A DNA stretch of 64,000 nt from Burkholderia sp. (GTDB taxonomy: Bacteria; Pseudomonadota; Gammaproteobacteria; Burkholderiales; Burkholderiaceae). Both the position numbers and the translations under genes were made by a program. Of this stretch, positions 1-64,000 are shown piece by piece. The DNA lies in contig JAIRVP010000076.1 of the NCBI GenBank assembly GCA_031253835.1, positions 62,001-126,000 on the forward strand. Reading direction: 5' to 3'. Every line of letters starts with the position of its first letter. The stretch's first letter is position 1. The notes under the pieces are model-generated. The model had not been told where the DNA came from and made no database searches. It was given only the letters and a program-made list of their open reading frames with translations.

Positions 1-1248
1 GACATCGTCCACTACGAGACGCTGCAGGCGGCCGGTCCGTCGTCGTCGTGGCTCGGCGATCCCGAGCAGCGCCAGCGTTACCTGCAGCAATTCGTCGACG
101 GCGAAAGCCAGGTCTACGTGAAGCGCTACTACACGCGCTATGCGGGCAAGGCGCCCGACGATGCGCTCGCGCTGATGCTGAAGGACGTGCGCAAGTCGCC
201 GCCGAAGATCGCGACGGTGCTGCGCAGCGTCGCACCGAACGAATCGCTCGCGTGGTTCGATGCGCAGATGCGCGCGCAGCTGAAGGGCACGCCGGCCGCG
301 ACGCTGTCCGACGACGACCTCGCCGCGCTCTACGCGAAGTACGCGATCGACCGCTTCAACCTCAACGACCGCGGCTATATCGCGAGCGTACATCCGCTCG
401 CGCTGTGGACGCTCAACTACCTGCGCGCGCACCCGGCGGCGCCGCTCGCCGAGGTCCAGCGCGACAGCCACGATGCGCGCTTCTACACGTACTCGTGGCT
501 GTACAAGACGCGCTACCACGCGACGCAGGACCGGCGCATCCGCCGCATGGTCGAGCTGCGCGCGTACGCGGAGATCACGAAGTCGTGGCGCGCGCTCGGC
601 TACCCGTTCGCGGAAGTCACGCCGTCCTACGCGGCCGCGATCGGCGCATCGGGCGACCAGCCCGACGCGCTCGCGAAACTGATCGGCCTGATCGCGAACG
701 GCGGCCAGAAGGCGCCGACCGAGACGATCACGCGGCTCGACTTCGCGAAGGGCACGCCGTACGAAACGCGCTTCGTGCGCGCGACCGCACAGCCGCAGCC
801 GATGCTGTCGCCGGAGATCGTCAACGTGGCGCACACGCTGCTGCGCGACGTCGTGCTCGGCGGCACCGCGCGCCGCCTCGCGGGCGGCCTCACGCTGCCC
901 GACGGCAAGACGCTCGCGGTGTACGGCAAGACGGGGACGGGCGACCAGCGCTTCAACGTCTATGCGCGCGGCGCACGGCTGATCGAGTCGCGCAAGGTCA
1001 ATCGCAGCGGCACGTTCGTGTTCGTGATCGGCGACCGGTTCTTCGGGGTCCTGACGGCCACCGCGCACGAACCGTACGCGGCGCGCTACGACTTCACGAG
1101 CGCGATGGCCGTGCAGCTGCTGAAGTCGATGGCGCCGGCGCTCGCACCGCTGATCGAACGCCCGGCCGACGCCGGCACGCGCACGGCGGGCCCGGCGCCG
1201 CAAGCGGAAACGCCTGCGCCGGACGCGACGTCGGCGCAACCGTCCTGA
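1..1248 (+). CDS. Penicillin-binding protein / transglycosylase-transpeptidase, C-terminal part (5' truncated by window edge)
   Basis: The reading frame is open from the first base, so only the last 415 residues are visible. A KTGTGD motif at visible residues 310-315 matches the third conserved box (KTG) of penicillin-binding transpeptidases. It is followed by the usual beta-strand (FVFVIGDRFFG). The upstream SxxK and SxN boxes and any GT51 glycosyltransferase domain would lie in or before the missing part. The segment PSYAAAIGASGDQP resembles the active-site-proximal loop of class A enzymes. The protein would act in the periplasm on peptidoglycan. The C-terminus is a Pro/Ala-rich tail. It could be a specialised or degenerate class A PBP, and the class cannot be settled without the N-terminus. 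Confidence 0.7.
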   Translation, partial: DIVHYETLQAAGPSSSWLGDPEQRQRYLQQFVDGESQVYVKRYYTRYAGKAPDDALALMLKDVRKSPPKIATVLRSVAPNESLAWFDAQMRAQLKGTPAATLSDDDLAALYAKYAIDRFNLNDRGYIASVHPLALWTLNYLRAHPAAPLAEVQRDSHDARFYTYSWLYKTRYHATQDRRIRRMVELRAYAEITKSWRALGYPFAEVTPSYAAAIGASGDQPDALAKLIGLIANGGQKAPTETITRLDFAKGTPYETRFVRATAQPQPMLSPEIVNVAHTLLRDVVLGGTARRLAGGLTLPDGKTLAVYGKTGTGDQRFNVYARGARLIESRKVNRSGTFVFVIGDRFFGVLTATAHEPYAARYDFTSAMAVQLLKSMAPALAPLIERPADAGTRTAGPAPQAETPAPDATSAQPS

Positions 1249-1282
1249 CCGCGGCGCGACCGTTCGCGCCGCAGTGCGCCGC

Positions 1283-1630
1283 TCAGTGCGAGCGTCCGTC
1301 GTAATGCGTGACGGGCAGCGTGTCGAGGTCGACATCCTCGAGACAGCGGACGTTGATCGCCGCCATCGCGGTGCCGTCCGGATGCACGCCCTCGCCGAAT
1401 GTGTGAATCCCGCAGCGCTTGCAGAAGCGATGCTTGATCACGTGCTTGTTGAACATGTAGGTCGCGAGATTCTCTTCGGGTGTCAGCAGCGTCATGTGGT
1501 CACGCGGCACGAACCACATCAGCGCGCCCTTGCGCTGGCAGATCGAGCAGTTGCAGGCCATCACGCCCTGCAGGTCGCCTTCCGCCTCGAACTTCACGCC
1601 TCCGCAGTGACAGCTTCCACGATAAAGCAT
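1283..1630 (-). CDS. GFA (CENP-V) family zinc protein
   Basis: A 115-residue protein of the glutathione-dependent formaldehyde-activating (GFA/CENP-V) fold. It shows the family cysteine pattern: GSCHCGGV near residue 7, CNCSICQRKG around residues 27-36, and FCKRCGIHTF further on. These cysteines bind zinc in known members. The chosen ATG (1630) is preceded by GGGAGACGACC, a good ribosome binding site; the frame stays open further upstream but without one. Most small GFA proteins have no proven substrate, so the name should not be read as evidence of formaldehyde metabolism. It is divergent from the DUF1272 gene, with about 150 bp between the starts. Confidence 0.85.
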   Translation of the reverse strand: MLYRGSCHCGGVKFEAEGDLQGVMACNCSICQRKGALMWFVPRDHMTLLTPEENLATYMFNKHVIKHRFCKRCGIHTFGEGVHPDGTAMAAINVRCLEDVDLDTLPVTHYDGRSH

Positions 1631-1782
1631 GGTCGTCTCCCGGTGCGGCCCGTGCGCGTCGACGGTATCCGGGCGGACACCGTTGGCCAGGCCGATCCAA
1701 ACGCGTACAGTAGCGCTCGCATGCGCCGCACGCAATGTCCGGCGGCGCCCGTCCCGACCCGCTCCGATCAAGGAAAACCGTC

Positions 1783-2028
1783 ATGCTCGAACTGCGCCCC
1801 GGCTGCGAATGCTGCGACAAGGACCTGCCGCCCGATTCGGCGGAAGCACGCATCTGCACGTTCGAATGCACGTTCTGCGCGAGCTGCGCCGACGACGTGC
1901 TGAAGGGCCGCTGCCCGAACTGCGGCGGCGACCTGGTCGCGCGCCCGCGGCGGCCTGCAAGCCTGCTCGCGAAGTACCCGGCGTCGACGGCACGCATCGT
2001 CAAGCCGGGCGGCTGCGCGAACGCCTGA
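1783..2028 (+). CDS. DUF1272 domain zinc-ribbon-like protein
   Basis: An 81-residue cysteine-rich protein. It begins with RPGCECCDKDLPP, followed by CTFECTFCASCADD and CPNCGGDL. This ordered set of CxxC-type pairs is typical of DUF1272 proteins and would make one or two zinc sites. Start ATG 1783 is preceded by AAGGAAAACCGTC. No catalytic residues are evident and the function is unknown. The basic tail after the last CxxC (residues about 50-80) is not conserved in any motif I recognise. Confidence 0.8.
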   Translation: MLELRPGCECCDKDLPPDSAEARICTFECTFCASCADDVLKGRCPNCGGDLVARPRRPASLLAKYPASTARIVKPGGCANA

Positions 2029-2055
2029 CGGCGCCGCACCGCCCGCCCCTTTCGG

Positions 2056-2736
2056 TCACGACATCTCGATCCGCGCGCGTGTCACCGCGAGCAGCGTCGC
2101 CATCGCGCGGCGCGCGCCGTCCTCGTCGCGCACGCGGATCGCGTCGCTGACGGCCACGTGCTCGGCGAGCGACGCGTTGTAGACGTCCGCCCGGCGCGCG
2201 TTCAGGTGCAGCTGCGCCTCGAGCGTGCGGTCGATCAGCGCGCCGAGCGGCACCAGCAGCTCGTTGCCGCCGGCCTCGAGCACGCTCAGGTGAAAGCGCA
2301 GGTCGGCGCGCACCCATTCGTCGACATTACGCGCGGCGGCCATCGCGCGCGCCGCGCCGTCGATCGCGTCGAACGCTTCGGGCGTATGCGTACGCGCGGC
2401 CAGCGCGGCCGCGTACGGCTCGATCATCTCGCGCATTTCCTGCAGCTTCAGCGCGAACGCGAGCGGCGGCGCGACGCGCGCATACCAGTCGAGCAGGTCG
2501 GCATCGAGCAGGTTCCACGCACGGCGCGGCCGCACGCGCGTGCCGACCTTCGGCCGCGATTCGACGAGCCCCTTCGACGTCAGCGTGCGCAGCGCCTCGC
2601 GCATCACCGTGCGGCTCACGCCGTACATCTCCATCAGGTCGGGCTCCCGCGGCAGCAGCGATTCGGGCGGGTAGTCGCCGCGCAGGATCGCCGTCGCCAG
2701 CCGGAAGGCCGTCTGTCCATGCAGGTCGCGTTGAAT
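2056..2736 (-). CDS. dgoR: GntR/FadR-type (FCD) regulator, probable DgoR
   Basis: A winged-helix GntR N-terminus (PREPDLMEMYGVSRTVMREAL, with the recognition helix at SRTVMREAL) is followed by an all-helical FCD ligand domain containing conserved Asp/His positions (RADLRFHLSVLEA, SLAEHVAV). It is divergent from dgoD, so it most likely represses D-galactonate use. The first in-frame ATG (2634) would delete about half the DNA-binding domain. Codons upstream to 2736 encode the expected LHGQTAFRLATAILRGDYPP segment but contain no ATG, GTG or TTG. An ATT at 2736 sits 7 nt after GGAG and is my preferred start (226 residues). ATC at 2739 and CTG at 2724 are alternatives, as is a sequencing indel. 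The regulator family is secure; the ligand is inferred from the neighbour. Confidence 0.8.
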   Translation of the reverse strand: MQRDLHGQTAFRLATAILRGDYPPESLLPREPDLMEMYGVSRTVMREALRTLTSKGLVESRPKVGTRVRPRRAWNLLDADLLDWYARVAPPLAFALKLQEMREMIEPYAAALAARTHTPEAFDAIDGAARAMAAARNVDEWVRADLRFHLSVLEAGGNELLVPLGALIDRTLEAQLHLNARRADVYNASLAEHVAVSDAIRVRDEDGARRAMATLLAVTRARIEMS

Positions 2737-2780
2737 GATCGTTCTCCGTTGAACCGGCAGGCCGGCTGCTCACTATCTGC

Positions 2781-2808
2781 GCAATAATGCTATTAATACT
2801 ATTTTTTA
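2781..2808. promoter_or_regulatory. Candidate DgoR operator
   Basis: The dgoR-dgoD intergenic region holds an AT-rich island in otherwise GC-rich DNA. It is centred on the palindrome TATTAATA (2791-2798), with further symmetric A/T positions on each side. Its place between divergent regulator and target genes is where a FadR-type repressor would bind. This is inference from symmetry and position only. Confidence 0.3.
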
Positions 2809-2882
2809 TCGGGCTACGCTAGGATAACCGTGAAAGCACGCGACCGTGCGCCCCGCGCCGGTCAACCATGGAGACTCGCATC

Positions 2883-4031
2883 ATGAAAATCACCCGCCTC
2901 GAAACCTTCGTCGTCCCGCCGCGCTGGCTGTTCCTCAAGATCGAAACCGACGAGGGCATCGTCGGCTGGGGCGAACCGGTCGTCGAAGGCCGCGCGCACA
3001 CGGTCGAGGCCGCCGTGCAGGAGCTGGCCGACTACCTCGTCGGCCGCGACCCGCTGCTGATCGAGGATCACTGGCAGGTGATGTACCGCGCGGGTTTCTA
3101 CCGCGGCGGCCCGATCATGATGAGCGCGATCGCCGGCGTCGACCAGGCGCTGTGGGACATCAAGGGCAAGCATCACGGCGTGCCCGTGCACGCACTGCTG
3201 GGCGGCCAGGTGCGCGATCGCATCAAGGTGTATTCGTGGATCGGCGGCGACCGGCCGAGCGACGTCGCGAACAATGCGCGCGCGGTCGTCGAGCGCGGCT
3301 TCAAGGCCGTGAAGATGAACGGCTCCGAGGAGCTGCAGATCGTCGATACCTACGACAAGGTCGAGCAGGTGATCGCGAACGTCTCGGCCGTGCGCGACGC
3401 GGTCGGCCCGCACGTCGGGATCGGCGTCGACTTCCATGGCCGCGTGCACAAGCCGATGGCGAAGGTGCTCGCGAAGGAGCTCGACCCGTACAAGCTGATG
3501 TTCATCGAGGAGCCCGTGCTGTCGGAAAACGCCGAGGCGCTGCGCGACATCGTCAACCAGACCAACACGCCGATCGCGCTCGGCGAACGGCTGTACTCGC
3601 GCTGGGACTTCAAGCACATCCTCGCGGGCGGCTACGTGGACATCATCCAGCCGGACGCGTCGCACGCGGGCGGCATCACCGAGTGCCGCAAGATCGCGAC
3701 GCTCGCGGAAAGCTACGACGTCGCGCTCGCGCTGCACTGCCCGCTCGGCCCGATCGCGCTCGCCGCGTGCCTGCAGCTCGATGCGGTCAGCTACAACGCG
3801 TTCATCCAGGAACAGAGCCTCGGCATCCACTACAACCAGGGCAACGACCTGCTCGACTACCTGCGCAACCCCGAGGTGTTCCGCTACGAGGACGGCTTCG
3901 TCGCGATCCCGCAGGGCCCGGGGCTCGGCATCGACGTGAACGAGGAGAAGGTGCGCGAGATGGCGAAGACCGGCCACCGCTGGCGCAACCCGGTGTGGCG
4001 CCACGCGGACGGCAGCGTCGCCGAGTGGTGA
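2883..4031 (+). CDS. dgoD: D-galactonate dehydratase
   Basis: A 382-residue enolase-superfamily enzyme that dehydrates D-galactonate to 2-keto-3-deoxygalactonate in the cytoplasm, first step of the De Ley-Doudoroff route. I recognise close similarity along the whole length to E. coli DgoD, including [12 protein letters not shown] and the C-terminal SVAEW. Metal ligands fall at Asp183, Glu209 and Glu235, and His185 is present in VDFHGR. Start ATG 2883 follows GGAGACTCGCATC; an upstream in-frame ATG at 2868 overlaps that ribosome binding site. Divergent from the GntR regulator. No dgoK, dgoA or transporter lies beside it, so the rest of the pathway must be elsewhere. Confidence 0.95.
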
Positions 4032-4088
4032 TGAACGCGCGAGACAAGCCGGAAGGCGCGACGATCGCGCCGCGCACCGGCTTCGACA

Positions 4089-4114
4089 CGGCCGCCCGAC
4101 AGGCGGCCGTTTTT
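4089..4114 (+). terminator. Rho-independent terminator after dgoD
   Basis: The 8-bp perfect stem CGGCCGCC / GGCGGCCG (loop CGACA) is followed by five T residues. It lies 57 bp after the dgoD stop, between convergent genes. Confidence 0.85.
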
Positions 4115-4178
4115 GCTTTCGCGAGCCGCGGGGCGTCGACGGCGAGCGTCGCTACCCTGCCCCGCACGGAACCTTCGG

Positions 4179-5111
4179 TCAGCCGAGCGCCGCGAACCCC
4201 GGCACGCTGAACGACAGCACGGCTGCCGCGACGAACACGCCGATCATCGTCATCCCTTCGAGATGCAGGATGTTGCGGAACGTGTGCGCGTCTTCGGTCG
4301 ATGCGGTGCGGCGCAGGCGCGGCAGCGCCGAGAAGCGGTTCAGGCCGCCGAGCACGAGCGCGAGCGCGACGAGCAGCAGCTTCAGCAACAGCACGCGCCC
4401 CCACGTGCTGCCGTCGAGCGGCGCGAGCGAACCGCCGAGCCCGCGAATTGCGTTGAGCGCGCCCGTGCCGAGCACGAACACGACCGCGATGATCGACGTG
4501 CGCGACAGGTGCTGGCCGATGCGGATCAGCGCGCCGCGCGCGACCGACGAGCCGAGCGCCGGCAGCACCGCGAGCCCGCCCGCGAGCACGAGGCCGCCCC
4601 ACACGGCGGTGGCGAGCAGGTGCAGCGTCTGTACGCCGACCGCCGCGGACAGCGCGCCCGTATCGGCCGCGTGGCCGAGCGAGGCCTTGCCGGCCGCGAC
4701 CACGATCACCGCGAGCCACAGCACCGCGTGCGCGGCCGCGCCGTCCGGCTTCGCCAGCGCGACGATCGCGAGCACGACGGCGCCCGCGAACGCGACGCTC
4801 CATGCGAAGCCCGTGTGCGTCTGCATCAGCATGGTCGGAATCGCGGCGAACGCGCCGCCGAGCCCCGCGCCGCTCATCGTCGCGGCCTCGTAGACGAGCC
4901 AGCCGAGATCCGCGAGCACGAGCGCCAGCGCCGCCGCGACCAGCGAATGTTGCGCGCGCAGCCACGCCGGATGCGACGGCGCGATGACGGGCCGTGCGCC
5001 GTCCTTGCCGAGCCACGCCTTGAGCAATGCCGAGCCGACCGCCATCGCGAACGCGGCGTCCATCAGCGCCGCGAGTGCGACCTGACCGATCCACAAGCTG
5101 TCGAACTTCAT
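4179..5111 (-). CDS. copD: CopD-family copper resistance membrane protein
   Basis: A 310-residue integral membrane protein with about eight hydrophobic segments. The pattern HLLATAVWGGLVLAGG and the late SRTSIIAVVF..LNAIRGL and LLLKLLLVALALVLGGLNR segments match the CopD domain. CopD family members sit in the inner membrane and are linked to copper uptake or export to the periplasm. Start ATG 5111 has a GGGAGG ribosome binding site; longer reading is possible upstream but lacks one. No copC or copA/copB gene is adjacent, so a role in copper handling is inferred from family only. Confidence 0.8.
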   Translation of the reverse strand: MKFDSLWIGQVALAALMDAAFAMAVGSALLKAWLGKDGARPVIAPSHPAWLRAQHSLVAAALALVLADLGWLVYEAATMSGAGLGGAFAAIPTMLMQTHTGFAWSVAFAGAVVLAIVALAKPDGAAAHAVLWLAVIVVAAGKASLGHAADTGALSAAVGVQTLHLLATAVWGGLVLAGGLAVLPALGSSVARGALIRIGQHLSRTSIIAVVFVLGTGALNAIRGLGGSLAPLDGSTWGRVLLLKLLLVALALVLGGLNRFSALPRLRRTASTEDAHTFRNILHLEGMTMIGVFVAAAVLSFSVPGFAALG

Positions 5112-5501
5112 CGCGCGCACCCTCCCGAAAGCGACGGGCCGACGGGGCGGCGGCAACGGGACGGACAGCGTGAGGAAGGCAACGGCACGGTAGAAAACGT
5201 CATCGATGAATCCGGAAACGGGAGAAATGACTGGACCAGCGGCGGAGGCGGCGCCGCGCGACCCGCGAGTGTACGGTCTTCGATGGTGAAAACGCACGCC
5301 GGTTCACACGGCGGTGCCGCAATGCGCGTCAAATTGTCGCAAGTCGCAAACAGACAGGAACCGATGTCCTTTTGCCAAATAGCCGTCATTACCCATCGAT
5401 GATAGAATGCCGCGTCGCAGCAGCCCGGCTGTCCTGCCGTCCATGCGCCGAGCCGATCGTAGCCCGGACAAGGTCCCCGACGAATAAACATGGAGTCTCG
5501 T
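5112..5501. other. Intergenic region between copD and the cytochrome genes
   Basis: 390 bp between divergent genes. I find no convincing gene. A TAGAAT hexamer at 5403-5408 could be a -10 element for the cytochrome genes, but I could not pair it with a good -35 box. The region should hold the promoters of both flanking transcription units. Confidence 0.4.
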
Positions 5502-6254
5502 GTGTCTTCAAGACGCCTCTTCCGTCCGCTGCTCGCCGTTCTGATGATCGGCGGCGCGGGCCTTATGAGCGCTGCCCAAGCGCAGACCAAGCCCACGGAG
5601 CAAGCGCACGCCCAGCAGGCGCCGCTCAAGGCACCCGATACCATGGCCGAGCGCGTGCGCGGCTGTACCGCATGCCACGGCGTTCACGGCCAGGGCACGG
5701 ACAACGATTATTTCCCGCGTCTTGCCGGCAAGCCGGCCGAGTACCTGTACAACCAGCTCGTCAACTTCCGTGACGGCCGGCGCAAGTACCCGCCGATGAA
5801 CTACCTGCTGACGTACCTGAACGACGACTACCTGCGCGAAATCGCCGAGCACTTCTCGGCCGAACGTCCGCCGTACCCGACGCCGGCGAAGCCGACGCTG
5901 CCGGCCGCGACGCTCGCACGCGGCAAGCAGCTCGTCACGCAGGGCGATCCGTCCCGCAAGCTGCCGGCCTGCGTGGCCTGCCACGGCGCAGGGCTGACCG
6001 GCATGCAGCCGGCGATCCCGGGCCTCGTCGGCCTGCACGCCGACTACCTGAGCGCGCAGCTCGGCGCCTGGCGCTCGGGCAACCGCCACGCGAAGGCACC
6101 GGATTGCATGCACGACATCGCGTCGAAGCTTTCCGACGAAGACGTGACGGCCGTGACCGCATGGCTCGCCGCGCAACCGGCGCCCGCCAACCCCGTGCCG
6201 GCCCCGGCGCGTTCGATGAAGACTCCGCTCGCCTGCGGCAGCGAACCGCAATAA
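5502..6254 (+). CDS. Di-heme cytochrome c (c4-like)
   Basis: A 250-residue exported cytochrome with two class I heme sites, CTACH and CVACH, in two tandem domains like cytochrome c4. An N-terminal signal peptide (basic RRLFR, hydrophobic LLAVLMIGGAGL, then AQA) directs it to the periplasm. GTG 5502, spaced 6 nt after GGAG, is the better start; an ATG at 5490 overlaps the ribosome binding site. It lies 19 bp before a tri-heme cytochrome gene and is almost certainly co-transcribed with it. It probably shuttles electrons from that protein or a membrane dehydrogenase to a terminal oxidase. No oxidase or dehydrogenase gene is nearby. Confidence 0.85.
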   Translation: MSSRRLFRPLLAVLMIGGAGLMSAAQAQTKPTEQAHAQQAPLKAPDTMAERVRGCTACHGVHGQGTDNDYFPRLAGKPAEYLYNQLVNFRDGRRKYPPMNYLLTYLNDDYLREIAEHFSAERPPYPTPAKPTLPAATLARGKQLVTQGDPSRKLPACVACHGAGLTGMQPAIPGLVGLHADYLSAQLGAWRSGNRHAKAPDCMHDIASKLSDEDVTAVTAWLAAQPAPANPVPAPARSMKTPLACGSEPQ

Positions 6255-6273
6255 GGCAAGGGAGACAGACACA

Positions 6274-7572
6274 ATGAAACGCAAGTCCCTGTTTGCACTC
6301 TCGGCCGCCGCGATCGTCGCGGCCGCCGCCCTCGTGCCGGTCCTGTGGCCGGGCAACGACACGCTGCACGGCGCTTCCGCCGTCGCGGCCACGCCGGCCG
6401 ACCAGGCCGCGCTGATCAAGAAGGGCGAGTACCTCGCGCGCGTCGGCGACTGTATCGCGTGCCACACCGTGCGCGGCGGCAAGTCGTTCGCGGGCGGCCT
6501 GCCGATGGCGACGCCGTTCGGCACGATGTACACGCCGAACATCACGCCGGACGACCAGAACGGTATCGGCAAGTGGACGTCGGACGACTTCTACCGCGCG
6601 ATGCACACGGGTCGCTCGAAGGACGGCAGCCTGCTGTACCCGGGCTTCCCGTTCGCGAGCTACACGAAGGTCACGCGCTCGGATTCGGACGCGATCTACG
6701 CGTACCTGCGCTCGGTCGCGCCGGTGTCGGTGCCGAGCCGTCCGCACGAACTGAAGTTCCCGTTCAACAACCGCAACCTGCTGATCGGCTGGCGCACGCT
6801 GTTCTTCAAGGAAGGCGAGTACAAGCCGGATCCGACGAAGTCGGTCGAGTGGAACCGCGGTGCCTACCTCGTCGAAGGCCTCGGCCACTGCTCGATGTGC
6901 CACACGTCGATCAACATGATGGGCGGCCCGGTGAGCTCGTCGGCGTTCGCCGGCGGCCTGATCCCGCTGCAGAACTGGTATGCGCCGTCGCTGACGAACG
7001 ACAAGGAACTCGGCCTCGGCGACTGGCACGTGCAGGAGCTGTCCGACCTGCTGCAGGCCGGCGTGTCGCAAAAGGGTGCGGTGTTCGGCCCGATGGCGGA
7101 CGTGGTCCACAACAGCCTGCAGTACATGACCGACGAAGATACGCGCGCGATGTCGACGTACCTGAAGTCGATCCCGCAGAAGGCTGAAGCGCCGAAGAAC
7201 ATGCAGTACGAGCCGTCGAAGCAATTCGGCAACGCGCTGTTCGACCAGGGCAAGAAGATCTACGCGGACAACTGCGCGACCTGCCACGCCGAAACCGGCG
7301 CCGGCAAGCCGCCTGCCTATCCGCCGCTCGCGGGCAACCACTCGATCATGATGGAATCGGCAGTCAACCCGATCCGCATGGTGCTGAACGGTGGCTATCC
7401 GCCGAGCACGTTCAAGAATCCGCGTCCGTACGGGATGCCGCCGTTCGCACAGTCGCTGTCGAACCAGGAAGTGGCGGCGGTTGTCACGTATATCCGGATG
7501 TCGTGGGGTAACAACGGTACGCCGATCTCGCCGCAACAGGTGAGCGACCTGCGTTCCGCGCCGCTCGACTAA
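6274..7572 (+). CDS. Tri-heme cytochrome c, alcohol/gluconate-dehydrogenase cytochrome subunit type
   Basis: A 432-residue protein with three heme c sites, CIACH, CSMCH and CATCH, spread over three domains. This is the arrangement of the cytochrome subunit of membrane-bound alcohol, gluconate and aldehyde dehydrogenases. A signal peptide with a long Ala/Val hydrophobic core starts the protein. It would pass electrons from a periplasmic flavin or PQQ enzyme into the quinone pool or to cytochromes. The catalytic subunit is not encoded here, so the substrate is unknown. ATG 6274 follows AAGGGAGACAGACACA. A terminator follows the gene. Confidence 0.9.
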   Translation: MKRKSLFALSAAAIVAAAALVPVLWPGNDTLHGASAVAATPADQAALIKKGEYLARVGDCIACHTVRGGKSFAGGLPMATPFGTMYTPNITPDDQNGIGKWTSDDFYRAMHTGRSKDGSLLYPGFPFASYTKVTRSDSDAIYAYLRSVAPVSVPSRPHELKFPFNNRNLLIGWRTLFFKEGEYKPDPTKSVEWNRGAYLVEGLGHCSMCHTSINMMGGPVSSSAFAGGLIPLQNWYAPSLTNDKELGLGDWHVQELSDLLQAGVSQKGAVFGPMADVVHNSLQYMTDEDTRAMSTYLKSIPQKAEAPKNMQYEPSKQFGNALFDQGKKIYADNCATCHAETGAGKPPAYPPLAGNHSIMMESAVNPIRMVLNGGYPPSTFKNPRPYGMPPFAQSLSNQEVAAVVTYIRMSWGNNGTPISPQQVSDLRSAPLD

Positions 7573-7591
7573 GAAGCGGCTGACACAAACG

Positions 7592-7627
7592 GGGCGCGGC
7601 TGCGGGAAACCGCGGCCGCGCCCTTTT
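7592..7627 (+). terminator. Rho-independent terminator after the cytochrome genes
   Basis: A GC-rich hairpin GGGCGCGGC..GCGG / GAAA loop / CCGC..GCCGCGCCC followed by TTTT. It closes the two-gene cytochrome operon before rhlE. Confidence 0.8.
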
Positions 7628-7701
7628 GCATTTGTGCGATGCAGGTTTTCCGCGCGGGCCGCGCGACGCATCGCCGATCATAAAACTCAAGAGTGGTATC
7701 T

Positions 7702-9153
7702 ATGTCTTTCGAATCTCTCGGCTTGGCCGAACCGCTGGTCAAGGCGGTCAACGAGCTCGGCTACACGTCGCCGACTCCGATCCAGCAGCAGGCGATCCCT
7801 GCCGTCCTCGGCGGCGGCGACCTGCTCGCCGGCGCGCAAACCGGCACCGGCAAGACCGCCGGCTTCACGCTGCCGATCCTGCAACGCCTGCACACGTTCT
7901 ACGCGGACAATCGCGGCGCGAAGCGCGCGGTGCGCGCACTGATCCTCACGCCGACGCGCGAACTCGCCGCCCAGGTCGAGGAAAGCGTCCGTGCGTACAG
8001 CAAGTACCTGAAGCTGCGCTCGACCGTGATGTTCGGCGGCGTCAGCATCAATCCTCAGATCGATGCATTGAAGCGTGGTGTCGACATCGTCGTCGCGACG
8101 CCGGGCCGCCTGCTCGACCACATGCAGCAGAAGACCATCGACCTGTCGAATCTCGACATCCTCGTGCTCGACGAAGCCGACCGGATGCTCGACATGGGCT
8201 TCATCCACGACATCAAGCGCGTACTCGCGAAGCTGCCGCCGGACCGCCAGAACCTGCTGTTCTCGGCCACCTTCTCCGATGAAATCAAGGCGCTTGCCGA
8301 CAGCCTGCTCGACTCGCCGGCGCTGATCGAGGTCGCCCGCCGCAACACGACCGCCGAAAGCGTCGCGCAGAAGATCCACCCGGTCGACCGCGATCGCAAG
8401 CGCGAGCTGCTCACGCACCTGATCCGCGAACACAACTGGTTCCAGGTGCTCGTGTTCACGCGCACCAAGCACGGCGCGAACCGGCTGGCCGAGCAGTTGA
8501 CGAAGGACGGCATCAGCGCGATGGCGATCCACGGTAACAAGAGCCAGTCGGCCCGCACGCGCGCGCTGGCCGAGTTCAAGAACAGCACGCTGCAGGTGCT
8601 CGTCGCGACCGATATCGCCGCGCGCGGGATCGACATCGACCAGCTGCCGCACGTCGTCAACTTCGACCTGCCGAACGTGCCCGAGGATTACGTGCACCGG
8701 ATCGGCCGCACGGGCCGTGCGGGCGCGACCGGCGAGGCCGTGTCGCTCGTGTGCGTCGACGAGAAGCTGCTGCTGCGCGACATCGAGCGGCTGATCAAGC
8801 GCGAGATCCCGCAGGAAGTGATCGCGGGCTTCGAACCCGATCCGCACGCGAAGCCGGAGCCGATCCAGCAGCGCCGCGGGCAGCAGCAACCGCGCGGCGG
8901 TGGCGGCGGCGGCGGCAATCGCCAGCCGCGTGCAGGCGGTTCAGGCCAGCCGGCCGCGAAACGCGAAGGCAACGCGCAACCGAAAACCTCGCAACAGAAA
9001 GCCGCGAAGCCGCGCACGCAAGGCGGTGCCGGCGCCGGCGGTAATAGCGGCGGACGTCCGGCGGGCGGCGGCAACAGCGCACGCCCGGCGAACGGCAATG
9101 CCGCGCACGCGAACCGCAATCGTTCGTCGCGCAGCGGCCAGCGCGGTCACTGA
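7702..9153 (+). CDS. rhlE: DEAD-box ATP-dependent RNA helicase RhlE
   Basis: A 483-residue cytoplasmic RNA helicase. Visible motifs: Q motif at residues 26-30, AQTGTGKT (45-52), PTRELA (84-89), VATPGR (131-136), DEAD (157-160), SAT (188-190) and [10 protein letters not shown] in the second RecA domain. From about residue 385 the tail is low complexity, rich in Gly, Arg, Asn and Gln, as in RhlE proteins where it contacts RNA. I chose ATG 7702 (MSFESLGL); a GTG at 7693 is possible. The 3' end overlaps the opposite-strand gene by 7 bp. Roles in ribosome assembly and cold adaptation are known for the family. Confidence 0.93.
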
Positions 9154-9653
9154 AGCCGCGCGGCTGCGTGCCGCAGGTGCTCGACCTGGCGTTGCCAGCG
9201 CGCGAGCACCGCGGCGCGATCCCCTTCCAGCGTGAACGTGACACCCGTCGCGAGACGCGCATAGCCGACCCGCTGCGCATCGCCGTGCGCGATCGTCGCG
9301 GCGAATCCGGCGAGGCCGCCGAAGTCTCCTTCGAGCGGCGTCATCTTCAATTGCGCCTGAAAGAACGCGCCGTCCGCGACGAGCGTCAATGCGGCCGTGC
9401 GCCGTTGCGCGATCGCGCGCGCGGCCCGCGACTGCGGCCATAGCGCGATCAGCAACGTATGCGCATCGCGCGCGTAGATCTCGCCGACGCCGAGCAGCGT
9501 CGTGCGCAACTGGCCGTCTTCGGTCGCGACGATCAGCGATGCGGCGAGATCGGCATGGCGCTCGAGTGCGGTGCCGTCGAACAGCGAGACGACGGCCGGC
9601 GGCCACGCGTCGAACGTCCATTGTTCGAGTGCGTGGCGATGGGTATCGGTCAT
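9147..9653 (-). CDS. Conserved protein of unknown function, possibly FMN-binding split-barrel
   Basis: A 168-residue soluble protein I do not recognise with certainty. Strands such as [23 protein letters not shown] and [17 protein letters not shown] look like a pyridoxamine-phosphate-oxidase-like split barrel, in which a small domain compares input with a flavin site, but no cofactor motif is diagnostic. There is no signal peptide or membrane segment. It converges on rhlE, and the stop codons overlap within 7 bp, so no terminator can lie between them. The ribosome binding site before ATG 9653 is weak. Confidence 0.65.
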
Positions 9654-9723
9654 GATGGCGTGGCCCTGGTGCGGATCGGATGAGGATGCGCCAGCATACG
9701 CGCGACGGGCCGTGCCGACGCGA

Positions 9724-10551
9724 TCAGCGCAGGAACACGTGCCGCGTGATCTTCGTGAGCGGATAGTGGACGCCCGGCTGGATCTTCGCGGGCAGGTCGA
9801 GCGGCTTGAGCAGCATCTTCACGCACATGTCGGCCGACAGGTTGCGCCGCACGAGCGAGCTGATGCGCGCGACGCGCTCGCGGTTGTACTGATTGTCGCC
9901 GATGCGGTCCGGATAGCGGATCGCGAACACGTGGCGCAGCGCGATCTCGGAATCCTCGTTCTTGATTTCCATCACGCGGCGCATCAGCGCGCCGAGCACC
10001 GCGAGCCGGCCGTTGCCTTCGACCTGGTTGTACTTCTTGAAGAACTTGAAGAAGTGCTTGTAGTGACGCACTTCATCCGTGCGGATGTTGTCGGTGATTT
10101 CCTTCAGCACGGGCTCGTCCGAGCATTCGTTGATCGCGCGATAGAGCGTGGCCGTGCCCGTCTCGACGACGCAGCGCGCGACCATCTCGAGCGCACGGGT
10201 CTTCTCGAACGCCTCGACCGAGCAGGTCTTCGAATACTCGGCGAAGAAATTCGCGAACGCGGTATCCCAGTCGAACTCGGGCCACACGTGGGCGATGTAC
10301 GCCTTCAGTGCGCGGCCATGCTGCAATTCTTCGTGCTCCCATGCATTGTTGAGCCATGCGGAGACTTCCGGATCGTCATTGAAGAATGTGCTCAGATTGC
10401 TCGTGTAGAGATCCGAGCCGCTTTCGATGAACGACGACGCGCACAGCAACAGCAACAGATCCTCGTTCGCGGCGGCACGCTGACGATCGATCCGGTTCAG
10501 GTCGATGTCCTCGATACGCCACGGCATCACATGCGTCGTTTTAGTGTCCAT
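9724..10551 (-). CDS. Ferritin-like diiron domain protein
   Basis: A 275-residue protein with a four-helix ferritin-like core. Metal-binding candidates are the helix motifs NAWEHEELQHGRAL and TDEVRHYKHFFKF, both ExxH/DExxH-type, plus Glu residues in SFIESG and VVETGTATLY. Such proteins are diiron oxidases, hydroxylases or iron stores; the substrate cannot be told. ATG 10551 follows GGAGCGCACCACC; an in-frame start further upstream lacks a site. No export signal. It is followed closely by the gene at 9147-9653 and could share a transcript with it. Confidence 0.75.
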   Translation of the reverse strand: MDTKTTHVMPWRIEDIDLNRIDRQRAAANEDLLLLLCASSFIESGSDLYTSNLSTFFNDDPEVSAWLNNAWEHEELQHGRALKAYIAHVWPEFDWDTAFANFFAEYSKTCSVEAFEKTRALEMVARCVVETGTATLYRAINECSDEPVLKEITDNIRTDEVRHYKHFFKFFKKYNQVEGNGRLAVLGALMRRVMEIKNEDSEIALRHVFAIRYPDRIGDNQYNRERVARISSLVRRNLSADMCVKMLLKPLDLPAKIQPGVHYPLTKITRHVFLR

Positions 10552-10813
10552 GGTGGTGCGCTCCCAGTCGTCGCGCGGGGGCCGGCCCATGCCTCCGGCA
10601 CGGGCGCCAACCTTCCCGCAGGCGGCGTTTTACGTCGTTTATAGTGAATTGGTCCGGCCGAACCATCCAGGCATCTTAGCCGGACTTTGATGTTCGTGCT
10701 CCAGAGCACTGACCATACCCGACAAGCGCAGTTCCACGGCGTCTGTTGCCGTTCGTTAGACGAGTCCTTCAAACCGCTTGCGCCCGTTCGATGATATGGC
10801 CGCGCCAAACGAA

Positions 10814-10837
10814 ACGGGCGGCCATTCGGCCGCCCGT
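10814..10837 (-). terminator. Hairpin terminator of the gamma-glutamyltransferase gene
   Basis: A perfect 10-bp stem, ACGGGCGGCC / GGCCGCCCGT with an ATTC loop, 27 bp past the stop codon. On the minus strand it is followed by TTCGTTT, a modest T-rich stretch. The remaining 10552-10813 shows no gene. Confidence 0.65.
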
Positions 10838-10863
10838 CGGGCATGCAAACCGGAAGCGATCCG

Positions 10864-12504
10864 TCAGAAACCGGCCGCCAGGCCATCGCGCCGGCTGTCG
10901 CTCGCGGCCACGTAGCCGCGCTCGCGATCGTCGCGGTCGAGACGCCAGATGAACTGCCCCGAGCCGAAATCCATGTAAGGATCGTCGATCGACTTGATCG
11001 TATGGCCGCGTGCGGCCAGCGCGTCGACGGTCGCGCGATTCATCGTCGATTCGACGTCGAGCGTAAAGTCGCGGTTGACCTTCCAGCGCGGCGCATCGCA
11101 TGCGGCCTGCGGCTGCTGTCCATGGCCGAGCATCCGCACGACGGTCTGCAGGTGGCCTTGCGGCTGCATGTCGCCGCCCATCACGCCGAAGCTCATCACG
11201 GCCTCGGTGCGGCCTTCAACCTCTTCGGTAACGAACGCCGGGATGATCGTGTGGAACGGCCGCTTGCCGCCCGCGACGACGTTCGGCGACGCCGGATCCA
11301 TCGAGAAGCCGTGCCCGCGGTTCTGCAGCGCAATGCCGGTACCGGGCACGACGAGCCCCGATCCGAAGCCCATGTAGTTCGACTGGATAAAGCTGACCAT
11401 CATCCCGCGCTCGTCGGCCGCCGACAGGTAGATCGTGCCGCCCGAATGCGGCCGGCCCGAGCCGAAGTGCGTCGCACGCGCGGGATCGATCAGCTTCGCG
11501 CGTTCGGCGAGATACGCATCGTCGAGCATCTGCTCGGGCGTGACGTCCATCGCGCGCGGATCGGCGACGTAGCGATACACGTCCGCGAACGCGAGCTTCA
11601 TCGCCTCGATCTGCAGATGCTGCGAGTCGACCGAATCGAGCGGCCATTCGGTCACGCCCGCATGCTCGGCGATCCCGAGCGCGATCAGCGCGGCGATGCC
11701 CTGCCCGTTCGGCGGGATCTCGTGAATCGTGTGGCGGCCGAAGCGCTTGCCGATCGGCTCAACCCATTCCGGCCGGTACGCCCGCAGGTCGGCTTCGGTC
11801 AACGCGCCGCCGCCTTCGCGCGAGAACGCGGCGATGCGCTCGGCGAGCGCGCCTTCGTAGAACGCACGCGCACCGTCCTTCGCGAGCGTGCGCAGCGTCT
11901 GCGCATGACCGGGCAGGCACATGCGCTCACCGACGAGCGGTGCACGGCCGCGCGGCATGAAGGTGTTCGCGAAGCCCGGCAGGCCCTGCAGTTCGGGGAC
12001 GGCCGCCGCCCACTTGTGCGCGACGATCGGCGGCACCGCGTAGCCGCGCTCCGCGATCTCGATCGCCGGTTCGAGCAGGTCCGCGAACGGCAGCGAGCCG
12101 AACTTCGCATGCAGCGCTTCCCAGCCCGCGATCACGCCCGGCACGGTGACGGTGTCCCAGCCGCGCGTCGGCTTGTTCGCGATGCCGTGCGCATCCTCGC
12201 CGTGGCGCTGGCGGAAATAGTCGACGTTCCATGCGGCCGGCGCGACGCCCGACGCATTCAGCCCGGACAGCCGCTCGCCGTCCCACACGAGCGCGAACGC
12301 GTCGCCGCCGAGGCCGCACGACACGGGTTCGACGACGGTGATCGCGGCCGCGGCGGCCAGCGCCGCGTCGACCGCATTGCCGCCCTTCCACAGCATCCGC
12401 AGCCCGGCCTGCGCCGCCAGCGGGTGCGACGTCGACACGACGTTGCGCGCGAATACCGGAATGCGGGTCGTCGGATACGGGTTGTGCCAGTTGAAGCCAG
12501 TCAT
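10864..12504 (-). CDS. Gamma-glutamyltransferase family protein (cytoplasmic YwrD-like)
   Basis: A 546-residue Ntn-hydrolase. The precursor should self-cleave before Thr357 in SGGTIYLSAADERG, giving the new N-terminal nucleophile. Downstream, SYIQS-type (SFIQSNYMGFGSG) and GGDMQPQGHLQ motifs match the small subunit, and GGNAVDAALAA the large one. It lacks a signal peptide, unlike classical periplasmic Ggt, and its nucleophile motif TIYLS differs from the usual TTHxS. This fits the YwrD-like cytoplasmic branch, whose substrates are poorly known. ATG 12504 has a GAGGTGG site. Divergent from glpR across about 210 bp. Confidence 0.88.
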   Translation of the reverse strand: MTGFNWHNPYPTTRIPVFARNVVSTSHPLAAQAGLRMLWKGGNAVDAALAAAAAITVVEPVSCGLGGDAFALVWDGERLSGLNASGVAPAAWNVDYFRQRHGEDAHGIANKPTRGWDTVTVPGVIAGWEALHAKFGSLPFADLLEPAIEIAERGYAVPPIVAHKWAAAVPELQGLPGFANTFMPRGRAPLVGERMCLPGHAQTLRTLAKDGARAFYEGALAERIAAFSREGGGALTEADLRAYRPEWVEPIGKRFGRHTIHEIPPNGQGIAALIALGIAEHAGVTEWPLDSVDSQHLQIEAMKLAFADVYRYVADPRAMDVTPEQMLDDAYLAERAKLIDPARATHFGSGRPHSGGTIYLSAADERGMMVSFIQSNYMGFGSGLVVPGTGIALQNRGHGFSMDPASPNVVAGGKRPFHTIIPAFVTEEVEGRTEAVMSFGVMGGDMQPQGHLQTVVRMLGHGQQPQAACDAPRWKVNRDFTLDVESTMNRATVDALAARGHTIKSIDDPYMDFGSGQFIWRLDRDDRERGYVAASDSRRDGLAAGF

Positions 12505-12586
12505 CGATGCCACCTCGTCGAAAGCTGAAATGAACACGCCCGCACGCGCGGGCAATCCGCCATTGCAGCGCGATCGGCGGAATCGC

Positions 12587-12636
12587 ACAAATTCATTTGT
12601 CGCATGAATACATGCAATTTCTGCATGAATCATGCG
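12587..12636. promoter_or_regulatory. Nested inverted repeats between ggt-like gene and glpR
   Basis: Three symmetric elements stand side by side: ACAAAT-TC-ATTTGT (12587-12600), CGCATGA ... TCATGCG (12601-12607 / 12630-12636), and inside it CATGCA-ATTTC-TGCATG (12611-12627). The octamer GCATGAAT also occurs twice as a direct repeat 21 bp apart (two helical turns). The position between divergent genes suggests operators; no regulator can be named. Confidence 0.45.
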
Positions 12637-12716
12637 CCGCCGTGCGGGCCAGGCCGGCCGAACGGCGTTGCCGCCCTTACAATACCTGCTCCGTCTCACG
12701 ACACGACCATCGAGCC

Positions 12717-13496
12717 ATGACCCGAGATCCCCGCCTCACCCTCAACGCGCGCCAGCAGGAATTGCTCGAATGGGTGCAGCGCGACGGCTTCGTGACCGTC
12801 GACGATCTCGCCGCGCACTTCGCGGTGACGCCGCAGACGATCCGCCGCGACGTGAACTGGCTCGCCGACCTGAACCTGCTGCGCCGCTACCACGGCGGCG
12901 CGAGCCTGCCGACCAGCTCGGAGAACGTGTCGTACACCGCGCGCCAGCGGATGTTCCACGACGAGAAGCGGCGCATCGCGGCGCTCGCGGCGTCGCACAT
13001 TCCCGACCAGGCATCGCTGTTCATCAACCTCGGCACGACGACCGAGGAAGTCGCACGCGCGCTGAACCGCCATCACGGGCTGCACGTGATCACGAACAAC
13101 CTGAACGTCGCGTCGATGATGAGCGGCTACCCCGATTGCGAGGTGCTGATCACGGGCGGCATCGTGCGGCCGTGGGACAAGGGCATCGTCGGCGAGCTCG
13201 CGATCGACTTCATCCGGCAGTTCAAGGTCGACTACGCGATCATCGGCACGTCGGCGATCGAGGCCGACGGCACGCTGCGCGACTTCGACACGCGCGAGGT
13301 GCGCGTGGCCGAGGCGATCATGCAGCATGCGCGCACGGTCTACCTCGTGACCGACCATTCGAAGGTCGGCCGCCCGGCGCTGGTGCGCCAGGGCCACCTG
13401 AGCCAGGTGCACGCGCTCTTCACCGACAAGCCGCTGCCACCCGAGATGGCCGACACGGTGGCCGCCGCCGGCACCCAGGTGTACATCGCGGAATGA
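12717..13496 (+). CDS. glpR: Glycerol-3-phosphate regulon repressor (DeoR family)
   Basis: A 259-residue DeoR-family repressor. The N-terminal helix-turn-helix contains FVTVDDLAAHFAVTPQTIRRDVNWL, the family signature. The C-terminal sugar-phosphate-sensing domain contains LFINLGTTTEEVA, LITGGIVR and DYAIIGTSAIEADGTLRDFD. It precedes glpD, glpK and glpF in the same orientation, which supports GlpR, released by glycerol-3-phosphate. ATG 12717 is used because the family starts about 12 residues before the HTH; the frame is open further upstream. A small gene and a lipoprotein gene separate it from glpD. Confidence 0.92.
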   Translation: MTRDPRLTLNARQQELLEWVQRDGFVTVDDLAAHFAVTPQTIRRDVNWLADLNLLRRYHGGASLPTSSENVSYTARQRMFHDEKRRIAALAASHIPDQASLFINLGTTTEEVARALNRHHGLHVITNNLNVASMMSGYPDCEVLITGGIVRPWDKGIVGELAIDFIRQFKVDYAIIGTSAIEADGTLRDFDTREVRVAEAIMQHARTVYLVTDHSKVGRPALVRQGHLSQVHALFTDKPLPPEMADTVAAAGTQVYIAE

Positions 13497-13798
13497 CGGT
13501 CGCGATGCTGCACCGCACCTGAAACTTCAAGTGAAATCAAGAAGTTGGCGCCGCATGCGGACCGCTTGCGGCGGGCATTCCTGTCAAACGGAAAATTAAC
13601 GGGGCACGATTTGTCGTTGCCGGCGCGCTCGACTAGACTCCAGTTCCCCGGCCCGTTCGCCCGATCCGCCTGTGCCAGGGCGTGTGCGAACCGCAGGGCC
13701 GGCGAATACAGCTTTCCCCCCAAGCCATACCCCGCGGGGTATCGCGCGTCGGCGTGTGCGCCGGCCGCGCGGGCAGTCCGATTGCCATGGAGAGAACG
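13497..13798. other. Intergenic region after glpR
   Basis: 302 bp with no recognisable gene. It holds a perfect 16-bp palindrome (listed separately) and the ribosome binding site GGAGAG of the next small gene. An A/T-richer stretch around 13514-13545 could carry its promoter, but no clear -35/-10 pair is seen. Confidence 0.4.
13727..13742. promoter_or_regulatory. Perfect 16-bp palindrome upstream of a small gene
   Basis: ATACCCCGCGGGGTAT reads identically on both strands. It lies 57 bp before the start of the 65-residue protein gene, where an operator for a dimeric regulator could sit. It has no loop, so a DNA-binding site is more likely than an RNA hairpin. Confidence 0.4.
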
Positions 13799-13996
13799 AT
13801 GCTGAGTCCGCATGAATTCGCCACGCTATTGCTTGTGAAGGACGCGCCTGATCAGCGCGACATGGATCGGGATGAACTGGACATCCTGCTCGAACAGCAG
13901 CTCGTTCGCCTGGAAGGGCTCGGCTCGGGGCGCAAATACTGCGTGACCGAGACCGGCGACGCCGCGCTGCGATCCATCAAGTACCGCTATTCGTGA
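13799..13996 (+). CDS. Small conserved-looking protein with winged-helix-like tail
   Basis: A 65-residue protein beginning MLSPHEFATLLL. The second half, LLEQQLVRLEGLGSGRKYCVTETGDAAL, resembles the wing of winged-helix proteins (helix, then a beta hairpin ending TETGDAAL), as in PadR- or MarR-like regulators, but it is too short for a full domain. ATG 13799 sits 7 nt after GGAGAG; an in-frame ATG at 13787 overlaps that site. Codon use fits the neighbours, supporting a real gene. Function unknown. Confidence 0.65.
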   Translation: MLSPHEFATLLLVKDAPDQRDMDRDELDILLEQQLVRLEGLGSGRKYCVTETGDAALRSIKYRYS

Positions 13997-14085
13997 AATT
14001 CCGCTGTTCCTGACCTGACCGCGCGGCCGGATTCCCGGCCACGCGGTCGCTTCCGCTTGTCCCGCCCGTTCACCGCCCCCCTGCT

Positions 14086-14454
14086 TCAACCGCCCCGCAG
14101 CGTCGGATCGACCGCCGCCCGCCAGCTGATGGCCTGCGCGCGCGCGCCGTTGAAATACGCGATCCAGCCGGCGCGCGCCGCCGCGTCGGGCGCCACATAG
14201 TGGGTCGAAAGTTCGTTTACGAACGCACAATAGTTCGCTTCGGTCAGCCCGCGGTACCGTTTCGCCACGTATGCGTCGTACAGCGTCGAGTAGACCGGCT
14301 GCGCGTCCGCGCCCCAGTCGCGCGCCGTACCGCCGCACGACGTCTGCAGGTCGGCGAACGACGGTGCCCGCCAGTTGCCGGCGAGCGGCGGCGTGCCGGC
14401 GCTGCACCCCGCCAGAAGGACGGCGCACACGCCGGCCCACATCCCAATACGCAT
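14086..14454 (-). CDS. Small putative lipoprotein
   Basis: A 122-residue protein with a lipoprotein signal: MRIGMWAGVCAVLLAGC, lipobox LAGC, cysteine at residue 17. Residue 18 is Ser, not Asp, so outer-membrane sorting is expected. The mature part has three Trp and two other Cys residues and no domain I recognise. ATG 14454 follows GAGGTGAATC. It is transcribed away from glpD and shares the intergenic region with it. Confidence 0.75.
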   Translation of the reverse strand: MRIGMWAGVCAVLLAGCSAGTPPLAGNWRAPSFADLQTSCGGTARDWGADAQPVYSTLYDAYVAKRYRGLTEANYCAFVNELSTHYVAPDAAARAGWIAYFNGARAQAISWRAAVDPTLRGG

Positions 14455-14557
14455 GATTCACCTCGCGAAACGGTCGATGCCGCCAGTATCGTCCGGGATC
14501 GCGCCGCGCGCTACTGGCCCCGCTTTTTCGAACTTTACTTTTTCGATTTCGTTCGTT

Positions 14558-14585
14558 AAATTTCGAATTCGAACATTTCGTGTTC
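14558..14585 (+). promoter_or_regulatory. Candidate GlpR operator upstream of glpD
   Basis: The sequence contains TTCGAATTCGAA (14562-14573, a perfect 12-bp palindrome), running into CGAACAT (14570-14576), and GAACA-TTTCG-TGTTC (14571-14585). E. coli GlpR half-sites have the core ATGTTCG / CGAACAT, so this overlapping cluster 32-59 bp before glpD is a plausible operator. More TTTCG-type repeats lie just upstream (14525-14560). Confidence 0.5.
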
Positions 14586-14616
14586 ACCCTATTTCAACAG
14601 ACGATAAGGACAGCAG

Positions 14617-16140
14617 GTGACCCAACCGAATCGCTACGATCTGCTCGTCGTCGGCGGCGGCATCAACGGCGCGGGCATCGCGCGCGATGCGGCCGGCCGC
14701 GGCCTGTCGGTCATGCTCTGCGAGCAGGACGACCTCGCGTCGCACACGTCGTCGTCCAGCACGAAGCTGATTCACGGCGGCCTGCGTTACCTCGAGTACA
14801 ACGAGTTCGGGCTGGTGCGCAAGGCGCTGCAGGAGCGCGAGACGCTGCTGCGCGCGGCGCCGCACATCATGTGGCCGCTGCGCTTCGTGATGCCGCACAT
14901 GCCGAACCTGCGTCCGGCCTGGCTGATCCGCATCGGCCTGTTCCTCTACGATCACCTCGCGAAACGCGAACTGCTGCCCGGCTCGCGCGGCATCGACATG
15001 CGCCGCCATGCGGCCGGCGCGCCGCTGATCGACTCGATCAAGCGCGGTTTCGTCTATTCCGACGGCTGGGTCGACGACGCGCGCCTCGTCGTGCTGAACG
15101 CGATGGATGCGAAGGAGCGCGGCGCCGAGATCCTGACGCGCACCAGGCTGGTTTCCGCCGAACGCCGCGGCGACGAATGGGAAGCGCGGCTGCAGCACGC
15201 CGACGGCTCGATCCGCGTCGTGCATGCGCGCGCGATCGCGAACGCGGCCGGCCCGTGGGTCGGCGACGTACTGCACGGTGCGCTCGGCCGCGGCGCGCAG
15301 CACAGCGTGCGGCTCGTGAAGGGCAGCCACATCATCACGCGCCGCCTGTTCGATCACGACCACGCGTACATCTTCCAGAACCCGGACAAGCGGATCATCT
15401 TCGCGATTCCGTACGAACACGACTTCACGCTGATCGGCACGACCGACGTCGAATACACGAACGATCCCGCGAAGGTCGCGATCGATCGCGACGAGACGCA
15501 GTACCTGTGCGATTCGATCAACCGCTACTTCAAGCGCAAGATCTCGCCGGCCGACGTGCACTGGACCTATTCGGGCGTGCGCCCGCTGCTCGAAGACGAG
15601 AACGCGGCGAACGCGTCGGCCGTCACGCGCGACTACCGCCTCGAGCTCGACGACGGCGCGGGCGCCCCACTGCTGTCGGTGTTCGGCGGCAAGATCACGA
15701 CGTTCCGCAAGCTCGCGGAAGAAGCCGGCGACATGCTGTGTCAGGCGCTCGGCCGCGACGCGAAGACCTGGACGGCCGGCGTCGCGCTGCCGGGCGGCGA
15801 CATCGCGAACGCGAAGTTCGACGTGTTCGCCGGCGCGTTCGCGAAACGCCATCCGTGGCTGCCCGCCGCGCTCGCCCGCCGCTATGCGCGAGCGTACGGC
15901 ACGCGCGCGGAGCGCGTGGTCGACGGCGCGACGTCGCTCGCCGATCTCGGCGCCGAGATCGCGCCGGGCATCCACGACGCCGAGCTGCGCTACCTGCGCG
16001 ACGCCGAATGGGCGACCTGCGCGCAGGACGTGCTGTGGCGCCGCTCGAAGCTCGGCCTGCACGTCACGCCGGGCACGCTCGATGCGGTGACGGCCGCGGT
16101 CGACGCATGGTTTGCCGCCGCGCACGCGCCGCACGCGTGA
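14617..16140 (+). CDS. glpD: Aerobic glycerol-3-phosphate dehydrogenase
   Basis: A 507-residue FAD enzyme that oxidises glycerol-3-phosphate to dihydroxyacetone phosphate and passes electrons to quinone at the inner membrane. The N-terminal dinucleotide fold is LLVVGGGINGAGIARDAAGRG. The family signature HTSSSSTKLIHGGLRYLE follows, with IGTTDVEY and VFGGKITTFRKLAEEA later. Start is GTG 14617, preceded by AAGGACAGCAG. It leads the glpD-glpK-glpF run, with glpK 105 bp downstream. The operator-like repeats upstream suggest GlpR control. Confidence 0.96.
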   Translation: MTQPNRYDLLVVGGGINGAGIARDAAGRGLSVMLCEQDDLASHTSSSSTKLIHGGLRYLEYNEFGLVRKALQERETLLRAAPHIMWPLRFVMPHMPNLRPAWLIRIGLFLYDHLAKRELLPGSRGIDMRRHAAGAPLIDSIKRGFVYSDGWVDDARLVVLNAMDAKERGAEILTRTRLVSAERRGDEWEARLQHADGSIRVVHARAIANAAGPWVGDVLHGALGRGAQHSVRLVKGSHIITRRLFDHDHAYIFQNPDKRIIFAIPYEHDFTLIGTTDVEYTNDPAKVAIDRDETQYLCDSINRYFKRKISPADVHWTYSGVRPLLEDENAANASAVTRDYRLELDDGAGAPLLSVFGGKITTFRKLAEEAGDMLCQALGRDAKTWTAGVALPGGDIANAKFDVFAGAFAKRHPWLPAALARRYARAYGTRAERVVDGATSLADLGAEIAPGIHDAELRYLRDAEWATCAQDVLWRRSKLGLHVTPGTLDAVTAAVDAWFAAAHAPHA

Positions 16141-16245
16141 TCCGAATGCAGTTGCAGTTGTCTTACCGACGTTGATTCACCGACGCGCCGCCCCACATGC
16201 GGCGCGTATCACAACTACGCCAATTCACGGATGGAGATGAGAGAC

Positions 16246-17748
16246 ATGCAGGATCAGTACATCCTCGCGCTTGACCAGGGCACCACGAGTTCCCGCGCGA
16301 TGCTGTTCGATCGCCAGGGCAATATCGTATCGATCGCCCAGAAGGAATTCGAACAGATCTACCCGCAACCCGGCTGGGTCGAGCACGACCCGCAGGAAAT
16401 CTGGTCGACGCAAGCTGGCGTCGCCGCCGAAGCCGTCACGCGCACGGGCATGAACGGCACGTCGATCGCCGCGATCGGCATCACGAACCAGCGCGAGACG
16501 ACCATCGTCTGGGATCGCGAGACGGGCCAGCCCGTCTATAACGCGATCGTCTGGCAGGACCGCCGCACGGCCGACTTCTGCGACTCGCTGAAGAAGCAGG
16601 GTCTCGAAGCGAAGGTGCGCGCGAAGACCGGCCTGCCGATCGATTCGTACTTCTCCGGGACCAAGATCCGCTGGATCCTCGACAACGTGCCCGGCGCACG
16701 CGAGAAGGCCAGGCAGGGCAAGCTCGCATTCGGCACCGTCGACAGCTGGCTCGTGTGGAACTTCACGAAGCACGAACTGCACGTGACCGACGTGACGAAC
16801 GCCTCGCGTACGATGCTGTTCAACATCCACACGCGCGAATGGGACAACGAGCTGCTCGAACTGCTCGACATCCCGCGCAGCATGCTGCCGGAAGTGAAGG
16901 CGTCGTCGGAAATCTACGGCCACACGAAGACCACCGTGTTCGCGTCGAAGATCCCGCTCGCGGGTATCGCGGGCGACCAGCAGGCGGCGCTGTTCGGCCA
17001 GATGTGCACGACGTCGGGCATGGTGAAGAACACCTACGGCACCGGCTGCTTCCTGATGATGAACACCGGCGACAAGCCGATCGAGTCGAAGAACAACCTC
17101 GTCACGACGATCGCCTGGCAGATCGGCAACGACGTGCAGTACGCGCTCGAAGGCAGCATCTTCATCGCGGGCGCGGTCGTGCAATGGCTGCGCGACGGCG
17201 TCGGCATCATCAAGACGGCCGCTGAAATCGAAGCGCTCGCCGCGAGCGTGCCGCATACCGACGGCGTCTACCTCGTGCCCGCGTTCGCCGGCCTCGGCGC
17301 GCCGCACTGGAACGCACGGGCACGCGGCTCGGTATTCGGCGTCACGCGCGGCACGACCTCCGCGCACCTCGCGCGCGCGGCGCTCGATGCGATCGCCTAC
17401 CAGTCGCTCGACGTGCTGGCCGCGATGGAGGCCGATTCGGGCATCAGCATCGGCGAGCTGCGCGTCGACGGCGGCGCCAGCGCGAACGACCTGCTGATGC
17501 AGTTCCAGGCCGACCTGCTCGGCGTCGATGCCGTGCGTCCGCAGATCACCGAGACGACCGCGCTCGGCGCGGCCTACCTCGCGGGCCTCGCGATCGGCTA
17601 CTGGAAGAACCTCGACGAAGTGCGCGACCAGTGGCAACTCGATCGCCGCTTTGCACCGTCGATGCCGAAGGAGCAGGTCGAACGCTGCATGTCCGGCTGG
17701 CAGCGTGCGGTGCGCGCCGCGAAGGCCTGGGCCGACGACGCCCAGTAA
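16246..17748 (+). CDS. glpK: Glycerol kinase
   Basis: A 500-residue FGGY-family kinase that phosphorylates glycerol to glycerol-3-phosphate. Visible family features: [11 protein letters not shown] at the N-terminus, [19 protein letters not shown] and AIVWQDRRT in the sugar-binding half, [13 protein letters not shown], and the second signature [23 protein letters not shown] near the C-terminus. Start ATG 16246 is chosen because GGAGATGAGAG precedes it; ATG 16231 overlaps that site. It lies between glpD and glpF, completing glycerol uptake and oxidation. Confidence 0.97.
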
Positions 17749-17829
17749 TCGTCAGACATCCCAACGAAATACAACAACACCGGCGGACCGCGCAACCCGC
17801 GAGTCCGCCGCGACATACGAGAGACAACC

Positions 17830-18546
17830 ATGTCACCTTATATTGCAGAATTCATCGGCACAGCGATCCTCGTGCTGCTCGGCAACGGCGCGGTCGCAAA
17901 CGTGCTGCTTGCAAAGACCAAGGGCAAAGGCGCGGACCTGATCGTGATCGTGATGGGCTGGGCGATGGCCGTGTTCGTCGCCGTGTACGTGACCGCGTCG
18001 TTCAGCGGTGCGCACCTGAACCCGATCGTCACGATCAGTCTCGCGCTCGCGGGCAAGTTCGCGTGGTCGAAAGTCGGCGGCTACGTCCTCGCGCAGATGC
18101 TCGGCGGGATGGCCGGCGCGCTGCTCGTGTGGCTCGCCTATCGCCAGCACTTCGCGAAGGAAGCCGATGCGGACCTGAAGCTCGCGGTGTTCTGCACGGC
18201 GCCGGCGATCCGCAGCGTCACGCACAACGTGCTGACCGAAGCGATCTGCACGTTCGTGCTGATCCTCGGCGTGCTGTACCTCGCGTCGCCGCAGGTCGGC
18301 CTCGGCGCGCTCGACGCGCTGCCCGTCGGCCTGCTCGTGCTCGGCATCGGCATCTCGCTCGGCGGCCCGACCGGCTATGCGATGAGCCCCGCACGCGACC
18401 TGTCGCCGCGCATCATGCACGCGCTGCTGCCGATCCCCGGCAAGCGCGACAGCGACTGGCGCTATGCATGGGTGCCCGTCGTCGGCCCGCTGCTCGGCGG
18501 TGCCGCGGCAGCCGGCCTGTATCTGCACCTGCATTCCACGATCTGA
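17830..18546 (+). CDS. glpF: Glycerol uptake facilitator (aquaglyceroporin) with atypical NPA boxes
   Basis: A 238-residue MIP-family channel with six membrane helices, closest in pattern to the aquaglyceroporins of Gram-positive bacteria (PIPGKRDSDWRYAWVPVVGPLLGG). It lets glycerol diffuse through the inner membrane. The two pore half-helix motifs are unusual: the first is Asn64-Pro65-Ile66 instead of NPA, the second is Ser186-Pro187-Ala188 instead of NPA. The filter arginine, Arg189, is kept. Position after glpK supports a glycerol role. ATG 17830 follows CGAGAGACAACC. Confidence 0.92.
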   Translation: MSPYIAEFIGTAILVLLGNGAVANVLLAKTKGKGADLIVIVMGWAMAVFVAVYVTASFSGAHLNPIVTISLALAGKFAWSKVGGYVLAQMLGGMAGALLVWLAYRQHFAKEADADLKLAVFCTAPAIRSVTHNVLTEAICTFVLILGVLYLASPQVGLGALDALPVGLLVLGIGISLGGPTGYAMSPARDLSPRIMHALLPIPGKRDSDWRYAWVPVVGPLLGGAAAAGLYLHLHSTI

Positions 18547-18558
18547 TCGCGGTCTGAA

Positions 18559-18591
18559 CGAAGCGCGCGACGTTCGGCGTCGCGCGCTTCG
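18559..18591. terminator. Strong hairpin between glpF and the reductase gene
   Basis: A perfect 14-bp GC-rich stem, CGAAGCGCGCGACG / CGTCGCGCGCTTCG, closed by TTCGG. It lies between the convergent glpF and reductase genes. There is no long T-run on either side, so it is a terminator-like or 3'-end-protecting structure. Confidence 0.65.
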
Positions 18592-18617
18592 CCCTTCCCT
18601 GCCTCGCTTCCCTTCCG

Positions 18618-19868
18618 CTACCGGTCGCGCACGGCCGTCACCAGCGACTTGAGCTTCACGTCGACGTCCGCGACAGCCGCCGGCGTCACGTCGATCCCGC
18701 GCTCGACCAGCATTCGCGCCACCCGCATTTCCTTGACGAATCCCGACGTACGGCCGAAGCCGCTTGCGGCGACGAGCCGCTCGCGTGCGTCGAAATGGAA
18801 ATGGATTTCCGCATCGTCGCCGAGCGTGCGCGCGACCGATCGCTCGCCGAGCGCCGGCTCCCCGGCCACCTGCAACTGCGCGTCGTATTGATCGGACCAG
18901 AACCACGGCGCGTCGCGATACGGTTCGTCCGCGCCGAGCATGTTGCGTGCGGCGATGCGCGCCTGCGTCTCGGCGCCGTGCCACGTCTCCAGCCGGACCA
19001 GCCGCCCCGATAAAGCGCTGGGGAAGACCGCGACATCGCCGGCCGCGTAAATGCCCTTCGCCGAGGTTTCGAGCTGCGCGTTCACGACGATCCCGCGCTC
19101 GACCGCGAGCCCCGCGCCGCGCGCGAGTTCGTCGGCCGGGTCGAGGCCGATGCCGGCGACGACCGTATCGGCGATCAACGTGTCGCCATCGTCGAGCACG
19201 ACGGCCAGCGCGCCGCCGGACATCCGCTCGATCGCAACGGGTGTCCGGCTCATGCGGATCGTCACGCCCTGCGCCTCGTGCAGCGCGTGCACGCGTGTCG
19301 CGATCGCTTCCGGCACCGCGCGGCCGAGCAGCCGCGGCGCCGCATCGAGCACGGTCACGCGGCAGCCGCGCAGTCGCGCCGACGCCGCCACTTCGAGACC
19401 GATGAAACCGCCGCCGATCAGCACGATCCGTGCGTCGGGCACGAGCCGCGCGCCGAGCGCCGCCGCATCGTCGAGCGTGCGCAATGCGAATACGCCGTCG
19501 AGTGTCGCGCCCGGAATCGCAAGCCGGCGCGCGCGGCCGCCGGTCGCGAGCAGCAGCGCTTCGCAGGAAAACACGCGCCCGCCGGACACGCGCACCTCGC
19601 GTGCATGCGGATCGATGCGCTCGACGGTTCCGGCAACCGCCTCGATGCCGTCCGCCGCCCACGCGTCCGGATCGCGCAACCGGCATTGCGCCGCGCTGCG
19701 CTCGCCCGTCAGCACGCCCTTCGACAACGGCGGCCGTTCGTACGGCAGGTGCGCTTCCGCGCCGATCATCACGATGCGCCCGCGCCAGCCGGACTCGCGC
19801 AGCACCTGCGCCGCGCGGCCGCCCGCATGGCCGGCGCCGACAATCGCCATCACCCGGTCGTGGGTCAT
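18618..19868 (-). CDS. Ferredoxin-NAD(P) reductase, oxygenase electron-transfer component (MocF-like)
   Basis: A 416-residue FAD/NAD-binding reductase of the rubredoxin/ferredoxin reductase type. The FAD motif is VGAGHAGGRAAQVLRESG, the NAD motif IGGGFIGLEVAASARLRG, and the second FAD motif KGIYAAGDVAVFP; PYERPPLSKG is characteristic of oxygenase reductases. It would take electrons from NADH to the Rieske ferredoxin encoded 4 bp upstream. With that gene and the desaturase it forms a three-part oxygenase transcribed on the minus strand. The same set occurs as mocD-mocE-mocF in rhizopine catabolism of rhizobia. Confidence 0.88.
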   Translation of the reverse strand: MTHDRVMAIVGAGHAGGRAAQVLRESGWRGRIVMIGAEAHLPYERPPLSKGVLTGERSAAQCRLRDPDAWAADGIEAVAGTVERIDPHAREVRVSGGRVFSCEALLLATGGRARRLAIPGATLDGVFALRTLDDAAALGARLVPDARIVLIGGGFIGLEVAASARLRGCRVTVLDAAPRLLGRAVPEAIATRVHALHEAQGVTIRMSRTPVAIERMSGGALAVVLDDGDTLIADTVVAGIGLDPADELARGAGLAVERGIVVNAQLETSAKGIYAAGDVAVFPSALSGRLVRLETWHGAETQARIAARNMLGADEPYRDAPWFWSDQYDAQLQVAGEPALGERSVARTLGDDAEIHFHFDARERLVAASGFGRTSGFVKEMRVARMLVERGIDVTPAAVADVDVKLKSLVTAVRDR

Positions 19869-19872
19869 CGCG

Positions 19873-20181
19873 TCACACCTCGATCAGGATGCGGCCGTCC
19901 TCGATCTTCGCGCGGTACGTGCGCAGCTTCTCGCACGCGGGCGCCGACAGCGGCCGGCCGTCGCGCACGTCGAAGCGCCCGTTGTGCTTCGGGCATTCGA
20001 TCACGTGGTCCATCACGAACCCGTCGGCGAGATGCACCTGCTCGTGCGTGCACAGGCCGTCGCTCGCATAGACCTGCCCGTCGATCCGGTAGATCGCGTA
20101 CGTCCGGCCTGCGTGGTCGAAGCGTGCGACGTCTTCGTCGTCGATGTCGTCGAGCGCGCCGGTGTCGATCCATTGCGTCAT
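19873..20181 (-). CDS. Rieske [2Fe-2S] ferredoxin (MocE-like)
   Basis: A 102-residue soluble Rieske ferredoxin. Cluster ligands are Cys44 and His46 (GLCTHEQ) and Cys63 and His66 (ECPKHNGRFD), the CxH-CxxH pattern. It should carry electrons from the reductase encoded immediately downstream to the membrane oxygenase encoded upstream. ATG 20181 follows GGAGACACGCAAC. The gene lies 36 bp after the desaturase gene and 4 bp before the reductase gene, so one transcript is very likely. Confidence 0.92.
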   Translation of the reverse strand: MTQWIDTGALDDIDDEDVARFDHAGRTYAIYRIDGQVYASDGLCTHEQVHLADGFVMDHVIECPKHNGRFDVRDGRPLSAPACEKLRTYRAKIEDGRILIEV

Positions 20182-20217
20182 GTTGCGTGTCTCCTGGGTT
20201 GGCGGGTTCGATGGCGG

Positions 20218-21300
20218 TCACGCACGCGCGGCTTCCGGCACCGGTCGCACGACGTAGTCGGACGGGTCGCGCGTCTGCCGGACCAGCGCCGGCACGATCT
20301 CCGCGTACGCGGCCAGCGTGCTGCGGTACGGCGGCGGCATGTCGGCCTTCACGGCGTCGTGCAGCTTCGGCAGCGCGTGGAACGGCACCATCGGGAACAT
20401 GTGGTGCTCGACGTGATAGTTCATGTTCCAGTACAGGAAGCGGAACACCGGATTCATCATCACGGTGCGGCAGTTGCGCCGGTGATCGAGCACGTTCTCG
20501 GGCATGCCCGCGTGCTGCGTCAGGCCAAAGTACAGGTACAGCCACGCGCCGTAGAGGCTCGGCAGCCCGATGTAGAGCAGCGGCAGGATCGTGCGCCAGT
20601 AAAGCGACGCCCCGATCACGAGCGCGTAGACCGCGAGATGGATGCGCGATTCGCGCACGACCTTCGGCCATTCCGATTCGGGCACGTAGGTGCGCTCCTC
20701 GTCGTCGAGCCGGCCGGTGAACGACACCGCGACCATCTTGCGCAGCTCGCCGGCCACATGCTTCAGCGCGACGACGTTCAGCGCGAGCGCGAGCCAGTCG
20801 GTCGGCTTCGGCGCGGCGATTTCCGGATCGCGCCCGACGACCAGCGTATCGGTGTGGTGGCGCGCATGGCTCCAGCGCCATGCCGTTGCGCGGCGGAACA
20901 CCTGGAACGACGCGACCTGGTACAGCACGTCGTTCATCCAGCGCGTGCGGAACGCGGTGCCGTGCCCGCATTCGTGCCAGCGCGAGTCGGCCGGGCTGCA
21001 GTAGAGCGTGCCGTACACGAAGAACGCGGGGATCGCCCACGCCGAATGCGCGCGCCACGCCAGCCACGCGAGCACGCCGCTGATCGCGATCGCCGCGTAC
21101 CAGATCAGCGTGTCGCGGATCGCGCGCGCATCGCCGCGCTGCATCAGCTGCTTCATCAGCGGCCGCGGCACCGCGCACCGGTACCACGCCGCATTGACGA
21201 GCCCTGCCGCGTGCGCGCGCTCGCCGGCGCCGCCGATCATTCGGTATGCCTGACGGCGCGCCGCCGTGCGGTCGCGCGCCTGGTCGTCGGGTTGAGCCAC
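20218..21300 (-). CDS. Membrane fatty-acid-desaturase-family oxygenase (MocD-like)
   Basis: A 360-residue integral membrane diiron enzyme. The three histidine boxes are His109-His113 (HECGH), His145-His149 (HARHH) and His296-His300 (HVEHH), with hydrophobic segments around residues 65-105 and 222-262. This superfamily includes desaturases, hydroxylases and MocD of rhizopine catabolism. Pairing with a Rieske ferredoxin and reductase, rather than a lipid-gene context, favours a hydroxylase or O-demethylase over lipid desaturation. GTG 21300 is chosen because AGGGAGACAGAC precedes it; an in-frame start at 21360 lacks a site. Divergent from the LacI-type regulator gene. Confidence 0.85.
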   Translation of the reverse strand: MAQPDDQARDRTAARRQAYRMIGGAGERAHAAGLVNAAWYRCAVPRPLMKQLMQRGDARAIRDTLIWYAAIAISGVLAWLAWRAHSAWAIPAFFVYGTLYCSPADSRWHECGHGTAFRTRWMNDVLYQVASFQVFRRATAWRWSHARHHTDTLVVGRDPEIAAPKPTDWLALALNVVALKHVAGELRKMVAVSFTGRLDDEERTYVPESEWPKVVRESRIHLAVYALVIGASLYWRTILPLLYIGLPSLYGAWLYLYFGLTQHAGMPENVLDHRRNCRTVMMNPVFRFLYWNMNYHVEHHMFPMVPFHALPKLHDAVKADMPPPYRSTLAAYAEIVPALVRQTRDPSDYVVRPVPEAARA

Positions 21301-21392
21301 GTCTGTCTCCCTGGTTTCTTGTGCGAGGAAAGCGCGACAAGCGCTCCGCCATGGGATCAAAATTAGGCGTCCGGCCTCCGCGGCTCAATCGA

Positions 21393-21410
21393 AACGTTGA
21401 CGAAATTTCG
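21393..21410. promoter_or_regulatory. Candidate LacI-family operator in the divergent promoter region
   Basis: AACGTT (21393-21398) and the perfect palindrome CGAAATTTCG (21401-21410) lie side by side between the desaturase gene and the LacI-type regulator gene. Central CG steps within A/T flanks are common in LacI-family operators. Assignment is by position and symmetry only. Confidence 0.35.
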
Positions 21411-21473
21411 CCATCGCTTTAGCGTTTCCGGCAACGCCACGCGATCGATGGCGACTCAACGATGGAGACGACC

Positions 21474-22538
21474 ATGGCAGGTGAATCCGGGCCGCGCTGG
21501 CGCAAGCGCACCGCGCGCTTCGACGAGATCGCGGCGCTCGCGGGCGTCAGCACGACCACCGTCGACCGCGTGCTGAACGAGCGCGGCAGCGTGTCGGCGC
21601 AGGCGCGCGAGCGCGTGGTGGCCGCCGCGCGGCAGCTCGGCGTGCCGCGGCAGCTGCCCGACACGCGGCACGGGCTGATCCACGTCGACGTGCTGCTGCC
21701 CGATACCGACGCGCCATTCTTCCGGCGGCTGCAGCAGGCGCTGCAGCGCTCGCTGCAGATGCTCGACCGGCGCGTGGTCGTGCACCGGACGATCCTGCCC
21801 GCCGCGGACGACGAACGCGCCGCCGTGCTGATCGAACGGCCCGCGTACCGGCGCGCGGCGCTGATCGTCACCGCACGCGACACGGCCCGCGTGCGCGACG
21901 CGCTGGCCGGCGCGATCGCGCGCGGCGAGACCGTCGTCACGATGGTCACCGACATCGGCGGCATCGACCGCGCGCACTTCGCCGGCATCGACAACTACCG
22001 CGCCGGGCGCACGGCCGGCTACTACATCGGCCGCCTCGCGGCGCGCCCCGGCCGCGTGCTGCTGCTCGGCGGGCGCATGGGCTACCGCGCGCACGCCGAC
22101 CGGATGGCCGGCTGCCGCGACCAGCTCGCCGACGCGTTCGCCGCCGTCCGCTGCGACGACGAGCCGGTCGAGACGCTCGACCAGGACGACCGCTGCTACC
22201 GCGCGGTGACGAAGGCGCTGCAGGCACACGACGACGTCGTCGCGATCTACAACAGCGGCGCCGGCTCGGCCGGCATCGAAGCCGCGCTGCGCAAGGCCGG
22301 CGCGATCGGGCGCGTCGTGTGGATCGGCCACGAGATGATCGACCAGCACCGCACCTTCATCGAGGCCGGCGCGATGGATCTCGCGATCGACCAGGATCCG
22401 GACGGCCAGGCGATTTCCGCGCTGCAGCACGTGCTCCATGCCTGCGGGATCGTCGAACAGCCGCCGCCGGGCGACCCGGTCGAATTCCGCGTGTTCTGCC
22501 CGGCGAACGTACGGACGAGCGCGTACCTGCAACCCTGA
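21474..22538 (+). CDS. LacI-family transcriptional regulator
   Basis: A 354-residue regulator. The N-terminal HTH and hinge region reads FDEIAALAGVSTTTVDRVLNERG, the LacI type, here with the TTVDRVLN variant often seen in polyol and inositol regulators. The remainder is a periplasmic-binding-protein-like sensor domain (FAGIDNYRAGRTAGYYIGR, IYNSGAGSAGIEAAL, AIDQDPDGQA). ATG 21474 follows GGAGACGACC. It stands between the oxygenase arm and the dehydrogenase/isomerase arm and probably controls both in response to the substrate or an inositol-like intermediate. Confidence 0.88.
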   Translation: MAGESGPRWRKRTARFDEIAALAGVSTTTVDRVLNERGSVSAQARERVVAAARQLGVPRQLPDTRHGLIHVDVLLPDTDAPFFRRLQQALQRSLQMLDRRVVVHRTILPAADDERAAVLIERPAYRRAALIVTARDTARVRDALAGAIARGETVVTMVTDIGGIDRAHFAGIDNYRAGRTAGYYIGRLAARPGRVLLLGGRMGYRAHADRMAGCRDQLADAFAAVRCDDEPVETLDQDDRCYRAVTKALQAHDDVVAIYNSGAGSAGIEAALRKAGAIGRVVWIGHEMIDQHRTFIEAGAMDLAIDQDPDGQAISALQHVLHACGIVEQPPPGDPVEFRVFCPANVRTSAYLQP

Positions 22539-22682
22539 ATCGCGTCGCGCGCTGCGCCGCGTGCGCCTGGTGAAAAAATCGACCGCCGCATGGGCGATTT
22601 TTCGTCAACGCCGGTCATGCAGCCCGCGCCGCGCATCCGTACATTGGACAGCCATCCGCAGAACGACAATGGACAGGAGACG

Positions 22683-23681
22683 ATGGCTGAACCGATCCTC
22701 ATCGGCGTGAACCTCGACGGCGTGCTCGAACACGACGGCCTGCCGTTGCCCGCGCCCGCGGAACGCTTCCGGATGGTCGCCGAGGCCGGCGTGTTCGACT
22801 ACGTCGAAAAGAACCCGGTGCGCGGCGAAGACCTGTCGCCGTATTTCGCGCTGGTCGACCGCCATGCGCTGCCGATTCGCGTGATCGGCGGCATCTGGTG
22901 CGCGGGCCGCGACGAAGCGCACATCGCCGAGATCGTCGACGCAGGCGCGCGGTTCGGCAGCACGGTGCTCAACTGCCAGCTGTTCGCGCATCACGCGGAC
23001 GGCCATCCGCTGTCGGAGCGCGAAGTCGCCGATTTCTACCTGCGTACCCATGAACGCGGCGAGCCGGCCGGCTGCCTGCCGAGCCTCGAAGTGCACGTCG
23101 ACATGTGGAGCGAGGATTTCGCGCGCGTGGCACGCGTCGCGCAGCATGTCGAGCAGGCCGGCGCGCCGTTCCGGATCACGCTCGATCATTCGCACCTGCT
23201 GTTCAAGATCGGCAATCGCGCCGAACTCGATGCGTCGGGCATGCAGGATTCGGCCGACGGCCGCCCGATGCTCGACCCGGCTTCACCCGCTGCCTTCTAC
23301 ACCGACTGGATCGCGCGCGGCTGGGTCCGGCATGCGCATGCGCGCAGCGTCGCGCCGAACAATCCCGACAACCGCTGGATGCGCCGCGCGGACGGCCGGC
23401 CCGGGCGCGGCATCCAGTACCCGTTCGTCGCGCCTGCGCCGGGCGCGTATCACGGCGAATGGCACGCGGCGTCGCTCGATACGTGGAAAGCCGCACTGCG
23501 CCAGTTGCTGCACGCGCAGGTTCACGCGCGGCCGTCGCCGCTCGAACAGATCAGTTGCGAGTTCATCCCGTTTCCCGACTACGGCGGCGGCGCACGCTAT
23601 TCGATCTTCGACAACAACGTCGCGTGCGCGCACTGGCTGCGCGACACATGGCATGCCCTCGCCGCCCGCACCGGCACCTGA
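22683..23681 (+). CDS. Unrecognised protein, possibly TIM-barrel sugar isomerase-like
   Basis: A 332-residue soluble protein that I cannot assign to a named family with confidence. Segments such as RVIGGIWCAGRDEAHIAEIVDAG, SLEVHVDMWSED and FRITLDHSHLL alternate strands and helices as in xylose-isomerase-like TIM barrels, with His, Asp and Glu at strand ends that could bind a metal. No signal peptide or membrane segment. ATG 22683 follows GACAGGAGACG. It lies between the regulator gene and the MocC-like gene, all codirectional with gaps of 144 and 37 bp, so a role in the same pathway is likely. Confidence 0.6.
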   Translation: MAEPILIGVNLDGVLEHDGLPLPAPAERFRMVAEAGVFDYVEKNPVRGEDLSPYFALVDRHALPIRVIGGIWCAGRDEAHIAEIVDAGARFGSTVLNCQLFAHHADGHPLSEREVADFYLRTHERGEPAGCLPSLEVHVDMWSEDFARVARVAQHVEQAGAPFRITLDHSHLLFKIGNRAELDASGMQDSADGRPMLDPASPAAFYTDWIARGWVRHAHARSVAPNNPDNRWMRRADGRPGRGIQYPFVAPAPGAYHGEWHAASLDTWKAALRQLLHAQVHARPSPLEQISCEFIPFPDYGGGARYSIFDNNVACAHWLRDTWHALAARTGT

Positions 23682-23718
23682 TGCGAACCCGCCCCACTCG
23701 AGACCCAAGGACACAACG

Positions 23719-24546
23719 ATGACGCAGGCCTTCCACTTTTCGCTGAACCGGATGAGCGCGCCGCGCTTGCCGCTCGACCGCTATGTCGCGCTGTGCCGGC
23801 GCCTCGGCGTCGACACGATCGAGATCCGCAACGATCTCGACGGCGTCGAGATCGCCGACGGCACGCCGGCCGCGGCCGTGCGCGCGACGGCCGAAGCCGG
23901 CGGCGTGACGATCCTGACGATCAACGCGCTGCAGCGCTTCGAGCAATGGAACGCCGAGCGCGCGGACGAGGCGACCGTGCTGGCCGACTACGCGGCGCAA
24001 TGCGGCGCGCGTGCGCTGGTGCTGTGCCCGACCAACAGCCGCAACGACACGCGCGGCGCGGACGCACGCCATGCGGATCTCGTGAAGGCATTGAAGGCGC
24101 TGAAGCCGATCCTCGAAGCACGCGGCCTGCTCGGCTTCATCGAGCCGCTCGGCTTCGAGGAATGCGCGCTGCGCCGCAAATCCGATGCGGTGAAAGCCCT
24201 CTACGACGCGGCGGGCGAACAGGTCTTCCGGCTCGTGCACGACACGTTCCACCATCACCTGTCCGGCGAGGACATCTTCTTCCCGAACCTGACGGGCCTC
24301 GTGCACCTCTCCGGCGTCGAGGAAGCCGGCCTGCCGGTCGACCGGATGCGCGACGGCCACCGCGTGCTGGTCGGCGGCGCCGACCGGCTCGGCAACATCC
24401 GGCAGCTGCGCGAACTGCTTGCACGCGGCTACCGCGGCGCGTTCTCGTTCGAGCCGTTCGCGAGCGAGATCGCCGAAGCCGGCGACATCGAAGACCGGCT
24501 GCGCGCGAGCATCGACTACGTGCGCGGCGAGTTGGCCGATCGCTGA
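23719..24546 (+). CDS. MocC/IolE-like TIM-barrel isomerase or dehydratase
   Basis: A 275-residue TIM-barrel protein of the xylose-isomerase-like (AP endonuclease 2) superfamily. Strand-end residues that could bind a divalent metal are seen in GFIEPLGFEECALR (Glu), LVHDTFHHHLSGED (Asp, His) and FSFEPFASEI (Glu). In pattern it resembles MocC of rhizopine catabolism and IolE-like enzymes acting on inositol keto-derivatives. ATG 23719 follows AAGGACACAACG. It is followed 67 bp later by a MocA/IolG-like dehydrogenase gene. The exact reaction is not known from sequence. Confidence 0.78.
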   Translation: MTQAFHFSLNRMSAPRLPLDRYVALCRRLGVDTIEIRNDLDGVEIADGTPAAAVRATAEAGGVTILTINALQRFEQWNAERADEATVLADYAAQCGARALVLCPTNSRNDTRGADARHADLVKALKALKPILEARGLLGFIEPLGFEECALRRKSDAVKALYDAAGEQVFRLVHDTFHHHLSGEDIFFPNLTGLVHLSGVEEAGLPVDRMRDGHRVLVGGADRLGNIRQLRELLARGYRGAFSFEPFASEIAEAGDIEDRLRASIDYVRGELADR

Positions 24547-24613
24547 TACGTCACCCCGGCACGCAGCCGACACCCGCCGCGCGCCGGAAAAATCCAATCG
24601 ACAGGAGAACGGA

Positions 24614-25600
24614 ATGATCGAATTTGCCTTGTTCGGCGCGGGCAGGATCGGCAAGATCCATGCGGCGAACCTCGCGCGCCACCCGGGCGCGACACTCCGG
24701 TACGTGATCGACCGCCATGCGCCGTCGGCCGACGCGCTGGCCCGCGCGCACGGCGCGCAGGTCGCCGACATCGAACGCGCGCTCGGCGATGCATCGGTGC
24801 AGGCCGTCGTGATCGCGTCGAGCACCGACACGCACGCCGACCTCATCGTCGCGGCCGCGAACGCGGGCAAGGCCGTGTTCTGCGAGAAGCCGGTCGACCT
24901 GACCGTCGAGCGTTCGCGCGCGTGCGCGGAGGTCGTCCGGCGCACCGGCGTGACCTGCATGATCGGCTTCCAGCGCCGCTTCGATCCGACCTTCGCCGCG
25001 CTGAAGGCACGCGTCGAGCGCGGCGAGATCGGTGCGCCGGAAATGCTGGTCGTCACGAGCCGCGACCCGGGCGCGCCGCCGGTCGACTACCTCCGCAGCT
25101 CGGGCGGCATCTTCAAGGACATGCTGATCCACGACTTCGACGTGTTCCGCTGGATCCTCGGCGACGAGGCGCAGACGCTGCACGCGACCGGCAGTTGCCT
25201 GACCGACCCGGCCGTGCGCGAAGCGGGCGACATCGATTCGACCGCCGTGACGATCCGTACGCGGCGCGGGCTGCTGTGCCAGATCAACACGTCGCGACGC
25301 GCGGCCTACGGCTACGACCAGCGCTTCGAGCTGCTCGGCAGCAACGGGATGCTGCAGGCCGGCAACGTGCGGCCGACCGAGGTGAGCGCGTGGCTCGCCG
25401 GCGGCATCGCGACGGACGTACCGGAGCCGTTCTTCCTCGAACGCTACCGGCATGCGTACGCGGCCGAGATCGCGCACTTCGTCGACGCGCTGCGCGACGG
25501 CACGCCGGTCCGGACGACGATCGACGACGGGCTCGCGGCGCTCGAGCTGGCCGAGGCCGCGATGACGTCGTGGAAAACGGGGCGCGTGATCGAGCTGTAA
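24614..25600 (+). CDS. Inositol 2-dehydrogenase-like oxidoreductase (IolG/MocA family)
   Basis: A 328-residue NAD-dependent Gfo/Idh/MocA-family dehydrogenase. The Rossmann motif GAGRIGKIHAANL is at residues 7-19, the catalytic-lysine motif is FCEKPVDL, and the substrate region GGIFKDMLIHDFDVFRWI carries the Asp and His used by inositol dehydrogenases. It probably oxidises myo- or scyllo-inositol or an inosamine-like polyol to a keto form. ATG 24614 follows CAGGAGAACGGA. It closes the plus-strand arm of the island. Confidence 0.87.
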   Translation: MIEFALFGAGRIGKIHAANLARHPGATLRYVIDRHAPSADALARAHGAQVADIERALGDASVQAVVIASSTDTHADLIVAAANAGKAVFCEKPVDLTVERSRACAEVVRRTGVTCMIGFQRRFDPTFAALKARVERGEIGAPEMLVVTSRDPGAPPVDYLRSSGGIFKDMLIHDFDVFRWILGDEAQTLHATGSCLTDPAVREAGDIDSTAVTIRTRRGLLCQINTSRRAAYGYDQRFELLGSNGMLQAGNVRPTEVSAWLAGGIATDVPEPFFLERYRHAYAAEIAHFVDALRDGTPVRTTIDDGLAALELAEAAMTSWKTGRVIEL

Positions 25601-25610
25601 CGAATCAAAC

Positions 25611-25640
25611 GGCGGCGGCGCGTACCAGCGGGCCGCCGCC
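25611..25640 (+). terminator. Hairpin after the dehydrogenase gene
   Basis: GGCGGCGGC (25611-25619) pairs with GCCGCCGCC (25632-25640) around a 12-base loop, 10 bp past the stop codon. No T-run follows, so termination efficiency is uncertain. Confidence 0.45.
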
Positions 25641-25785
25641 GCGCGATCCGCCGCACACCTGCACGACAGGCGGCAACGGTACGGCCCGATCGGGCAAATT
25701 TGCCGAAACGTCACGTGGCGCGTGCGTGAAAGCACGTATGATGGCGAATTGATCGGCGTCGCCGATTGTCCGCTTGTTCACCATC

Positions 25786-26472
25786 ATGCTCGATCACCTC
25801 ATCTGCGACTGCGACGGCGTGCTCGTCGACAGCGAAGTCATCGCCGACCGCGTGCTGCTTGAAACGCTGTCCGCCACGTTCCCGAACCTCGATTTCGAAG
25901 CCGCCGCGAAGTCCGCATTCGGCCAGCAGACGTCGCGCTTCCTCACCGGCATCGAATCCCGCTTCGGGATCGAGATGCCCGCGAACTTCATCGAGACCAT
26001 CGAGCACAACATCGAGGTCGCGCTCGCGCAATCGCTCGCGCCGATCTCCGGCGTGCGCGACGCGCTGCTGAAGGTCACGCTGCCGGCGGCCGTCGTGTCG
26101 AACAGCCGGCTCGTGCGCGTGCGCAACTCGCTGAAACGCGCGTCGCTCACCGAGATCTTCGGCGAGCGCGTGTTCAGTTCCGAGCAGGTGGCGCGGCCGA
26201 AGCCCTACCCCGACGTGTACCTGCATGCGGCCCAGACGCTCGGCGTGGCGCCGGCGCGCTGCATCGTCGTCGAGGACAGCGTATCGGGGTTGAATGCCGC
26301 GCGGGCGGCCGGGATGAAGACGATCGCGTTCGTCGGCGCGAGCCACATCCCCGACAACTACGCGGACGCGCTGCGCGCGATGGGCATCACGCGGATCATG
26401 CGCAAGATGGACGAACTGCCGTCGCTCGTCGAAGCCGGCATGCACGGCGAATTCGGCGACGTGCAGTCCTGA
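25786..26472 (+). CDS. HAD-superfamily phosphatase (subfamily IA)
   Basis: A 228-residue cytoplasmic hydrolase. Motif I is DCDGVLVDS with nucleophile Asp8 and acid/base Asp10; motif II is VVSNSR, motif III Lys in RPKPYPDVY, motif IV VVEDSVSG. A helical cap lies between motifs I and II. It resembles phosphoglycolate, beta-phosphoglucomutase and 6-phosphogluconate phosphatase (YieH) types, and the substrate is open. I use ATG 25786; a TTG at 25774 is also in frame, and neither has a clear ribosome binding site. It follows the inositol-like cluster but with a 185-bp gap, so it may be independent. Confidence 0.82.
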   Translation: MLDHLICDCDGVLVDSEVIADRVLLETLSATFPNLDFEAAAKSAFGQQTSRFLTGIESRFGIEMPANFIETIEHNIEVALAQSLAPISGVRDALLKVTLPAAVVSNSRLVRVRNSLKRASLTEIFGERVFSSEQVARPKPYPDVYLHAAQTLGVAPARCIVVEDSVSGLNAARAAGMKTIAFVGASHIPDNYADALRAMGITRIMRKMDELPSLVEAGMHGEFGDVQS

Positions 26473-26482
26473 TATTCATTCT

Positions 26483-26530
26483 GGCCGGATCAGGTCGATC
26501 CGGCCTGCCACGGGTGCGCGAACGCACCCG
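26483..26530. terminator. Tandem hairpins between convergent HAD and ribB genes
   Basis: Two perfect hairpins: GGCCGGATC-AGGTC-GATCCGGCC (26483-26505) and CGGGTGCG-CGAA-CGCACCCG (26511-26530). They fill the gap between the two stop codons and probably end transcription from both sides, although T-runs are weak. Confidence 0.6.
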
Positions 26531-26542
26531 CCTTCCCTTTCC

Positions 26543-27253
26543 TCACGCCGGCTCGCAGCAACGCTCGCGCGCGACGGCCAGCGCCTCGCGAAACTCGACG
26601 AGTTCCGCGATCGTCAGCATCGGCAACCCGTGCCGTTGCGCGAAACGCTCGACGTCGTCGCCGCGCGTCATCGTGCCGTCCGGATTCATCAGCTCGCACA
26701 GTACGCCGGCCGGCTTCAGGCCCGCGAGGATCGACAGGTCGACCGTGCCTTCGGTGTGACCGCGGCGCGCGAGCACGCCACCCGGTTGCGCACGCAACGG
26801 AAATACATGGCCGGGGCGCACGATGTCGTGCGGCTTCGCGCCTTCCGCGATCGCCGCGCGGATCGTCGTCACGCGATCGGCCGCCGACACACCGGTATGC
26901 ACGCCTTCGCGCGCTTCGATCGACACCGTGAACGCGGTGCCGTTGCGGCTTTCGTTGGTCTGCACCATCGGCGGCAGTTCGAGCGCGCGCACCGTGTCGT
27001 CGGTCAGGCACAGGCACACGATGCCGCTGCACTCGCGGATCAGCAGCGCCATCGTCTCGGGCGTGATGCGCTCGGCGGCAACGATCAGGTCGGCCTCGTT
27101 CTCGCGGTCGTGGTCATCCTGCAGCACGACTGCACGGCCTGCGCGCATCGCATCGAGTGCAGCGGCGATGCGCGGGGGCACCGGTTCGGTATCCAGCAAC
27201 GGGAGATCGGCAAAGGCGTCGGCCGGTGCCGACGTGATGGACATCAAGGACAT
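26543..27253 (-). CDS. ribB: 3,4-dihydroxy-2-butanone-4-phosphate synthase
   Basis: A 236-residue riboflavin biosynthesis enzyme converting ribulose-5-phosphate to 3,4-dihydroxy-2-butanone 4-phosphate plus formate. Visible signatures: [16 protein letters not shown] (substrate and Mg binding), [32 protein letters not shown] and [13 protein letters not shown] with the catalytic His. There is no GTP cyclohydrolase II half, so it is RibB rather than a RibBA fusion. ATG 27253 has GAGGAGCG at good spacing. An FMN riboswitch precedes it on the same strand, giving feedback control by FMN. Confidence 0.95.
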
Positions 27254-27379
27254 GTGAAACGCTCCTCGCAAATACGATTTGGGCGAAAAACGTTCCAGGG
27301 CATTGCAAACAGACAGAACGACAACCCGCTTCGCACGCATCGCGAAGCGGCCCTGACGGACATGACTATCTGCACATCT

Positions 27380-27518
27380 TCTCTCATCCGGACTATGACC
27401 GTCGGCTCTGGCATTCGACCAGATCTGCTGACCCCGCGCGGAGGCGCGGGCGCTCGCGGGCTCGCCGGCTTACGCCAGCCTACCGCCGGTGGGGAATTTC
27501 ACCCCGCCCTGAAGACGC
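27380..27518 (-). promoter_or_regulatory. FMN riboswitch (RFN element)
   Basis: Read on the minus strand, the conserved RFN blocks appear in order: CTTCAGGGCGGGGTGAAATT, then CCCCACCGGCGGT, GTCAGCAGATCTGGT, GCCAGAGCCGACGGTCATAG and TCCGGATGAGAGAAG. The variable stem is GCGCCCGCGCCTCCGCGCGGGG. The element ends about 126 nt before ribB, leaving room for an expression platform. FMN binding should lower ribB expression. Confidence 0.96.
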
Positions 27519-27661
27519 ACTGATTGCCGGACGGGCACTCCCCGTCAACGGCGGGCCAAGCATACAACAGCGGCGCGCGAAGCGCAGCGCACCCCACCTA
27601 AAACCTTACTGACGACTCCGTCTAACGGCATCGTCCGAACGGCCGACCACCTGGCGCGCGA

Positions 27662-28345
27662 TCAGTGCGCCGCATGCGCCGTGTCGGGCACGAGCCAGCG
27701 CGGCGGCACTTCGGGGCTCACCGTCACGCGGAACGCGCGCGCTTCGCTGTCGCCCGGGTTGCGCAGGCTGTACGGCTGGTCGGCATCGAACACGATCGCA
27801 TCGCCGGTCGCCAGCAACTGGCGGCGGTCGTGCACGCTGACTTCGAGCGTGCCTTCGCTGACGACGAGGTTGACCGTCGTGCCGGGCGCGCGGCGCGCGC
27901 CGGGCTCCGTATGCAGCGGCGCGATCCGCAGCTCGTGGAATTCGGCTGCGGCCGGCTCGCCTTCCGGATACAGCGCGCGTGCCGAGAAACGCCCGTTCGA
28001 GCTGACGACGCGCGACGCGCGCTCGGCCGCCAGGTGCTCGAAGCCGTTCACCGCATGGCGGCGCAGGAACGCGGCGACCGACACCTTCAGCGCCGCGGCG
28101 ATCTTGCAGAGCACCTTGATCGACGGCACGCTGCGCGCCGATTCGATCTGCGCGAGCATCGCGCGCGACACGCCGGACAGCCGCGCGAGCGCATCGAGCG
28201 ACAGTTGCCGCTCGGCGCGCAAGCGCGCGAGGTTCACGCCGACGACCTGCTCGAGGAGGTCGAGCGATGCGGACGCGCGCACGTCGGCGGCGTTACCGGA
28301 CTCGAAGGAAGACACGTCGCGCACGAGCGCCAGGGATGAAGACAT
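27662..28345 (-). CDS. XRE-family regulator with C-terminal cupin domain
   Basis: A 227-residue regulator. The helix-turn-helix (residues about 35-90) contains LARLRAERQLSLDALARLSGVSRAMLAQIESARSVPSIKVL. A cupin beta-barrel follows (TTVNLVVSEGTLEVSVHDRRQLLATGDAIVFDADQPYSLRNPG), which usually senses a small ligand. Such SutR/PuuR-like proteins regulate nearby metabolism or transport. ATG 28345 has GGAGG at 7-nt spacing. It is transcribed in the same direction as the MFS gene upstream, 221 bp away, but a functional link is not certain. Confidence 0.87.
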   Translation of the reverse strand: MSSSLALVRDVSSFESGNAADVRASASLDLLEQVVGVNLARLRAERQLSLDALARLSGVSRAMLAQIESARSVPSIKVLCKIAAALKVSVAAFLRRHAVNGFEHLAAERASRVVSSNGRFSARALYPEGEPAAAEFHELRIAPLHTEPGARRAPGTTVNLVVSEGTLEVSVHDRRQLLATGDAIVFDADQPYSLRNPGDSEARAFRVTVSPEVPPRWLVPDTAHAAH

Positions 28346-28566
28346 AGCATTGCCTCCGGGCCGCTGCGCGGCCCTGCGTATGGGGTAAGCCGGGATCGGA
28401 ATCGGGTTGCGCCAGCCTTGGCGCGTATCGAAACGCTATCACCCGGCCTTGCACGGGCAAACGAAGTTATCTTCACACCGTTATCAGCATCGCGGAGGAA
28501 TGCGTTCCTCGCGAACCTTTTCCTGCCGCTATCGCGTCGCCTTCCGGCCACCGTCGCGCCGTCCGC

Positions 28567-29742
28567 TCACTGCGCCGCCGGCGCCGCGCCGCGTGCCGGG
28601 CCGCGCGCGTCGAGCCGCATCGCGAGCCACGTGACGACGAGCGCCGCGAACGTCACCGCGACGGCGACCCACGGCAGCGCGTCGAGCGCGAAGCCGTGCT
28701 CCAGCGCGAGGCCGCCGAGCCACGCGCCGCCCGCGTTGCCGACGTTGAACGCGCCGATGTTCAGCGTCGACGCGAGATGCGGCGCGCTCGCCGCCTTCTC
28801 GACCACGCGCGCCTGCAGCGGCGGCACCGTCGCGAACGCGGCGATCCCCCAGACGAAGACGGTGACGGCAGCCGCGACCGGCAGGTGGCTCGTCTTCGCG
28901 AACACGGCCATCACCGCCATCAGCGCGACAAGGATCGCGATCAGCGACGGCATCAGCGCGCGGTCGGCGAGCTTGCCGCCGAGCGTGTTGCCGATCGTCA
29001 GCCCGGCGCCGAACAGCACGAGGATCAGCGCGACCGCGCGGGGCGAGTAGCCCGACACGGTTTCCAGAATCGGCGCGATATACGTGAACACGACGAACAC
29101 GCCGCCGAAGCCGAGCACCGTCATCAGCAGCGCGAGCCACACCTGCGGCTCCTTCAGCACGCGCACTTCGTGGCCGAGGCCGACCGGCCCGCTGTCGTGG
29201 CGGTTCGGCACCAGCGCGGCCACGCCGCCGAGCGCCAGCACGCCGAGCGCGGCGACGATCCAGAACGACGCGCGCCAGCCGAGCAGCTGGCCGACGAACG
29301 TGCCGAACGGCACGCCGAGCACGTTCGACAGCGTGAGCCCCGTGAACATCAGCGCGATCGCGCTCGCACGCTTGTCGGCCGGCACGAGCGACGCGGCCAC
29401 GACCGCGCCGATCCCGAAGAACGACCCGTGCGCGAACGACGTGACGACGCGCGCGACCATCAGCATCGCGTAGCCGGACGCAGTCGCGCACAGCACGTTG
29501 CCGACGATGAAGATCGCCATCAGCAGCTGCAGCGCGGCCTTGCGCGGCATGCGGCTCGTGAGCACCGCGAGCAGCGGCGCGCCGACCGCGACGCCGAGCG
29601 CATAGCCGGTGACGAGCAGGCCGGCCGACGGCAGCGACACGGCGAGGTCGTGCGCGACCTCGGGCAGCAGGCCCATGATGATGAATTCGGTGGTGCCGAT
29701 GGCAAAGGCGCTGATCGCGAGCGCCAGTAACGGAAGGGGCAT
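28567..29742 (-). CDS. MFS drug/sugar efflux transporter (DHA1, AraJ-like)
   Basis: A 391-residue major facilitator with about 12 hydrophobic segments. The start, LLALAISAFAIGTTEFIIMGLLPEVA, is typical of the AraJ/YdhP/Cml group of DHA1 exporters, as is SRMPRKAALQ in the first cytoplasmic loop and the SFAHGSFFGIGA segment. It would export small molecules by proton antiport at the inner membrane. ATG 29742 follows GGAGAACGTC. It is divergent from a LysR-family gene that probably regulates it; the substrate is unknown. Confidence 0.9.
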   Translation of the reverse strand: MPLPLLALAISAFAIGTTEFIIMGLLPEVAHDLAVSLPSAGLLVTGYALGVAVGAPLLAVLTSRMPRKAALQLLMAIFIVGNVLCATASGYAMLMVARVVTSFAHGSFFGIGAVVAASLVPADKRASAIALMFTGLTLSNVLGVPFGTFVGQLLGWRASFWIVAALGVLALGGVAALVPNRHDSGPVGLGHEVRVLKEPQVWLALLMTVLGFGGVFVVFTYIAPILETVSGYSPRAVALILVLFGAGLTIGNTLGGKLADRALMPSLIAILVALMAVMAVFAKTSHLPVAAAVTVFVWGIAAFATVPPLQARVVEKAASAPHLASTLNIGAFNVGNAGGAWLGGLALEHGFALDALPWVAVAVTFAALVVTWLAMRLDARGPARGAAPAAQ

Positions 29743-29826
29743 GACGTTCTCCGGAAGGCGGCGGCCGCGGCGCCCGGTCGGTGCCGCACCGCACAAGAAG
29801 CGGGATGTGCGCGCATTGTCCCGAAG

Positions 29827-29872
29827 ACGCCAATATTTGATAATTGGCGTGGCATTTGAACCATTTTCAAAT
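29827..29872. promoter_or_regulatory. Candidate LysR operators between MFS and LysR genes
   Basis: ACGCCAAT-N8-ATTGGCGT (29827-29850) is a perfect 8-bp inverted repeat and ATTTGAA-CCATT-TTCAAAT (29854-29872) a perfect 7-bp one. Both lie in the 146-bp divergent region directly before the LysR start, matching the usual recognition and activation sites of LysR regulators. Confidence 0.6.
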
Positions 29873-29888
29873 ATTTCTGGAAAATCGC

Positions 29889-30821
29889 ATGGACCGACTG
29901 GGCGATATCCGGCTGTTCGTCGAAGCCGCGGAACTGGGCAGCCTGTCGGCCGCCGGGCGCAAGCTGAACCTCACGCCGGCCGCCGCGAGCGCGCGCCTCG
30001 CGAAGCTCGAGGCGAAGATCGCGACGCGGCTGTTCGAACGCTCGACGCGGCAGTTGCGGCTCACCGACGAGGGCAAGCTGTACCTGAACTGCTGCCGGCA
30101 GGCGTTGCAGGCGCTCGACGACGCGGACGCGATGCTGCAGGAAGGGCGCAACGTCGTCGGCGGCAAGGTGCGGCTGTCGTCGACGTCCGATTTCGGCCGC
30201 AACCAGCTGCTCGACTGGCTCGACGAATTCACGACGCTGCACCCCGACGTCACGTTCGCGCTGACCGCATCCGATTCGTCGTCGAACCTGTGGCAGGACG
30301 AGATCGACCTCGCGATCCGCTTCGCCGCGCCGCCCGACGGCGCGCTGATCGCCCGGCGGCTCGCGACCAACCGGCGCGTGCTGTGTGCGGCGCCGTCGTT
30401 CGTCGAGCGCCACGGCTTGCCGGCCGACCCGCACGATCTGGCCCGCTTTCCCTGCAACGTGATCACGATCGCGTCCGGCCCGATGAACACGTGGCATTTC
30501 ACGCGCGGCGACGAGGTGCAGATCCACACGGTGCCGGTGTCGACCGCGTTCGAGACCAACGACGGCGGCCTCACGCGCGAATGGACGCTGCGCGGCCACG
30601 GCATTGCGCTGAAGTCGCTGTGGGACATCGCCGACGACGTCCGCGCGGGCCGGCTGCGCGTGCTGTTGCCCGACTGGCGGCACCAGGACGCGCCGCTGCA
30701 CGCGATCTATCACAGCAAGCGCTACATGGCGCCGCGCGTGCGTGTGCTGCTCGACTTTCTCGCCGAACGCTTCGCGCGCGAGGAAGCCGCGCTCGACGAC
30801 CTGCTGAACGCGTGCCGCTGA
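29889..30821 (+). CDS. LysR-family transcriptional regulator
   Basis: A 310-residue LysR regulator. The N-terminal winged helix reads DIRLFVEAAELGSLSAAGRKLNLTPAAASARLAKLEAKIATRLFERSTR. The substrate-binding half contains the usual DIAIR-like (EIDLAIRFAAPPDGALIARRLA) segment and belongs to the AaeR/PecT-like subgroup. ATG 29889 is used since the HTH begins a few residues later; GGAAAATCGC precedes it. Divergent from the MFS exporter gene, with two inverted repeats between, so activation of that exporter in response to its substrate is likely. Confidence 0.9.
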   Translation: MDRLGDIRLFVEAAELGSLSAAGRKLNLTPAAASARLAKLEAKIATRLFERSTRQLRLTDEGKLYLNCCRQALQALDDADAMLQEGRNVVGGKVRLSSTSDFGRNQLLDWLDEFTTLHPDVTFALTASDSSSNLWQDEIDLAIRFAAPPDGALIARRLATNRRVLCAAPSFVERHGLPADPHDLARFPCNVITIASGPMNTWHFTRGDEVQIHTVPVSTAFETNDGGLTREWTLRGHGIALKSLWDIADDVRAGRLRVLLPDWRHQDAPLHAIYHSKRYMAPRVRVLLDFLAERFAREEAALDDLLNACR

Positions 30822-30911
30822 CGGCCGATGCATCGCCTTCCCGGGGTCGGAACCTGACACCCGGCGTCGCGCGGCTGCAACCTGCTGCCCGACCGGGGCG
30901 GCGTGAAAAGC

Positions 30912-30917
30912 TATAAT
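30912..30917 (+). promoter_or_regulatory. -10 element upstream of miaB
   Basis: A perfect TATAAT hexamer in the 213-bp gap before miaB. No good -35 box is seen 17 bp upstream. The leader to the miaB ATG would be about 110 nt. Confidence 0.45.
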
Positions 30918-31034
30918 GGAAGGCTTTCCCGACGGCTTTTCCTGCTCGATGCGCGCATCTGCGTGCAGCGCACGGCCGTCCCGACTTACCCTTGACGACG
31001 CCCCCAGGTCAACCACTGCGAACGGCGAATCCCC

Positions 31035-32408
31035 ATGACCAAGAAAATTTACGTAAAGACCTTCGGCTGCCAGATGAACGAGTACGACTCGGACAAGATG
31101 GTGGACGTGCTCCATGCCGCCGAAGGCCTCGAAAAGACCGATACCCCGGAAGACGCCGACATCATCCTGTTCAACACGTGCTCGGTGCGTGAAAAGGCGC
31201 AGGAAAAGGTGTTCTCCGACCTCGGCCGCGCGCGCGAGCTGAAGAAAGCGAAGCCCGGCCTGCTGATCGGCGTCGGCGGCTGCGTCGCCAGCCAGGAAGG
31301 CGCGTCGATCGTGTCGCGCGCACCGTACGTCGACCTCGTGTTCGGCCCGCAGACCCTGCACCGCCTGCCGCAGATGATCGACGCGCGTCGCGAGAGCGGC
31401 CGCGCACAGGTCGACATCTCGTTCCCGGAAATCGAGAAGTTCGACCACCTGCCGCCCGCGCGCGTCGAGGGGCCGAGCGCATTCGTGTCGATCATGGAAG
31501 GCTGCTCGAAGTACTGCAGCTACTGCGTGGTGCCGTACACGCGCGGCGATGAAGTGTCGCGCCCGCTCGACGACGTGCTGACCGAAGTGGCCGGCCTCGC
31601 CGACCAGGGCGTGCGCGAAGTCACGCTGCTCGGCCAGAACGTGAACGCATACCGCGGCGCGCTGGCGGCCGGCTCGCCGGACATCGCCGATTTCGCGACG
31701 CTGATCGAATACGTCGCCGACATCCCCGGCATCGAGCGGATCCGCTACACGACGTCGCACCCGAAGGAATTCACGCAGCGCCTGATCGACACCTACGCGA
31801 AGGTGCCGAAGCTCGTGAGCCACCTGCACCTGCCGGTCCAGCACGGCTCCGACCGCATCCTGATGGCGATGAAGCGCGGCTACACGGTGCTCGAGTACAA
31901 GTCGGTGATCCGCAAGCTGCGCGCGATCCGCCCCGACCTGTCGCTGTCGACCGACATGATCGTCGGCTTCCCCGGCGAGACCGAGGACGATTTCGACAAG
32001 ATGATGGCGCTGGTGCACGAGATGGGCTACGACACGAGCTTCTCGTTCATCTACAGCCCGCGTCCCGGCACGCCGGCCGCGAACCTGCACGACGACACGC
32101 CGCGTGAAGTGAAGCTCAAACGCCTGCAACATCTGCAGGCGACCATCGAGGAGAACGTCGCACGCATCAGCCAGTCGATGGTCGGGAAGGTCGAGCGGAT
32201 CCTCGTCGAGGGCCCGTCGCGCAAGGACCCGAACGAACTCGCGGGCCGCACCGAGAACAACCGGGTCGTGAATTTCCCGGCGCCGCTCGCGTCGCACCCG
32301 CGCCTGATCGGCCAGATGATCGACGTGAAGATCAACCATGCGTACCCGCATTCGCTGCGCGGCGAGCTCGTGCTCGTCAGCGACGACGCGAGCGCGGCCA
32401 CCCACTGA
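31035..32408 (+). CDS. miaB: tRNA-2-methylthio-N6-dimethylallyladenosine synthase
   Basis: A 457-residue radical-SAM methylthiotransferase that converts i6A37 to ms2i6A37 in tRNAs reading UNN codons. The N-terminal UPF0004 cluster ligands are Cys12, Cys49 and Cys83; the radical-SAM cluster is Cys157, Cys161 and Cys164 (CSKYCSYC). A TRAM domain ends the protein. ATG 31035 begins [15 protein letters not shown]. It is followed by phoH, ybeY, corC and lnt, the order seen in many proteobacteria. Confidence 0.97.
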
Positions 32409-32437
32409 TTGACGCTCAACAGGAGCCCGACGCTACT

Positions 32438-33484
32438 TTGAAGACCGTCCAAGCACTGGAATTCACTGCCCCGCGCGAAGACAACGCGCGGCTCGCCAAC
32501 CTCTGCGGCCCGCTCGACGAGAACCTGCGGCAGATCGAACAGGCACTCGACGTCACGCTCGCGCGGCGCGGCCACCGGATCACGATCCGCGGGCGCGGCG
32601 CCAAGCTCGCGCTCGCCGCGCTCGAAAACTTCTACAACCGTGCGCGCGATCCGCTGTCGGTCGACGACATCCAGCTCGCGCTGGTCGAGGTGCGCCACAC
32701 GACCGGCAACGGCCGCCAGCACACGCTCGACGTGCGCTTCCGCGGCGACCCCGACCATCCGTTCGACGAGCCCGTCGTGCAACTCGACGCCAGCGAGCCG
32801 GACGAAGAACCCGCGCCGAAGCTGTACACGCGGCGCGCCGACCTGCGCGGCCGCACGCCTGCGCAGCGCGAGTACCTGAAGCAGATCCTGTCGCACGACG
32901 TGACGCTCGGCATCGGGCCGGCCGGTACCGGCAAGACCTATCTCGCGGTCGCCTGCGCGGTCGACGCGCTCGAGCGCGACCAGGTCAAGCGGATCGTGCT
33001 GACGCGCCCGGCCGTCGAGGCCGGCGAGCGGCTCGGCTTCCTGCCGGGCGATCTCGCGCAGAAGGTCGACCCGTACCTGCGTCCGCTGTACGACGCGCTG
33101 TACGACCTGCTCGGTTTCGACAAGACGGCCAAGATGTTCGAGCGCCAGATGATCGAGATCGCGCCGCTCGCGTACATGCGCGGCCGCACGCTGAACCACG
33201 CGTTCATCATCCTCGACGAGGCGCAGAACACGACGCCCGAGCAGATGAAGATGTTCCTCACGCGGATCGGCTTCGGCTCGAAGGCCGTCGTGACCGGCGA
33301 CACGAGCCAGGTCGACCTGCCGCGCGGCCACAAGAGCGGCCTCGTCGAAGCGCAGCAGGTGCTCAGCGGTGTGCGCGGCATCGCGCTCACGCGTTTCACG
33401 AGCGCGGACGTCGTACGCCATCCGCTCGTCGCGCGCATCGTCGAGGCCTACGACGAGTTCCACGCGCAGCACCAGGACGGCTGA
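32438..33484 (+). CDS. phoH: PhoH-like ATPase (YbeZ)
   Basis: A 348-residue cytoplasmic ATPase. An N-terminal KH-like region (residues about 1-110) precedes the P-loop GPAGTGKT (160-167), followed by LTRPAVEAGERLGFLPGD, the Walker B ILDEAQNTT and the sensor VVTGDTSQVDLP. YbeZ works with YbeY in rRNA and RNA processing. The start is TTG 32438; the ribosome binding site AGGAG is 13 nt upstream, longer than usual, so translation may be weak or the start uncertain. It lies 29 bp after miaB. Confidence 0.92.
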   Translation: MKTVQALEFTAPREDNARLANLCGPLDENLRQIEQALDVTLARRGHRITIRGRGAKLALAALENFYNRARDPLSVDDIQLALVEVRHTTGNGRQHTLDVRFRGDPDHPFDEPVVQLDASEPDEEPAPKLYTRRADLRGRTPAQREYLKQILSHDVTLGIGPAGTGKTYLAVACAVDALERDQVKRIVLTRPAVEAGERLGFLPGDLAQKVDPYLRPLYDALYDLLGFDKTAKMFERQMIEIAPLAYMRGRTLNHAFIILDEAQNTTPEQMKMFLTRIGFGSKAVVTGDTSQVDLPRGHKSGLVEAQQVLSGVRGIALTRFTSADVVRHPLVARIVEAYDEFHAQHQDG

Positions 33485-33517
33485 GCGGCAGCGCACGCGC
33501 GCTGCCCCGGCCTGCCG

Positions 33518-33552
33518 GCCCGGCCCGCCACACGGCGCGCCGGGCTTTTTTT
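33518..33552 (+). terminator. Terminator or attenuator between phoH and ybeY
   Basis: GCCCGGC (33518-33524) pairs with GCCGGGC (33539-33545), followed by TTTTTTT. It looks like an intrinsic terminator although ybeY follows in the same direction, so ybeY may have its own promoter or be attenuated. Confidence 0.65.
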
Positions 33553-33622
33553 CGCCCGTTCGAATTCGGGAGGGATCGGCCGTTTGGTGTATCCTCAACG
33601 CGTCCCAATCGCCGTCCGCGTC

Positions 33623-34399
33623 ATGAAATCCTCCCGTTCCCGCAAGTCCGGTCGCGCCCAGTCCGCCGCGCCCGAATCCCCCCGTCTTTCGCTGTTCGAC
33701 GCGAAGGGCAAGGCCCGGACCGTCAACGCCCAAGGGCTGCGGATCGACTTCCCGGACGGCCGCAGCCTGATGTTCGACCTGTCGGGCAGTTCCGGCGACG
33801 CAGCCGTCGCGATCGTCGCGCAGCACAACGACCCGGCGATGCGCGCGAAGCTCGCGCTGCAGCCCGAGCACTACGACAGCGTGACGCTGCACGTGGGCGC
33901 CGAGCTCGCACCGCGCGAAGACGACCTCGACGACGCGCCGCGCGCGCTGGAACTCGACCTGTCCGTGCAGTACGGCGACGAGATCACGAGCGACGTGCGC
34001 AAGTCGCTGCCCAAGCGCAAGCTGATCGCCGAATGGATCGAGCCGGCGCTGTTCGCGAGCGCGCAGCTCACCGTGCGCTTCGTCGGCGAAGACGAAGGCC
34101 GCACGCTGAACGCCGGCTACCGCCACAAGGATTACCCGACCAACGTGCTGACCTTCGCGTACGACGCGGCGCCCGACGGCACCGTGATCGGCGACCTCGT
34201 GCTGTGCTGCCCGGTCGTCGAGAAGGAAGCGCACGAACAGGGCAAGCCGCTCATGGCCCACTACGCGCACCTGCTGGTGCACGGCGCGCTGCACGCGCAG
34301 GGCTACGACCACGAGACGAGCGACGAGGACGCGGCCGAAATGGAAGCGCTCGAAGTCGACATCCTCGCGAAGCTGGGCTTCCCGAACCCGTACCAGTAA
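33623..34399 (+). CDS. ybeY: Endoribonuclease YbeY with N-terminal extension
   Basis: A 258-residue metal-dependent endoribonuclease for 16S rRNA 3'-end maturation and ribosome quality control. The zinc motif is His220-His224-His230 in [11 protein letters not shown]. The YbeY fold starts near residue 108 ([12 protein letters not shown]). About 105 extra residues precede it from ATG 33623, with codon use like the rest. In-frame ATGs at 33770 and 33839 would give 209 or 186 residues, the latter nearer the family norm. The true start is therefore unsure. Confidence 0.9.
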
Positions 34400-34411
34400 G
34401 CCTTTCGCACG

Positions 34412-35044
34412 ATGCGCAACGCCGCGATGCTCCCGCCCGCCTACCCGCCCGCGATCGGCGACGGGCGACTGCTGACGGAAGACGAGCTCGCGGCCTCGCT
34501 CGCGCACACGATGCGCGACTGGGACGGCCGGCAGGATCTCTGGCTGTTCGGCTATGGCTCGCTGATCTGGAACCCCGGCCTGCCGACCGTCGCCGCCGTG
34601 CGCGGCAAGGTGCACGGCTACCACCGCGGGCTCTACCTGTGGTCGCGCGTGAACCGCGGCACGCCCGAACGCCCGGGCCTCGTGCTCGCGCTCGATCGCG
34701 GCGGCTCGTGCTCGGGCATCGCGTTCCGGCTGTCGGGCCCGACCGCGCAGCCGCACCTCGAGACGCTGTGGAAGCGCGAGATGCCGATGGGGTCGTACCG
34801 GCCCGCATGGCTGCCGTGCTCGCTCGAGAACGGTGAACGCGTGAACGCGCTCGCGTTCGTGATGCGCCGCGACGTACCGACCTATACGGGCAAGCTGTCC
34901 GACCCCGTCGTGAAGGAAGTGTTCAGCTGTGCGGCCGGCCGCTACGGCACGACGCTCGACTACGTGAGCCGCACGGTCGACGCGCTGCGCGCGAGCGGCA
35001 TTCCCGATCGCGCGCTGGAAGGGCTGCTCGCGCGATGCAAGTGA
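34412..35044 (+). CDS. chaC: Glutathione-specific gamma-glutamylcyclotransferase (ChaC family)
   Basis: A 210-residue cytoplasmic enzyme cleaving glutathione to 5-oxoproline and Cys-Gly. The family signature FGYGSLIWNPG is near residue 46, followed by VHGYHRGLYLWS and the catalytic-Glu region (LETLWKREM). YTGKLSDPVVKEVFSCAAGRYGTTLDYV matches the C-terminal ChaC block. It lies 12 bp after ybeY, so it probably shares its transcript, though metabolically unrelated. Confidence 0.9.
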   Translation: MRNAAMLPPAYPPAIGDGRLLTEDELAASLAHTMRDWDGRQDLWLFGYGSLIWNPGLPTVAAVRGKVHGYHRGLYLWSRVNRGTPERPGLVLALDRGGSCSGIAFRLSGPTAQPHLETLWKREMPMGSYRPAWLPCSLENGERVNALAFVMRRDVPTYTGKLSDPVVKEVFSCAAGRYGTTLDYVSRTVDALRASGIPDRALEGLLARCK

Positions 35045-35114
35045 CGCGGCCCGACACCCGGCCGGCCGCCGCGCGATCCCGCGCCGCCGGCGCATTCGAA
35101 CGAGGCGCCCGCCG

Positions 35115-35264
35115 ATGAAACCGTCACGCTGGTCGCGTTGCAAGGTCGCCGCGCTGCTCGTCGCCGCGAGCGTCGCGCTGTCCGGCTGCGGGATCCTGGG
35201 CTGCGGCGGCGCCGCGACCAACGGCGCGGCCGGCGGCGGCTGCTCGGCCGGCATGCGCTTCTGA
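35115..35264 (+). CDS. Very small Gly/Cys-rich lipoprotein
   Basis: A 49-residue protein starting MKPSRWSRCK. It has a basic N-region, the hydrophobic stretch VAALLVAASVAL and the lipobox LSGC, lipidated Cys at residue 24. The mature peptide is only about 26 residues, rich in Gly, Ala and Cys (GILGCGGAA, then GGGCSAGMRF). Upstream, GAGGCGCCCGCCG provides a weak ribosome binding site. The complete signal-plus-lipobox layout argues for a real gene despite its size. Function unknown; it lies near lnt, which acylates lipoproteins. Confidence 0.65.
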   Translation: MKPSRWSRCKVAALLVAASVALSGCGILGCGGAATNGAAGGGCSAGMRF

Positions 35265-35581
35265 GCCCCTTCCCGGCCCGTCTTCGGCCGCCGTCGCATG
35301 CGGCAGATTGCCGCCGGCACGCACCGGCCGGCCGGTCACATTCCCGCATCGGGCCGGCCCATCCGGCCCGCCGCCGTTTTTTGCCGCTGCTGCGCCTTCG
35401 CCCTTTTCTGAGATAGGATGGACCCGAGGACGATGTCGCGCCCGGCGCGGCCGTCCGCGAGCGGGGCCCGCGAGCCGCCCGCCCTGGCCGTACGGCCGGG
35501 GTGACACGGTCGCGTCGTGCCCTTGGTGTATCCTTGCCTACTCCGTGACAGCGCGCTCCGGCATGACCCGGGCGCACCACC
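35265..35581. other. Intergenic region before corC
   Basis: 317 bp without a recognisable gene. It contains a hairpin GGGCCGG-CCCAT-CCGGCCC (35351-35369) with TTTTTT at 35377-35382, probably terminating the small lipoprotein transcript. It also contains TTGGTGTATCCT (35523-35534), which recurs before ybeY and may include the corC -10 element. Confidence 0.5.
35351..35382 (+). terminator. Terminator after the small lipoprotein gene
   Basis: A 7-bp GC stem with a 5-base loop, then seven bases and six T residues. The gap between stem and T-run is longer than ideal. Confidence 0.5.
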
Positions 35582-36469
35582 ATGAACGATTCGTATCCCA
35601 GTCGTAAGCCAACCGACAAACCGCAAGAAAAGCGCTCGCTGCTCGAGCGCCTGACCGACTTCATCTCGCCCGAGCCCGAATCCCGCGGCGAGCTGCTGGA
35701 AATCCTCCAGGACGCCCACGAACGCAACCTGATCGACGCCGACTCGCTGTCGATGATCGAAGGCGTGTTCCAGGTATCCGACCTGTGCGCCCGCGACATC
35801 ATGGTGCCGCGCGCGCAGATGGACGCGATCAACATCGCCGACAAGCCCGAGGATTTCATCCCGTTCGTCCTCGAGAAGGCCCACTCGCGCTACCCCGTGT
35901 ACGAGGAGAACCGCGACAACGTCATCGGCGTGCTGCTCGCGAAGGATCTGCTGCGTTTTTACGCCGAAGAAGAGTTCGACGTGCGCGGCATGCTGCGCCC
36001 CGCCGTGTTCATTCCGGAATCGAAGCGCCTGAACGTGCTGCTGCACGACTTCCGCGTGAACCGCAACCACCTCGCGATCGTCGTCGACGAATACGGCGGC
36101 GTGGCGGGCCTGATCACGATCGAGGACGTGCTCGAACAGATCGTCGGCGACATCGAGGACGAATACGACTTCGACGAGGAAGCCGGCAACATCATCTCGG
36201 GGCCGGACGGCCGCTTCCGCGTGCGCGCGCTCACCGAGATCGAACAGTTCAACGAGGCGTTCGGCACCGATTTCCCCGACGACGAAGTCGACACGATCGG
36301 CGGCCTGATCACCCATCATTTCGGACGCGTGCCGCACCGCGGCGAGAAGCTGCAGCTCGGCAACCTCGTGTTCGAGATCCAGCGCGGCGATGCGCGCCAG
36401 GTGCATGTGCTGCTGGTGCGCCGCAACCCGCTCGCCAGCCGTCGCGCCGAAACCTCGCACGAAGACTGA
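35582..36469 (+). CDS. corC: CorC/HlyC-family CBS-domain protein
   Basis: A 295-residue cytoplasmic protein with two CBS domains (residues about 70-185; e.g. DIMVPRAQMDAI, HSRYPVYEENRDNVIGVLLAKDLL, HLAIVVDEYGGVAGLITIEDVLEQIVGDIEDEYD) and a C-terminal CorC_HlyC transporter-associated domain (DTIGGLITHHFGRVPHRGE). It lacks the membrane DUF21 part of larger relatives. YbeX/CorC has been tied to magnesium-cobalt homeostasis and to ribosome metabolism. It is 52 bp before lnt, as in E. coli ybeX-lnt. Confidence 0.94.
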   Translation: MNDSYPSRKPTDKPQEKRSLLERLTDFISPEPESRGELLEILQDAHERNLIDADSLSMIEGVFQVSDLCARDIMVPRAQMDAINIADKPEDFIPFVLEKAHSRYPVYEENRDNVIGVLLAKDLLRFYAEEEFDVRGMLRPAVFIPESKRLNVLLHDFRVNRNHLAIVVDEYGGVAGLITIEDVLEQIVGDIEDEYDFDEEAGNIISGPDGRFRVRALTEIEQFNEAFGTDFPDDEVDTIGGLITHHFGRVPHRGEKLQLGNLVFEIQRGDARQVHVLLVRRNPLASRRAETSHED

Positions 36470-36521
36470 CCGTTCCGCGCCAGCCGCGTTTCCTTCAACC
36501 GCTCGCCCACTTCCGCTTCAC

Positions 36522-38222
36522 ATGGACGATCCGATCCCGTCCCGCCCGGCTGGCGGCCTCCTCGCGCCGGCGCCCGGCCGCGCGCTGCCGCGCTGGCACT
36601 ACCCGGCCGCGCTGCTCGCCGGCGCGGCCAATACGCTCAGCTTCGCACCGACGCCGCACGGCGGCTGGCTGCAACTCGTCGTATTCGTCTGGTTTTTCGC
36701 GCAGCTGACGCGTACGTCGAGCTGGCGCGGCGCCGCGCTCACCGGCGGCGCGTTCGGCTTCGGCAACTTCATCAGCGGTATCTGGTGGCTCTACATCAGC
36801 ATGCACGTGTACGGCGAGATGGCCGCGCCGCTCGCGGGCGGCGCGCTCGTGCTGTTCTCGCTGTACCTGTCGCTGTATCCGGCGTTCTCGGCCGGGCTGT
36901 GGTCGTTCTGCGCGGGCCATGCGTGGCATCGCCGCACGCCCGACCCGCGCCCGTTCTCGCCGACCTGGCACGGCGCGTTCGCGTTCGCGAGCGCGTGGGC
37001 CCTCGGCGAATGGCTGCGCGGCACGCTGTTCACCGGCTTTCCGTGGCTCGCGAGCGGCTACCCGCAGGTCGACGGCCCGTTCGCGGGCTTCGCGCCGGTG
37101 GTCGGCGTGTACGGGATCGCGTGGGTGCTCGCGCTGTTCGCCGCGCTGGTCGTGCAGGCGCTCGTCGCCGCGCGCCCGTCGCCCGTGCGTGACAACGGCG
37201 CCGGCAAGGCCGGCGGCAACGCGCGCGTGCGCATCGCCGCACCGGCCGGCGTGGCCGTCGCGCTGATCGCGGCGGGCCTCGGGCTGTCGCAGGCCACGTG
37301 GACGGTACCCGCGAATGCCCCGCTCACCGTGCGGCTGCTGCAGGGCAACGTGAAGCAGGACATCAAGTTCGAGCAGGAAGGCATCGACGCGGCGATCAAG
37401 ATGTACCAGCAGATGATCGTCGAGAAGCCGGCCGACCTGATCGTCACGCCGGAAACCGCGATCGCGGTGATGATCCAGGAGCTGCCCGAGCCGTTCGCCG
37501 TCGCGATCCGCAAGTTCAGCGACACGACGGGCTCGGCCGTGCTGTTCGGCGCGGTCGGCGCGTCGGTGACCGAGGACGGCCACTACGTCGACTACACGAA
37601 CAGCCTGTACGGCGTGACGCCGAACTCGCGCGACATCTATCACTACGACAAGCACCATCTCGTGCCTTTCGGCGAATTCATCCCGTGGGGCTTCCGCTGG
37701 TTCGTCGACCTGATGAAAATGCCGCTCGGCGATTTCGCGCGCGGTGCGCCGGTGCAGAAGCCGTTCCTCGTGCACAACCAGCCCGTGATGGCCGACATCT
37801 GCTACGAGGACTTGTTCGGCGAGGAAATCGCCGCGACGATCCGCGACAACCCGCAGCCGCCCGGCGTGCTCGTCAACGTGACGAACCTCGCGTGGTTCGG
37901 CGACACGATCGCGCTCGACCAGCACCTGCAGATCGCGCGGATGCGCTCGCTCGAAACAGGCCGGCCGATGCTGCGCTCGACCAACACGGGGATGACGGCC
38001 GCGATCGACGCGCACGGGCGCGTGCTCGGCCAGCTGAAGCCGTTCACGATCGGCTCGCTCGACGTGCGGATCGAAGGCACGAGCGGCTTCACGCCGTACG
38101 TGACGAGCGGCAACAACATCGTGCTCGCGGTGTCGTTCGTGCTGCTCGCGTTCGGCTTCACGTTCGGGCCGCGGCTGCGCCGGCGCAACGGCCGGAACAA
38201 CGGCGGCGACCAGCCCGAATGA
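36522..38222 (+). CDS. lnt: Apolipoprotein N-acyltransferase
   Basis: A 566-residue inner-membrane enzyme that adds the third acyl chain to lipoproteins. About eight hydrophobic segments fill residues 28-260 and the C-terminus. The periplasmic nitrilase-like domain carries the catalytic triad Glu311 (TPETA), Lys377 (DKHHLVPFGE) and Cys428 (ICYED), plus Glu385. It is longer than E. coli Lnt (512) mainly in loops. ATG 36522 starts MDDPIPSR; longer in-frame starts overlap the corC end. Confidence 0.95.
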   Translation: MDDPIPSRPAGGLLAPAPGRALPRWHYPAALLAGAANTLSFAPTPHGGWLQLVVFVWFFAQLTRTSSWRGAALTGGAFGFGNFISGIWWLYISMHVYGEMAAPLAGGALVLFSLYLSLYPAFSAGLWSFCAGHAWHRRTPDPRPFSPTWHGAFAFASAWALGEWLRGTLFTGFPWLASGYPQVDGPFAGFAPVVGVYGIAWVLALFAALVVQALVAARPSPVRDNGAGKAGGNARVRIAAPAGVAVALIAAGLGLSQATWTVPANAPLTVRLLQGNVKQDIKFEQEGIDAAIKMYQQMIVEKPADLIVTPETAIAVMIQELPEPFAVAIRKFSDTTGSAVLFGAVGASVTEDGHYVDYTNSLYGVTPNSRDIYHYDKHHLVPFGEFIPWGFRWFVDLMKMPLGDFARGAPVQKPFLVHNQPVMADICYEDLFGEEIAATIRDNPQPPGVLVNVTNLAWFGDTIALDQHLQIARMRSLETGRPMLRSTNTGMTAAIDAHGRVLGQLKPFTIGSLDVRIEGTSGFTPYVTSGNNIVLAVSFVLLAFGFTFGPRLRRRNGRNNGGDQPE

Positions 38223-38276
38223 CGCAAACGGCCGCCGCTGCGCGCGGCGGTCGATGACCGCGAACCGGCCGGCCGC

Positions 38277-39932
38277 TCAGGCCTGCCGGGCCGGTTGATC
38301 CTGTCGATCCGGCTGCGCGGCCAGGCCCCGCAGGTCGCGGCTCACCGCTTCCATCACCGGCTCCCATGCGCCGAACGCCGGCTGGCGGTACAGCGTCGCG
38401 GTCGGATACCACGGGCTGTCCGTGCGTTCGAGCAGCCACGGCCAGTGCGGATTCACGTCGAGCAGCACCCAGGTGCGCGCACCGAGCGCGCCCGCCAGGT
38501 GCGCGACCGACGTGCATACCGTCATCACCAGATCCAGCGCGCCGATGAACGCGGCCGTATCGTCGAAGCTCGTCAGTTCCGCCGTGAAATCGTCGACCGC
38601 GAAGCCGGCCGCGCGTGCCGCGGCGACCTCCGCGTGCGCGCCCGGCTGCAGCGAATAAAACGCGGCGCCGTCGATCCCGCGGAACGCATCGGCATAGCGC
38701 TCGAGCCCGACGCGCCGGAACGGGTTGCGCTGGTGACCCGTGCTGCCGGTCCACACGAGCCCGACCTTCAGCCGGCGCTCGCCCGCGAGCCGCGCACGCC
38801 ATGCATCGCGCGCATCCGGGTCGGCGCGCAGGTACGGCACCGACGACGCGAGCGTCGACGCTTCCATGCCGAGCATCAGCGGCAGGCCGATCAGCGGCAC
38901 CTCGTAATCGAATGGCGGCAGCACATCGACACCGCCGCCCGCGCTGAATGCGTCCGCGTGCGCGCCGAGGCTGCGCTGCATCAGCGTGCCGACCTGCGGG
39001 AACGTATTCCACATGAGCCGGCCGCCTTCGCGATGCACGCGCTCGGCAAGCGGTGCGACGTAGCGGCAGAACTGCAGCACGTCGCCGAGCCCCTGCTCGC
39101 CCCACACCAGCAGTGTCTTGCCCGCGAGCGGCTCGCCCTGCCAGCGCGGGCCGGGCAGCGCCGGCCGGCGGCCGCGCAGCTCGCCTGCACCGTCCCAGCG
39201 CGCCTCGTGGCCGCGCCAGCCGGCCGCGTGGTCGCCGCGCACGAGCTGGATGATCGCGAGGTTGAAACGGAACGACGCGTCGTCGGGCGCCAGCTCGCAT
39301 GCGCGCGCCGCGTAGCGCTCGGCATCGTCCCAGCGCTGCGCCTCCTTCATCGCCATCGCGACGTTGTTCATCGCGAGCGCGTTGCCGGGCGCAAGCTCGG
39401 CCAGCCGCGCGGCGCACGCGAGCGCGCCGTCGAGGTCGTGCGTCGCGATCCGCGCGACGACGAGGTTGATCCACGCCTGCACGTCTTGCGGATCGTGCTT
39501 CACGGCCGCGTCGAGCAGCGCGATCTCCTCCACGCGGTCGCCGCCCGACAGCCGCAGCGCGATCGCGAGGTTGTTGCGCAGCGACGGCCGGCCGGCATCG
39601 ATCGCCAGCGCCGCGCGGTACGGCGCGACGGCGTCCGCGTGACGGCCGGCCATCTGCAGCGTATAGCCGTGATTGAAGTAAGCGGTCGCGCCCGGCTGCA
39701 CGCGCACCGCGCATTCGGCGAGCGCGAGCGCGTCGGCCGTGCGCTGCCGCGCGACGAGCACCGTCGTGAGCTGCGCGAGCGCGTCGGCGTCGACCGCATG
39801 CAGATGGGCGGCAGCGGCGAGCCACAGATCGTGCGCGGCGCGCTCGCCGCGCGCCTGTGCGTCGGCGGCCTGCCCGAGCAGCGCGAGGAGCGGCGGAAGC
39901 AGCGGAATGAGGAGGTCGGTCGGTTCGTCCAT
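38277..39932 (-). CDS. TPR protein with glycosyltransferase-family-9-like C-terminus
   Basis: A 551-residue soluble protein. Residues about 60-245 are tandem tetratricopeptide repeats (e.g. AYFNHGYTLQMAGRHADAVAPYRAALAID, ALAMNNVAMAMKEAQRWDDAERYAARACEL). The rest, from LLVWGEQGLGDVLQFCRYV to LVMTVCTSVAHLAGALG, matches the C-terminal heptosyltransferase-like (GT9) fold seen in TPR proteins that glycosylate or assemble surface structures. Donor and acceptor are unknown. There is no signal peptide. It is transcribed alone, opposite to lnt and glyQ. Confidence 0.82.
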   Translation of the reverse strand: MDEPTDLLIPLLPPLLALLGQAADAQARGERAAHDLWLAAAAHLHAVDADALAQLTTVLVARQRTADALALAECAVRVQPGATAYFNHGYTLQMAGRHADAVAPYRAALAIDAGRPSLRNNLAIALRLSGGDRVEEIALLDAAVKHDPQDVQAWINLVVARIATHDLDGALACAARLAELAPGNALAMNNVAMAMKEAQRWDDAERYAARACELAPDDASFRFNLAIIQLVRGDHAAGWRGHEARWDGAGELRGRRPALPGPRWQGEPLAGKTLLVWGEQGLGDVLQFCRYVAPLAERVHREGGRLMWNTFPQVGTLMQRSLGAHADAFSAGGGVDVLPPFDYEVPLIGLPLMLGMEASTLASSVPYLRADPDARDAWRARLAGERRLKVGLVWTGSTGHQRNPFRRVGLERYADAFRGIDGAAFYSLQPGAHAEVAAARAAGFAVDDFTAELTSFDDTAAFIGALDLVMTVCTSVAHLAGALGARTWVLLDVNPHWPWLLERTDSPWYPTATLYRQPAFGAWEPVMEAVSRDLRGLAAQPDRQDQPARQA

Positions 39933-40254
39933 GCAGTCGGCGTCGGCAAGCGGTGACGCGGCACGCGTGGCGCGCGCCGCAATATGCGCATCTTAACGCC
40001 CGTGCGAAACGGCACGGCACGCGTGTCGCGACGGGCCCGCGGACGGCCGAACGAACCGCGCCGGCCGCCCGTGCGCAGCCCTCCGGAAGCGGGCCGGCGG
40101 CGACCTCGCCCGCGTTCCGGCCGCATCCGGTCGCCGATCCGGTAAAATTACGCGTTTCAGCACACTAACAAGCCGCGCCGCCGCGCGAGCCGACCCTCCG
40201 GGCCCTGCCCGGAGCGCCGCCCGCAACGGAGCGCCAGCGCCACGAAGGCTCTTC
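39933..40254. other. Intergenic region upstream of glyQ
   Basis: 322 bp between divergent genes, with no gene seen. A TAAAAT hexamer at 40143-40148 is the best -10 candidate for the glyQ operon, giving a leader of about 100 nt. The leader shows no T-box or other riboswitch pattern that I recognise. Confidence 0.5.
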
Positions 40255-41259
40255 ATGCTTACGTTTCAGCAAATCATCCTGACGCTGCAGTCCTACTGGG
40301 ACAAGCAGGGTTGCGCCCTGCTCCAGCCCATCGACATGGAAGTCGGCGCGGGCACGTCGCACGTCCACACGTTCCTGCGCGCGATCGGCCCCGAGCCGTG
40401 GCGCGCCGCGTACGTGCAGCCGTCGCGCCGCCCGAAGGACGGCCGCTACGGCGAGAACCCGAACCGCCTGCAGCACTACTACCAGTACCAGGTCGTGCTC
40501 AAGCCGGCGCCGGAAAACATCCTCGACCTGTACCTCGGCTCGCTCGAGGCACTCGGCTTCGACCTGAAGCAGAACGACGTGCGCTTCGTCGAGGACGACT
40601 GGGAAAACCCGACGCTCGGCGCGTGGGGCCTCGGCTGGGAAGTGTGGCTGAACGGGATGGAAGTCACGCAGTTCACGTACTTCCAGGAAGTCGGCGGCCT
40701 CGAATGCAAGCCGGTGCTCGGCGAGATCACGTACGGCCTCGAGCGCCTCGCGATGTACCTGCAGAAGGTCGAGAACGTGTACGACCTCGTGTGGACCGAG
40801 TGGGAAGAGCAAGGCCCGAACGGCCCCGAGCTGCGCCGCCTGTCGTATGGCGACGTGTACCACCAGAACGAGGTCGAGCAGTCGACCTACAACTTCGAGC
40901 ACGCGAACGTCGACCTGCTGTTCACGTTCTTCAACAGCTACGAAGCGGAAGCGAAGAAGATGATCGACGCGCAGCTCGCGCTGCCCGCGTACGAACTCGT
41001 GCTGAAGGCCGGCCACACGTTCAACCTGCTCGACGCGCGCGGCGCGATCTCGGTCACCGAGCGTGCAGCGTACATCGGCCGCATCCGCGCACTGTCGCGT
41101 CTCGTCGCGCAGGCTTACTACGACTCGCGCGAGAAGCTCGGCTTCCCGATGCTCGGCAACCCGCCGGGCGTGCCGGGCCTCACCACCGACGCCCAGGACG
41201 CCGCGCAGCCGGCGTGGGCGCCGCCGCTCAAGGTCGAACGCAAGATCGATCAGGACTGA
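40255..41259 (+). CDS. glyQ: Glycine--tRNA ligase alpha subunit
   Basis: A 334-residue class II aminoacyl-tRNA synthetase catalytic subunit of the alpha2-beta2 bacterial type. It starts [20 protein letters not shown] and carries motif-like blocks [29 protein letters not shown] and [31 protein letters not shown]. It is followed by glyS 22 bp later, so both subunits come from one transcript. ATG 40255 is supported by GAAGGCTCTTC and family length. Confidence 0.97.
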
Positions 41260-41281
41260 CGAGACGAGATTCAATCCAATC

Positions 41282-43381
41282 ATGACGCACAATCATCCCG
41301 CCCCCCTGCTCGTCGAACTGCTGACCGAAGAGCTGCCGCCGAAGGCCCTCGCGCGCCTCGGCGACGCATTCGCCGAAGGTCTCGCGCAACGCCTCGCGGC
41401 GCGCGACCTCGTCGAAGGCGAACTCGTGTTCGAACGCTACGCCACGCCGCGCCGCCTCGCCGTCGTCGTGCAGAACGTGCGCGCCGTCGCACCTGAAAAG
41501 CAGGTCCGCGAAAAAGTCCTGCCGGTGTCGGTCGCACTCGACGCCGAAGGCAAGCCGACGGCCCCGCTCGCGAAGAAGCTCGCGGCGCTCGGCCATCCGA
41601 ACCTGTCGATCGCCGATCTCGAGCGCGCGCAGGACGGCAAGGCCGAAGCGTTCTTCATCAACTATTCGGCGGCCGGCGCCACCCTCGCCGACGGCCTGCA
41701 GGCCGCGCTCGACGAAGCGCTCGCGAAGCTGCCGATCCCGAAGTTCATGACGTACCAGCGCCCGGACGGCTCCGACGTGAAGTTCGTGCGCCCGGTCCAT
41801 CGCCTGACGGTGCTGCACGATGATCGCATCGTGCCCGTCACCGCGTTCGGCGTCGACGCCGGCGACACCACGCTCGGCCACCGCTTCCTGTCCGACGGCC
41901 TCGTCGCGATCCAGCATGCACGCGCGTACGCCGACACGCTGCGCGACAAGGGCCGCGTGATCGCGCACTTCGCCGATCGCCGCGAAACGATCCGCACGCA
42001 GCTGAACGAACACGCGAACGGCGACACGGTGGTGATGCCCGAATCGCTGCTCGACGAAGTGACGTCGCTGGTCGAATGGCCGGTCGTCTACCCGTGCCGC
42101 TTCGAGGACGAATTCCTGCAGGTTCCGCAGGAGTGCCTGATCCTCACGATGCAGACGAACCAGAAGTATTTCGCGCTGACCGACGTCGCCGGCAAGCTGC
42201 GCTCGCGCTTCCTGATCGTGTCGAACATCGAGACGAAGACGCCGGGCGAGATCATCGAAGGCAACGAGCGCGTCGTGCGCCCGCGCCTCGCCGATGCGAA
42301 ATTCTTCTTCGAGCAGGACAAGAAGAAGCCGCTCGCCGACCGCGTGCCGCAGCTCGCGAACGTCGTGTATCACAACAAGCTCGGCTCGGCGCTCGCACGC
42401 GTCGAGCGCCTCGAGGCGCTGGCCGGCGAGATCGCGCCCGCGATCGGCGCCGACACTGCGCACGCGAAGCGCGCCGCGCGCCTCGCGAAGGCCGACCTGC
42501 TGACCGACATGGTCGGCGAGTTCCCGGAGCTGCAGGGCACGATGGGCACGTACTACGCGCGCCACGACGGCGAAGCCGACGATGTCGCGCTCGCGTGCGC
42601 CGAGCACTACCAGCCGCGCTTCTCCGGCGACGCGCTGCCGACCACGCCCGTGTCGACCGCCGTCGCGCTGGCCGACAAGCTCGAGACGATCGTCGGCATC
42701 TGGGGCATCGGCCTCGCGCCGACCGGCGAGAAGGATCCGTTCGCGCTGCGCCGCCACGCGCTCGGCGTGCTGCGCCTGCTGCTCGAGAAGCAGCTGCCGC
42801 TCGATCTCGTGTCGCTGCTGCGCACGGCCCACGCACGCTTCGAAGGCGTGCCGGGCGTCGCCGAGTCGACCGATGCGATCTTCGCGTTCTTCATGGATCG
42901 CCTGCGCGGCCTGCTGCGCGAGCGCGGCTATTCGGCCGGTGAAATCGATGCGGTGCTGAGCCTGAACCCGACGCGCGTCGACGATCTCGTCGCGCGCCTC
43001 GACGCGGTGCGCGAATTCACGCGCCTCGCGGAAGCCGAAGCGCTCGCGGCCGCGAACAAGCGGATCTCGAACATCCTGAAGAAGTCGGAAGGCGGCGCGA
43101 ACGGCCCGGTACAGCCGACGCTGCTCGTCGAAGCGGCCGAGAAGGCGCTGCACGAACAGCTCGCGGCCGTGACGCCGCACGTGCAGTCGCAGCTCGAGGC
43201 GCGCGCGTACACGGGCGCGCTGTCGGCGCTCGCCGCGCTGCGCGCACCGGTCGACACGTTCTTCAACGACGTGATGGTCAACGCGGAAGATCCCGCACTG
43301 CGAGCCAACCGGCTCGCGCTGCTGTCCGCGCTGCACCAGCAGATGAACTGCGTCGCCGACATCTCGAAGCTCGCCGCATAA
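41282..43381 (+). CDS. glyS: Glycine--tRNA ligase beta subunit
   Basis: A 699-residue subunit that binds tRNA-Gly and completes the alpha2-beta2 enzyme. It begins [26 protein letters not shown] and shows blocks [45 protein letters not shown] and [31 protein letters not shown]; the last belongs to an HD-like domain. A C-terminal anticodon-binding (DALR-like) helix bundle follows. ATG 41282 is the first in-frame start after glyQ. Confidence 0.97.
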
Positions 43382-43391
43382 GGGCCGCACG

Positions 43392-43955
43392 ATGCCGATC
43401 AGCCCCAACCGAAAGCTCGTCGTCCTCGACCGGGACGGCGTGATCAACGTCGATTCGGATGCGTTCATCAAGACGCCCGACGAATGGATCGCGCTGCCCG
43501 GCAGCCTCGAGGCGATCGCCCGGCTCAACCACGCGGGTTATCGCGTGGTCGTCGCGACCAACCAGTCCGGCATCGGTCGCGGGCTGTTCGACATGGCCAC
43601 GTTGAACGAGATGCACCTGAAGATGCATCGCGCGGCGGCCGCGGTCGGCGCGCGCATCGACGCGGTGTTCTTCTGCCCGCACACGGCGGAGGATCACTGC
43701 GACTGCCGCAAGCCGAAACCCGGCATGACGCAGATGATCGCCGAGCGCTTCGAGATCGATCCCGATCACACGCCGGTCGTCGGCGATTCGCTGCGCGACC
43801 TGCAGGCCGGCGTCGCGGTTGGCTTCCAGCCGCACCTCGTGCTGACCGGCAAGGGCAAGAAGACGCTCGCCGCGGGCAATCTGCCACCCGGCACGAAGGT
43901 CCACGACGACCTGCGCGCGTTCGCGCTCGACTTCCTTTCTCACGAACACGAGTGA
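43392..43955 (+). CDS. gmhB: D-glycero-beta-D-manno-heptose-1,7-bisphosphate 7-phosphatase
   Basis: A 187-residue HAD phosphatase for the LPS heptose pathway. Nucleophile Asp13 and acid Asp15 lie in VLDRDGVIN; VVATNQSGIGRG is motif II; the structural zinc loop is CPHTAEDHCDCRKPKPG; motif IV is VVGDSLRDLQAG. It removes the 7-phosphate before ADP-heptose formation. The gene lies 10 bp after glyS and 43 bp before plsC, so it is part of the same operon. Confidence 0.95.
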   Translation: MPISPNRKLVVLDRDGVINVDSDAFIKTPDEWIALPGSLEAIARLNHAGYRVVVATNQSGIGRGLFDMATLNEMHLKMHRAAAAVGARIDAVFFCPHTAEDHCDCRKPKPGMTQMIAERFEIDPDHTPVVGDSLRDLQAGVAVGFQPHLVLTGKGKKTLAAGNLPPGTKVHDDLRAFALDFLSHEHE

Positions 43956-43998
43956 TGCGGCCGCCGCGCGCATCCTCCCTAACGCCAGACTCACGCCG

Positions 43999-44763
43999 AT
44001 GCGCTTCGTCCGCTCCCTGCTGCTGCTGATCTACTTCATCCTGTACACGGTGCCGTACGCCACCGCGTGCTTCATCGCGTTCCCGTTCATGCGCCCCGAC
44101 GCGCGCTACTGGATGGCGGCCGGCTGGTGCAAGTCGACCCTGTGGGTCGTGCGCTGGCTGAACGGCATCCGCTACCGGATCGAAGGGATGGAGAACCTGC
44201 CCGACGGCCCGGCCGTGCTGCTGTCGAAGCACCAGTCGGCATGGGAGACGCTCGCGTTTCCGGCGCTGATGCCGAAGCCGCTCTGCTACGTGTTCAAGCG
44301 CGAACTGCTGTACGTGCCGTTCTTCGGCTGGGCGCTCGGGCTGCTGCACATGGTCAACATCAACCGCAAGGAAGGCAAGAACGCGTTCAATTCGGTGATC
44401 CGCCAGGGCAAGAAGCGCCTGTCGGAAGGCGCATGGATGATCATGTTCCCCGAAGGCACGCGCACGCCGGTCGGCAAGCAGGGCAAGTACAAGACGGGTG
44501 GCGCGCGCTTCGCGATCGAAACCGGCACGCCGGTCGTGCCAATCGCGCACAATGCAGGTCGGGTGTGGCCGCGCAACTCGTTCACGAAATTCCCGGGCGT
44601 CGTCACCGTGTCGATCGGCAAGCCGATCCCCAGCGACGGGCTGACGCCCGATGTATTGAACTCGCAGGTCGAAGCATGGATCGAAGCGGAAATGCGCCGC
44701 ATCGATCCCGATTCCTATCGCCAGGCGGGCAATGCCGGCACGCGCGATGCCGCGCGTGCCTGA
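43999..44763 (+). CDS. plsC: 1-acyl-sn-glycerol-3-phosphate acyltransferase
   Basis: A 254-residue membrane-associated acyltransferase making phosphatidic acid. An N-terminal hydrophobic anchor (LLLLIYFILYTVPYATACFIAF) precedes the catalytic block LLSKHQSAWETLA. The family HX4D motif appears here as HX4E (His, then Glu five residues on), a variant also seen in Neisseria-type enzymes. MFPEGTRTP and GTPVVPIAHNAG match motifs III and IV. It lies in the glyQ-glyS-gmhB run. Confidence 0.92.
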   Translation: MRFVRSLLLLIYFILYTVPYATACFIAFPFMRPDARYWMAAGWCKSTLWVVRWLNGIRYRIEGMENLPDGPAVLLSKHQSAWETLAFPALMPKPLCYVFKRELLYVPFFGWALGLLHMVNINRKEGKNAFNSVIRQGKKRLSEGAWMIMFPEGTRTPVGKQGKYKTGGARFAIETGTPVVPIAHNAGRVWPRNSFTKFPGVVTVSIGKPIPSDGLTPDVLNSQVEAWIEAEMRRIDPDSYRQAGNAGTRDAARA

Positions 44764-44809
44764 AGCCCCCGGATTGCAGCCGTTGCGTACGACAAAAAGA
44801 AGCGAACTG

Positions 44810-45697
44810 ATGAAACAGCGTCCGCGGCCACGGCCTGCCGTCGTGGCCCTCGATCATCGCCAGATGGATCTGCCGCTCTTCGACGGGCCGGCCGCCGCAC
44901 CGTCGGCGCCCGCCACGCCGGCGGCACCGCCCGAAGCCTCGCCCGCCGCCCCGCCCGCGCCCGGCACGGCGCCCGACCGCTCGCGTGTGCGCACGTTCGC
45001 GCTCGACAGCCGCGTGCTCGAATACCGGCTGAAACGTTCGGCACGCCGTACGATCGGCTTCACGATCGACGGCAGCGGGCTGTCGATCACCGCGCCGCGC
45101 TGGGTCACGCTCGCCGACATCGAAGCGGCGATCTCCGAGAAGCAACGCTGGATCTTCGCGAAGCTCGCGGAGTGGAAGACGCGCACCGAGCAGCGCGCGC
45201 TGCCGCAGATCGACTGGCGCGACGGCGCGCAGATGCCGTATCTCGGCAAGACGGTGACGATCGCGCTCGGCGCGGGCGCCGTCGCGTTCGACGCCGATGC
45301 GCTGCGGCTGTCGCTGCCGCTGCCCGTGCAGGCCGACATGCAGCAGATCAAGGATCGCGTGCAGGGCTGGCTGCAGGGCGAAGCAAAACGCATCTTCGGC
45401 GAACGCCTGCCGGTCTATGCGGAAAAGCTCGGCGTCACGTATTCGATGTATGCGCTGTCGTCGGCCGCGACGCGCTGGGGCAGCTGCTCGAGCGACGGCA
45501 AGATCCGCCTGAACTGGCGGCTGATCCATTTCCCGATGTCGATCATCGACTACGTCGTCGCGCACGAGCTGTCGCACCTGCGCGAGATGAACCACAGCCC
45601 GGCCTTCTGGCAGACCGTCGAATCGATCTTCCCCGAGTTCCGCGAAGCGCGGCACACGCTCAAGCATCACCCGCCCGAGCTGCTGCCGTCGCTTTGA
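44810..45697 (+). CDS. YgjP-like (M48/SprT-related) zinc metallopeptidase
   Basis: A 295-residue protein. After a Pro/Ala-rich low-complexity region (residues about 22-58), the DUF45/YgjP metallopeptidase domain runs to the end. It has RLKRSARRTIGFTID, TRWGSCSSDGKIRLNWRL and the zinc site VVAHELSHLREMNHSPAFW (HExxH form HELSH plus a downstream His). The proteolytic substrate is unknown. ATG 44810 follows AAAAAGAAGCGAACTG. It is last in the glyQ-led run and is followed by a strong terminator. Confidence 0.88.
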   Translation: MKQRPRPRPAVVALDHRQMDLPLFDGPAAAPSAPATPAAPPEASPAAPPAPGTAPDRSRVRTFALDSRVLEYRLKRSARRTIGFTIDGSGLSITAPRWVTLADIEAAISEKQRWIFAKLAEWKTRTEQRALPQIDWRDGAQMPYLGKTVTIALGAGAVAFDADALRLSLPLPVQADMQQIKDRVQGWLQGEAKRIFGERLPVYAEKLGVTYSMYALSSAATRWGSCSSDGKIRLNWRLIHFPMSIIDYVVAHELSHLREMNHSPAFWQTVESIFPEFREARHTLKHHPPELLPSL

Positions 45698-45725
45698 CAC
45701 CGCGCACGCGGCATCGACGCCCATG

Positions 45726-45763
45726 AAAAAGGGCGATGCGGGTCACCCCGCATCGCCCTTTTT
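45726..45763. terminator. Strong bidirectional terminator
   Basis: GGGCGATGCGGG / CCCGCATCGCCC with a TCAC loop, flanked by AAAAA on the left and TTTTT on the right. It can stop transcription from both the plus-strand operon and the minus-strand gloA. Confidence 0.95.
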
Positions 45764-45808
45764 GCTGCCGCGGCGCGTGACGCGCGCTGCAGCCTGCTCA
45801 CCCGGCGC

Positions 45809-46192
45809 TTACTTCTTCTGGATGAACTCGATCTTGTAGCCGTCCGGATCCTCGACGAACGCGATCACGGTCGTGCCGTGCTTCATCGGGCCCGCTTCGC
45901 GCGTGACCTTGCCGCCTTGCGCCTTGATCTTCTCGCACGCGGCGTACGCATCCTCGACCGCCACGGCCAGATGGCCGAAGCCGTTGCCGAGATCGTAGGA
46001 CGGCGTATCCCAGTTATGGGTCAGCTCGATCACGGTGCCGGTGCTCTCGTCTTCGTAGCCGACGAACGCGAGCGTGAACTTGCCTTCCGGATAATCCTCG
46101 CGACGCAGCAGCTTCATGCCGAGCAATTCGGTGTAGAACTTGATCGAGCGGTCGAGATCGCCGACTCGCAGCATCGTATGCAGCAAACGCAT
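45809..46192 (-). CDS. gloA: Lactoylglutathione lyase (glyoxalase I)
   Basis: A 127-residue cytoplasmic metalloenzyme turning the methylglyoxal-glutathione hemithioacetal into S-lactoylglutathione. Metal ligands are expected at His5 (RLLHTML), Glu56 (TVIELTHNW), His74 (GFGHLAVAV) and the Glu in YKIEFIQ. The length matches bacterial nickel-type GloA. ATG 46192 follows GGAGTACAACAC. It is monocistronic between a terminator and a 376-bp gap. Confidence 0.96.
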
Positions 46193-46568
46193 GTGTTGTA
46201 CTCCTGTGGGGACTTTCCAGAACCGGGAACTCTACCAGAGTCGGGTGAAACTCGCCGGGGGCGCCTAGCCGGGGGCGCCTAGCCGGGGGCGCCTGGACCA
46301 AGGGCGGCCGGTACCGCGCATCGGATCGACCGGCGCGAGCACGCTCGCCACGGCGGAAAACGGCACGATCCGGCTCGCCCGGCTACCGTGCCGATCGGGT
46401 AACATCCTCCCACTTCGCACCAAAAACGGGCATGCGTGTCACCGCCCGAACGCGACCACCCACCCTTCCCTGAAGCCACACTGCCGTGCGAAACCGCCGA
46501 TTCGAGCGCGCCGGACGCGCCACCCGCCCGACCTCGCTGCCGCCGTACCGATCCAGCGAGGCGCGTCG
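46193..46568. other. Intergenic region between gloA and the DMT transporter gene
   Basis: 376 bp between divergent genes. It contains a 14-bp tandem repeat (46254-46294) but no recognisable gene. The ribosome binding site CGAGGCGCGTCG precedes the transporter start. Confidence 0.45.
46254..46294. repeat. 14-bp tandem repeat, three copies
   Basis: The unit GCCGGGGGCGCCTA is repeated at 46254, 46268 and 46282. The third copy changes its last base. Each copy contains the palindrome GGCGCC. Copy number could vary by slippage; it lies 62 bp upstream of the gloA start. Confidence 0.9.
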
Positions 46569-47504
46569 ATGACCACGCTCGCCGCCGCCCCCGTGCGCCG
46601 CGCGCTCGACACGCGCGCCGTCGGCCTGATGCTGCTGCTGTGCGCGATCTGGGGCTTCCAGCAGGTCGCGATCAAGAGCACGAACGCCGCGATCGCGCCG
46701 ATGTTCCAGGCCGGGCTGCGCTCGGTGATCGCCGCGGCGCTGCTGTGGGGCTGGGCCCGCACGCGCGGCACGCCGCTGTTCCGGGCCGACGGCACGTTCG
46801 GCGCGGGCCTCGCGGCCGGTGCGCTGTTCGCCGGCGAATTCATCTGCGTGTTCTTCGGGCTCACGCTGACGAGCGCGTCGCACATGGCGATCTTCCTGTA
46901 CACGGCGCCGTGCTTCACCGCGCTCGGCCTGCACCTGTTCGCACCGGGCGAGCGGCTGCAGCGCACGCAATGGGCCGGCGTCGGCCTCGCGTTCGCCGGC
47001 ATCGCGCTCGCGTTCGCGGACGGCTTCCTGAAGCCGCGCCCGCCCGGCGCATCGGTACTGGCCGGGCTGGCCGGCGACGCGCTCGGGATTCTCGGCGGCG
47101 CGATGTGGGCCGCGACGACGGTCGTCGTACGCTCGACGGCGCTCGCGCGGGCCAGCGCGAGCAAGACGCTGTTCTACCAGCTCGCGGTGTCGGCGGTCGT
47201 GCTGGTCGCACTCGCCGCGCTGTTCGGTCAGGTGTCGTTCGCGCACGTGACGCCGATCGCGGTGGCGAGCCTCGCGTACCAGTCGGTGATCGTCGCGTTC
47301 GTCAGCTACCTGTCGTGGTTCTGGCTGCTGACGCGCTACAGCGCGTCGCGGCTGTCCGTCTTCACGTTCCTGTCGCCGCTGTTCGGCGTCGCGTTCGGCG
47401 TGCTGCTGCTCGGCGAATCGGTCGGCTGGCGCTTCATGTCCGCGGCCGCGCTCGTGCTGACCGGCATCGCGCTCGTCAACGCGCCGCCGCGCCGGCGGAC
47501 GTAA
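46569..47504 (+). CDS. DMT-superfamily (EamA) exporter
   Basis: A 311-residue inner-membrane protein with about ten hydrophobic segments in two EamA repeats. The first is GLMLLLCAIWGFQQVAIKS and the second starts near GDALGILGGAMWAATTVVVRS; the late segment FLSPLFGVAFGVLLLGE is the family hallmark. Such proteins export amino acids or other metabolites; the substrate cannot be inferred. ATG 46569 follows GAGGCGCGTCG. A terminator follows. Confidence 0.92.
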   Translation: MTTLAAAPVRRALDTRAVGLMLLLCAIWGFQQVAIKSTNAAIAPMFQAGLRSVIAAALLWGWARTRGTPLFRADGTFGAGLAAGALFAGEFICVFFGLTLTSASHMAIFLYTAPCFTALGLHLFAPGERLQRTQWAGVGLAFAGIALAFADGFLKPRPPGASVLAGLAGDALGILGGAMWAATTVVVRSTALARASASKTLFYQLAVSAVVLVALAALFGQVSFAHVTPIAVASLAYQSVIVAFVSYLSWFWLLTRYSASRLSVFTFLSPLFGVAFGVLLLGESVGWRFMSAAALVLTGIALVNAPPRRRT

Positions 47505-47531
47505 GCAACCGGCGCGAACCACGCGGGCAAT

Positions 47532-47560
47532 AAAAAGGGCTGCCCGTCGGGCAGCCCTTT
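47532..47560. terminator. Bidirectional terminator between DMT exporter and rsmA
   Basis: GGGCTGCCC-GTC-GGGCAGCCC preceded by AAAAA and followed by TTT, between convergent genes. Confidence 0.9.
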
Positions 47561-47593
47561 CGACACATCCGGTCCGGCTTCGCGTGCCGCGCG

Positions 47594-48421
47594 TCAGCCG
47601 GCCTTGCGCACTGCCGCGAGCGCCTGCGCGACGCCGACGTATTCGGCCACGCTCACATCCTCCGCACGGCGCGCGAGATCGAAGCCGAGCGCGTCGAAAT
47701 CGATCGTCTCGCGATAGTCGCCGAGCGTGTTGCGCAGCATCTTGCGGCGCTGCGAGAACGCGGCCGTGACGATTTCGCCGAGCAGCACGGGATCGACGTC
47801 CGGCAGTTCGTGCGGCTCGTACGGAATCATCCGGACGATCGCCGAATCGACCTTCGGCGGCGGCTGGAACGATTCCGGCGGCACGTCGAGCATCTTTTCC
47901 ATCACGTAGCGGTACTGCAGCATCACCGACAGCCGCGAGAACGCCTTCGTGCCGGGCTCCGCGACCATCCGCTCGACGACTTCGTTCTGCAGCATGAAAT
48001 GCTGGTCGATGACCGCATCGGCGAACGTCATCAGGTGAAACAGCAGCGGGCTGGAGATGTTGTACGGCAGGTTGCCGACGATCCGCAGCGACGGCTTGTC
48101 GCCGGGCGCCGCGAGCGAACGGAAGTCGAACGCGAGCGCGTCGCCCGCGTGCAGCTCGAGCAGCGCGCCGAAGCGCTGCTGCAGGCGGCCGATCAGGTCG
48201 CGGTCGAGTTCGACCGCATGCAGCGGCGATTCGGGCGTCGAGAGGCGCTCGATCAGCGGCCCGGTCAGCGCGCCGAGGCCGGGGCCGATCTCGACCATGC
48301 GCTGGCCGCGTGCAGGGCCGATCGTCGACACGATCGAATCGATCACGCCGTGATCGACGAGGAAGTTCTGCCCGAAGCGCTTGCGCGCGAAGTGGCCTTG
48401 GTGCTGTCTGCTGTTCGACAT
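47594..48421 (-). CDS. rsmA: 16S rRNA (adenine1518/1519-N6)-dimethyltransferase
   Basis: A 275-residue KsgA-family methyltransferase modifying two adenines in the 16S rRNA 3' hairpin. Visible: [16 protein letters not shown] at the start, SAM motif [14 protein letters not shown], acidic loop AVELDRDL, and the catalytic [15 protein letters not shown] use ATG 48421 ([11 protein letters not shown]); the longer frame upstream would overlap the end of pdxA. The ribosome binding site is weak. It ends the lptD-surA-pdxA-rsmA run. Confidence 0.96.
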
Positions 48422-48470
48422 CGACTGAGTAAAGCGAAAAATACGACGAAAGAGGTAAAGCCGGAACGCG

Positions 48471-49460
48471 TCAGGCCGCGCGGCGATGACGCGCCATCGT
48501 GACGGCCGTATCGAGCGCGGCAATCATGCTGCCCGGATCGGCACGGCCCGTGCCGGCCAGGTCGAGCGCGGTGCCGTGATCGACCGACGTACGGATGATC
48601 GGCAGCCCGAGCGTCACGTTGATGCCCTCGCCGAACGTCGCGTACTTCAGCACGGGCAGGCCCTGGTCATGGAACATCGCGAGCACGCAATCGGCATCGG
48701 CCAGATGGCGCGGCTGGAACAGCGTGTCGGCCGGATACGGGCCGCGCGCGTCGACGCGCTGCGCGTTCGCACGGGCCAGCGCCGGCGAGATCACGTCGAT
48801 CTCCTCGCGGCCGAGATAACCGTTTTCGCCCGCATGCGGGTTCAGACCCGTCACGAGGATGCGCGGGGCGGCAAGGCCGAAGTCGCGCCGCAGGTCGCGG
48901 TCGATGATCGCGAGCGTCTCGACGAGACCGTCGATCGTCAGCGCGGCGGAAACATCCTTCAGCGGCAGGTGCGTCGTCGCGAGCGCGACGCGCAGCGGCT
49001 TGTCGCCGGTGCCCGCCAGCATCATCACGACGCGCGGCGTGTGCGTGCGCTCCGCCAGGTATTCGGTATGGCCGGTGAACGGCACGCCCGCATCGTTGAT
49101 CGTGCTCTTCTGCAGCGGCGCGGTCACGATCGCGTCGTACCGGCCGGCCAGCGCGCCGTCGATCGCCGCATCGAGCAGCCCGAGCACGTACCGGCCGTTC
49201 GCCGCGTCCAGCGTGCCCGCCTGCGCGGGAACGGCCAGCGCGTGGTGCGCGACCGACACCTGCGCACCGCCGGCCAGCACCGCGCGATCGGCGCCGACGG
49301 CCGCCGCACGCGCGTCGAGCAGCGCTGCGTCGCCGAGCACGGTGAAATGCGCGTCGGGCCAGCGCTGCGCGGCGTCACGCAGCGCCTGCACGGTCAGCTC
49401 CGGGCCGACCCCCGCGGGTTCGCCGGTCGTGATCGCGATCTGCAGCGCGGGCGTGGTCAT
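48471..49460 (-). CDS. pdxA: 4-hydroxythreonine-4-phosphate dehydrogenase
   Basis: A 329-residue NAD-dependent, metal-binding enzyme of pyridoxal phosphate synthesis. Family marks: [13 protein letters not shown] near the start, [24 protein letters not shown] (metal His), [14 protein letters not shown] (second metal His) and [39 protein letters not shown]. It lies 11 bp after surA and 49 bp before rsmA in the transcribed order. Confidence 0.97.
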
Positions 49461-49471
49461 CCGGAGCTCGC

Positions 49472-50836
49472 TCAGTTCGCCGGCGCGACGCCGCCGATCT
49501 TGTACTGAACGTACGACGAATCGCGCAGCTCGCGCAGCCAGTCGGCGTAGGCCTGCTCGGCCTTGCGCTGGCCGATCGCCTGACGCGCGATGTCCATCTG
49601 CTGCTGCACCGACCCTTCCGCTTCGCGGCGGTTCAGCACCTGGATCAGGTGATAGCCGTACTCGGTACGGATCGGCTGGCTGATCTGGCCGTCCTGCAGG
49701 TTGTTCATCGCACGCTCGAATTCCGGCACGGTCTCGCCCGGGCTGATCCAGCCGAGATCGCCGCCCTGCGACGCCGAGCCGTCCTGCGAGTAGGTGCGCG
49801 CGAACTTCGCGAAATCGCCGCCGGCCTCGACCTGGTTGCGGATGTCGACCAGTTGCTGGCGCGCCTGGCCTTCCGACTTGCCTTCACCGACGCGCAGCAG
49901 GATGTGGCGCACGTGCGTCTGGACGATCTTCGGCGCGGCGGCCGTTGCACCCTGGCTCGGGCGGCGGTCGACGAGACGCACGATCTCGAAGCCGTCCGGC
50001 ACGCGGATCAGCGTCGGGTTGACCTGGCCCGGGCGCAGCTTCGATGCGGCGTCGACGACGTCGGCCGGCAGCGCGCCCGGCGCCTTGAAGCCGAGATCGC
50101 CGCCCTTCTTCGCGTCGTTCGCTTCCGAGTTGTTCTTCGCGAGGCGCTCGAAATCGGCGCCAGACTTCGCCTGCTGCAGCAGCGCGTCGGCCTTCTTCTG
50201 CGCGGCCTCGATGTCGGCCTGCGGCGCGTTGGTCGGCGCCTTGATGAAGATGTGCTGGAAGCGCAGGTCCTGCTGCTGCGACGCGTTCGGCCCACGCTGG
50301 CTCGCGATGTAGTTCGCGACTTCGGCGTCCGACACGGTGATCTTGCCGTCGACCTCGCGCTCGCGCAGCTTCGACAGCATCAGCTCGGTCCGTGCGTCGC
50401 TCGTGAAGATGCTCCAGGGCACGCCTTGCGCCTCGAGACGCGCGCGGTACTGCTCGAGCGTCATCCCGTTCGCCTGCGCGAGACGCTGCAGCGTGGACTG
50501 CACGGTCGCGTCGTCGATGCGGATCCCGTCGTCCTTCGCCTTCTGCACCTGGATGCGCTCGAGCACCATCTGGTTCAGCACTTGCGCGCGCAACTGGTCG
50601 GTCGGCGGCACGGGCGCGTTCTGCTGCTGCAGGCGGCGCGCGATCAGGCCGGCGCGCTGGTCGAGTTCGCGGCCCGTGATCACGTCGTTGTTGACGACCG
50701 CGACGACTTCGTCGGCGAGCTGCGCACCTTGCGAACCGAGCGCCTGCGCCGCGGCCGGCGCGGCGGCGAGCAGCGCGGCGGACGCGGCGAGGCTGGACAC
50801 GACTGCCGCGAAACGAAGGTTTTTCTTCATTGCCAC
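49472..50836 (-). CDS. surA: Periplasmic peptidyl-prolyl isomerase / chaperone SurA
   Basis: A 454-residue periplasmic chaperone for outer-membrane proteins. A signal peptide ([29 protein letters not shown]) is followed by the N-terminal chaperone domain ([20 protein letters not shown]) and two parvulin domains, at about residues 185-290 and 300-400 ([29 protein letters not shown]). GTG 50836 is 5 nt after GGAG; ATG 50830 is a close alternative. It sits between lptD and pdxA; SurA helps fold LptD, which fits the linkage. Confidence 0.97.
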
Positions 50837-50881
50837 TGAAACTCCATTGAAATCGTGCTGACCGGTGCAGACAAGCCGGCG

Positions 50882-53242
50882 TTACTCGTAGTTGCTGAAG
50901 CGGGACATCGGCGGCGGCGGCGGCGGTAGCGGCGTGTAGCCCGGTACCCCGGCGCGGAAGGCGGACACGAGGCCGTTGTCGACGGTCGACAGGCCCTTGA
51001 GCGTCAGCTGCATCATGAATCGCGTCGACGAGTTCTGCTGTCCCGACGAATTGATGCCGTTCGCAGCCCGCTGCACCCCGACCCCGAGCGCCCAGCAATC
51101 CGCGTCGTATTGTAAGCCGACCAGACCGTCGACCACGCGATCTCCGGCGAGGTCGTAGTTGAAACGGCCGATCGCATACAGGCGGCGCGTGAGCGGCCAT
51201 TGCGCGGAGATCAGGAACTGGTTGATCGGCTGGTTGTCGAGCGTGGTGTTCGATCGCGTGTAGCGGTAGCCGACGTTGATCACGCGGCGCTCACCCGGGC
51301 TGTATCCGAAACCGACGCTCGACTTCACGAGCTGGTTGTTGTTCTGGTTGTACTGGAACGCCGTTTCCGACATGAAGCCCGAGCCGAGCTTCAGCGCGGC
51401 GCCGACGATCAGGTCGGAATGGCGCGCCAGCACGGCGCTCTGGCCGGAATTCAGCGTGACGCGCTGATCGGCGAAGTAGTACTGCTGCGCGATCACGAAG
51501 CGCGCACGCTCGTCGCCGGTGCGCGGATCGATGAAGCGCGACGTCAGGCCGGCCGTGATCCGGTTCGCGTCGGCGATCCGGTCGTTGCCGACGAACGTGT
51601 TCGGCTGGTAGATCTCCGCGAGGCCGAAGTCCGATTCCGCGGTGTCGAACAGCGGTGCGTTCGACTGGTCGCGATACGGCGTGTACACGTAGTACAGGCG
51701 CGGCTCGAGGGTCTGGATGAAGTCCTGGCCGAACAGGCGCACCGAGCGGTCGAAGATCAGGCCGGTGTCGAAGCTCACGGTCGGGATCGACTCGGTGAAG
51801 CGCTTCGGGCTGTTCGGCGTGGTCGACGACAGGTAGTTCAGGTCGTACGACGCGAAGTGGTACTGGACCTTCGGCACGACGAAGTAGCCGGGGCCGTACA
51901 CGCCGTACGCGATATACGGGTTGAAGACGATCCGGTCGCCTTCGGTCGCGTCGGCCGTCGTGATGCGGAACCGCGAATAGTCGGCTTCCGCGCCGAAGTC
52001 GAAGCCGCCGACGTTGTACTTCGTGTACTTCACGTTCAACTGCGGCTCGCGGCTGTACGGCGCGATCGACGGCGGCAGCGTCTGCCAGTGCTGGTAGCGC
52101 GCGAGCACCGACCACGGGCCGTTGTTGTACGTGAGGCCGGCTTCCTGCTGGTACAGCGTCTGCGTCCCGTTGATGAACTGGTTCATCGACCCAAGGTCTT
52201 CGGGATACGTGTTGTCCGAGACCTTGTTGAAGTAGACGTAGCCGCCGAAGCCGCCGCCGAAGTTCTGCTGGTGCTGCCAGTAGATCGCGTAGCGGTTGCG
52301 GTGCGCGAGCCGGTCATCCGGCAGGTAATTGGCGGTGAACGTGCCCGAATACGTCGGCGACAGGTAGCGGAACGTCGCCTCGGTCATCACGCCGCGCCGC
52401 GAGATGATGCGCGGCGTGAGCGTCAGGTCGCGGTTCGGCGCGATGTTGAAGTAGTACGGCAGCGTCAGCTCGAAGCCGTTGCTCGAGTTCATCGAGAACG
52501 TCGGCGGCAGCAGGCCGCTGCGCCGCTCGCCCGACAGCGGGAACGTCATCCACGGGCTCGCGAAGATCGGCACGCCCTGGAAGAACAGCACGCCGTTGCG
52601 CGCGGTGCCTTCGTCGGCGCCCGTATCGAAGTCGAAGCGGCTGCCCTTGATGTACCACGCGGGGTTCGTCGAGCACTGGCACGCGGTGTACGTGCCGTTG
52701 ACGAACACCGAGCGCTCGTTGTCGACCATGTCGACGCGCTCGGCGCTGCCCGACCCGCCCGTCATGTTGAAGTGGTACTTCGGCGCCGTCATGAAGCCCT
52801 GGTTCGCCTCGATCTTCAGGTGCGCCTCGGGGCCCGCGAACGACGTACCGCCATTGACCACCTTGACCTGGCCGTACGCATCGGCCATGTCGGTATCCTG
52901 ATCGTAGTGGAGCGCATCGGCCTTCACGACGGTGTCGCCGCGCCGCAGCTCGGCGGAGCCCTTGGCGGCGAGGTCCTGCTCGGCCGTGCCGCTCGTGTGA
53001 TCGGCGATCACGAAGGCGGCCGGCTTCGCGCCGTCCTTCAGCGGATGATCCTCGAGCTGGGGTGCGAGACGCAGATCCCACGGCGAGTCGAGCGGCTGCG
53101 GCTGCGCGGCCGCGCCCGACAGCTGCGCGTACGACACGGCCGGCACGAGGCCGGGCACGGCCAGGAGCGCGAGCGCGAGCCGCCGTTTGCGCGGCGCCCC
53201 GTCACCGGGGAAAACATTCGGGAATAGCGGTTTGGGCGGCAT
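50882..53242 (-). CDS. lptD: LPS-assembly protein LptD
   Basis: A 786-residue outer-membrane protein that inserts lipopolysaccharide with LptE. After a signal peptide ending near AVSYAQ (residue 40), a jellyroll region (about 75-200) precedes the large beta-barrel, ending in aromatic-rich strands. Cysteines are Cys188 and Cys190 (TACQC) and one near residue 716 (DADCWAL). E. coli has an adjacent CysCys pair near the C-terminus, so the disulfide pattern differs. A Pro-rich stretch (PPPPPP) lies near the C-terminus. Confidence 0.96.
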
Positions 53243-53427
53243 CTATCGTTTGGCGAATCGCCCCTTGTCAACCGCACCTTCACTGCACATGCGCGCACGG
53301 CGGGCCGCGCCGTCGCACCGCGACTGCGGCGGAGCGCAAACCGGGGAGGCGATCGGGCGGGCGGCGCGACAGGCAGCGGGCCTGCACGGCGGAAGCTGAC
53401 GCGGGGCGCGTCAAAAAAGTCGTGGGG

Positions 53428-53433
53428 TATTAT
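53428..53433 (+). promoter_or_regulatory. -10 element upstream of amgK
   Basis: TATTAT in the 223-bp lptD-amgK divergent region, 32 bp before the amgK start. No strong -35 box was found. Confidence 0.4.
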
Positions 53434-53465
53434 ATGGCAAGACGTTCCCCCCTCCCCCGAGTTTC

Positions 53466-54515
53466 ATGACGCCCCCATCCGCCGCATCCCAGCCCGACGC
53501 CCGCCTCGACGCCCTGACCGCGTGGCTGCAACCGCTCGCCGAGCGCTATGCCCTCGACCTGTCGACCCTCGCGCCCGCGTCGTCGGACGCCAGTTTTCGC
53601 CGCTATTTCCGTGTCGCATCGGCCACCAGCGCCGGCGGCACGCTGATCGCCGTCGACGCGCCGCCGCCCGAGAAGTGCCGTGAATTCGTCCAGGTCGCGC
53701 AGTTGCTCGCCGCGGCCGGCGACCACGTGCCGGACGTGCTGGCCCACGATTTCGACGCGGGCTTCATGCTCGTGACCGATCTCGGCCGCACGTCGTACAT
53801 CTCGGTGCTCGACGCGGCCGACCCGGTCGCCGCGCGGCCGCTGATGCGCGACGCGCTCGACGCGCTGATCCGCTTCCAGCTCACGTCGAAGCCCGACGTG
53901 CTGCCGCCGTTCGACGAAGCGTTCCTGCGCCGCGAAATGGAGCTGCTGCCCGAATGGTTCGTCGGCCGCCACCTCGGCAAGCCCGTCACCGACGCGATGC
54001 GCGGTACGCTCGACCGCACGTTCGCGCTGCTGGTCGCCAGCGCGCACGCGCAGCCGCAGGGCTTCATGCTGCGCGACTTCATGCCGCGCAACCTGATGGT
54101 CTGCGCGCCGAATCCGGGCGTGCTCGACTTCCAGGACGCCGTCTACGGGCCGCTGACGTACGACGTCGTGTCGCTGCTGCGCGACGCGTTCATCAGCTGG
54201 GACGAGGAGTTCGAGCTCGACTGCTTCGCGTACTACTGGGAAAAGGCGAAAAAGGCCGGCCTGCCGGTCGACCCCGATTTCGGCGAGTTCTACCGCCAGC
54301 TCGAATGGATGGGGCTGCAGCGCCACATCAAGATCCTCGGCCTGTTCGCACGCATCAATTACCGCGACGGCAAGCCGCACTACCTGAACGACCTGCCGCG
54401 CTTCATCGCGTATGCACGCAAGGTCGCGCTGCGCTACCGCCCGCTCGTGCCGTTCGCGAAGCTGCTCGACGAGCTCGAGGGCAACGCGCCGGCCGACGTC
54501 GGCTATACGTTCTGA
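53466..54515 (+). CDS. amgK: N-acetylmuramate/N-acetylglucosamine kinase (AmgK-like)
   Basis: A 349-residue kinase of the aminoglycoside-phosphotransferase fold. It phosphorylates the anomeric position of MurNAc recovered from old cell wall. The catalytic loop is LRDFMPRN with Asp204 and Asn209, and the metal-binding Asp221 lies in VLDFQDAVYGPLTYD. The usual His of HxDxxxxN is Leu202 here. The place divergent from lptD and directly before murU matches the known Pseudomonas arrangement. ATG 53466 follows CCCCCGAGTTTC, a weak site. Confidence 0.88.
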   Translation: MTPPSAASQPDARLDALTAWLQPLAERYALDLSTLAPASSDASFRRYFRVASATSAGGTLIAVDAPPPEKCREFVQVAQLLAAAGDHVPDVLAHDFDAGFMLVTDLGRTSYISVLDAADPVAARPLMRDALDALIRFQLTSKPDVLPPFDEAFLRREMELLPEWFVGRHLGKPVTDAMRGTLDRTFALLVASAHAQPQGFMLRDFMPRNLMVCAPNPGVLDFQDAVYGPLTYDVVSLLRDAFISWDEEFELDCFAYYWEKAKKAGLPVDPDFGEFYRQLEWMGLQRHIKILGLFARINYRDGKPHYLNDLPRFIAYARKVALRYRPLVPFAKLLDELEGNAPADVGYTF

Positions 54516-54547
54516 CTGCCCCATAGAGCCCTGATACCCGGCCGAAC

Positions 54548-55267
54548 ATGAGCACTTCCCTGACCACGGCGATGATCTTCGCCGCCGGGCGCGGCGAACG
54601 GATGCGCCCGCTGACCGACACCCGCCCGAAGCCGCTGCTCGAAGCCGGCGGCAAGCCGCTGATCGTGTGGCAGATCGAGGCGCTCGCACGCGCCGGCATC
54701 GAGACGATCGTGATCAACCACGCGTGGCTCGGCGAGCAGATCGAGGCCGCGCTCGGCGACGGTTCGCGCTGGGGCGTGCGGCTCGCGTATTCGGCCGAAG
54801 GCGAAGCGCTGGAGACCGCGGGCGGCATCGCACAGGCGCTGCCGCTGCTCGAGCGCGACGGTCAGCCGGCCGTGTTCGCGGCCGTCAGCGGCGACGTGTA
54901 CTGCGCGTTCGACTACCGGACGCTCGCGCCGCGCGCCGCGCGGATGGCCGCGCTCGACACGCCCGCGATGCACCTCGTGATGGTGCCGAACCCGCCGTTC
55001 CACCCGGCCGGCGATTTCGCGCTCTGCGACGAGGGCCGCCTCGCGCTCGACGGCGCGGCGCGCGTCACGTTCGGCAACATCGGCCTGTACGACACGCGGA
55101 TGTTCCGCGATCTCGCGCCCGGCACGCGGCGCGCGCTGACGCCGTACTACCGCGCGGCGATCGAAGCCGGCCGCGCGAGCGGCGAATTGTACGAAGGTAT
55201 CTGGGAGAACGTCGGCACGCCCGCGCAGCTCGGCGAGCTCGACGCGCGGCTGCGCGCCGCGGACTGA
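54548..55267 (+). CDS. murU: N-acetylmuramate alpha-1-phosphate uridylyltransferase
   Basis: A 239-residue nucleotidyltransferase making UDP-MurNAc from MurNAc-1-phosphate, bypassing the fosfomycin-sensitive MurA route. The N-terminal signature is MIFAAGRGERMRPLTDTRPKPLLEAGGKPLI; the metal Asp lies in AVSGDVYCAFD, and NIGLYDTRMF follows. ATG 54548 lies 32 bp after amgK, forming a two-gene recycling operon. Confidence 0.92.
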   Translation: MSTSLTTAMIFAAGRGERMRPLTDTRPKPLLEAGGKPLIVWQIEALARAGIETIVINHAWLGEQIEAALGDGSRWGVRLAYSAEGEALETAGGIAQALPLLERDGQPAVFAAVSGDVYCAFDYRTLAPRAARMAALDTPAMHLVMVPNPPFHPAGDFALCDEGRLALDGAARVTFGNIGLYDTRMFRDLAPGTRRALTPYYRAAIEAGRASGELYEGIWENVGTPAQLGELDARLRAAD

Positions 55268-55347
55268 CCGCACGGCGGGCCGCCACGCACGCCACCGCGT
55301 CGTGCAACGCCGCGCGCCACCGCGCACGGCACCGGCCCCGCCCGTCG

Positions 55348-57219
55348 TTACGCGGCCTCGGCCTCTTCGCCGCCGGCCGCCGCGCGCTGCTGCTGCAGCG
55401 CCCACATCTGCGCATACAACCCGTCCGCGCGCACGAGTTCGTCGTGCGTGCCGCGCTCGACGATCCGGCCGTGGTCCATCACGAGGATCTGCTGCGCGTG
55501 CACGACCGTCGACAGCCGGTGCGCGATCACGAGCGTCGTGCGGTGCCGCGCGATCTGGTCGAGCTCGTGCTGGATCGCGCGCTCCGAGCGCGAATCGAGC
55601 GCCGACGTCGCCTCGTCGAACAGCAGCACCGGCGGATCCTTCAGCAGCGTGCGCGCGATCGCGACGCGCTGCTTCTCGCCGCCCGACAGCTTCAGCCCGC
55701 GCTCGCCGACCGGCGTGTCATAGCCCTTCGGCAAGCTTTCGATGAAATCGTGGATGTGCGCGGCGCGTGCGGCCGCGACGACTTCGTCGCGCGTCGCGGT
55801 CGGCCGGCCGTACGCGATGTTGTAGTAGATCGAGTCGTTGAACAGCACGGTGTCCTGCGGCACGATCCCGATCGATGCACGCAGCGAATCCTGCGTGACG
55901 TCGCGGATGTCCTGGCCGTCGATCCGGATCGCGCCGCCCGCCTGCCGGTCGAGATCGTAGAAGCGGAACAGCAGGCGCGACAGCGTCGATTTCCCCGAGC
56001 CGCTGTGGCCGACCACCGCGGTCGTCGTGCCCGCGTCGATCGTGAACGTCACGTCGTGCAGGATCTGCCGCGCCGGCTCGTAGGCGAAGTTCACGTGCTC
56101 GAAGCGCACCTGCGCGCCGGCCACCGCGAGCGGTTGCGCGTCGGGCCGGTCGGCCACTTCCTTCGCGGCCGACAGCAGCCCGAACATCCGGTCCATGTCG
56201 GTGAGGCTCTGCTTCAGCTCGCGATACACGACGCCGAGGAAATTCAGCGGAATGTAGAGCTGCAGCATGAACGTGTTGATCAGCACGAGATCGCCGAGCG
56301 TCAGCTTGCCCGCGAGCACGCCCTGCGTCGCGCGCCACAGGATGAACACGAGCCCCGTGCCGATGATCGCCTGCTGGCCGAAGTTCAGCACCGACAGCGA
56401 GTTCTGCGAGCGGATCGCGGCCTTCCGGTAGCGCTTCAGGTTCTCGTCGTAGCGCTGCGCCTCCCACTCCTCGTTGCCGAAGTACTTCACCGTCTCGTAG
56501 TTGATCAGCGAATCGATCGCCCGCGAGTTCGCGCGCGAATCGAGTTCGTTCATCGTGCGGCGGAAATGCGTGCGCCAGTTGGTGACCTTCACCGTGAACA
56601 CGATGTACGTGACCAGCGCCGCGAACGTCACGTACGCGTAATAGGCCTCGTACTTGACCACGAAGAAGCCGAGCACGAGCCCGACCTCGACGAGCGTCGG
56701 CAGGATGCTGTACAGCGAATACGAGATCAGTTGCTGGATGCCGCGCGTGCCGCGCTCGATGTCGCGCGACATGCCGCCCGTCTGGCGTTCGAGATGGAAC
56801 CGCAGCGACAGCCCGTGCAGGTGCCGGAACACCTGCAGCGCGAGCTGGCGCACCGCGCTCTCGGTGACCTTCGAGAACAGGATCTCGCGCAGCTCGGTGA
56901 ACAGCGACGTCGACAGCCGTACGAACGCATACGCGACGACCAGCAGCCCGACGCCGCCCGCGAGCACGATGCCGGCCGATTGCTCGGCGCGGCCGAGCGC
57001 GGTGATCTGCTGCACGTAGGACAGGTGGTCGACGATGCGCTTCATCACGACCGGCACGCCGAGGTTCGCGACCTTCGCGCCGATCAGGCAGGCGAGCGCG
57101 AGCGCGACGCGCCATTTGTAGGTGGTCAGGTACGGCAGCAGCGACCGGATGGTCTGCCAGTCGTTGCGGGGCCCGGTCGAAGCCGGCGCGGGCTCGCCGG
57201 AAGCGGGAAATCGGCGCAT
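55348..57219 (-). CDS. Atm1/HMT1-like ABC exporter (fused membrane and ATPase domains)
   Basis: A 623-residue half-transporter. The membrane domain (residues about 25-330) has six hydrophobic helices. The ATPase has Walker A VVGHSGSGKSTLSR, signature LSGGEKQRVAIARTLLKDP, Walker B VLLFDEATSALD and the switch IAHRLSTVVHA. The pattern, including the ETVKYFGNEEWEAQRYDE loop, matches Atm1-type exporters of glutathione-linked metal or sulfur species. ATG 57219 is the first start near the thioesterase promoter region. Divergent from the thioesterase gene, convergent with murU. Confidence 0.92.
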   Translation of the reverse strand: MRRFPASGEPAPASTGPRNDWQTIRSLLPYLTTYKWRVALALACLIGAKVANLGVPVVMKRIVDHLSYVQQITALGRAEQSAGIVLAGGVGLLVVAYAFVRLSTSLFTELREILFSKVTESAVRQLALQVFRHLHGLSLRFHLERQTGGMSRDIERGTRGIQQLISYSLYSILPTLVEVGLVLGFFVVKYEAYYAYVTFAALVTYIVFTVKVTNWRTHFRRTMNELDSRANSRAIDSLINYETVKYFGNEEWEAQRYDENLKRYRKAAIRSQNSLSVLNFGQQAIIGTGLVFILWRATQGVLAGKLTLGDLVLINTFMLQLYIPLNFLGVVYRELKQSLTDMDRMFGLLSAAKEVADRPDAQPLAVAGAQVRFEHVNFAYEPARQILHDVTFTIDAGTTTAVVGHSGSGKSTLSRLLFRFYDLDRQAGGAIRIDGQDIRDVTQDSLRASIGIVPQDTVLFNDSIYYNIAYGRPTATRDEVVAAARAAHIHDFIESLPKGYDTPVGERGLKLSGGEKQRVAIARTLLKDPPVLLFDEATSALDSRSERAIQHELDQIARHRTTLVIAHRLSTVVHAQQILVMDHGRIVERGTHDELVRADGLYAQMWALQQQRAAAGGEEAEAA

Positions 57220-57393
57220 GGGGGAAGTCTCTGTGGCGGTGCACGACGCGTGGATCGACGGCCGGCTCGCGCGCTTTCTCGTACAATTTGCGAACGTTGT
57301 ATTGTCGCAGAAGCCGCTTCGCGCCGCTGCCGGCGGCCTCGCCGGCCAGCCTGCGCGCGGCGGCCAATTTATTACAGGATGAAAGCCCCCGCC

Positions 57394-57789
57394 ATGACCG
57401 ATTCGACCCTCGAACTCCCGCAGAAGCAGCCCGCGCTGCGCGTCGTCCCGCAACCGCACGACGCGAACGTCCACGGCGACGTGTTCGGCGGCTGGATCAT
57501 GTCGCAGGTCGACATCGCCGGCTCGATCCCCGCGAGCCAGCGCGCGAACGGCCGCGTCGCGACGGTCGCGGTCAACTCGTTCGTGTTCAAGCAGCCGGTA
57601 TTCGTCGGCGACCTGCTGAGCTTCTACGCGACCATCACGCGCACCGGCAACACGTCGATCACGGTCGACGTCGAGGTGTACGCGCAGCGCATGCGCCTGA
57701 TGGGCGAAATCGTGAAGGTCACCGAAGCGACGCTCACGTACGTCGCGACCGGCCCGGACCGCAAGCCGCGGCAACTGCCGCCGCTCTGA
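57394..57789 (+). CDS. Hotdog-fold acyl-CoA thioesterase (YciA-like)
   Basis: A 131-residue single-hotdog protein. The motif HDANVHGDVFGGWIMSQVDIAGSIPA carries the catalytic Asn/Asp region of YciA/BACH thioesterases; VNSFVFKQPVFVGDLLSFYA and SITVDVEVYAQR complete the fold. It hydrolyses acyl-CoAs in the cytoplasm. I prefer ATG 57394; ATG 57379 would add five residues, but its AGG abuts the start. It is divergent from the ABC exporter gene. Confidence 0.9.
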   Translation: MTDSTLELPQKQPALRVVPQPHDANVHGDVFGGWIMSQVDIAGSIPASQRANGRVATVAVNSFVFKQPVFVGDLLSFYATITRTGNTSITVDVEVYAQRMRLMGEIVKVTEATLTYVATGPDRKPRQLPPL

Positions 57790-57825
57790 CCGGCAAGCGC
57801 CGCGACTGCGCGGCGCACGGCCGCG

Positions 57826-58308
57826 TCAGTGCGTGGCCGTCAGCCCGAACTCCCGCATCGCGGGCAGGAAATCGTGATTCAGCTTCGGCTTGCGCGACAG
57901 CTTGACCAGCACGTAGCGCTGGAACGGCGCGAGCCGCTGCCATTGCGCGAGCGCGGGCGCCGTCAGCCCGGCCAGCGCGCTCTGCTGCACGAGCGTCTCC
58001 GGCACCGTGTCGACGGCACGCCAGGTCGGCTGCTCGTCCGGCTGGAACCATGACGGTTCCAGATCCGCGTGCGTGCGCAGCATTTCGAACAGCGCATGGT
58101 CGAAGTTGGGCTCGATCGCGGTGTCGTCGTCGGCCGGAAAGCGCGCGAGCAGCTTGCGGTCCTCGAGCGGCAGCAACTGCCACTGTTCGAGCGAAATCCG
58201 CAGACCGAAACGGTCGAGATTGAAACGCACGATCATCGGGATGTACGTGAAGTTTTCCGACGAATCGTGTTCGAAGTTGAAGAGCAACGGAGCGTCGCTG
58301 AGTCCCAT
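57826..58308 (-). CDS. Nitrate reductase associated protein
   Basis: A 160-residue soluble protein matching the small family named for its link with nitrate reductase genes: LFNFEHDSSENFTYIPMIVRFNLDRFGLRISLEQW at the start, LPLEDRKLLARFP next, and KPKLNHDFLPAMREFGL at the end. Its biochemical role is not known. The divergent neighbour, fdhD, serves another molybdoenzyme, so both may relate to molybdenum enzyme assembly. ATG 58308 follows AGGTAACGACC. Confidence 0.85.
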   Translation of the reverse strand: MGLSDAPLLFNFEHDSSENFTYIPMIVRFNLDRFGLRISLEQWQLLPLEDRKLLARFPADDDTAIEPNFDHALFEMLRTHADLEPSWFQPDEQPTWRAVDTVPETLVQQSALAGLTAPALAQWQRLAPFQRYVLVKLSRKPKLNHDFLPAMREFGLTATH

Positions 58309-58428
58309 GGTCGTTACCTGATGTGGCGGATGCCGGCGCGGCCGGCCTGCCTGAGGTATTTTAGAACCTCTGCGCGCGGGCGGCGGCACGATTGTCGCCG
58401 GCCGTGCTTCGAATCAACGGGAGTGCTC

Positions 58429-59277
58429 GTGAATCCGACCCAATCCGACGAACTGCGCGACGACCTGCACGACGAACCGCGCGGCGCGATCGAACTGCCC
58501 GTGCGCCGCACGCGCGGCGGCACCGTCGAAACCGCGCACGACCATGTGGGCCAGGAATGGCCGGTCGCGCTCGTGTTCAACGGCATTTCGCATGCGGTGA
58601 TGATGTGTACGCCGTGCGACCTCGAAGCGTTCGCGGTCGGCTTCGCGATCTCGGAAGGGATCGTCGCGCGCGGCAGCGACATCAAGGACATCGAGGTGAT
58701 CCTGCACGCCGACGCGCCGCTGCCGCATGCGGAAGTGCACCTGGAAGTCGTCCAGCAGGCATTCGCCGCGCTGAAGGACCGGCGCCGCGCGCTCGCGGGG
58801 CGCACGGGCTGCGGCGTGTGCGGGATCGAAAGCATCGACCTGCTCGACCTGGCTCCGGAGCGCGTGCCCGACACGGGCTTTCTCGCGCGCCTCGCGCCCG
58901 ACGCGCTGGCGCGCGCGGCGCACGGACTGCCAGCGCACCAGGCGCTCACGAAACTGACCGGCGGCCTGCACGCGGCCGCGTGGTGCGACGCAACAGGCGC
59001 GATCCGGATGGCATTCGAGGATGTCGGCCGCCACAACGCGCTCGACAAGCTGATCGGCTCGCTCGTGCTGGCGCGCGCCGACACGACCGACGGCTTCGTG
59101 TTCCTGTCGAGCCGCGCGAGCTACGAGCTCGTACGCAAGGCCGCGCGCGTCGGCATTCCGCTGGTCGCGACGATCTCCGCGCCGTCGTCGCTCGCGATCG
59201 AGATCGCGAAGGCCGCCGGCTTGCGGCTCGTCAGCTTCTGCCGCGAAACCGGCCACGTCGACTACGGCACGGCCTGA
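58429..59277 (+). CDS. fdhD: Formate dehydrogenase sulfurtransferase FdhD
   Basis: A 282-residue protein that transfers sulfur from IscS to the molybdenum cofactor of formate dehydrogenase. The catalytic cysteines are Cys128 and Cys131 in TGCGVCGIES. Other marks: MMCTPCDLEAFAVGFAISEGI, GGLHAAAWCD, EDVGRHNALDKLIG and FLSSRASYELVRKA. GTG 58429 sits 5 nt after GGGAG; an in-frame GTG at 58423 overlaps that site. No formate dehydrogenase genes are in view. Confidence 0.95.
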   Translation: MNPTQSDELRDDLHDEPRGAIELPVRRTRGGTVETAHDHVGQEWPVALVFNGISHAVMMCTPCDLEAFAVGFAISEGIVARGSDIKDIEVILHADAPLPHAEVHLEVVQQAFAALKDRRRALAGRTGCGVCGIESIDLLDLAPERVPDTGFLARLAPDALARAAHGLPAHQALTKLTGGLHAAAWCDATGAIRMAFEDVGRHNALDKLIGSLVLARADTTDGFVFLSSRASYELVRKAARVGIPLVATISAPSSLAIEIAKAAGLRLVSFCRETGHVDYGTA

Positions 59278-59293
59278 CCGCAATCGAGCGATC

Positions 59294-59317
59294 GCGCCGG
59301 CGGCCAGACGCCGGCGC
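59294..59317. terminator. Hairpin between convergent fdhD and enoyl-CoA hydratase genes
   Basis: GCGCCGGCG-GCCAGA-CGCCGGCGC, a perfect 9-bp stem in the 51-bp gap. No T-run. Confidence 0.5.
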
Positions 59318-59328
59318 ACCCTGCTCCG

Positions 59329-60096
59329 TCAGTCGAACTGACGGAAATCCGGCTTGCGCTTCTCGAAGAACGCCGTCATCGCCTCGCGCGCTTCCGGCGC
59401 ACGCAGCATCGCGGCGAAATGGCGTGCTTCCTCGGCCATCCGCGCAGGCGTCGCCACACCGCCCGCATCCTTCAGCAGCGCCTTCGTCACGCGCAGCGAC
59501 GACGCCGGCAGCGCCGCGAGCTTGGCCGCCTGCTTCACCGCGAACGCGTCGAGTTCGGCAGCCGGCAGCACGCGGTTGACGATGCCGATCCGGTGCGCTT
59601 CCAGCGCGTCGAACGCTTCACCGAGCAACAGCTTCTCGGCGGCAACCTGATGGCCGGCCAGGCGCGGCAACAGCACGCTCGACGCGGCTTCCGGGCACAG
59701 CCCGAGTTGCGCGAACGGCAGCGAGAACGTCGCGGTGTCGGCCGCATAGACCAGATCGCAGTGCAGCAGCATCGTCACGCCGACACCGATCGCGAGGCCC
59801 GGCACTGCAGCCACGATCGGCTTGCTCGCGCTGCTGATCCGCGCGAGAAACTGGAACACCGATGCGGTATCGTCCTTCGGCGGCGACTTCAGGAAATCCT
59901 CGAGGTCGTTCCCCGCGCTGAAATTGCCGTCGCTGCCGCGCAGCAGGATCACGCGGATCGCCTTGTCTTCCTGCGCGTCGGCGAGCGCATCGGCCATCGT
60001 CTGGTACATCGCCGCCGTCAGCGCATTCTTCTTCGCCGGGCGCGCGATCGTGATCGTCATCACGCCTTCGGCGCGTTCCACTTGAATTTCGGCCAC
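59329..60096 (-). CDS. Enoyl-CoA hydratase/isomerase family protein
   Basis: A 255-residue crotonase-fold enzyme. The first oxyanion-hole block is SDGNFSAGNDLEDFL; the second, PGLAIGVGVTMLLHCDLVYAADTATFSLPFAQLGLCPEA, carries the fold's hallmark. The catalytic pair is not fully canonical (Asp in GNDLEDF rather than Glu at the hydratase position), so an isomerase role is possible. GTG 60096 follows AAGGAGACGGTT. Last gene of the beta-oxidation run. Confidence 0.9.
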   Translation of the reverse strand: MAEIQVERAEGVMTITIARPAKKNALTAAMYQTMADALADAQEDKAIRVILLRGSDGNFSAGNDLEDFLKSPPKDDTASVFQFLARISSASKPIVAAVPGLAIGVGVTMLLHCDLVYAADTATFSLPFAQLGLCPEAASSVLLPRLAGHQVAAEKLLLGEAFDALEAHRIGIVNRVLPAAELDAFAVKQAAKLAALPASSLRVTKALLKDAGGVATPARMAEEARHFAAMLRAPEAREAMTAFFEKRKPDFRQFD

Positions 60097-60187
60097 AACC
60101 GTCTCCTTGACTTTCCTCTATCGGAATGAAAAAACGGTGCGCGAGCTCGTGGCCCGCGCACCGTCGTCGCTTTGCGTCGCGTCCCGC

Positions 60188-61387
<1,200 letters not shown>

Positions 61388-61458
61388 TTGAAACTCCTTG
61401 GCCTGTCGACCGGAGTTGGCGCTTCAGCGCTTACTCTGGTCCCATGCTACGCACTCGC

Positions 61459-63894
61459 TCAGTTACGCACCGGCTTGCCGGTCTGCAACATGCCCATGAT
61501 CCGTTCCTGCGTCTTCTGCGTGCCGAGCAGCTCGACGAACGCGCGGCGCTCCAGCGCGAGCAGCCACTGCTCGTCGACGAGGCTGCCGGCTTCGACGTCG
61601 CCGCCGCACACGGCTTCGGCGATGCGGCTCGCGATCAGGTAGTCGTGGTCGCTGATGAAGCGGCCGTCACGCATGTTGACGAGCGATGCCTTGATCGTCG
61701 CGATGGCCGAGCGGCCTGCAACCGGCACGTCCTTCGCACGCAGCGGGGCACGGTAGCCGGTGGCGGCCAGCGCGCGCGCTTCCTTCTTCGCGGTGTCGAG
61801 CAGCTCGAACACGTTGAAGATGATCGTGTCGGACGGCTTCACGTAGCCCATCGCACGGGCATCGTGCGCGGACGCCGAAACCTTCGCCATCGCCGCGTTC
61901 TCGAACGACTTCGTGACGAACTTCAGGATGTCGGTGGTCGCGTTCGCGGCCGTCGCGGCATCCGCTGCGCGCAGCGCCGCTTCCTTCAGGCCGCCGCCTG
62001 CCGGCACGAGGCCGACGCCCACTTCGACGAGGCCGACGTAGCTCTCGACGTGCACGACGCGCTTCGCGCTGTGCAGCATCAGCTCGCACCCGCCGCCGAG
62101 CGCGATGCCCGACACGGCCGCGACGACCGGCACGTTCGCGTACTTCACGCGCAGCATGCCTTCCTGGAACTTCTTCACGAACGGCTCGATGCCCTTCGCG
62201 CCGCCCATCATGAACGCGGGCATCGCCTCTTCGAGGTTCGCGCCGGCCGAGAACGGGCCGCCCGGCGTGCCGAGCTTCAGCGACGTCGGCTGCCAGATCA
62301 CCACGCCCTTGTAGTCCTTCTCCGCGAGCTCGATCGCCTGCACGAGGCCGTCGATCACGCTCGGTCCGATCGTGTTCATCTTCGACTTGAACGACACGAT
62401 CACGACGTCGTCTTCACCGGCACGGTCGTCGACCCACGCACGCACGGCGTCGGTCTCGAACAGCGTCTTGCCGTACGTCTTCGGATCGGCGCCGGCTTCG
62501 CCGAGCAGCGGCGCGCGGAACACCTGCTTGTCGTAGACCGCGAGGTCCGAACGCGGCACGAAGCGCTGCGCGGCCGGCGCCCACGAGCCTTCGGCCGTGT
62601 GCACGCCGCCCTTCTCGGCGACCGGGCCTTCGAGTACCCACGACGGCAGCGGCACGTTCGCCAGCGCCTTGCCGGCCGCGATGTCTTCCTGCACCCACTC
62701 GGCGACCTGCTTCCAGCCGGCGGCCTGCCAGCCTTCGAACGGGCCTTCGTTCCAGCCGAAGCCCCAGCGGATCGCGAGGTCGACGTCGCGCGCGTTGTCG
62801 GCGATCGACTCGAGATGCACGCCGATGTAGTGGAACACGTCGCGGAAGATCGACCACAGGAACTGCGCATGCGGATGGTCCGTCTCGCGCAGCAGCTTCA
62901 GGCGCTCCGCCGGCGGACGCTTCAGGATGCGGCCGACCGTTTCGTCGGCCTTCGCGCCCGCGTCGACGTAGGTGCCCGTCTTCGCGTCGAGCACCTTGAT
63001 CGCCTTGCCTTCCTTCTTGTAGAAACCGCCGCCCGTCTTCTGGCCGAGCGCGCCCTGCTTCACCAGTTCGGCGAGCACGGCAGGCGTCTGGTAGACCGGG
63101 AAGAACGGATCGTCGGCGAGGTTGTCCTGCATCGTCTTGATCACGTGCGCCATCGTGTCGAGGCCGACCACGTCCGCGGTGCGGAACGTCGCCGACTTCG
63201 CGCGGCCGAGGCGGCTGCCCGTCAGGTCGTCGACTTCGTCGAAGCGCAGGCCGAACTTCGCGGCCTCGGTGATCACCGCGAGGATCGAGAAGATGCCGAC
63301 GCGGTTCGCGATGAAGTTCGGCGTGTCCTTCGCGCGCACGACGCCCTTGCCGACGATGCTCGTCAGGAACGTCTCGAGCTGGTCGAGGATCGCCGGGCGC
63401 GTATGCGCGGTCGGGATCAGTTCGACGAGGTGCATGTAGCGCGGCGGGTTGAAGAAGTGCACGCCGCAGAAGCGCGACTTCAGCTCGTCCGAGAACCCTT
63501 CGGACAGCTTCGTGATCGACAGGCCCGACGTGTTGGTCGCGAAGATCGCGTTCGGCGCGATGTGCGGCGCGACCTTCTTGTACAGGTCGTGCTTCCAGTC
63601 CATCCGCTCGGCGATCGCCTCGATCACGACGTCGCATTCGGCCAGCTTCGCGATGTCGTCTTCGTAGTTCGCTGCCTCGAGGTACTTCGCGTCGTCCTTC
63701 ACGCCGAACGGCGCGGGCGACAGCTTCTTCAGGTTCTCGATCGCCTTCAGCGCGATCGCGTTTTTCGGGCCTTCCTTGGCGGGCAGGTCGAACAGCAGCA
63801 CCGGCACGCGTGCGTTGATGAGGTGCGCGGCGATCTGCGCGCCCATCACGCCGGCGCCCAGCACGGCGACCTTGCGAATCAGGAAATTGCTCAC
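61459..63894 (-). CDS. Bifunctional 3-hydroxyacyl-CoA dehydrogenase / enoyl-CoA hydratase (FadN-like order)
   Basis: An 811-residue beta-oxidation enzyme. The dehydrogenase comes first: NAD motif VAVLGAGVMGAQIAAHL, then HFFNPPRYMHLVELIP and KDTPNFIANRVGIF. The crotonase half follows, with FSAGANLEEAMPAFM and SGIALGGGCELMLHSAKRV. E. coli FadB/FadJ have the opposite domain order, so this is the FadN type. GTG 63894 follows GGAGACATCCC; the frame upstream is open to the window end but lacks a site. First gene of the operon with the thiolase and hydratase genes. Confidence 0.94.
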   Translation of the reverse strand: MSNFLIRKVAVLGAGVMGAQIAAHLINARVPVLLFDLPAKEGPKNAIALKAIENLKKLSPAPFGVKDDAKYLEAANYEDDIAKLAECDVVIEAIAERMDWKHDLYKKVAPHIAPNAIFATNTSGLSITKLSEGFSDELKSRFCGVHFFNPPRYMHLVELIPTAHTRPAILDQLETFLTSIVGKGVVRAKDTPNFIANRVGIFSILAVITEAAKFGLRFDEVDDLTGSRLGRAKSATFRTADVVGLDTMAHVIKTMQDNLADDPFFPVYQTPAVLAELVKQGALGQKTGGGFYKKEGKAIKVLDAKTGTYVDAGAKADETVGRILKRPPAERLKLLRETDHPHAQFLWSIFRDVFHYIGVHLESIADNARDVDLAIRWGFGWNEGPFEGWQAAGWKQVAEWVQEDIAAGKALANVPLPSWVLEGPVAEKGGVHTAEGSWAPAAQRFVPRSDLAVYDKQVFRAPLLGEAGADPKTYGKTLFETDAVRAWVDDRAGEDDVVIVSFKSKMNTIGPSVIDGLVQAIELAEKDYKGVVIWQPTSLKLGTPGGPFSAGANLEEAMPAFMMGGAKGIEPFVKKFQEGMLRVKYANVPVVAAVSGIALGGGCELMLHSAKRVVHVESYVGLVEVGVGLVPAGGGLKEAALRAADAATAANATTDILKFVTKSFENAAMAKVSASAHDARAMGYVKPSDTIIFNVFELLDTAKKEARALAATGYRAPLRAKDVPVAGRSAIATIKASLVNMRDGRFISDHDYLIASRIAEAVCGGDVEAGSLVDEQWLLALERRAFVELLGTQKTQERIMGMLQTGKPVRN

Positions 63895-64000
63895 GGGATG
63901 TCTCCGGATAGTGTCGTGCAGCGCGGGATGGGTGGGCTGCACGGCGAAGTGAGTACCAGGAACCGTTGCGTTCGGGCGGCGCGCGGCGCGCACCGCCCGG

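Follow-up and report, generated by a model that had tools for sequence, protein, structure and literature searches.

A divergent Burkholderia locus that pairs a MocDEF-type oxygenase with inositol dehydrogenase and probably serves the use of O-methylated cyclitols

The rhizopine genes mocRABCDEF of Sinorhizobium meliloti L5-30 and Rhizobium leguminosarum include the oxygenase chain MocD/MocE/MocF, and the removal of an O-methyl group by MocDEF is said to be a model from rhizobial genetics going back to Bahar in 1998. The mocDEF label is easily taken as a sign of rhizopine use. In the accessible parts of two published reports, mocDEF was read in this way, with caution or without (PMC5132102, PMC5789663). 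A non-rhizopine arrangement, in which LacI is divergent from mocDEF and a Msi119-type TIM barrel is present, has also been described in rhizobia, and the accessible part of that paper records that its authors suspected an inositol derivative (PMC3538637). Outside rhizobia, Rhodobacterales plasmids of Aestuarium and Marivivens (L179, L180) carry LacI divergent from mocD, mocE and a panB-like gene, together with inositol genes.

Here we describe a divergent locus at 18618-25600 in Burkholderia sp. GCA_031253835.1 (contig JAIRVP010000076.1). The window, which is the whole stretch of DNA analyzed, has 64,000 nt and covers contig positions 62,001 to 126,000 of the forward strand. All seven genes of the locus were confirmed, and they encode MocD-, MocE- and MocF-like proteins, a LacI regulator, a 332-residue protein (U332), a second TIM barrel and IolG (Table 1). 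The divergent arms and the minus-strand gaps of 4 bp (mocF/mocE) and 36 bp (mocE/mocD) had been described correctly in an earlier note on this DNA. The locus is not a chance assembly, because MocE and IolG exceed their family cut-offs, and the median dN/dS over the seven genes was 0.11-0.26 (18 to 21 related loci compared per gene). The absence of an adjacent transporter, also noted earlier, holds for the window in that the MIP channel at 17830-18546 groups with glpD and glpK, and genomes lacking the island also have this channel.

Table 1. Features of the divergent locus (positions within the window)
Feature	Position	Strand	Basis
mocF-like ferredoxin reductase, last gene of oxygenase arm	18618..19868	-	Pfam: Pyr_redox_2 + Reductase_C
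mocE-like Rieske [2Fe-2S] ferredoxin	19873..20181	-	TIGR02377; motif C44xH/C63xxH
mocD-like membrane di-iron oxygenase, fatty-acid-desaturase superfamily	20218..~21300	-	PF00487 5.9e-40, three His boxes
Palindrome TGACGAAATTTCGCCA, candidate LacI operator between divergent genes	21398..21413	.	Core conservation
LacI-family regulator, Peripla_BP_4-type sensor domain	21462..22538	+	PF00356, PF13407
U332, xylose-isomerase-like TIM barrel, 332 aa	22683..23681	+	Candidate metal ligands E136, D168, H219, E293
IolI/IolH/Msi119-like TIM barrel, probable inosose or keto-cyclitol isomerase	23722..24546	+	PF01261
IolG, inositol 2-dehydrogenase	24611..25600	+	TIGR04380

The island shares the MocD/MocE/MocF chain with the rhizopine genes; however, it has no MocR, MocB, MocC or close MocA, and has LacI, IolG, an IolI-like protein and U332. 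As in the rhizobial LacI|mocDEF loci, LacI is divergent from mocDEF, and the TIM barrel beside the R. leguminosarum WSM1689 locus is 54% identical to that of the island. On the other hand, the rhizobial LacI is merely 25-27% identical to the island LacI, a panB-like gene that the island does not have follows mocF in two of three loci, and these loci have no U332 match and, in the three annotated regions, no iolG. The two Rhodobacterales plasmids resemble the island in combining mocDE with inositol genes outside rhizobia, but differ in having no mocF or U332 match in the stretch, their own ABC transporter and an iolG that is 48% identical.

Conserved ribosome-site-like sequences suggest that mocD likely starts at the GTG at 21300 and lacI likely at the ATG at 21474. 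The palindrome between them is a predicted LacI operator. Of 22 aligned rows (the window and 21 Burkholderia loci), 21 had the same core CGAAATTTCG and one differed by a single base; the core was absent from all four minimal loci described below. The palindrome had a single exact copy in the genome and 22 further places at 2 mismatches (6 in the read-backwards control). A genome-wide search of the candidate-operator regulon for the missing transporter found an exact match at the local site only. A second palindrome in the same intergenic region was dropped because its arms were out of register.

We then analyzed the oxygenase arm. The three His boxes that had been proposed for a desaturase-family membrane oxygenase were located in MocD (HECGH, HARHH and HVEHH at residues 108, 144 and 295 of the 359-residue frame searched). 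MocE scored 144.3 bits against the cut-off of 136.15 of its family model, and MocD had no relative at E 0.1 or better in a PDB sequence search. As rhizopine references, we used two rhizopine-type loci, from Phyllobacterium and R. leguminosarum, which are imperfect, MocR being confirmed in the former only and an IolE-type protein in the latter only. The island proteins were 51-52% (MocD), 56-59% (MocE) and 42-45% (MocF) identical to their counterparts in these loci, and MocF was 56% identical to an Aquabacterium protein. MocD was just as close (52-53%) to the rhizobial LacI-type copies without an adjoining MocR, which share one unresolved group with the rhizopine-type copies. These comparisons indicate that MocDEF is a wider oxygenase chain of which rhizopine loci hold one branch, and its general job is probably the demethylation of methylated cyclitols.

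The inositol arm was examined next. IolG scored 411.1 bits against the cut-off of 355 for inositol 2-dehydrogenase, and its best PDB match was the inositol 2-dehydrogenase 4hkt (5.7e-91). The "IolG/MocA-like" label stands for IolG but not for MocA: identity between the island enzyme and the reference-locus dehydrogenases is only 27-29%, and the two from R. leguminosarum score below the IolG cut-off (183.4 and 99.9 against 355). The neighboring TIM barrel had been called MocC/IolE-like. This identity was rejected: the protein has no NCBIfam match, including the IolE/MocC model TIGR04379, which we took as the test of MocC and which the R. leguminosarum reference passes (394 against 290), and tblastn against the reference loci gave no match at E 1e-3. 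It is nearer to rhizobial Msi119-type and IolI-type proteins. In the PDB it matched 2q02/4hgx at 2.4e-38; its profile reached the IOLI protein 1i60 at 1.3e-8 but was far closer to 2q02/4hgx. No paper linking Salmonella STM4435 with inositol was found in the open-access literature. Elsewhere in the same genome, iolD scored 862.5 bits (cut-off 715), and iolC-, iolE-, iolB- and ABC-transporter-like genes, read by eye, lie beside it.

We suggest, with moderate confidence, that the locus encodes a pathway under LacI control for the use of an O-methylated cyclitol, most probably an O-methyl-inositol from plants such as pinitol or ononitol, in which MocDEF demethylates, IolG and the IolI-like protein feed the iol route and U332 assists, as a cassette over a core. 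Demethylation followed by inositol catabolism, as the earlier note proposed, remains the best-supported reading, drawn from gene context only. Demethylation is suggested since formaldehyde or folate one-carbon genes adjoin some mocDE(F) relatives and inositol genes adjoin others, and since the genome has an iol cluster. In the proposed pathway, electrons of NAD(P)H would reach MocD, the membrane di-iron oxygenase, by way of MocF and then the Rieske ferredoxin MocE. MocD would hydroxylate the O-methyl carbon to a hemiacetal that yields formaldehyde and free inositol. IolG would oxidize inositol to inosose, the IolI-like TIM barrel would convert the keto-isomer into one accepted by the standard route, and the iol cluster would complete degradation. 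U332, probably a metal-dependent TIM-barrel enzyme, may act on the oxygenase product or the released one-carbon unit. The core of LacI, IolI-like protein and IolG alone may serve the use of unmethylated cyclitols.

The neighbors of mocDE(F) relatives were as follows. Of the mocD genes from other genera in the family sample, the closest lies in a LacI|mocDE locus (L203) that adjoins two formaldehyde genes, one for S-(hydroxymethyl)glutathione dehydrogenase (629.7 bits against 544) and the other for S-formylglutathione hydrolase (462 bits against 282). Among nine annotated plasmid loci, mocDE(F) was followed by panB-like genes in five, purU in two and folD in one; all three were absent in four of the nine, the plasmid gene tables being incomplete. 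The island itself has no formaldehyde gene among its seven. In the two Rhodobacterales plasmids, iolG, iolC and an ABC transporter are in line with LacI|mocDE. According to the accessible part of one study, expression of mocDEF in Rhizobium mesoamericanum rose 1.53-2.11 fold in response to root exudate of Mimosa, in which pinitol was the most concentrated component (PMC5789663). By term counts in the accessible text, a survey of inositol clusters mentions neither 'pinitol' nor 'desaturase' (PMC9430895).

The distribution of the genes was compared among 65 Burkholderia genomes. U332 (at least 82% identity) and mocD (at least 89%) were present in the same 32 genomes, so that the lack of co-occurrence of the two arms, foreseen as a refutation, did not arise within the genus (together in 32/32 carriers, in G057 on two contigs). 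The order glpK-glpF-mocFED-lacI-U332-TIM-iolG-HAD was found in most of 22 named Burkholderia loci; the exceptions were a short contig (L092) and other flanks in L099, L110 and L106, and mocF or iolG matches were shortened in L095, L100, L106 and L110. In B. pseudomultivorans (L098), the TIM barrel gene and iolG are separated by a porin gene. All seven genes are also found on a plasmid of B. cenocepacia that was typed as conjugative. Minimal LacI-TIM loci, without mocDEF and U332, occurred in 4 of the 65 genomes. mocFED-lacI-U332 is thus a present-or-absent add-on cassette over a LacI-TIM-IolG core. As mocDEF, lacI and U332 lie side by side, a single recombination event could account for their joint presence without any shared function. 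In an Aquabacterium metagenome-assembled genome, mocF (56%) is directly before U332 (57%), iolG (63%) is present, and a partial mocE (68%) and mocD (66%) lie at the ends of two different contigs. MocD at 75-82% identity was found in 21 of the 249 genomes sampled from the family, all 21 belonging to other genera. In sister genera the arms are uncoupled: neither U332 nor iolG was present within about 6-10 kb in any of the 14 mocDE(F) loci read. The host is non-rhizobial, as had been stressed, but this is less striking than it may seem because a MocD relative is found in 286 plasmid records and in these 21 family genomes, and LacI|mocDEF is published from rhizobia.

U332, previously described as a TIM-barrel-like unknown, has a xylose-isomerase-like TIM-barrel fold with a candidate four-residue metal site and no Pfam or NCBIfam match. 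A PDB sequence search up to E 1 gave one match, at chance level. It may belong to the inositol arm, for example as a further isomerase or an epimerase acting on a chiro-inositol intermediate, and be unconnected to the oxygenase, which we regard as possible though doubtful. The U332 gene shares its strand with iolG and is flanked by lacI and the TIM barrel gene, and IolE-type structures are among its best structural matches. Its closer homologues (L112-L130, 40-49%, alphaproteobacterial) had a Rieske gene within two genes in none of 16 usable loci. On the other hand, U332 is missing from the minimal loci (four of four read, with no match in those genomes), directly follows mocF in Aquabacterium and has no profile similarity to the neighboring TIM barrel. 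Moreover, the gene immediately upstream of many distant homologues (18 of 47 loci) encodes a Rieske oxygenase; all four upstream oxygenases scanned have a VanA_C domain. In these VanA-type loci (Marinobacter, Variovorax, Paraburkholderia silviterrae and others; setting read by eye), the U332 homologue (36-43%) is directly downstream, and the demethylase-type oxygenase is a Rieske enzyme, whereas that of the island is a membrane di-iron protein. It is conceivable, if rather unlikely, that U332 founds an unnamed family of demethylase-associated TIM-barrel enzymes serving both MocD-type membrane di-iron and VanA-type Rieske oxygenases, via a hydroxymethyl intermediate or released formaldehyde, and that the Burkholderia locus is a modular methyl-cyclitol demethylation cassette plugging into an existing inositol core; the finding for the 16 closer loci lowers its odds. 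Four sister-genus loci have another TIM barrel after mocE/F, which was rejected as a relative of U332 because blastp showed no relation. 'xylA2' adjoins mocDEF in Pseudomonas syringae, according to the accessible part of PMC5132102. Nothing relevant on a Rieske-associated TIM barrel or bacterial pinitol demethylation was found in the open-access literature, the print covered.

MocDEF need not act on inositols, because none of the 14 sister-genus loci has U332 or iolG nearby and Paenibacillus mocDEF lies among genes that, read by eye, are not of inositol type. Gfo/Idh/MocA enzymes also serve glycoside oxidation, and the structural matches of U332 include, among many others, the C-glycoside cleaving TIM barrels 8qrz, DgpB-DgpC and DfgA-DfgB. 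The substrate could thus be an O-methylated sugar or another methyl ether, with IolG and the TIM barrel in a ketose or keto-glycoside pathway. We consider this unlikely, since IolG exceeds the inositol 2-dehydrogenase equivalog cut-off, the TIM-barrel profile reaches IolI and two other mocDE loci contain iol genes.

The earlier note had placed the locus as a rhizopine-like (moc-type) island, that is, a true locus for 3-O-methyl-scyllo-inosamine or scyllo-inosamine in a non-rhizobial host. The oxygenase, Rieske ferredoxin and reductase of moc loci are present, with the identities and the MocE match given above. However, rhizopine membership was rejected after comparison with the two reference loci: the label fails because the locus has LacI in place of MocR, has no MocB or MocC and has IolG as its dehydrogenase. 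The best score in the genome on the MocR model NF052281 was 482.9 bits, below the cut-off of 650 that the Phyllobacterium locus passes (765.1). Neither a MocB binding-protein gene nor an aminotransferase is among the seven island genes; on the NCBIfam rhizopine binding-protein model the R. leguminosarum reference protein itself scored 39.5 against 420. With MocD equally near to LacI-type copies, a rhizopine locus is very unlikely and already mostly refuted.

It is highly improbable that the chain is a lipid desaturase or hydroxylase linked to an inositol locus only through a common divergent promoter region: MocD is within the fatty acid desaturase superfamily, but it scored 40.7 and 19.7 bits against a cut-off of 500 on bacterial lipid desaturase equivalog models, so that the best match to lipid desaturases foreseen as a refutation did not arise, several relatives adjoin formaldehyde or one-carbon genes, and the chain is present or absent together with U332 and the LacI type of the island.

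The new points are the cassette over a LacI-TIM-IolG core and the distant U332 homologues downstream of VanA-type Rieske genes. The present-or-absent cassette offers a ready natural comparison, and U332 an entry point to an unstudied oxygenase partner. Methylated cyclitols are widely made by legumes, as stated in the accessible part of PMC8730688. If the methyl-cyclitol reading is true, it would point to a route by which soil bacteria and plant-associated ones, including opportunistic Burkholderia, gain access to methylated-cyclitol carbon.

Gene calls and family searches bore out the genes, order and intergenic gaps that the earlier note had described for the island, and none of its seven genes encodes a transporter. 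The host Burkholderia genome is 7.55 Mb in 83 contigs, with the window representing bases 62001-126000 of one contig. The host is likely a member of the cepacia complex, since the nearest named U332 proteins among the matches listed (94% identity) belong to Burkholderia sp. BCC1644 and B. arboris. In MocD all three histidine boxes were intact, as was the Rieske motif in MocE. Median dN/dS values were 0.17 for mocD, 0.26 for U332 and 0.11 for iolG (each against 18 to 21 related loci), with 0.07 for the neighbor gene glpK as the comparison value. One comparison locus (L098) carried a Porin_4 gene between the TIM barrel gene and iolG, and three others (L101, L104 and L109) had a gap of similar size there. 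The window also contains an FMN riboswitch and a ribB-like gene in an ordinary arrangement.

We then analyzed the encoded proteins. MocE scored over the MocE family cut-off and IolG over that of inositol 2-dehydrogenase (NCBIfam). The family match of MocD was to the broad fatty acid desaturase family alone, and the possibility that it is a lipid desaturase was not borne out, as lipid desaturase models scored far below cut-off. The earlier label "MocC/IolE-like" for the TIM barrel protein found no support in an NCBIfam search, which returned no match. Its best relatives among solved structures were 2q02 and 4hgx, and a profile built from it and seven relatives also reached IolI (1i60). It was 54% identical to the counterpart adjoining LacI|mocDEF in R. 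leguminosarum WSM1689. PMC3538637 describes Msi119 homologues, and by our identification from position the WSM1689 protein corresponds to one of these.

The earlier note had proposed a rhizopine-like island. As references we used two rhizopine-type plasmid loci, from Phyllobacterium zundukense Tri-48 (MocR, 765.1 bits versus a cut-off of 650) and R. leguminosarum RCAM2802 (IolE-type protein, 394 versus 290), each marker being verified in one of the two. The RCAM2802 binding protein fell below the cut-off of the rhizopine binding-protein model (39.5 versus 420). Only mocD, mocE and mocF matched both references well. The TIM barrel protein had no match in either locus, and the identity of the island IolG to the dehydrogenases encoded there was 27-29%. 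The identity of the island as a rhizopine locus was thus rejected. A tree built from 15 hand-picked MocD sequences placed the rhizopine-type and rhizobial LacI-type copies together in one unresolved group and those of Burkholderia/Caballeronia in a group of their own (support 97/100); the window MocD was 51-53% identical to the alphaproteobacterial copies.

U332 had no match in Pfam or NCBIfam and no sequence relative in the PDB. Its structure, predicted with high confidence (pLDDT 95.1), is a xylose-isomerase-like TIM barrel. The chains that the model matched best were those of Art22, of IolE-type proteins and of ketose 3-epimerases, with sequence identities of about 10-16%. In the alignment, E136 and D168 were invariant in 63/63 sequences, position 219 was H or Q in 61/63, and position 293 was E or D in 63/63. 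We take these four residues for a candidate metal site.

For U332 and DEMETHYLASES, neighbor genes were compared across the homologue loci of U332. Of 121 loci matched in the genome-wide scan, 80 were retained (22 from Burkholderia, 1 from Aquabacterium and 57 more distant ones at 36-49%), and 49 of the 58 non-Burkholderia loci had usable U332 gene calls, the gene caller having dropped L121, L126, L130, L135, L149, L156, L161, L163 and L164. Members of one Rieske oxygenase cluster accounted for 24 of the 187 genes no more than two places from U332 versus 5 of 273 at least five places away (Fisher p 2e-6 over 49 loci that are related, not independent). Immediately upstream of U332 this cluster supplied 18 of 47 genes, each of the 18 having a Rieske motif and lying on the same strand, and the four scanned all had a vanillate O-demethylase C-terminal domain. 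U332-like genes also matched 53 plasmid records, 38 of them from Acinetobacter. Of the five more distant plasmid homologues read (L172-L176; 33-40%; Acinetobacter, Pseudomonas, Paraburkholderia and Aminobacter), four had annotated Rieske oxygenases in their clusters, and three of those four clusters also contained a nucleobase symporter. Glutathione formaldehyde genes were near two of the five. Among the closer homologues L112-L130 (about 44-49%), by contrast, 0 of 16 usable loci had a Rieske gene of this kind within two places of U332. Oxygenases of two unrelated architectures are thus recurrent neighbors of U332 relatives, though not family-wide.

Co-occurrence of the two arms, a check raised in the earlier note, held within the genus: U332 (at least 82% identity) and mocD (at least 89%) were present in the same 32 of 65 Burkholderia genomes, on one contig except in G057. 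Weaker desaturase-family matches occurred in other genomes (best 42%, in G028), and G003 had a second U332 relative (35%). The TIM barrel and LacI were each found in 36 genomes, namely the 32 plus G027, G050, G055 and G058. From the 33 genomes that lack the mocD arm we picked 10 and read the island site. At four sites mocDEF and U332 were missing but LacI and the TIM barrel were present, accompanied by iolG at three of them; five had glpF adjoining the HAD gene with no island gene between, and in one (L225) the HAD gene alone was found. The LacI proteins of the four minimal loci formed their own clade (100/100; 79-82% to the window LacI), and their IolG and TIM barrel proteins were not separated from others in poorly resolved trees. 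The candidate LacI operator core was not found in these four loci. These patterns are most simply read as recombinational exchange of mocFED-lacI-U332 as one contiguous block. One island copy lay on a plasmid of B. cenocepacia that was classified as conjugative. B. latens had two copies (L099 and L110), and the usual glpK and HAD genes were not seen in either stretch. Some copies look damaged, judging from matches of only 55 residues for iolG in B. ambifaria RZ2MS16 and 50 for mocF in B. puraquae. One genome of the genus, G056, had a second LacI related to that of the island.

Coordinates of features in the window and in comparison loci
Feature	Location	Strand	Remark
FMN riboswitch	27372-27520	-	108.5 bits versus 66.2 cut-off; upstream of ribB-like gene
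ribB-like gene	26543-27340		named by eye
Second LacI	G056:C33:26037-27074		63% to island LacI
panB-like, purU and folD genes after mocDEF	L178:11706-14319		rhizobial locus
panB-like and purU genes after mocDEF	L181:11747-13488		rhizobial locus
TIM-barrel-like protein	L213:6748-7626		no Pfam or NCBIfam match
TIM-barrel-like protein	L209:6617-7453		no NCBIfam match
TIM-barrel-like protein	L204:8179-9000		beside mocE or mocF
TIM-barrel-like protein	L212:11562-12380		beside mocE or mocF

Outside Burkholderia, MocD at 75-82% identity was found in 21 of 249 sampled family genomes, all in other genera and one with an inner stop; further family genomes had matches at lower identity. Neither U332 nor iolG occurred in the 14 sister-genus mocD loci read (12 of the 21 plus two at about 50%). 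Four of the 14 had a LacI related to that of the island (66-71%), and four had one almost identical to that of Caballeronia and 43-44% identical to rhizobial LacI. A different protein, about 280-293 residues long and TIM-barrel-like as far as could be guessed by eye, adjoined mocE or mocF in four of the 14, and L208 contained fragments of it. An Aquabacterium MAG had orthologues of mocD, mocE, mocF, U332 and iolG (56-68%), with mocD and mocE each at the end of a contig, on two contigs. In Aestuarium and Marivivens, LacI|mocDE was in line with a binding protein, an ABC transporter, iolG and iolC.

In L203, which has the closest mocD of those read, genes for S-(hydroxymethyl)glutathione dehydrogenase and S-formylglutathione hydrolase adjoin LacI|mocDE. 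In nine annotated plasmid mocD regions, the genes that follow included one annotated as 3-methyl-2-oxobutanoate hydroxymethyltransferase (panB-like) in five, purU in two and folD in one, and four listed none of these in gene tables that are incomplete. The L178 panB-like protein, the only one scored, is distantly homologous to PanB. It scored above the Pfam and below the NCBIfam cut-offs, and by cut-off it does not count as a true PanB. In the rhizobial loci L178 and L181, mocDEF is followed by panB-like and purU genes, with folD in addition in L178, an arrangement suggesting that the released carbon takes a folate route there. From known enzyme roles, formaldehyde and folate genes beside an oxygenase suggest that a methyl group is lost.

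Direct observation covers the genes, their families, conservation and contexts. Electrons would pass from MocF through MocE to MocD, which would hydroxylate an O-methyl group and set formaldehyde free; oxidation by IolG, isomerization by the TIM barrel protein and the iol route would follow. Another contig of the same genome carries iolD (862.5 bits versus a cut-off of 715), accompanied by iolC-, iolE-, iolB- and ABC-transporter-like genes named by eye. The use of D-chiro-inositol needs a dehydrogenase and an isomerase, as with IolG and IolI of B. subtilis. Pinitol is an attractive substrate because its demethylation yields D-chiro-inositol, which needs such a pair. According to PMC5789663, mocDEF was induced by root exudate with pinitol as the most concentrated component, which its authors ascribed to rhizopine use; the induction also fits pinitol as the substrate. 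The island is a real locus. It combines the oxygenase half known from the rhizopine set, here in a different and probably more general role, with U332 as an unnamed partner.
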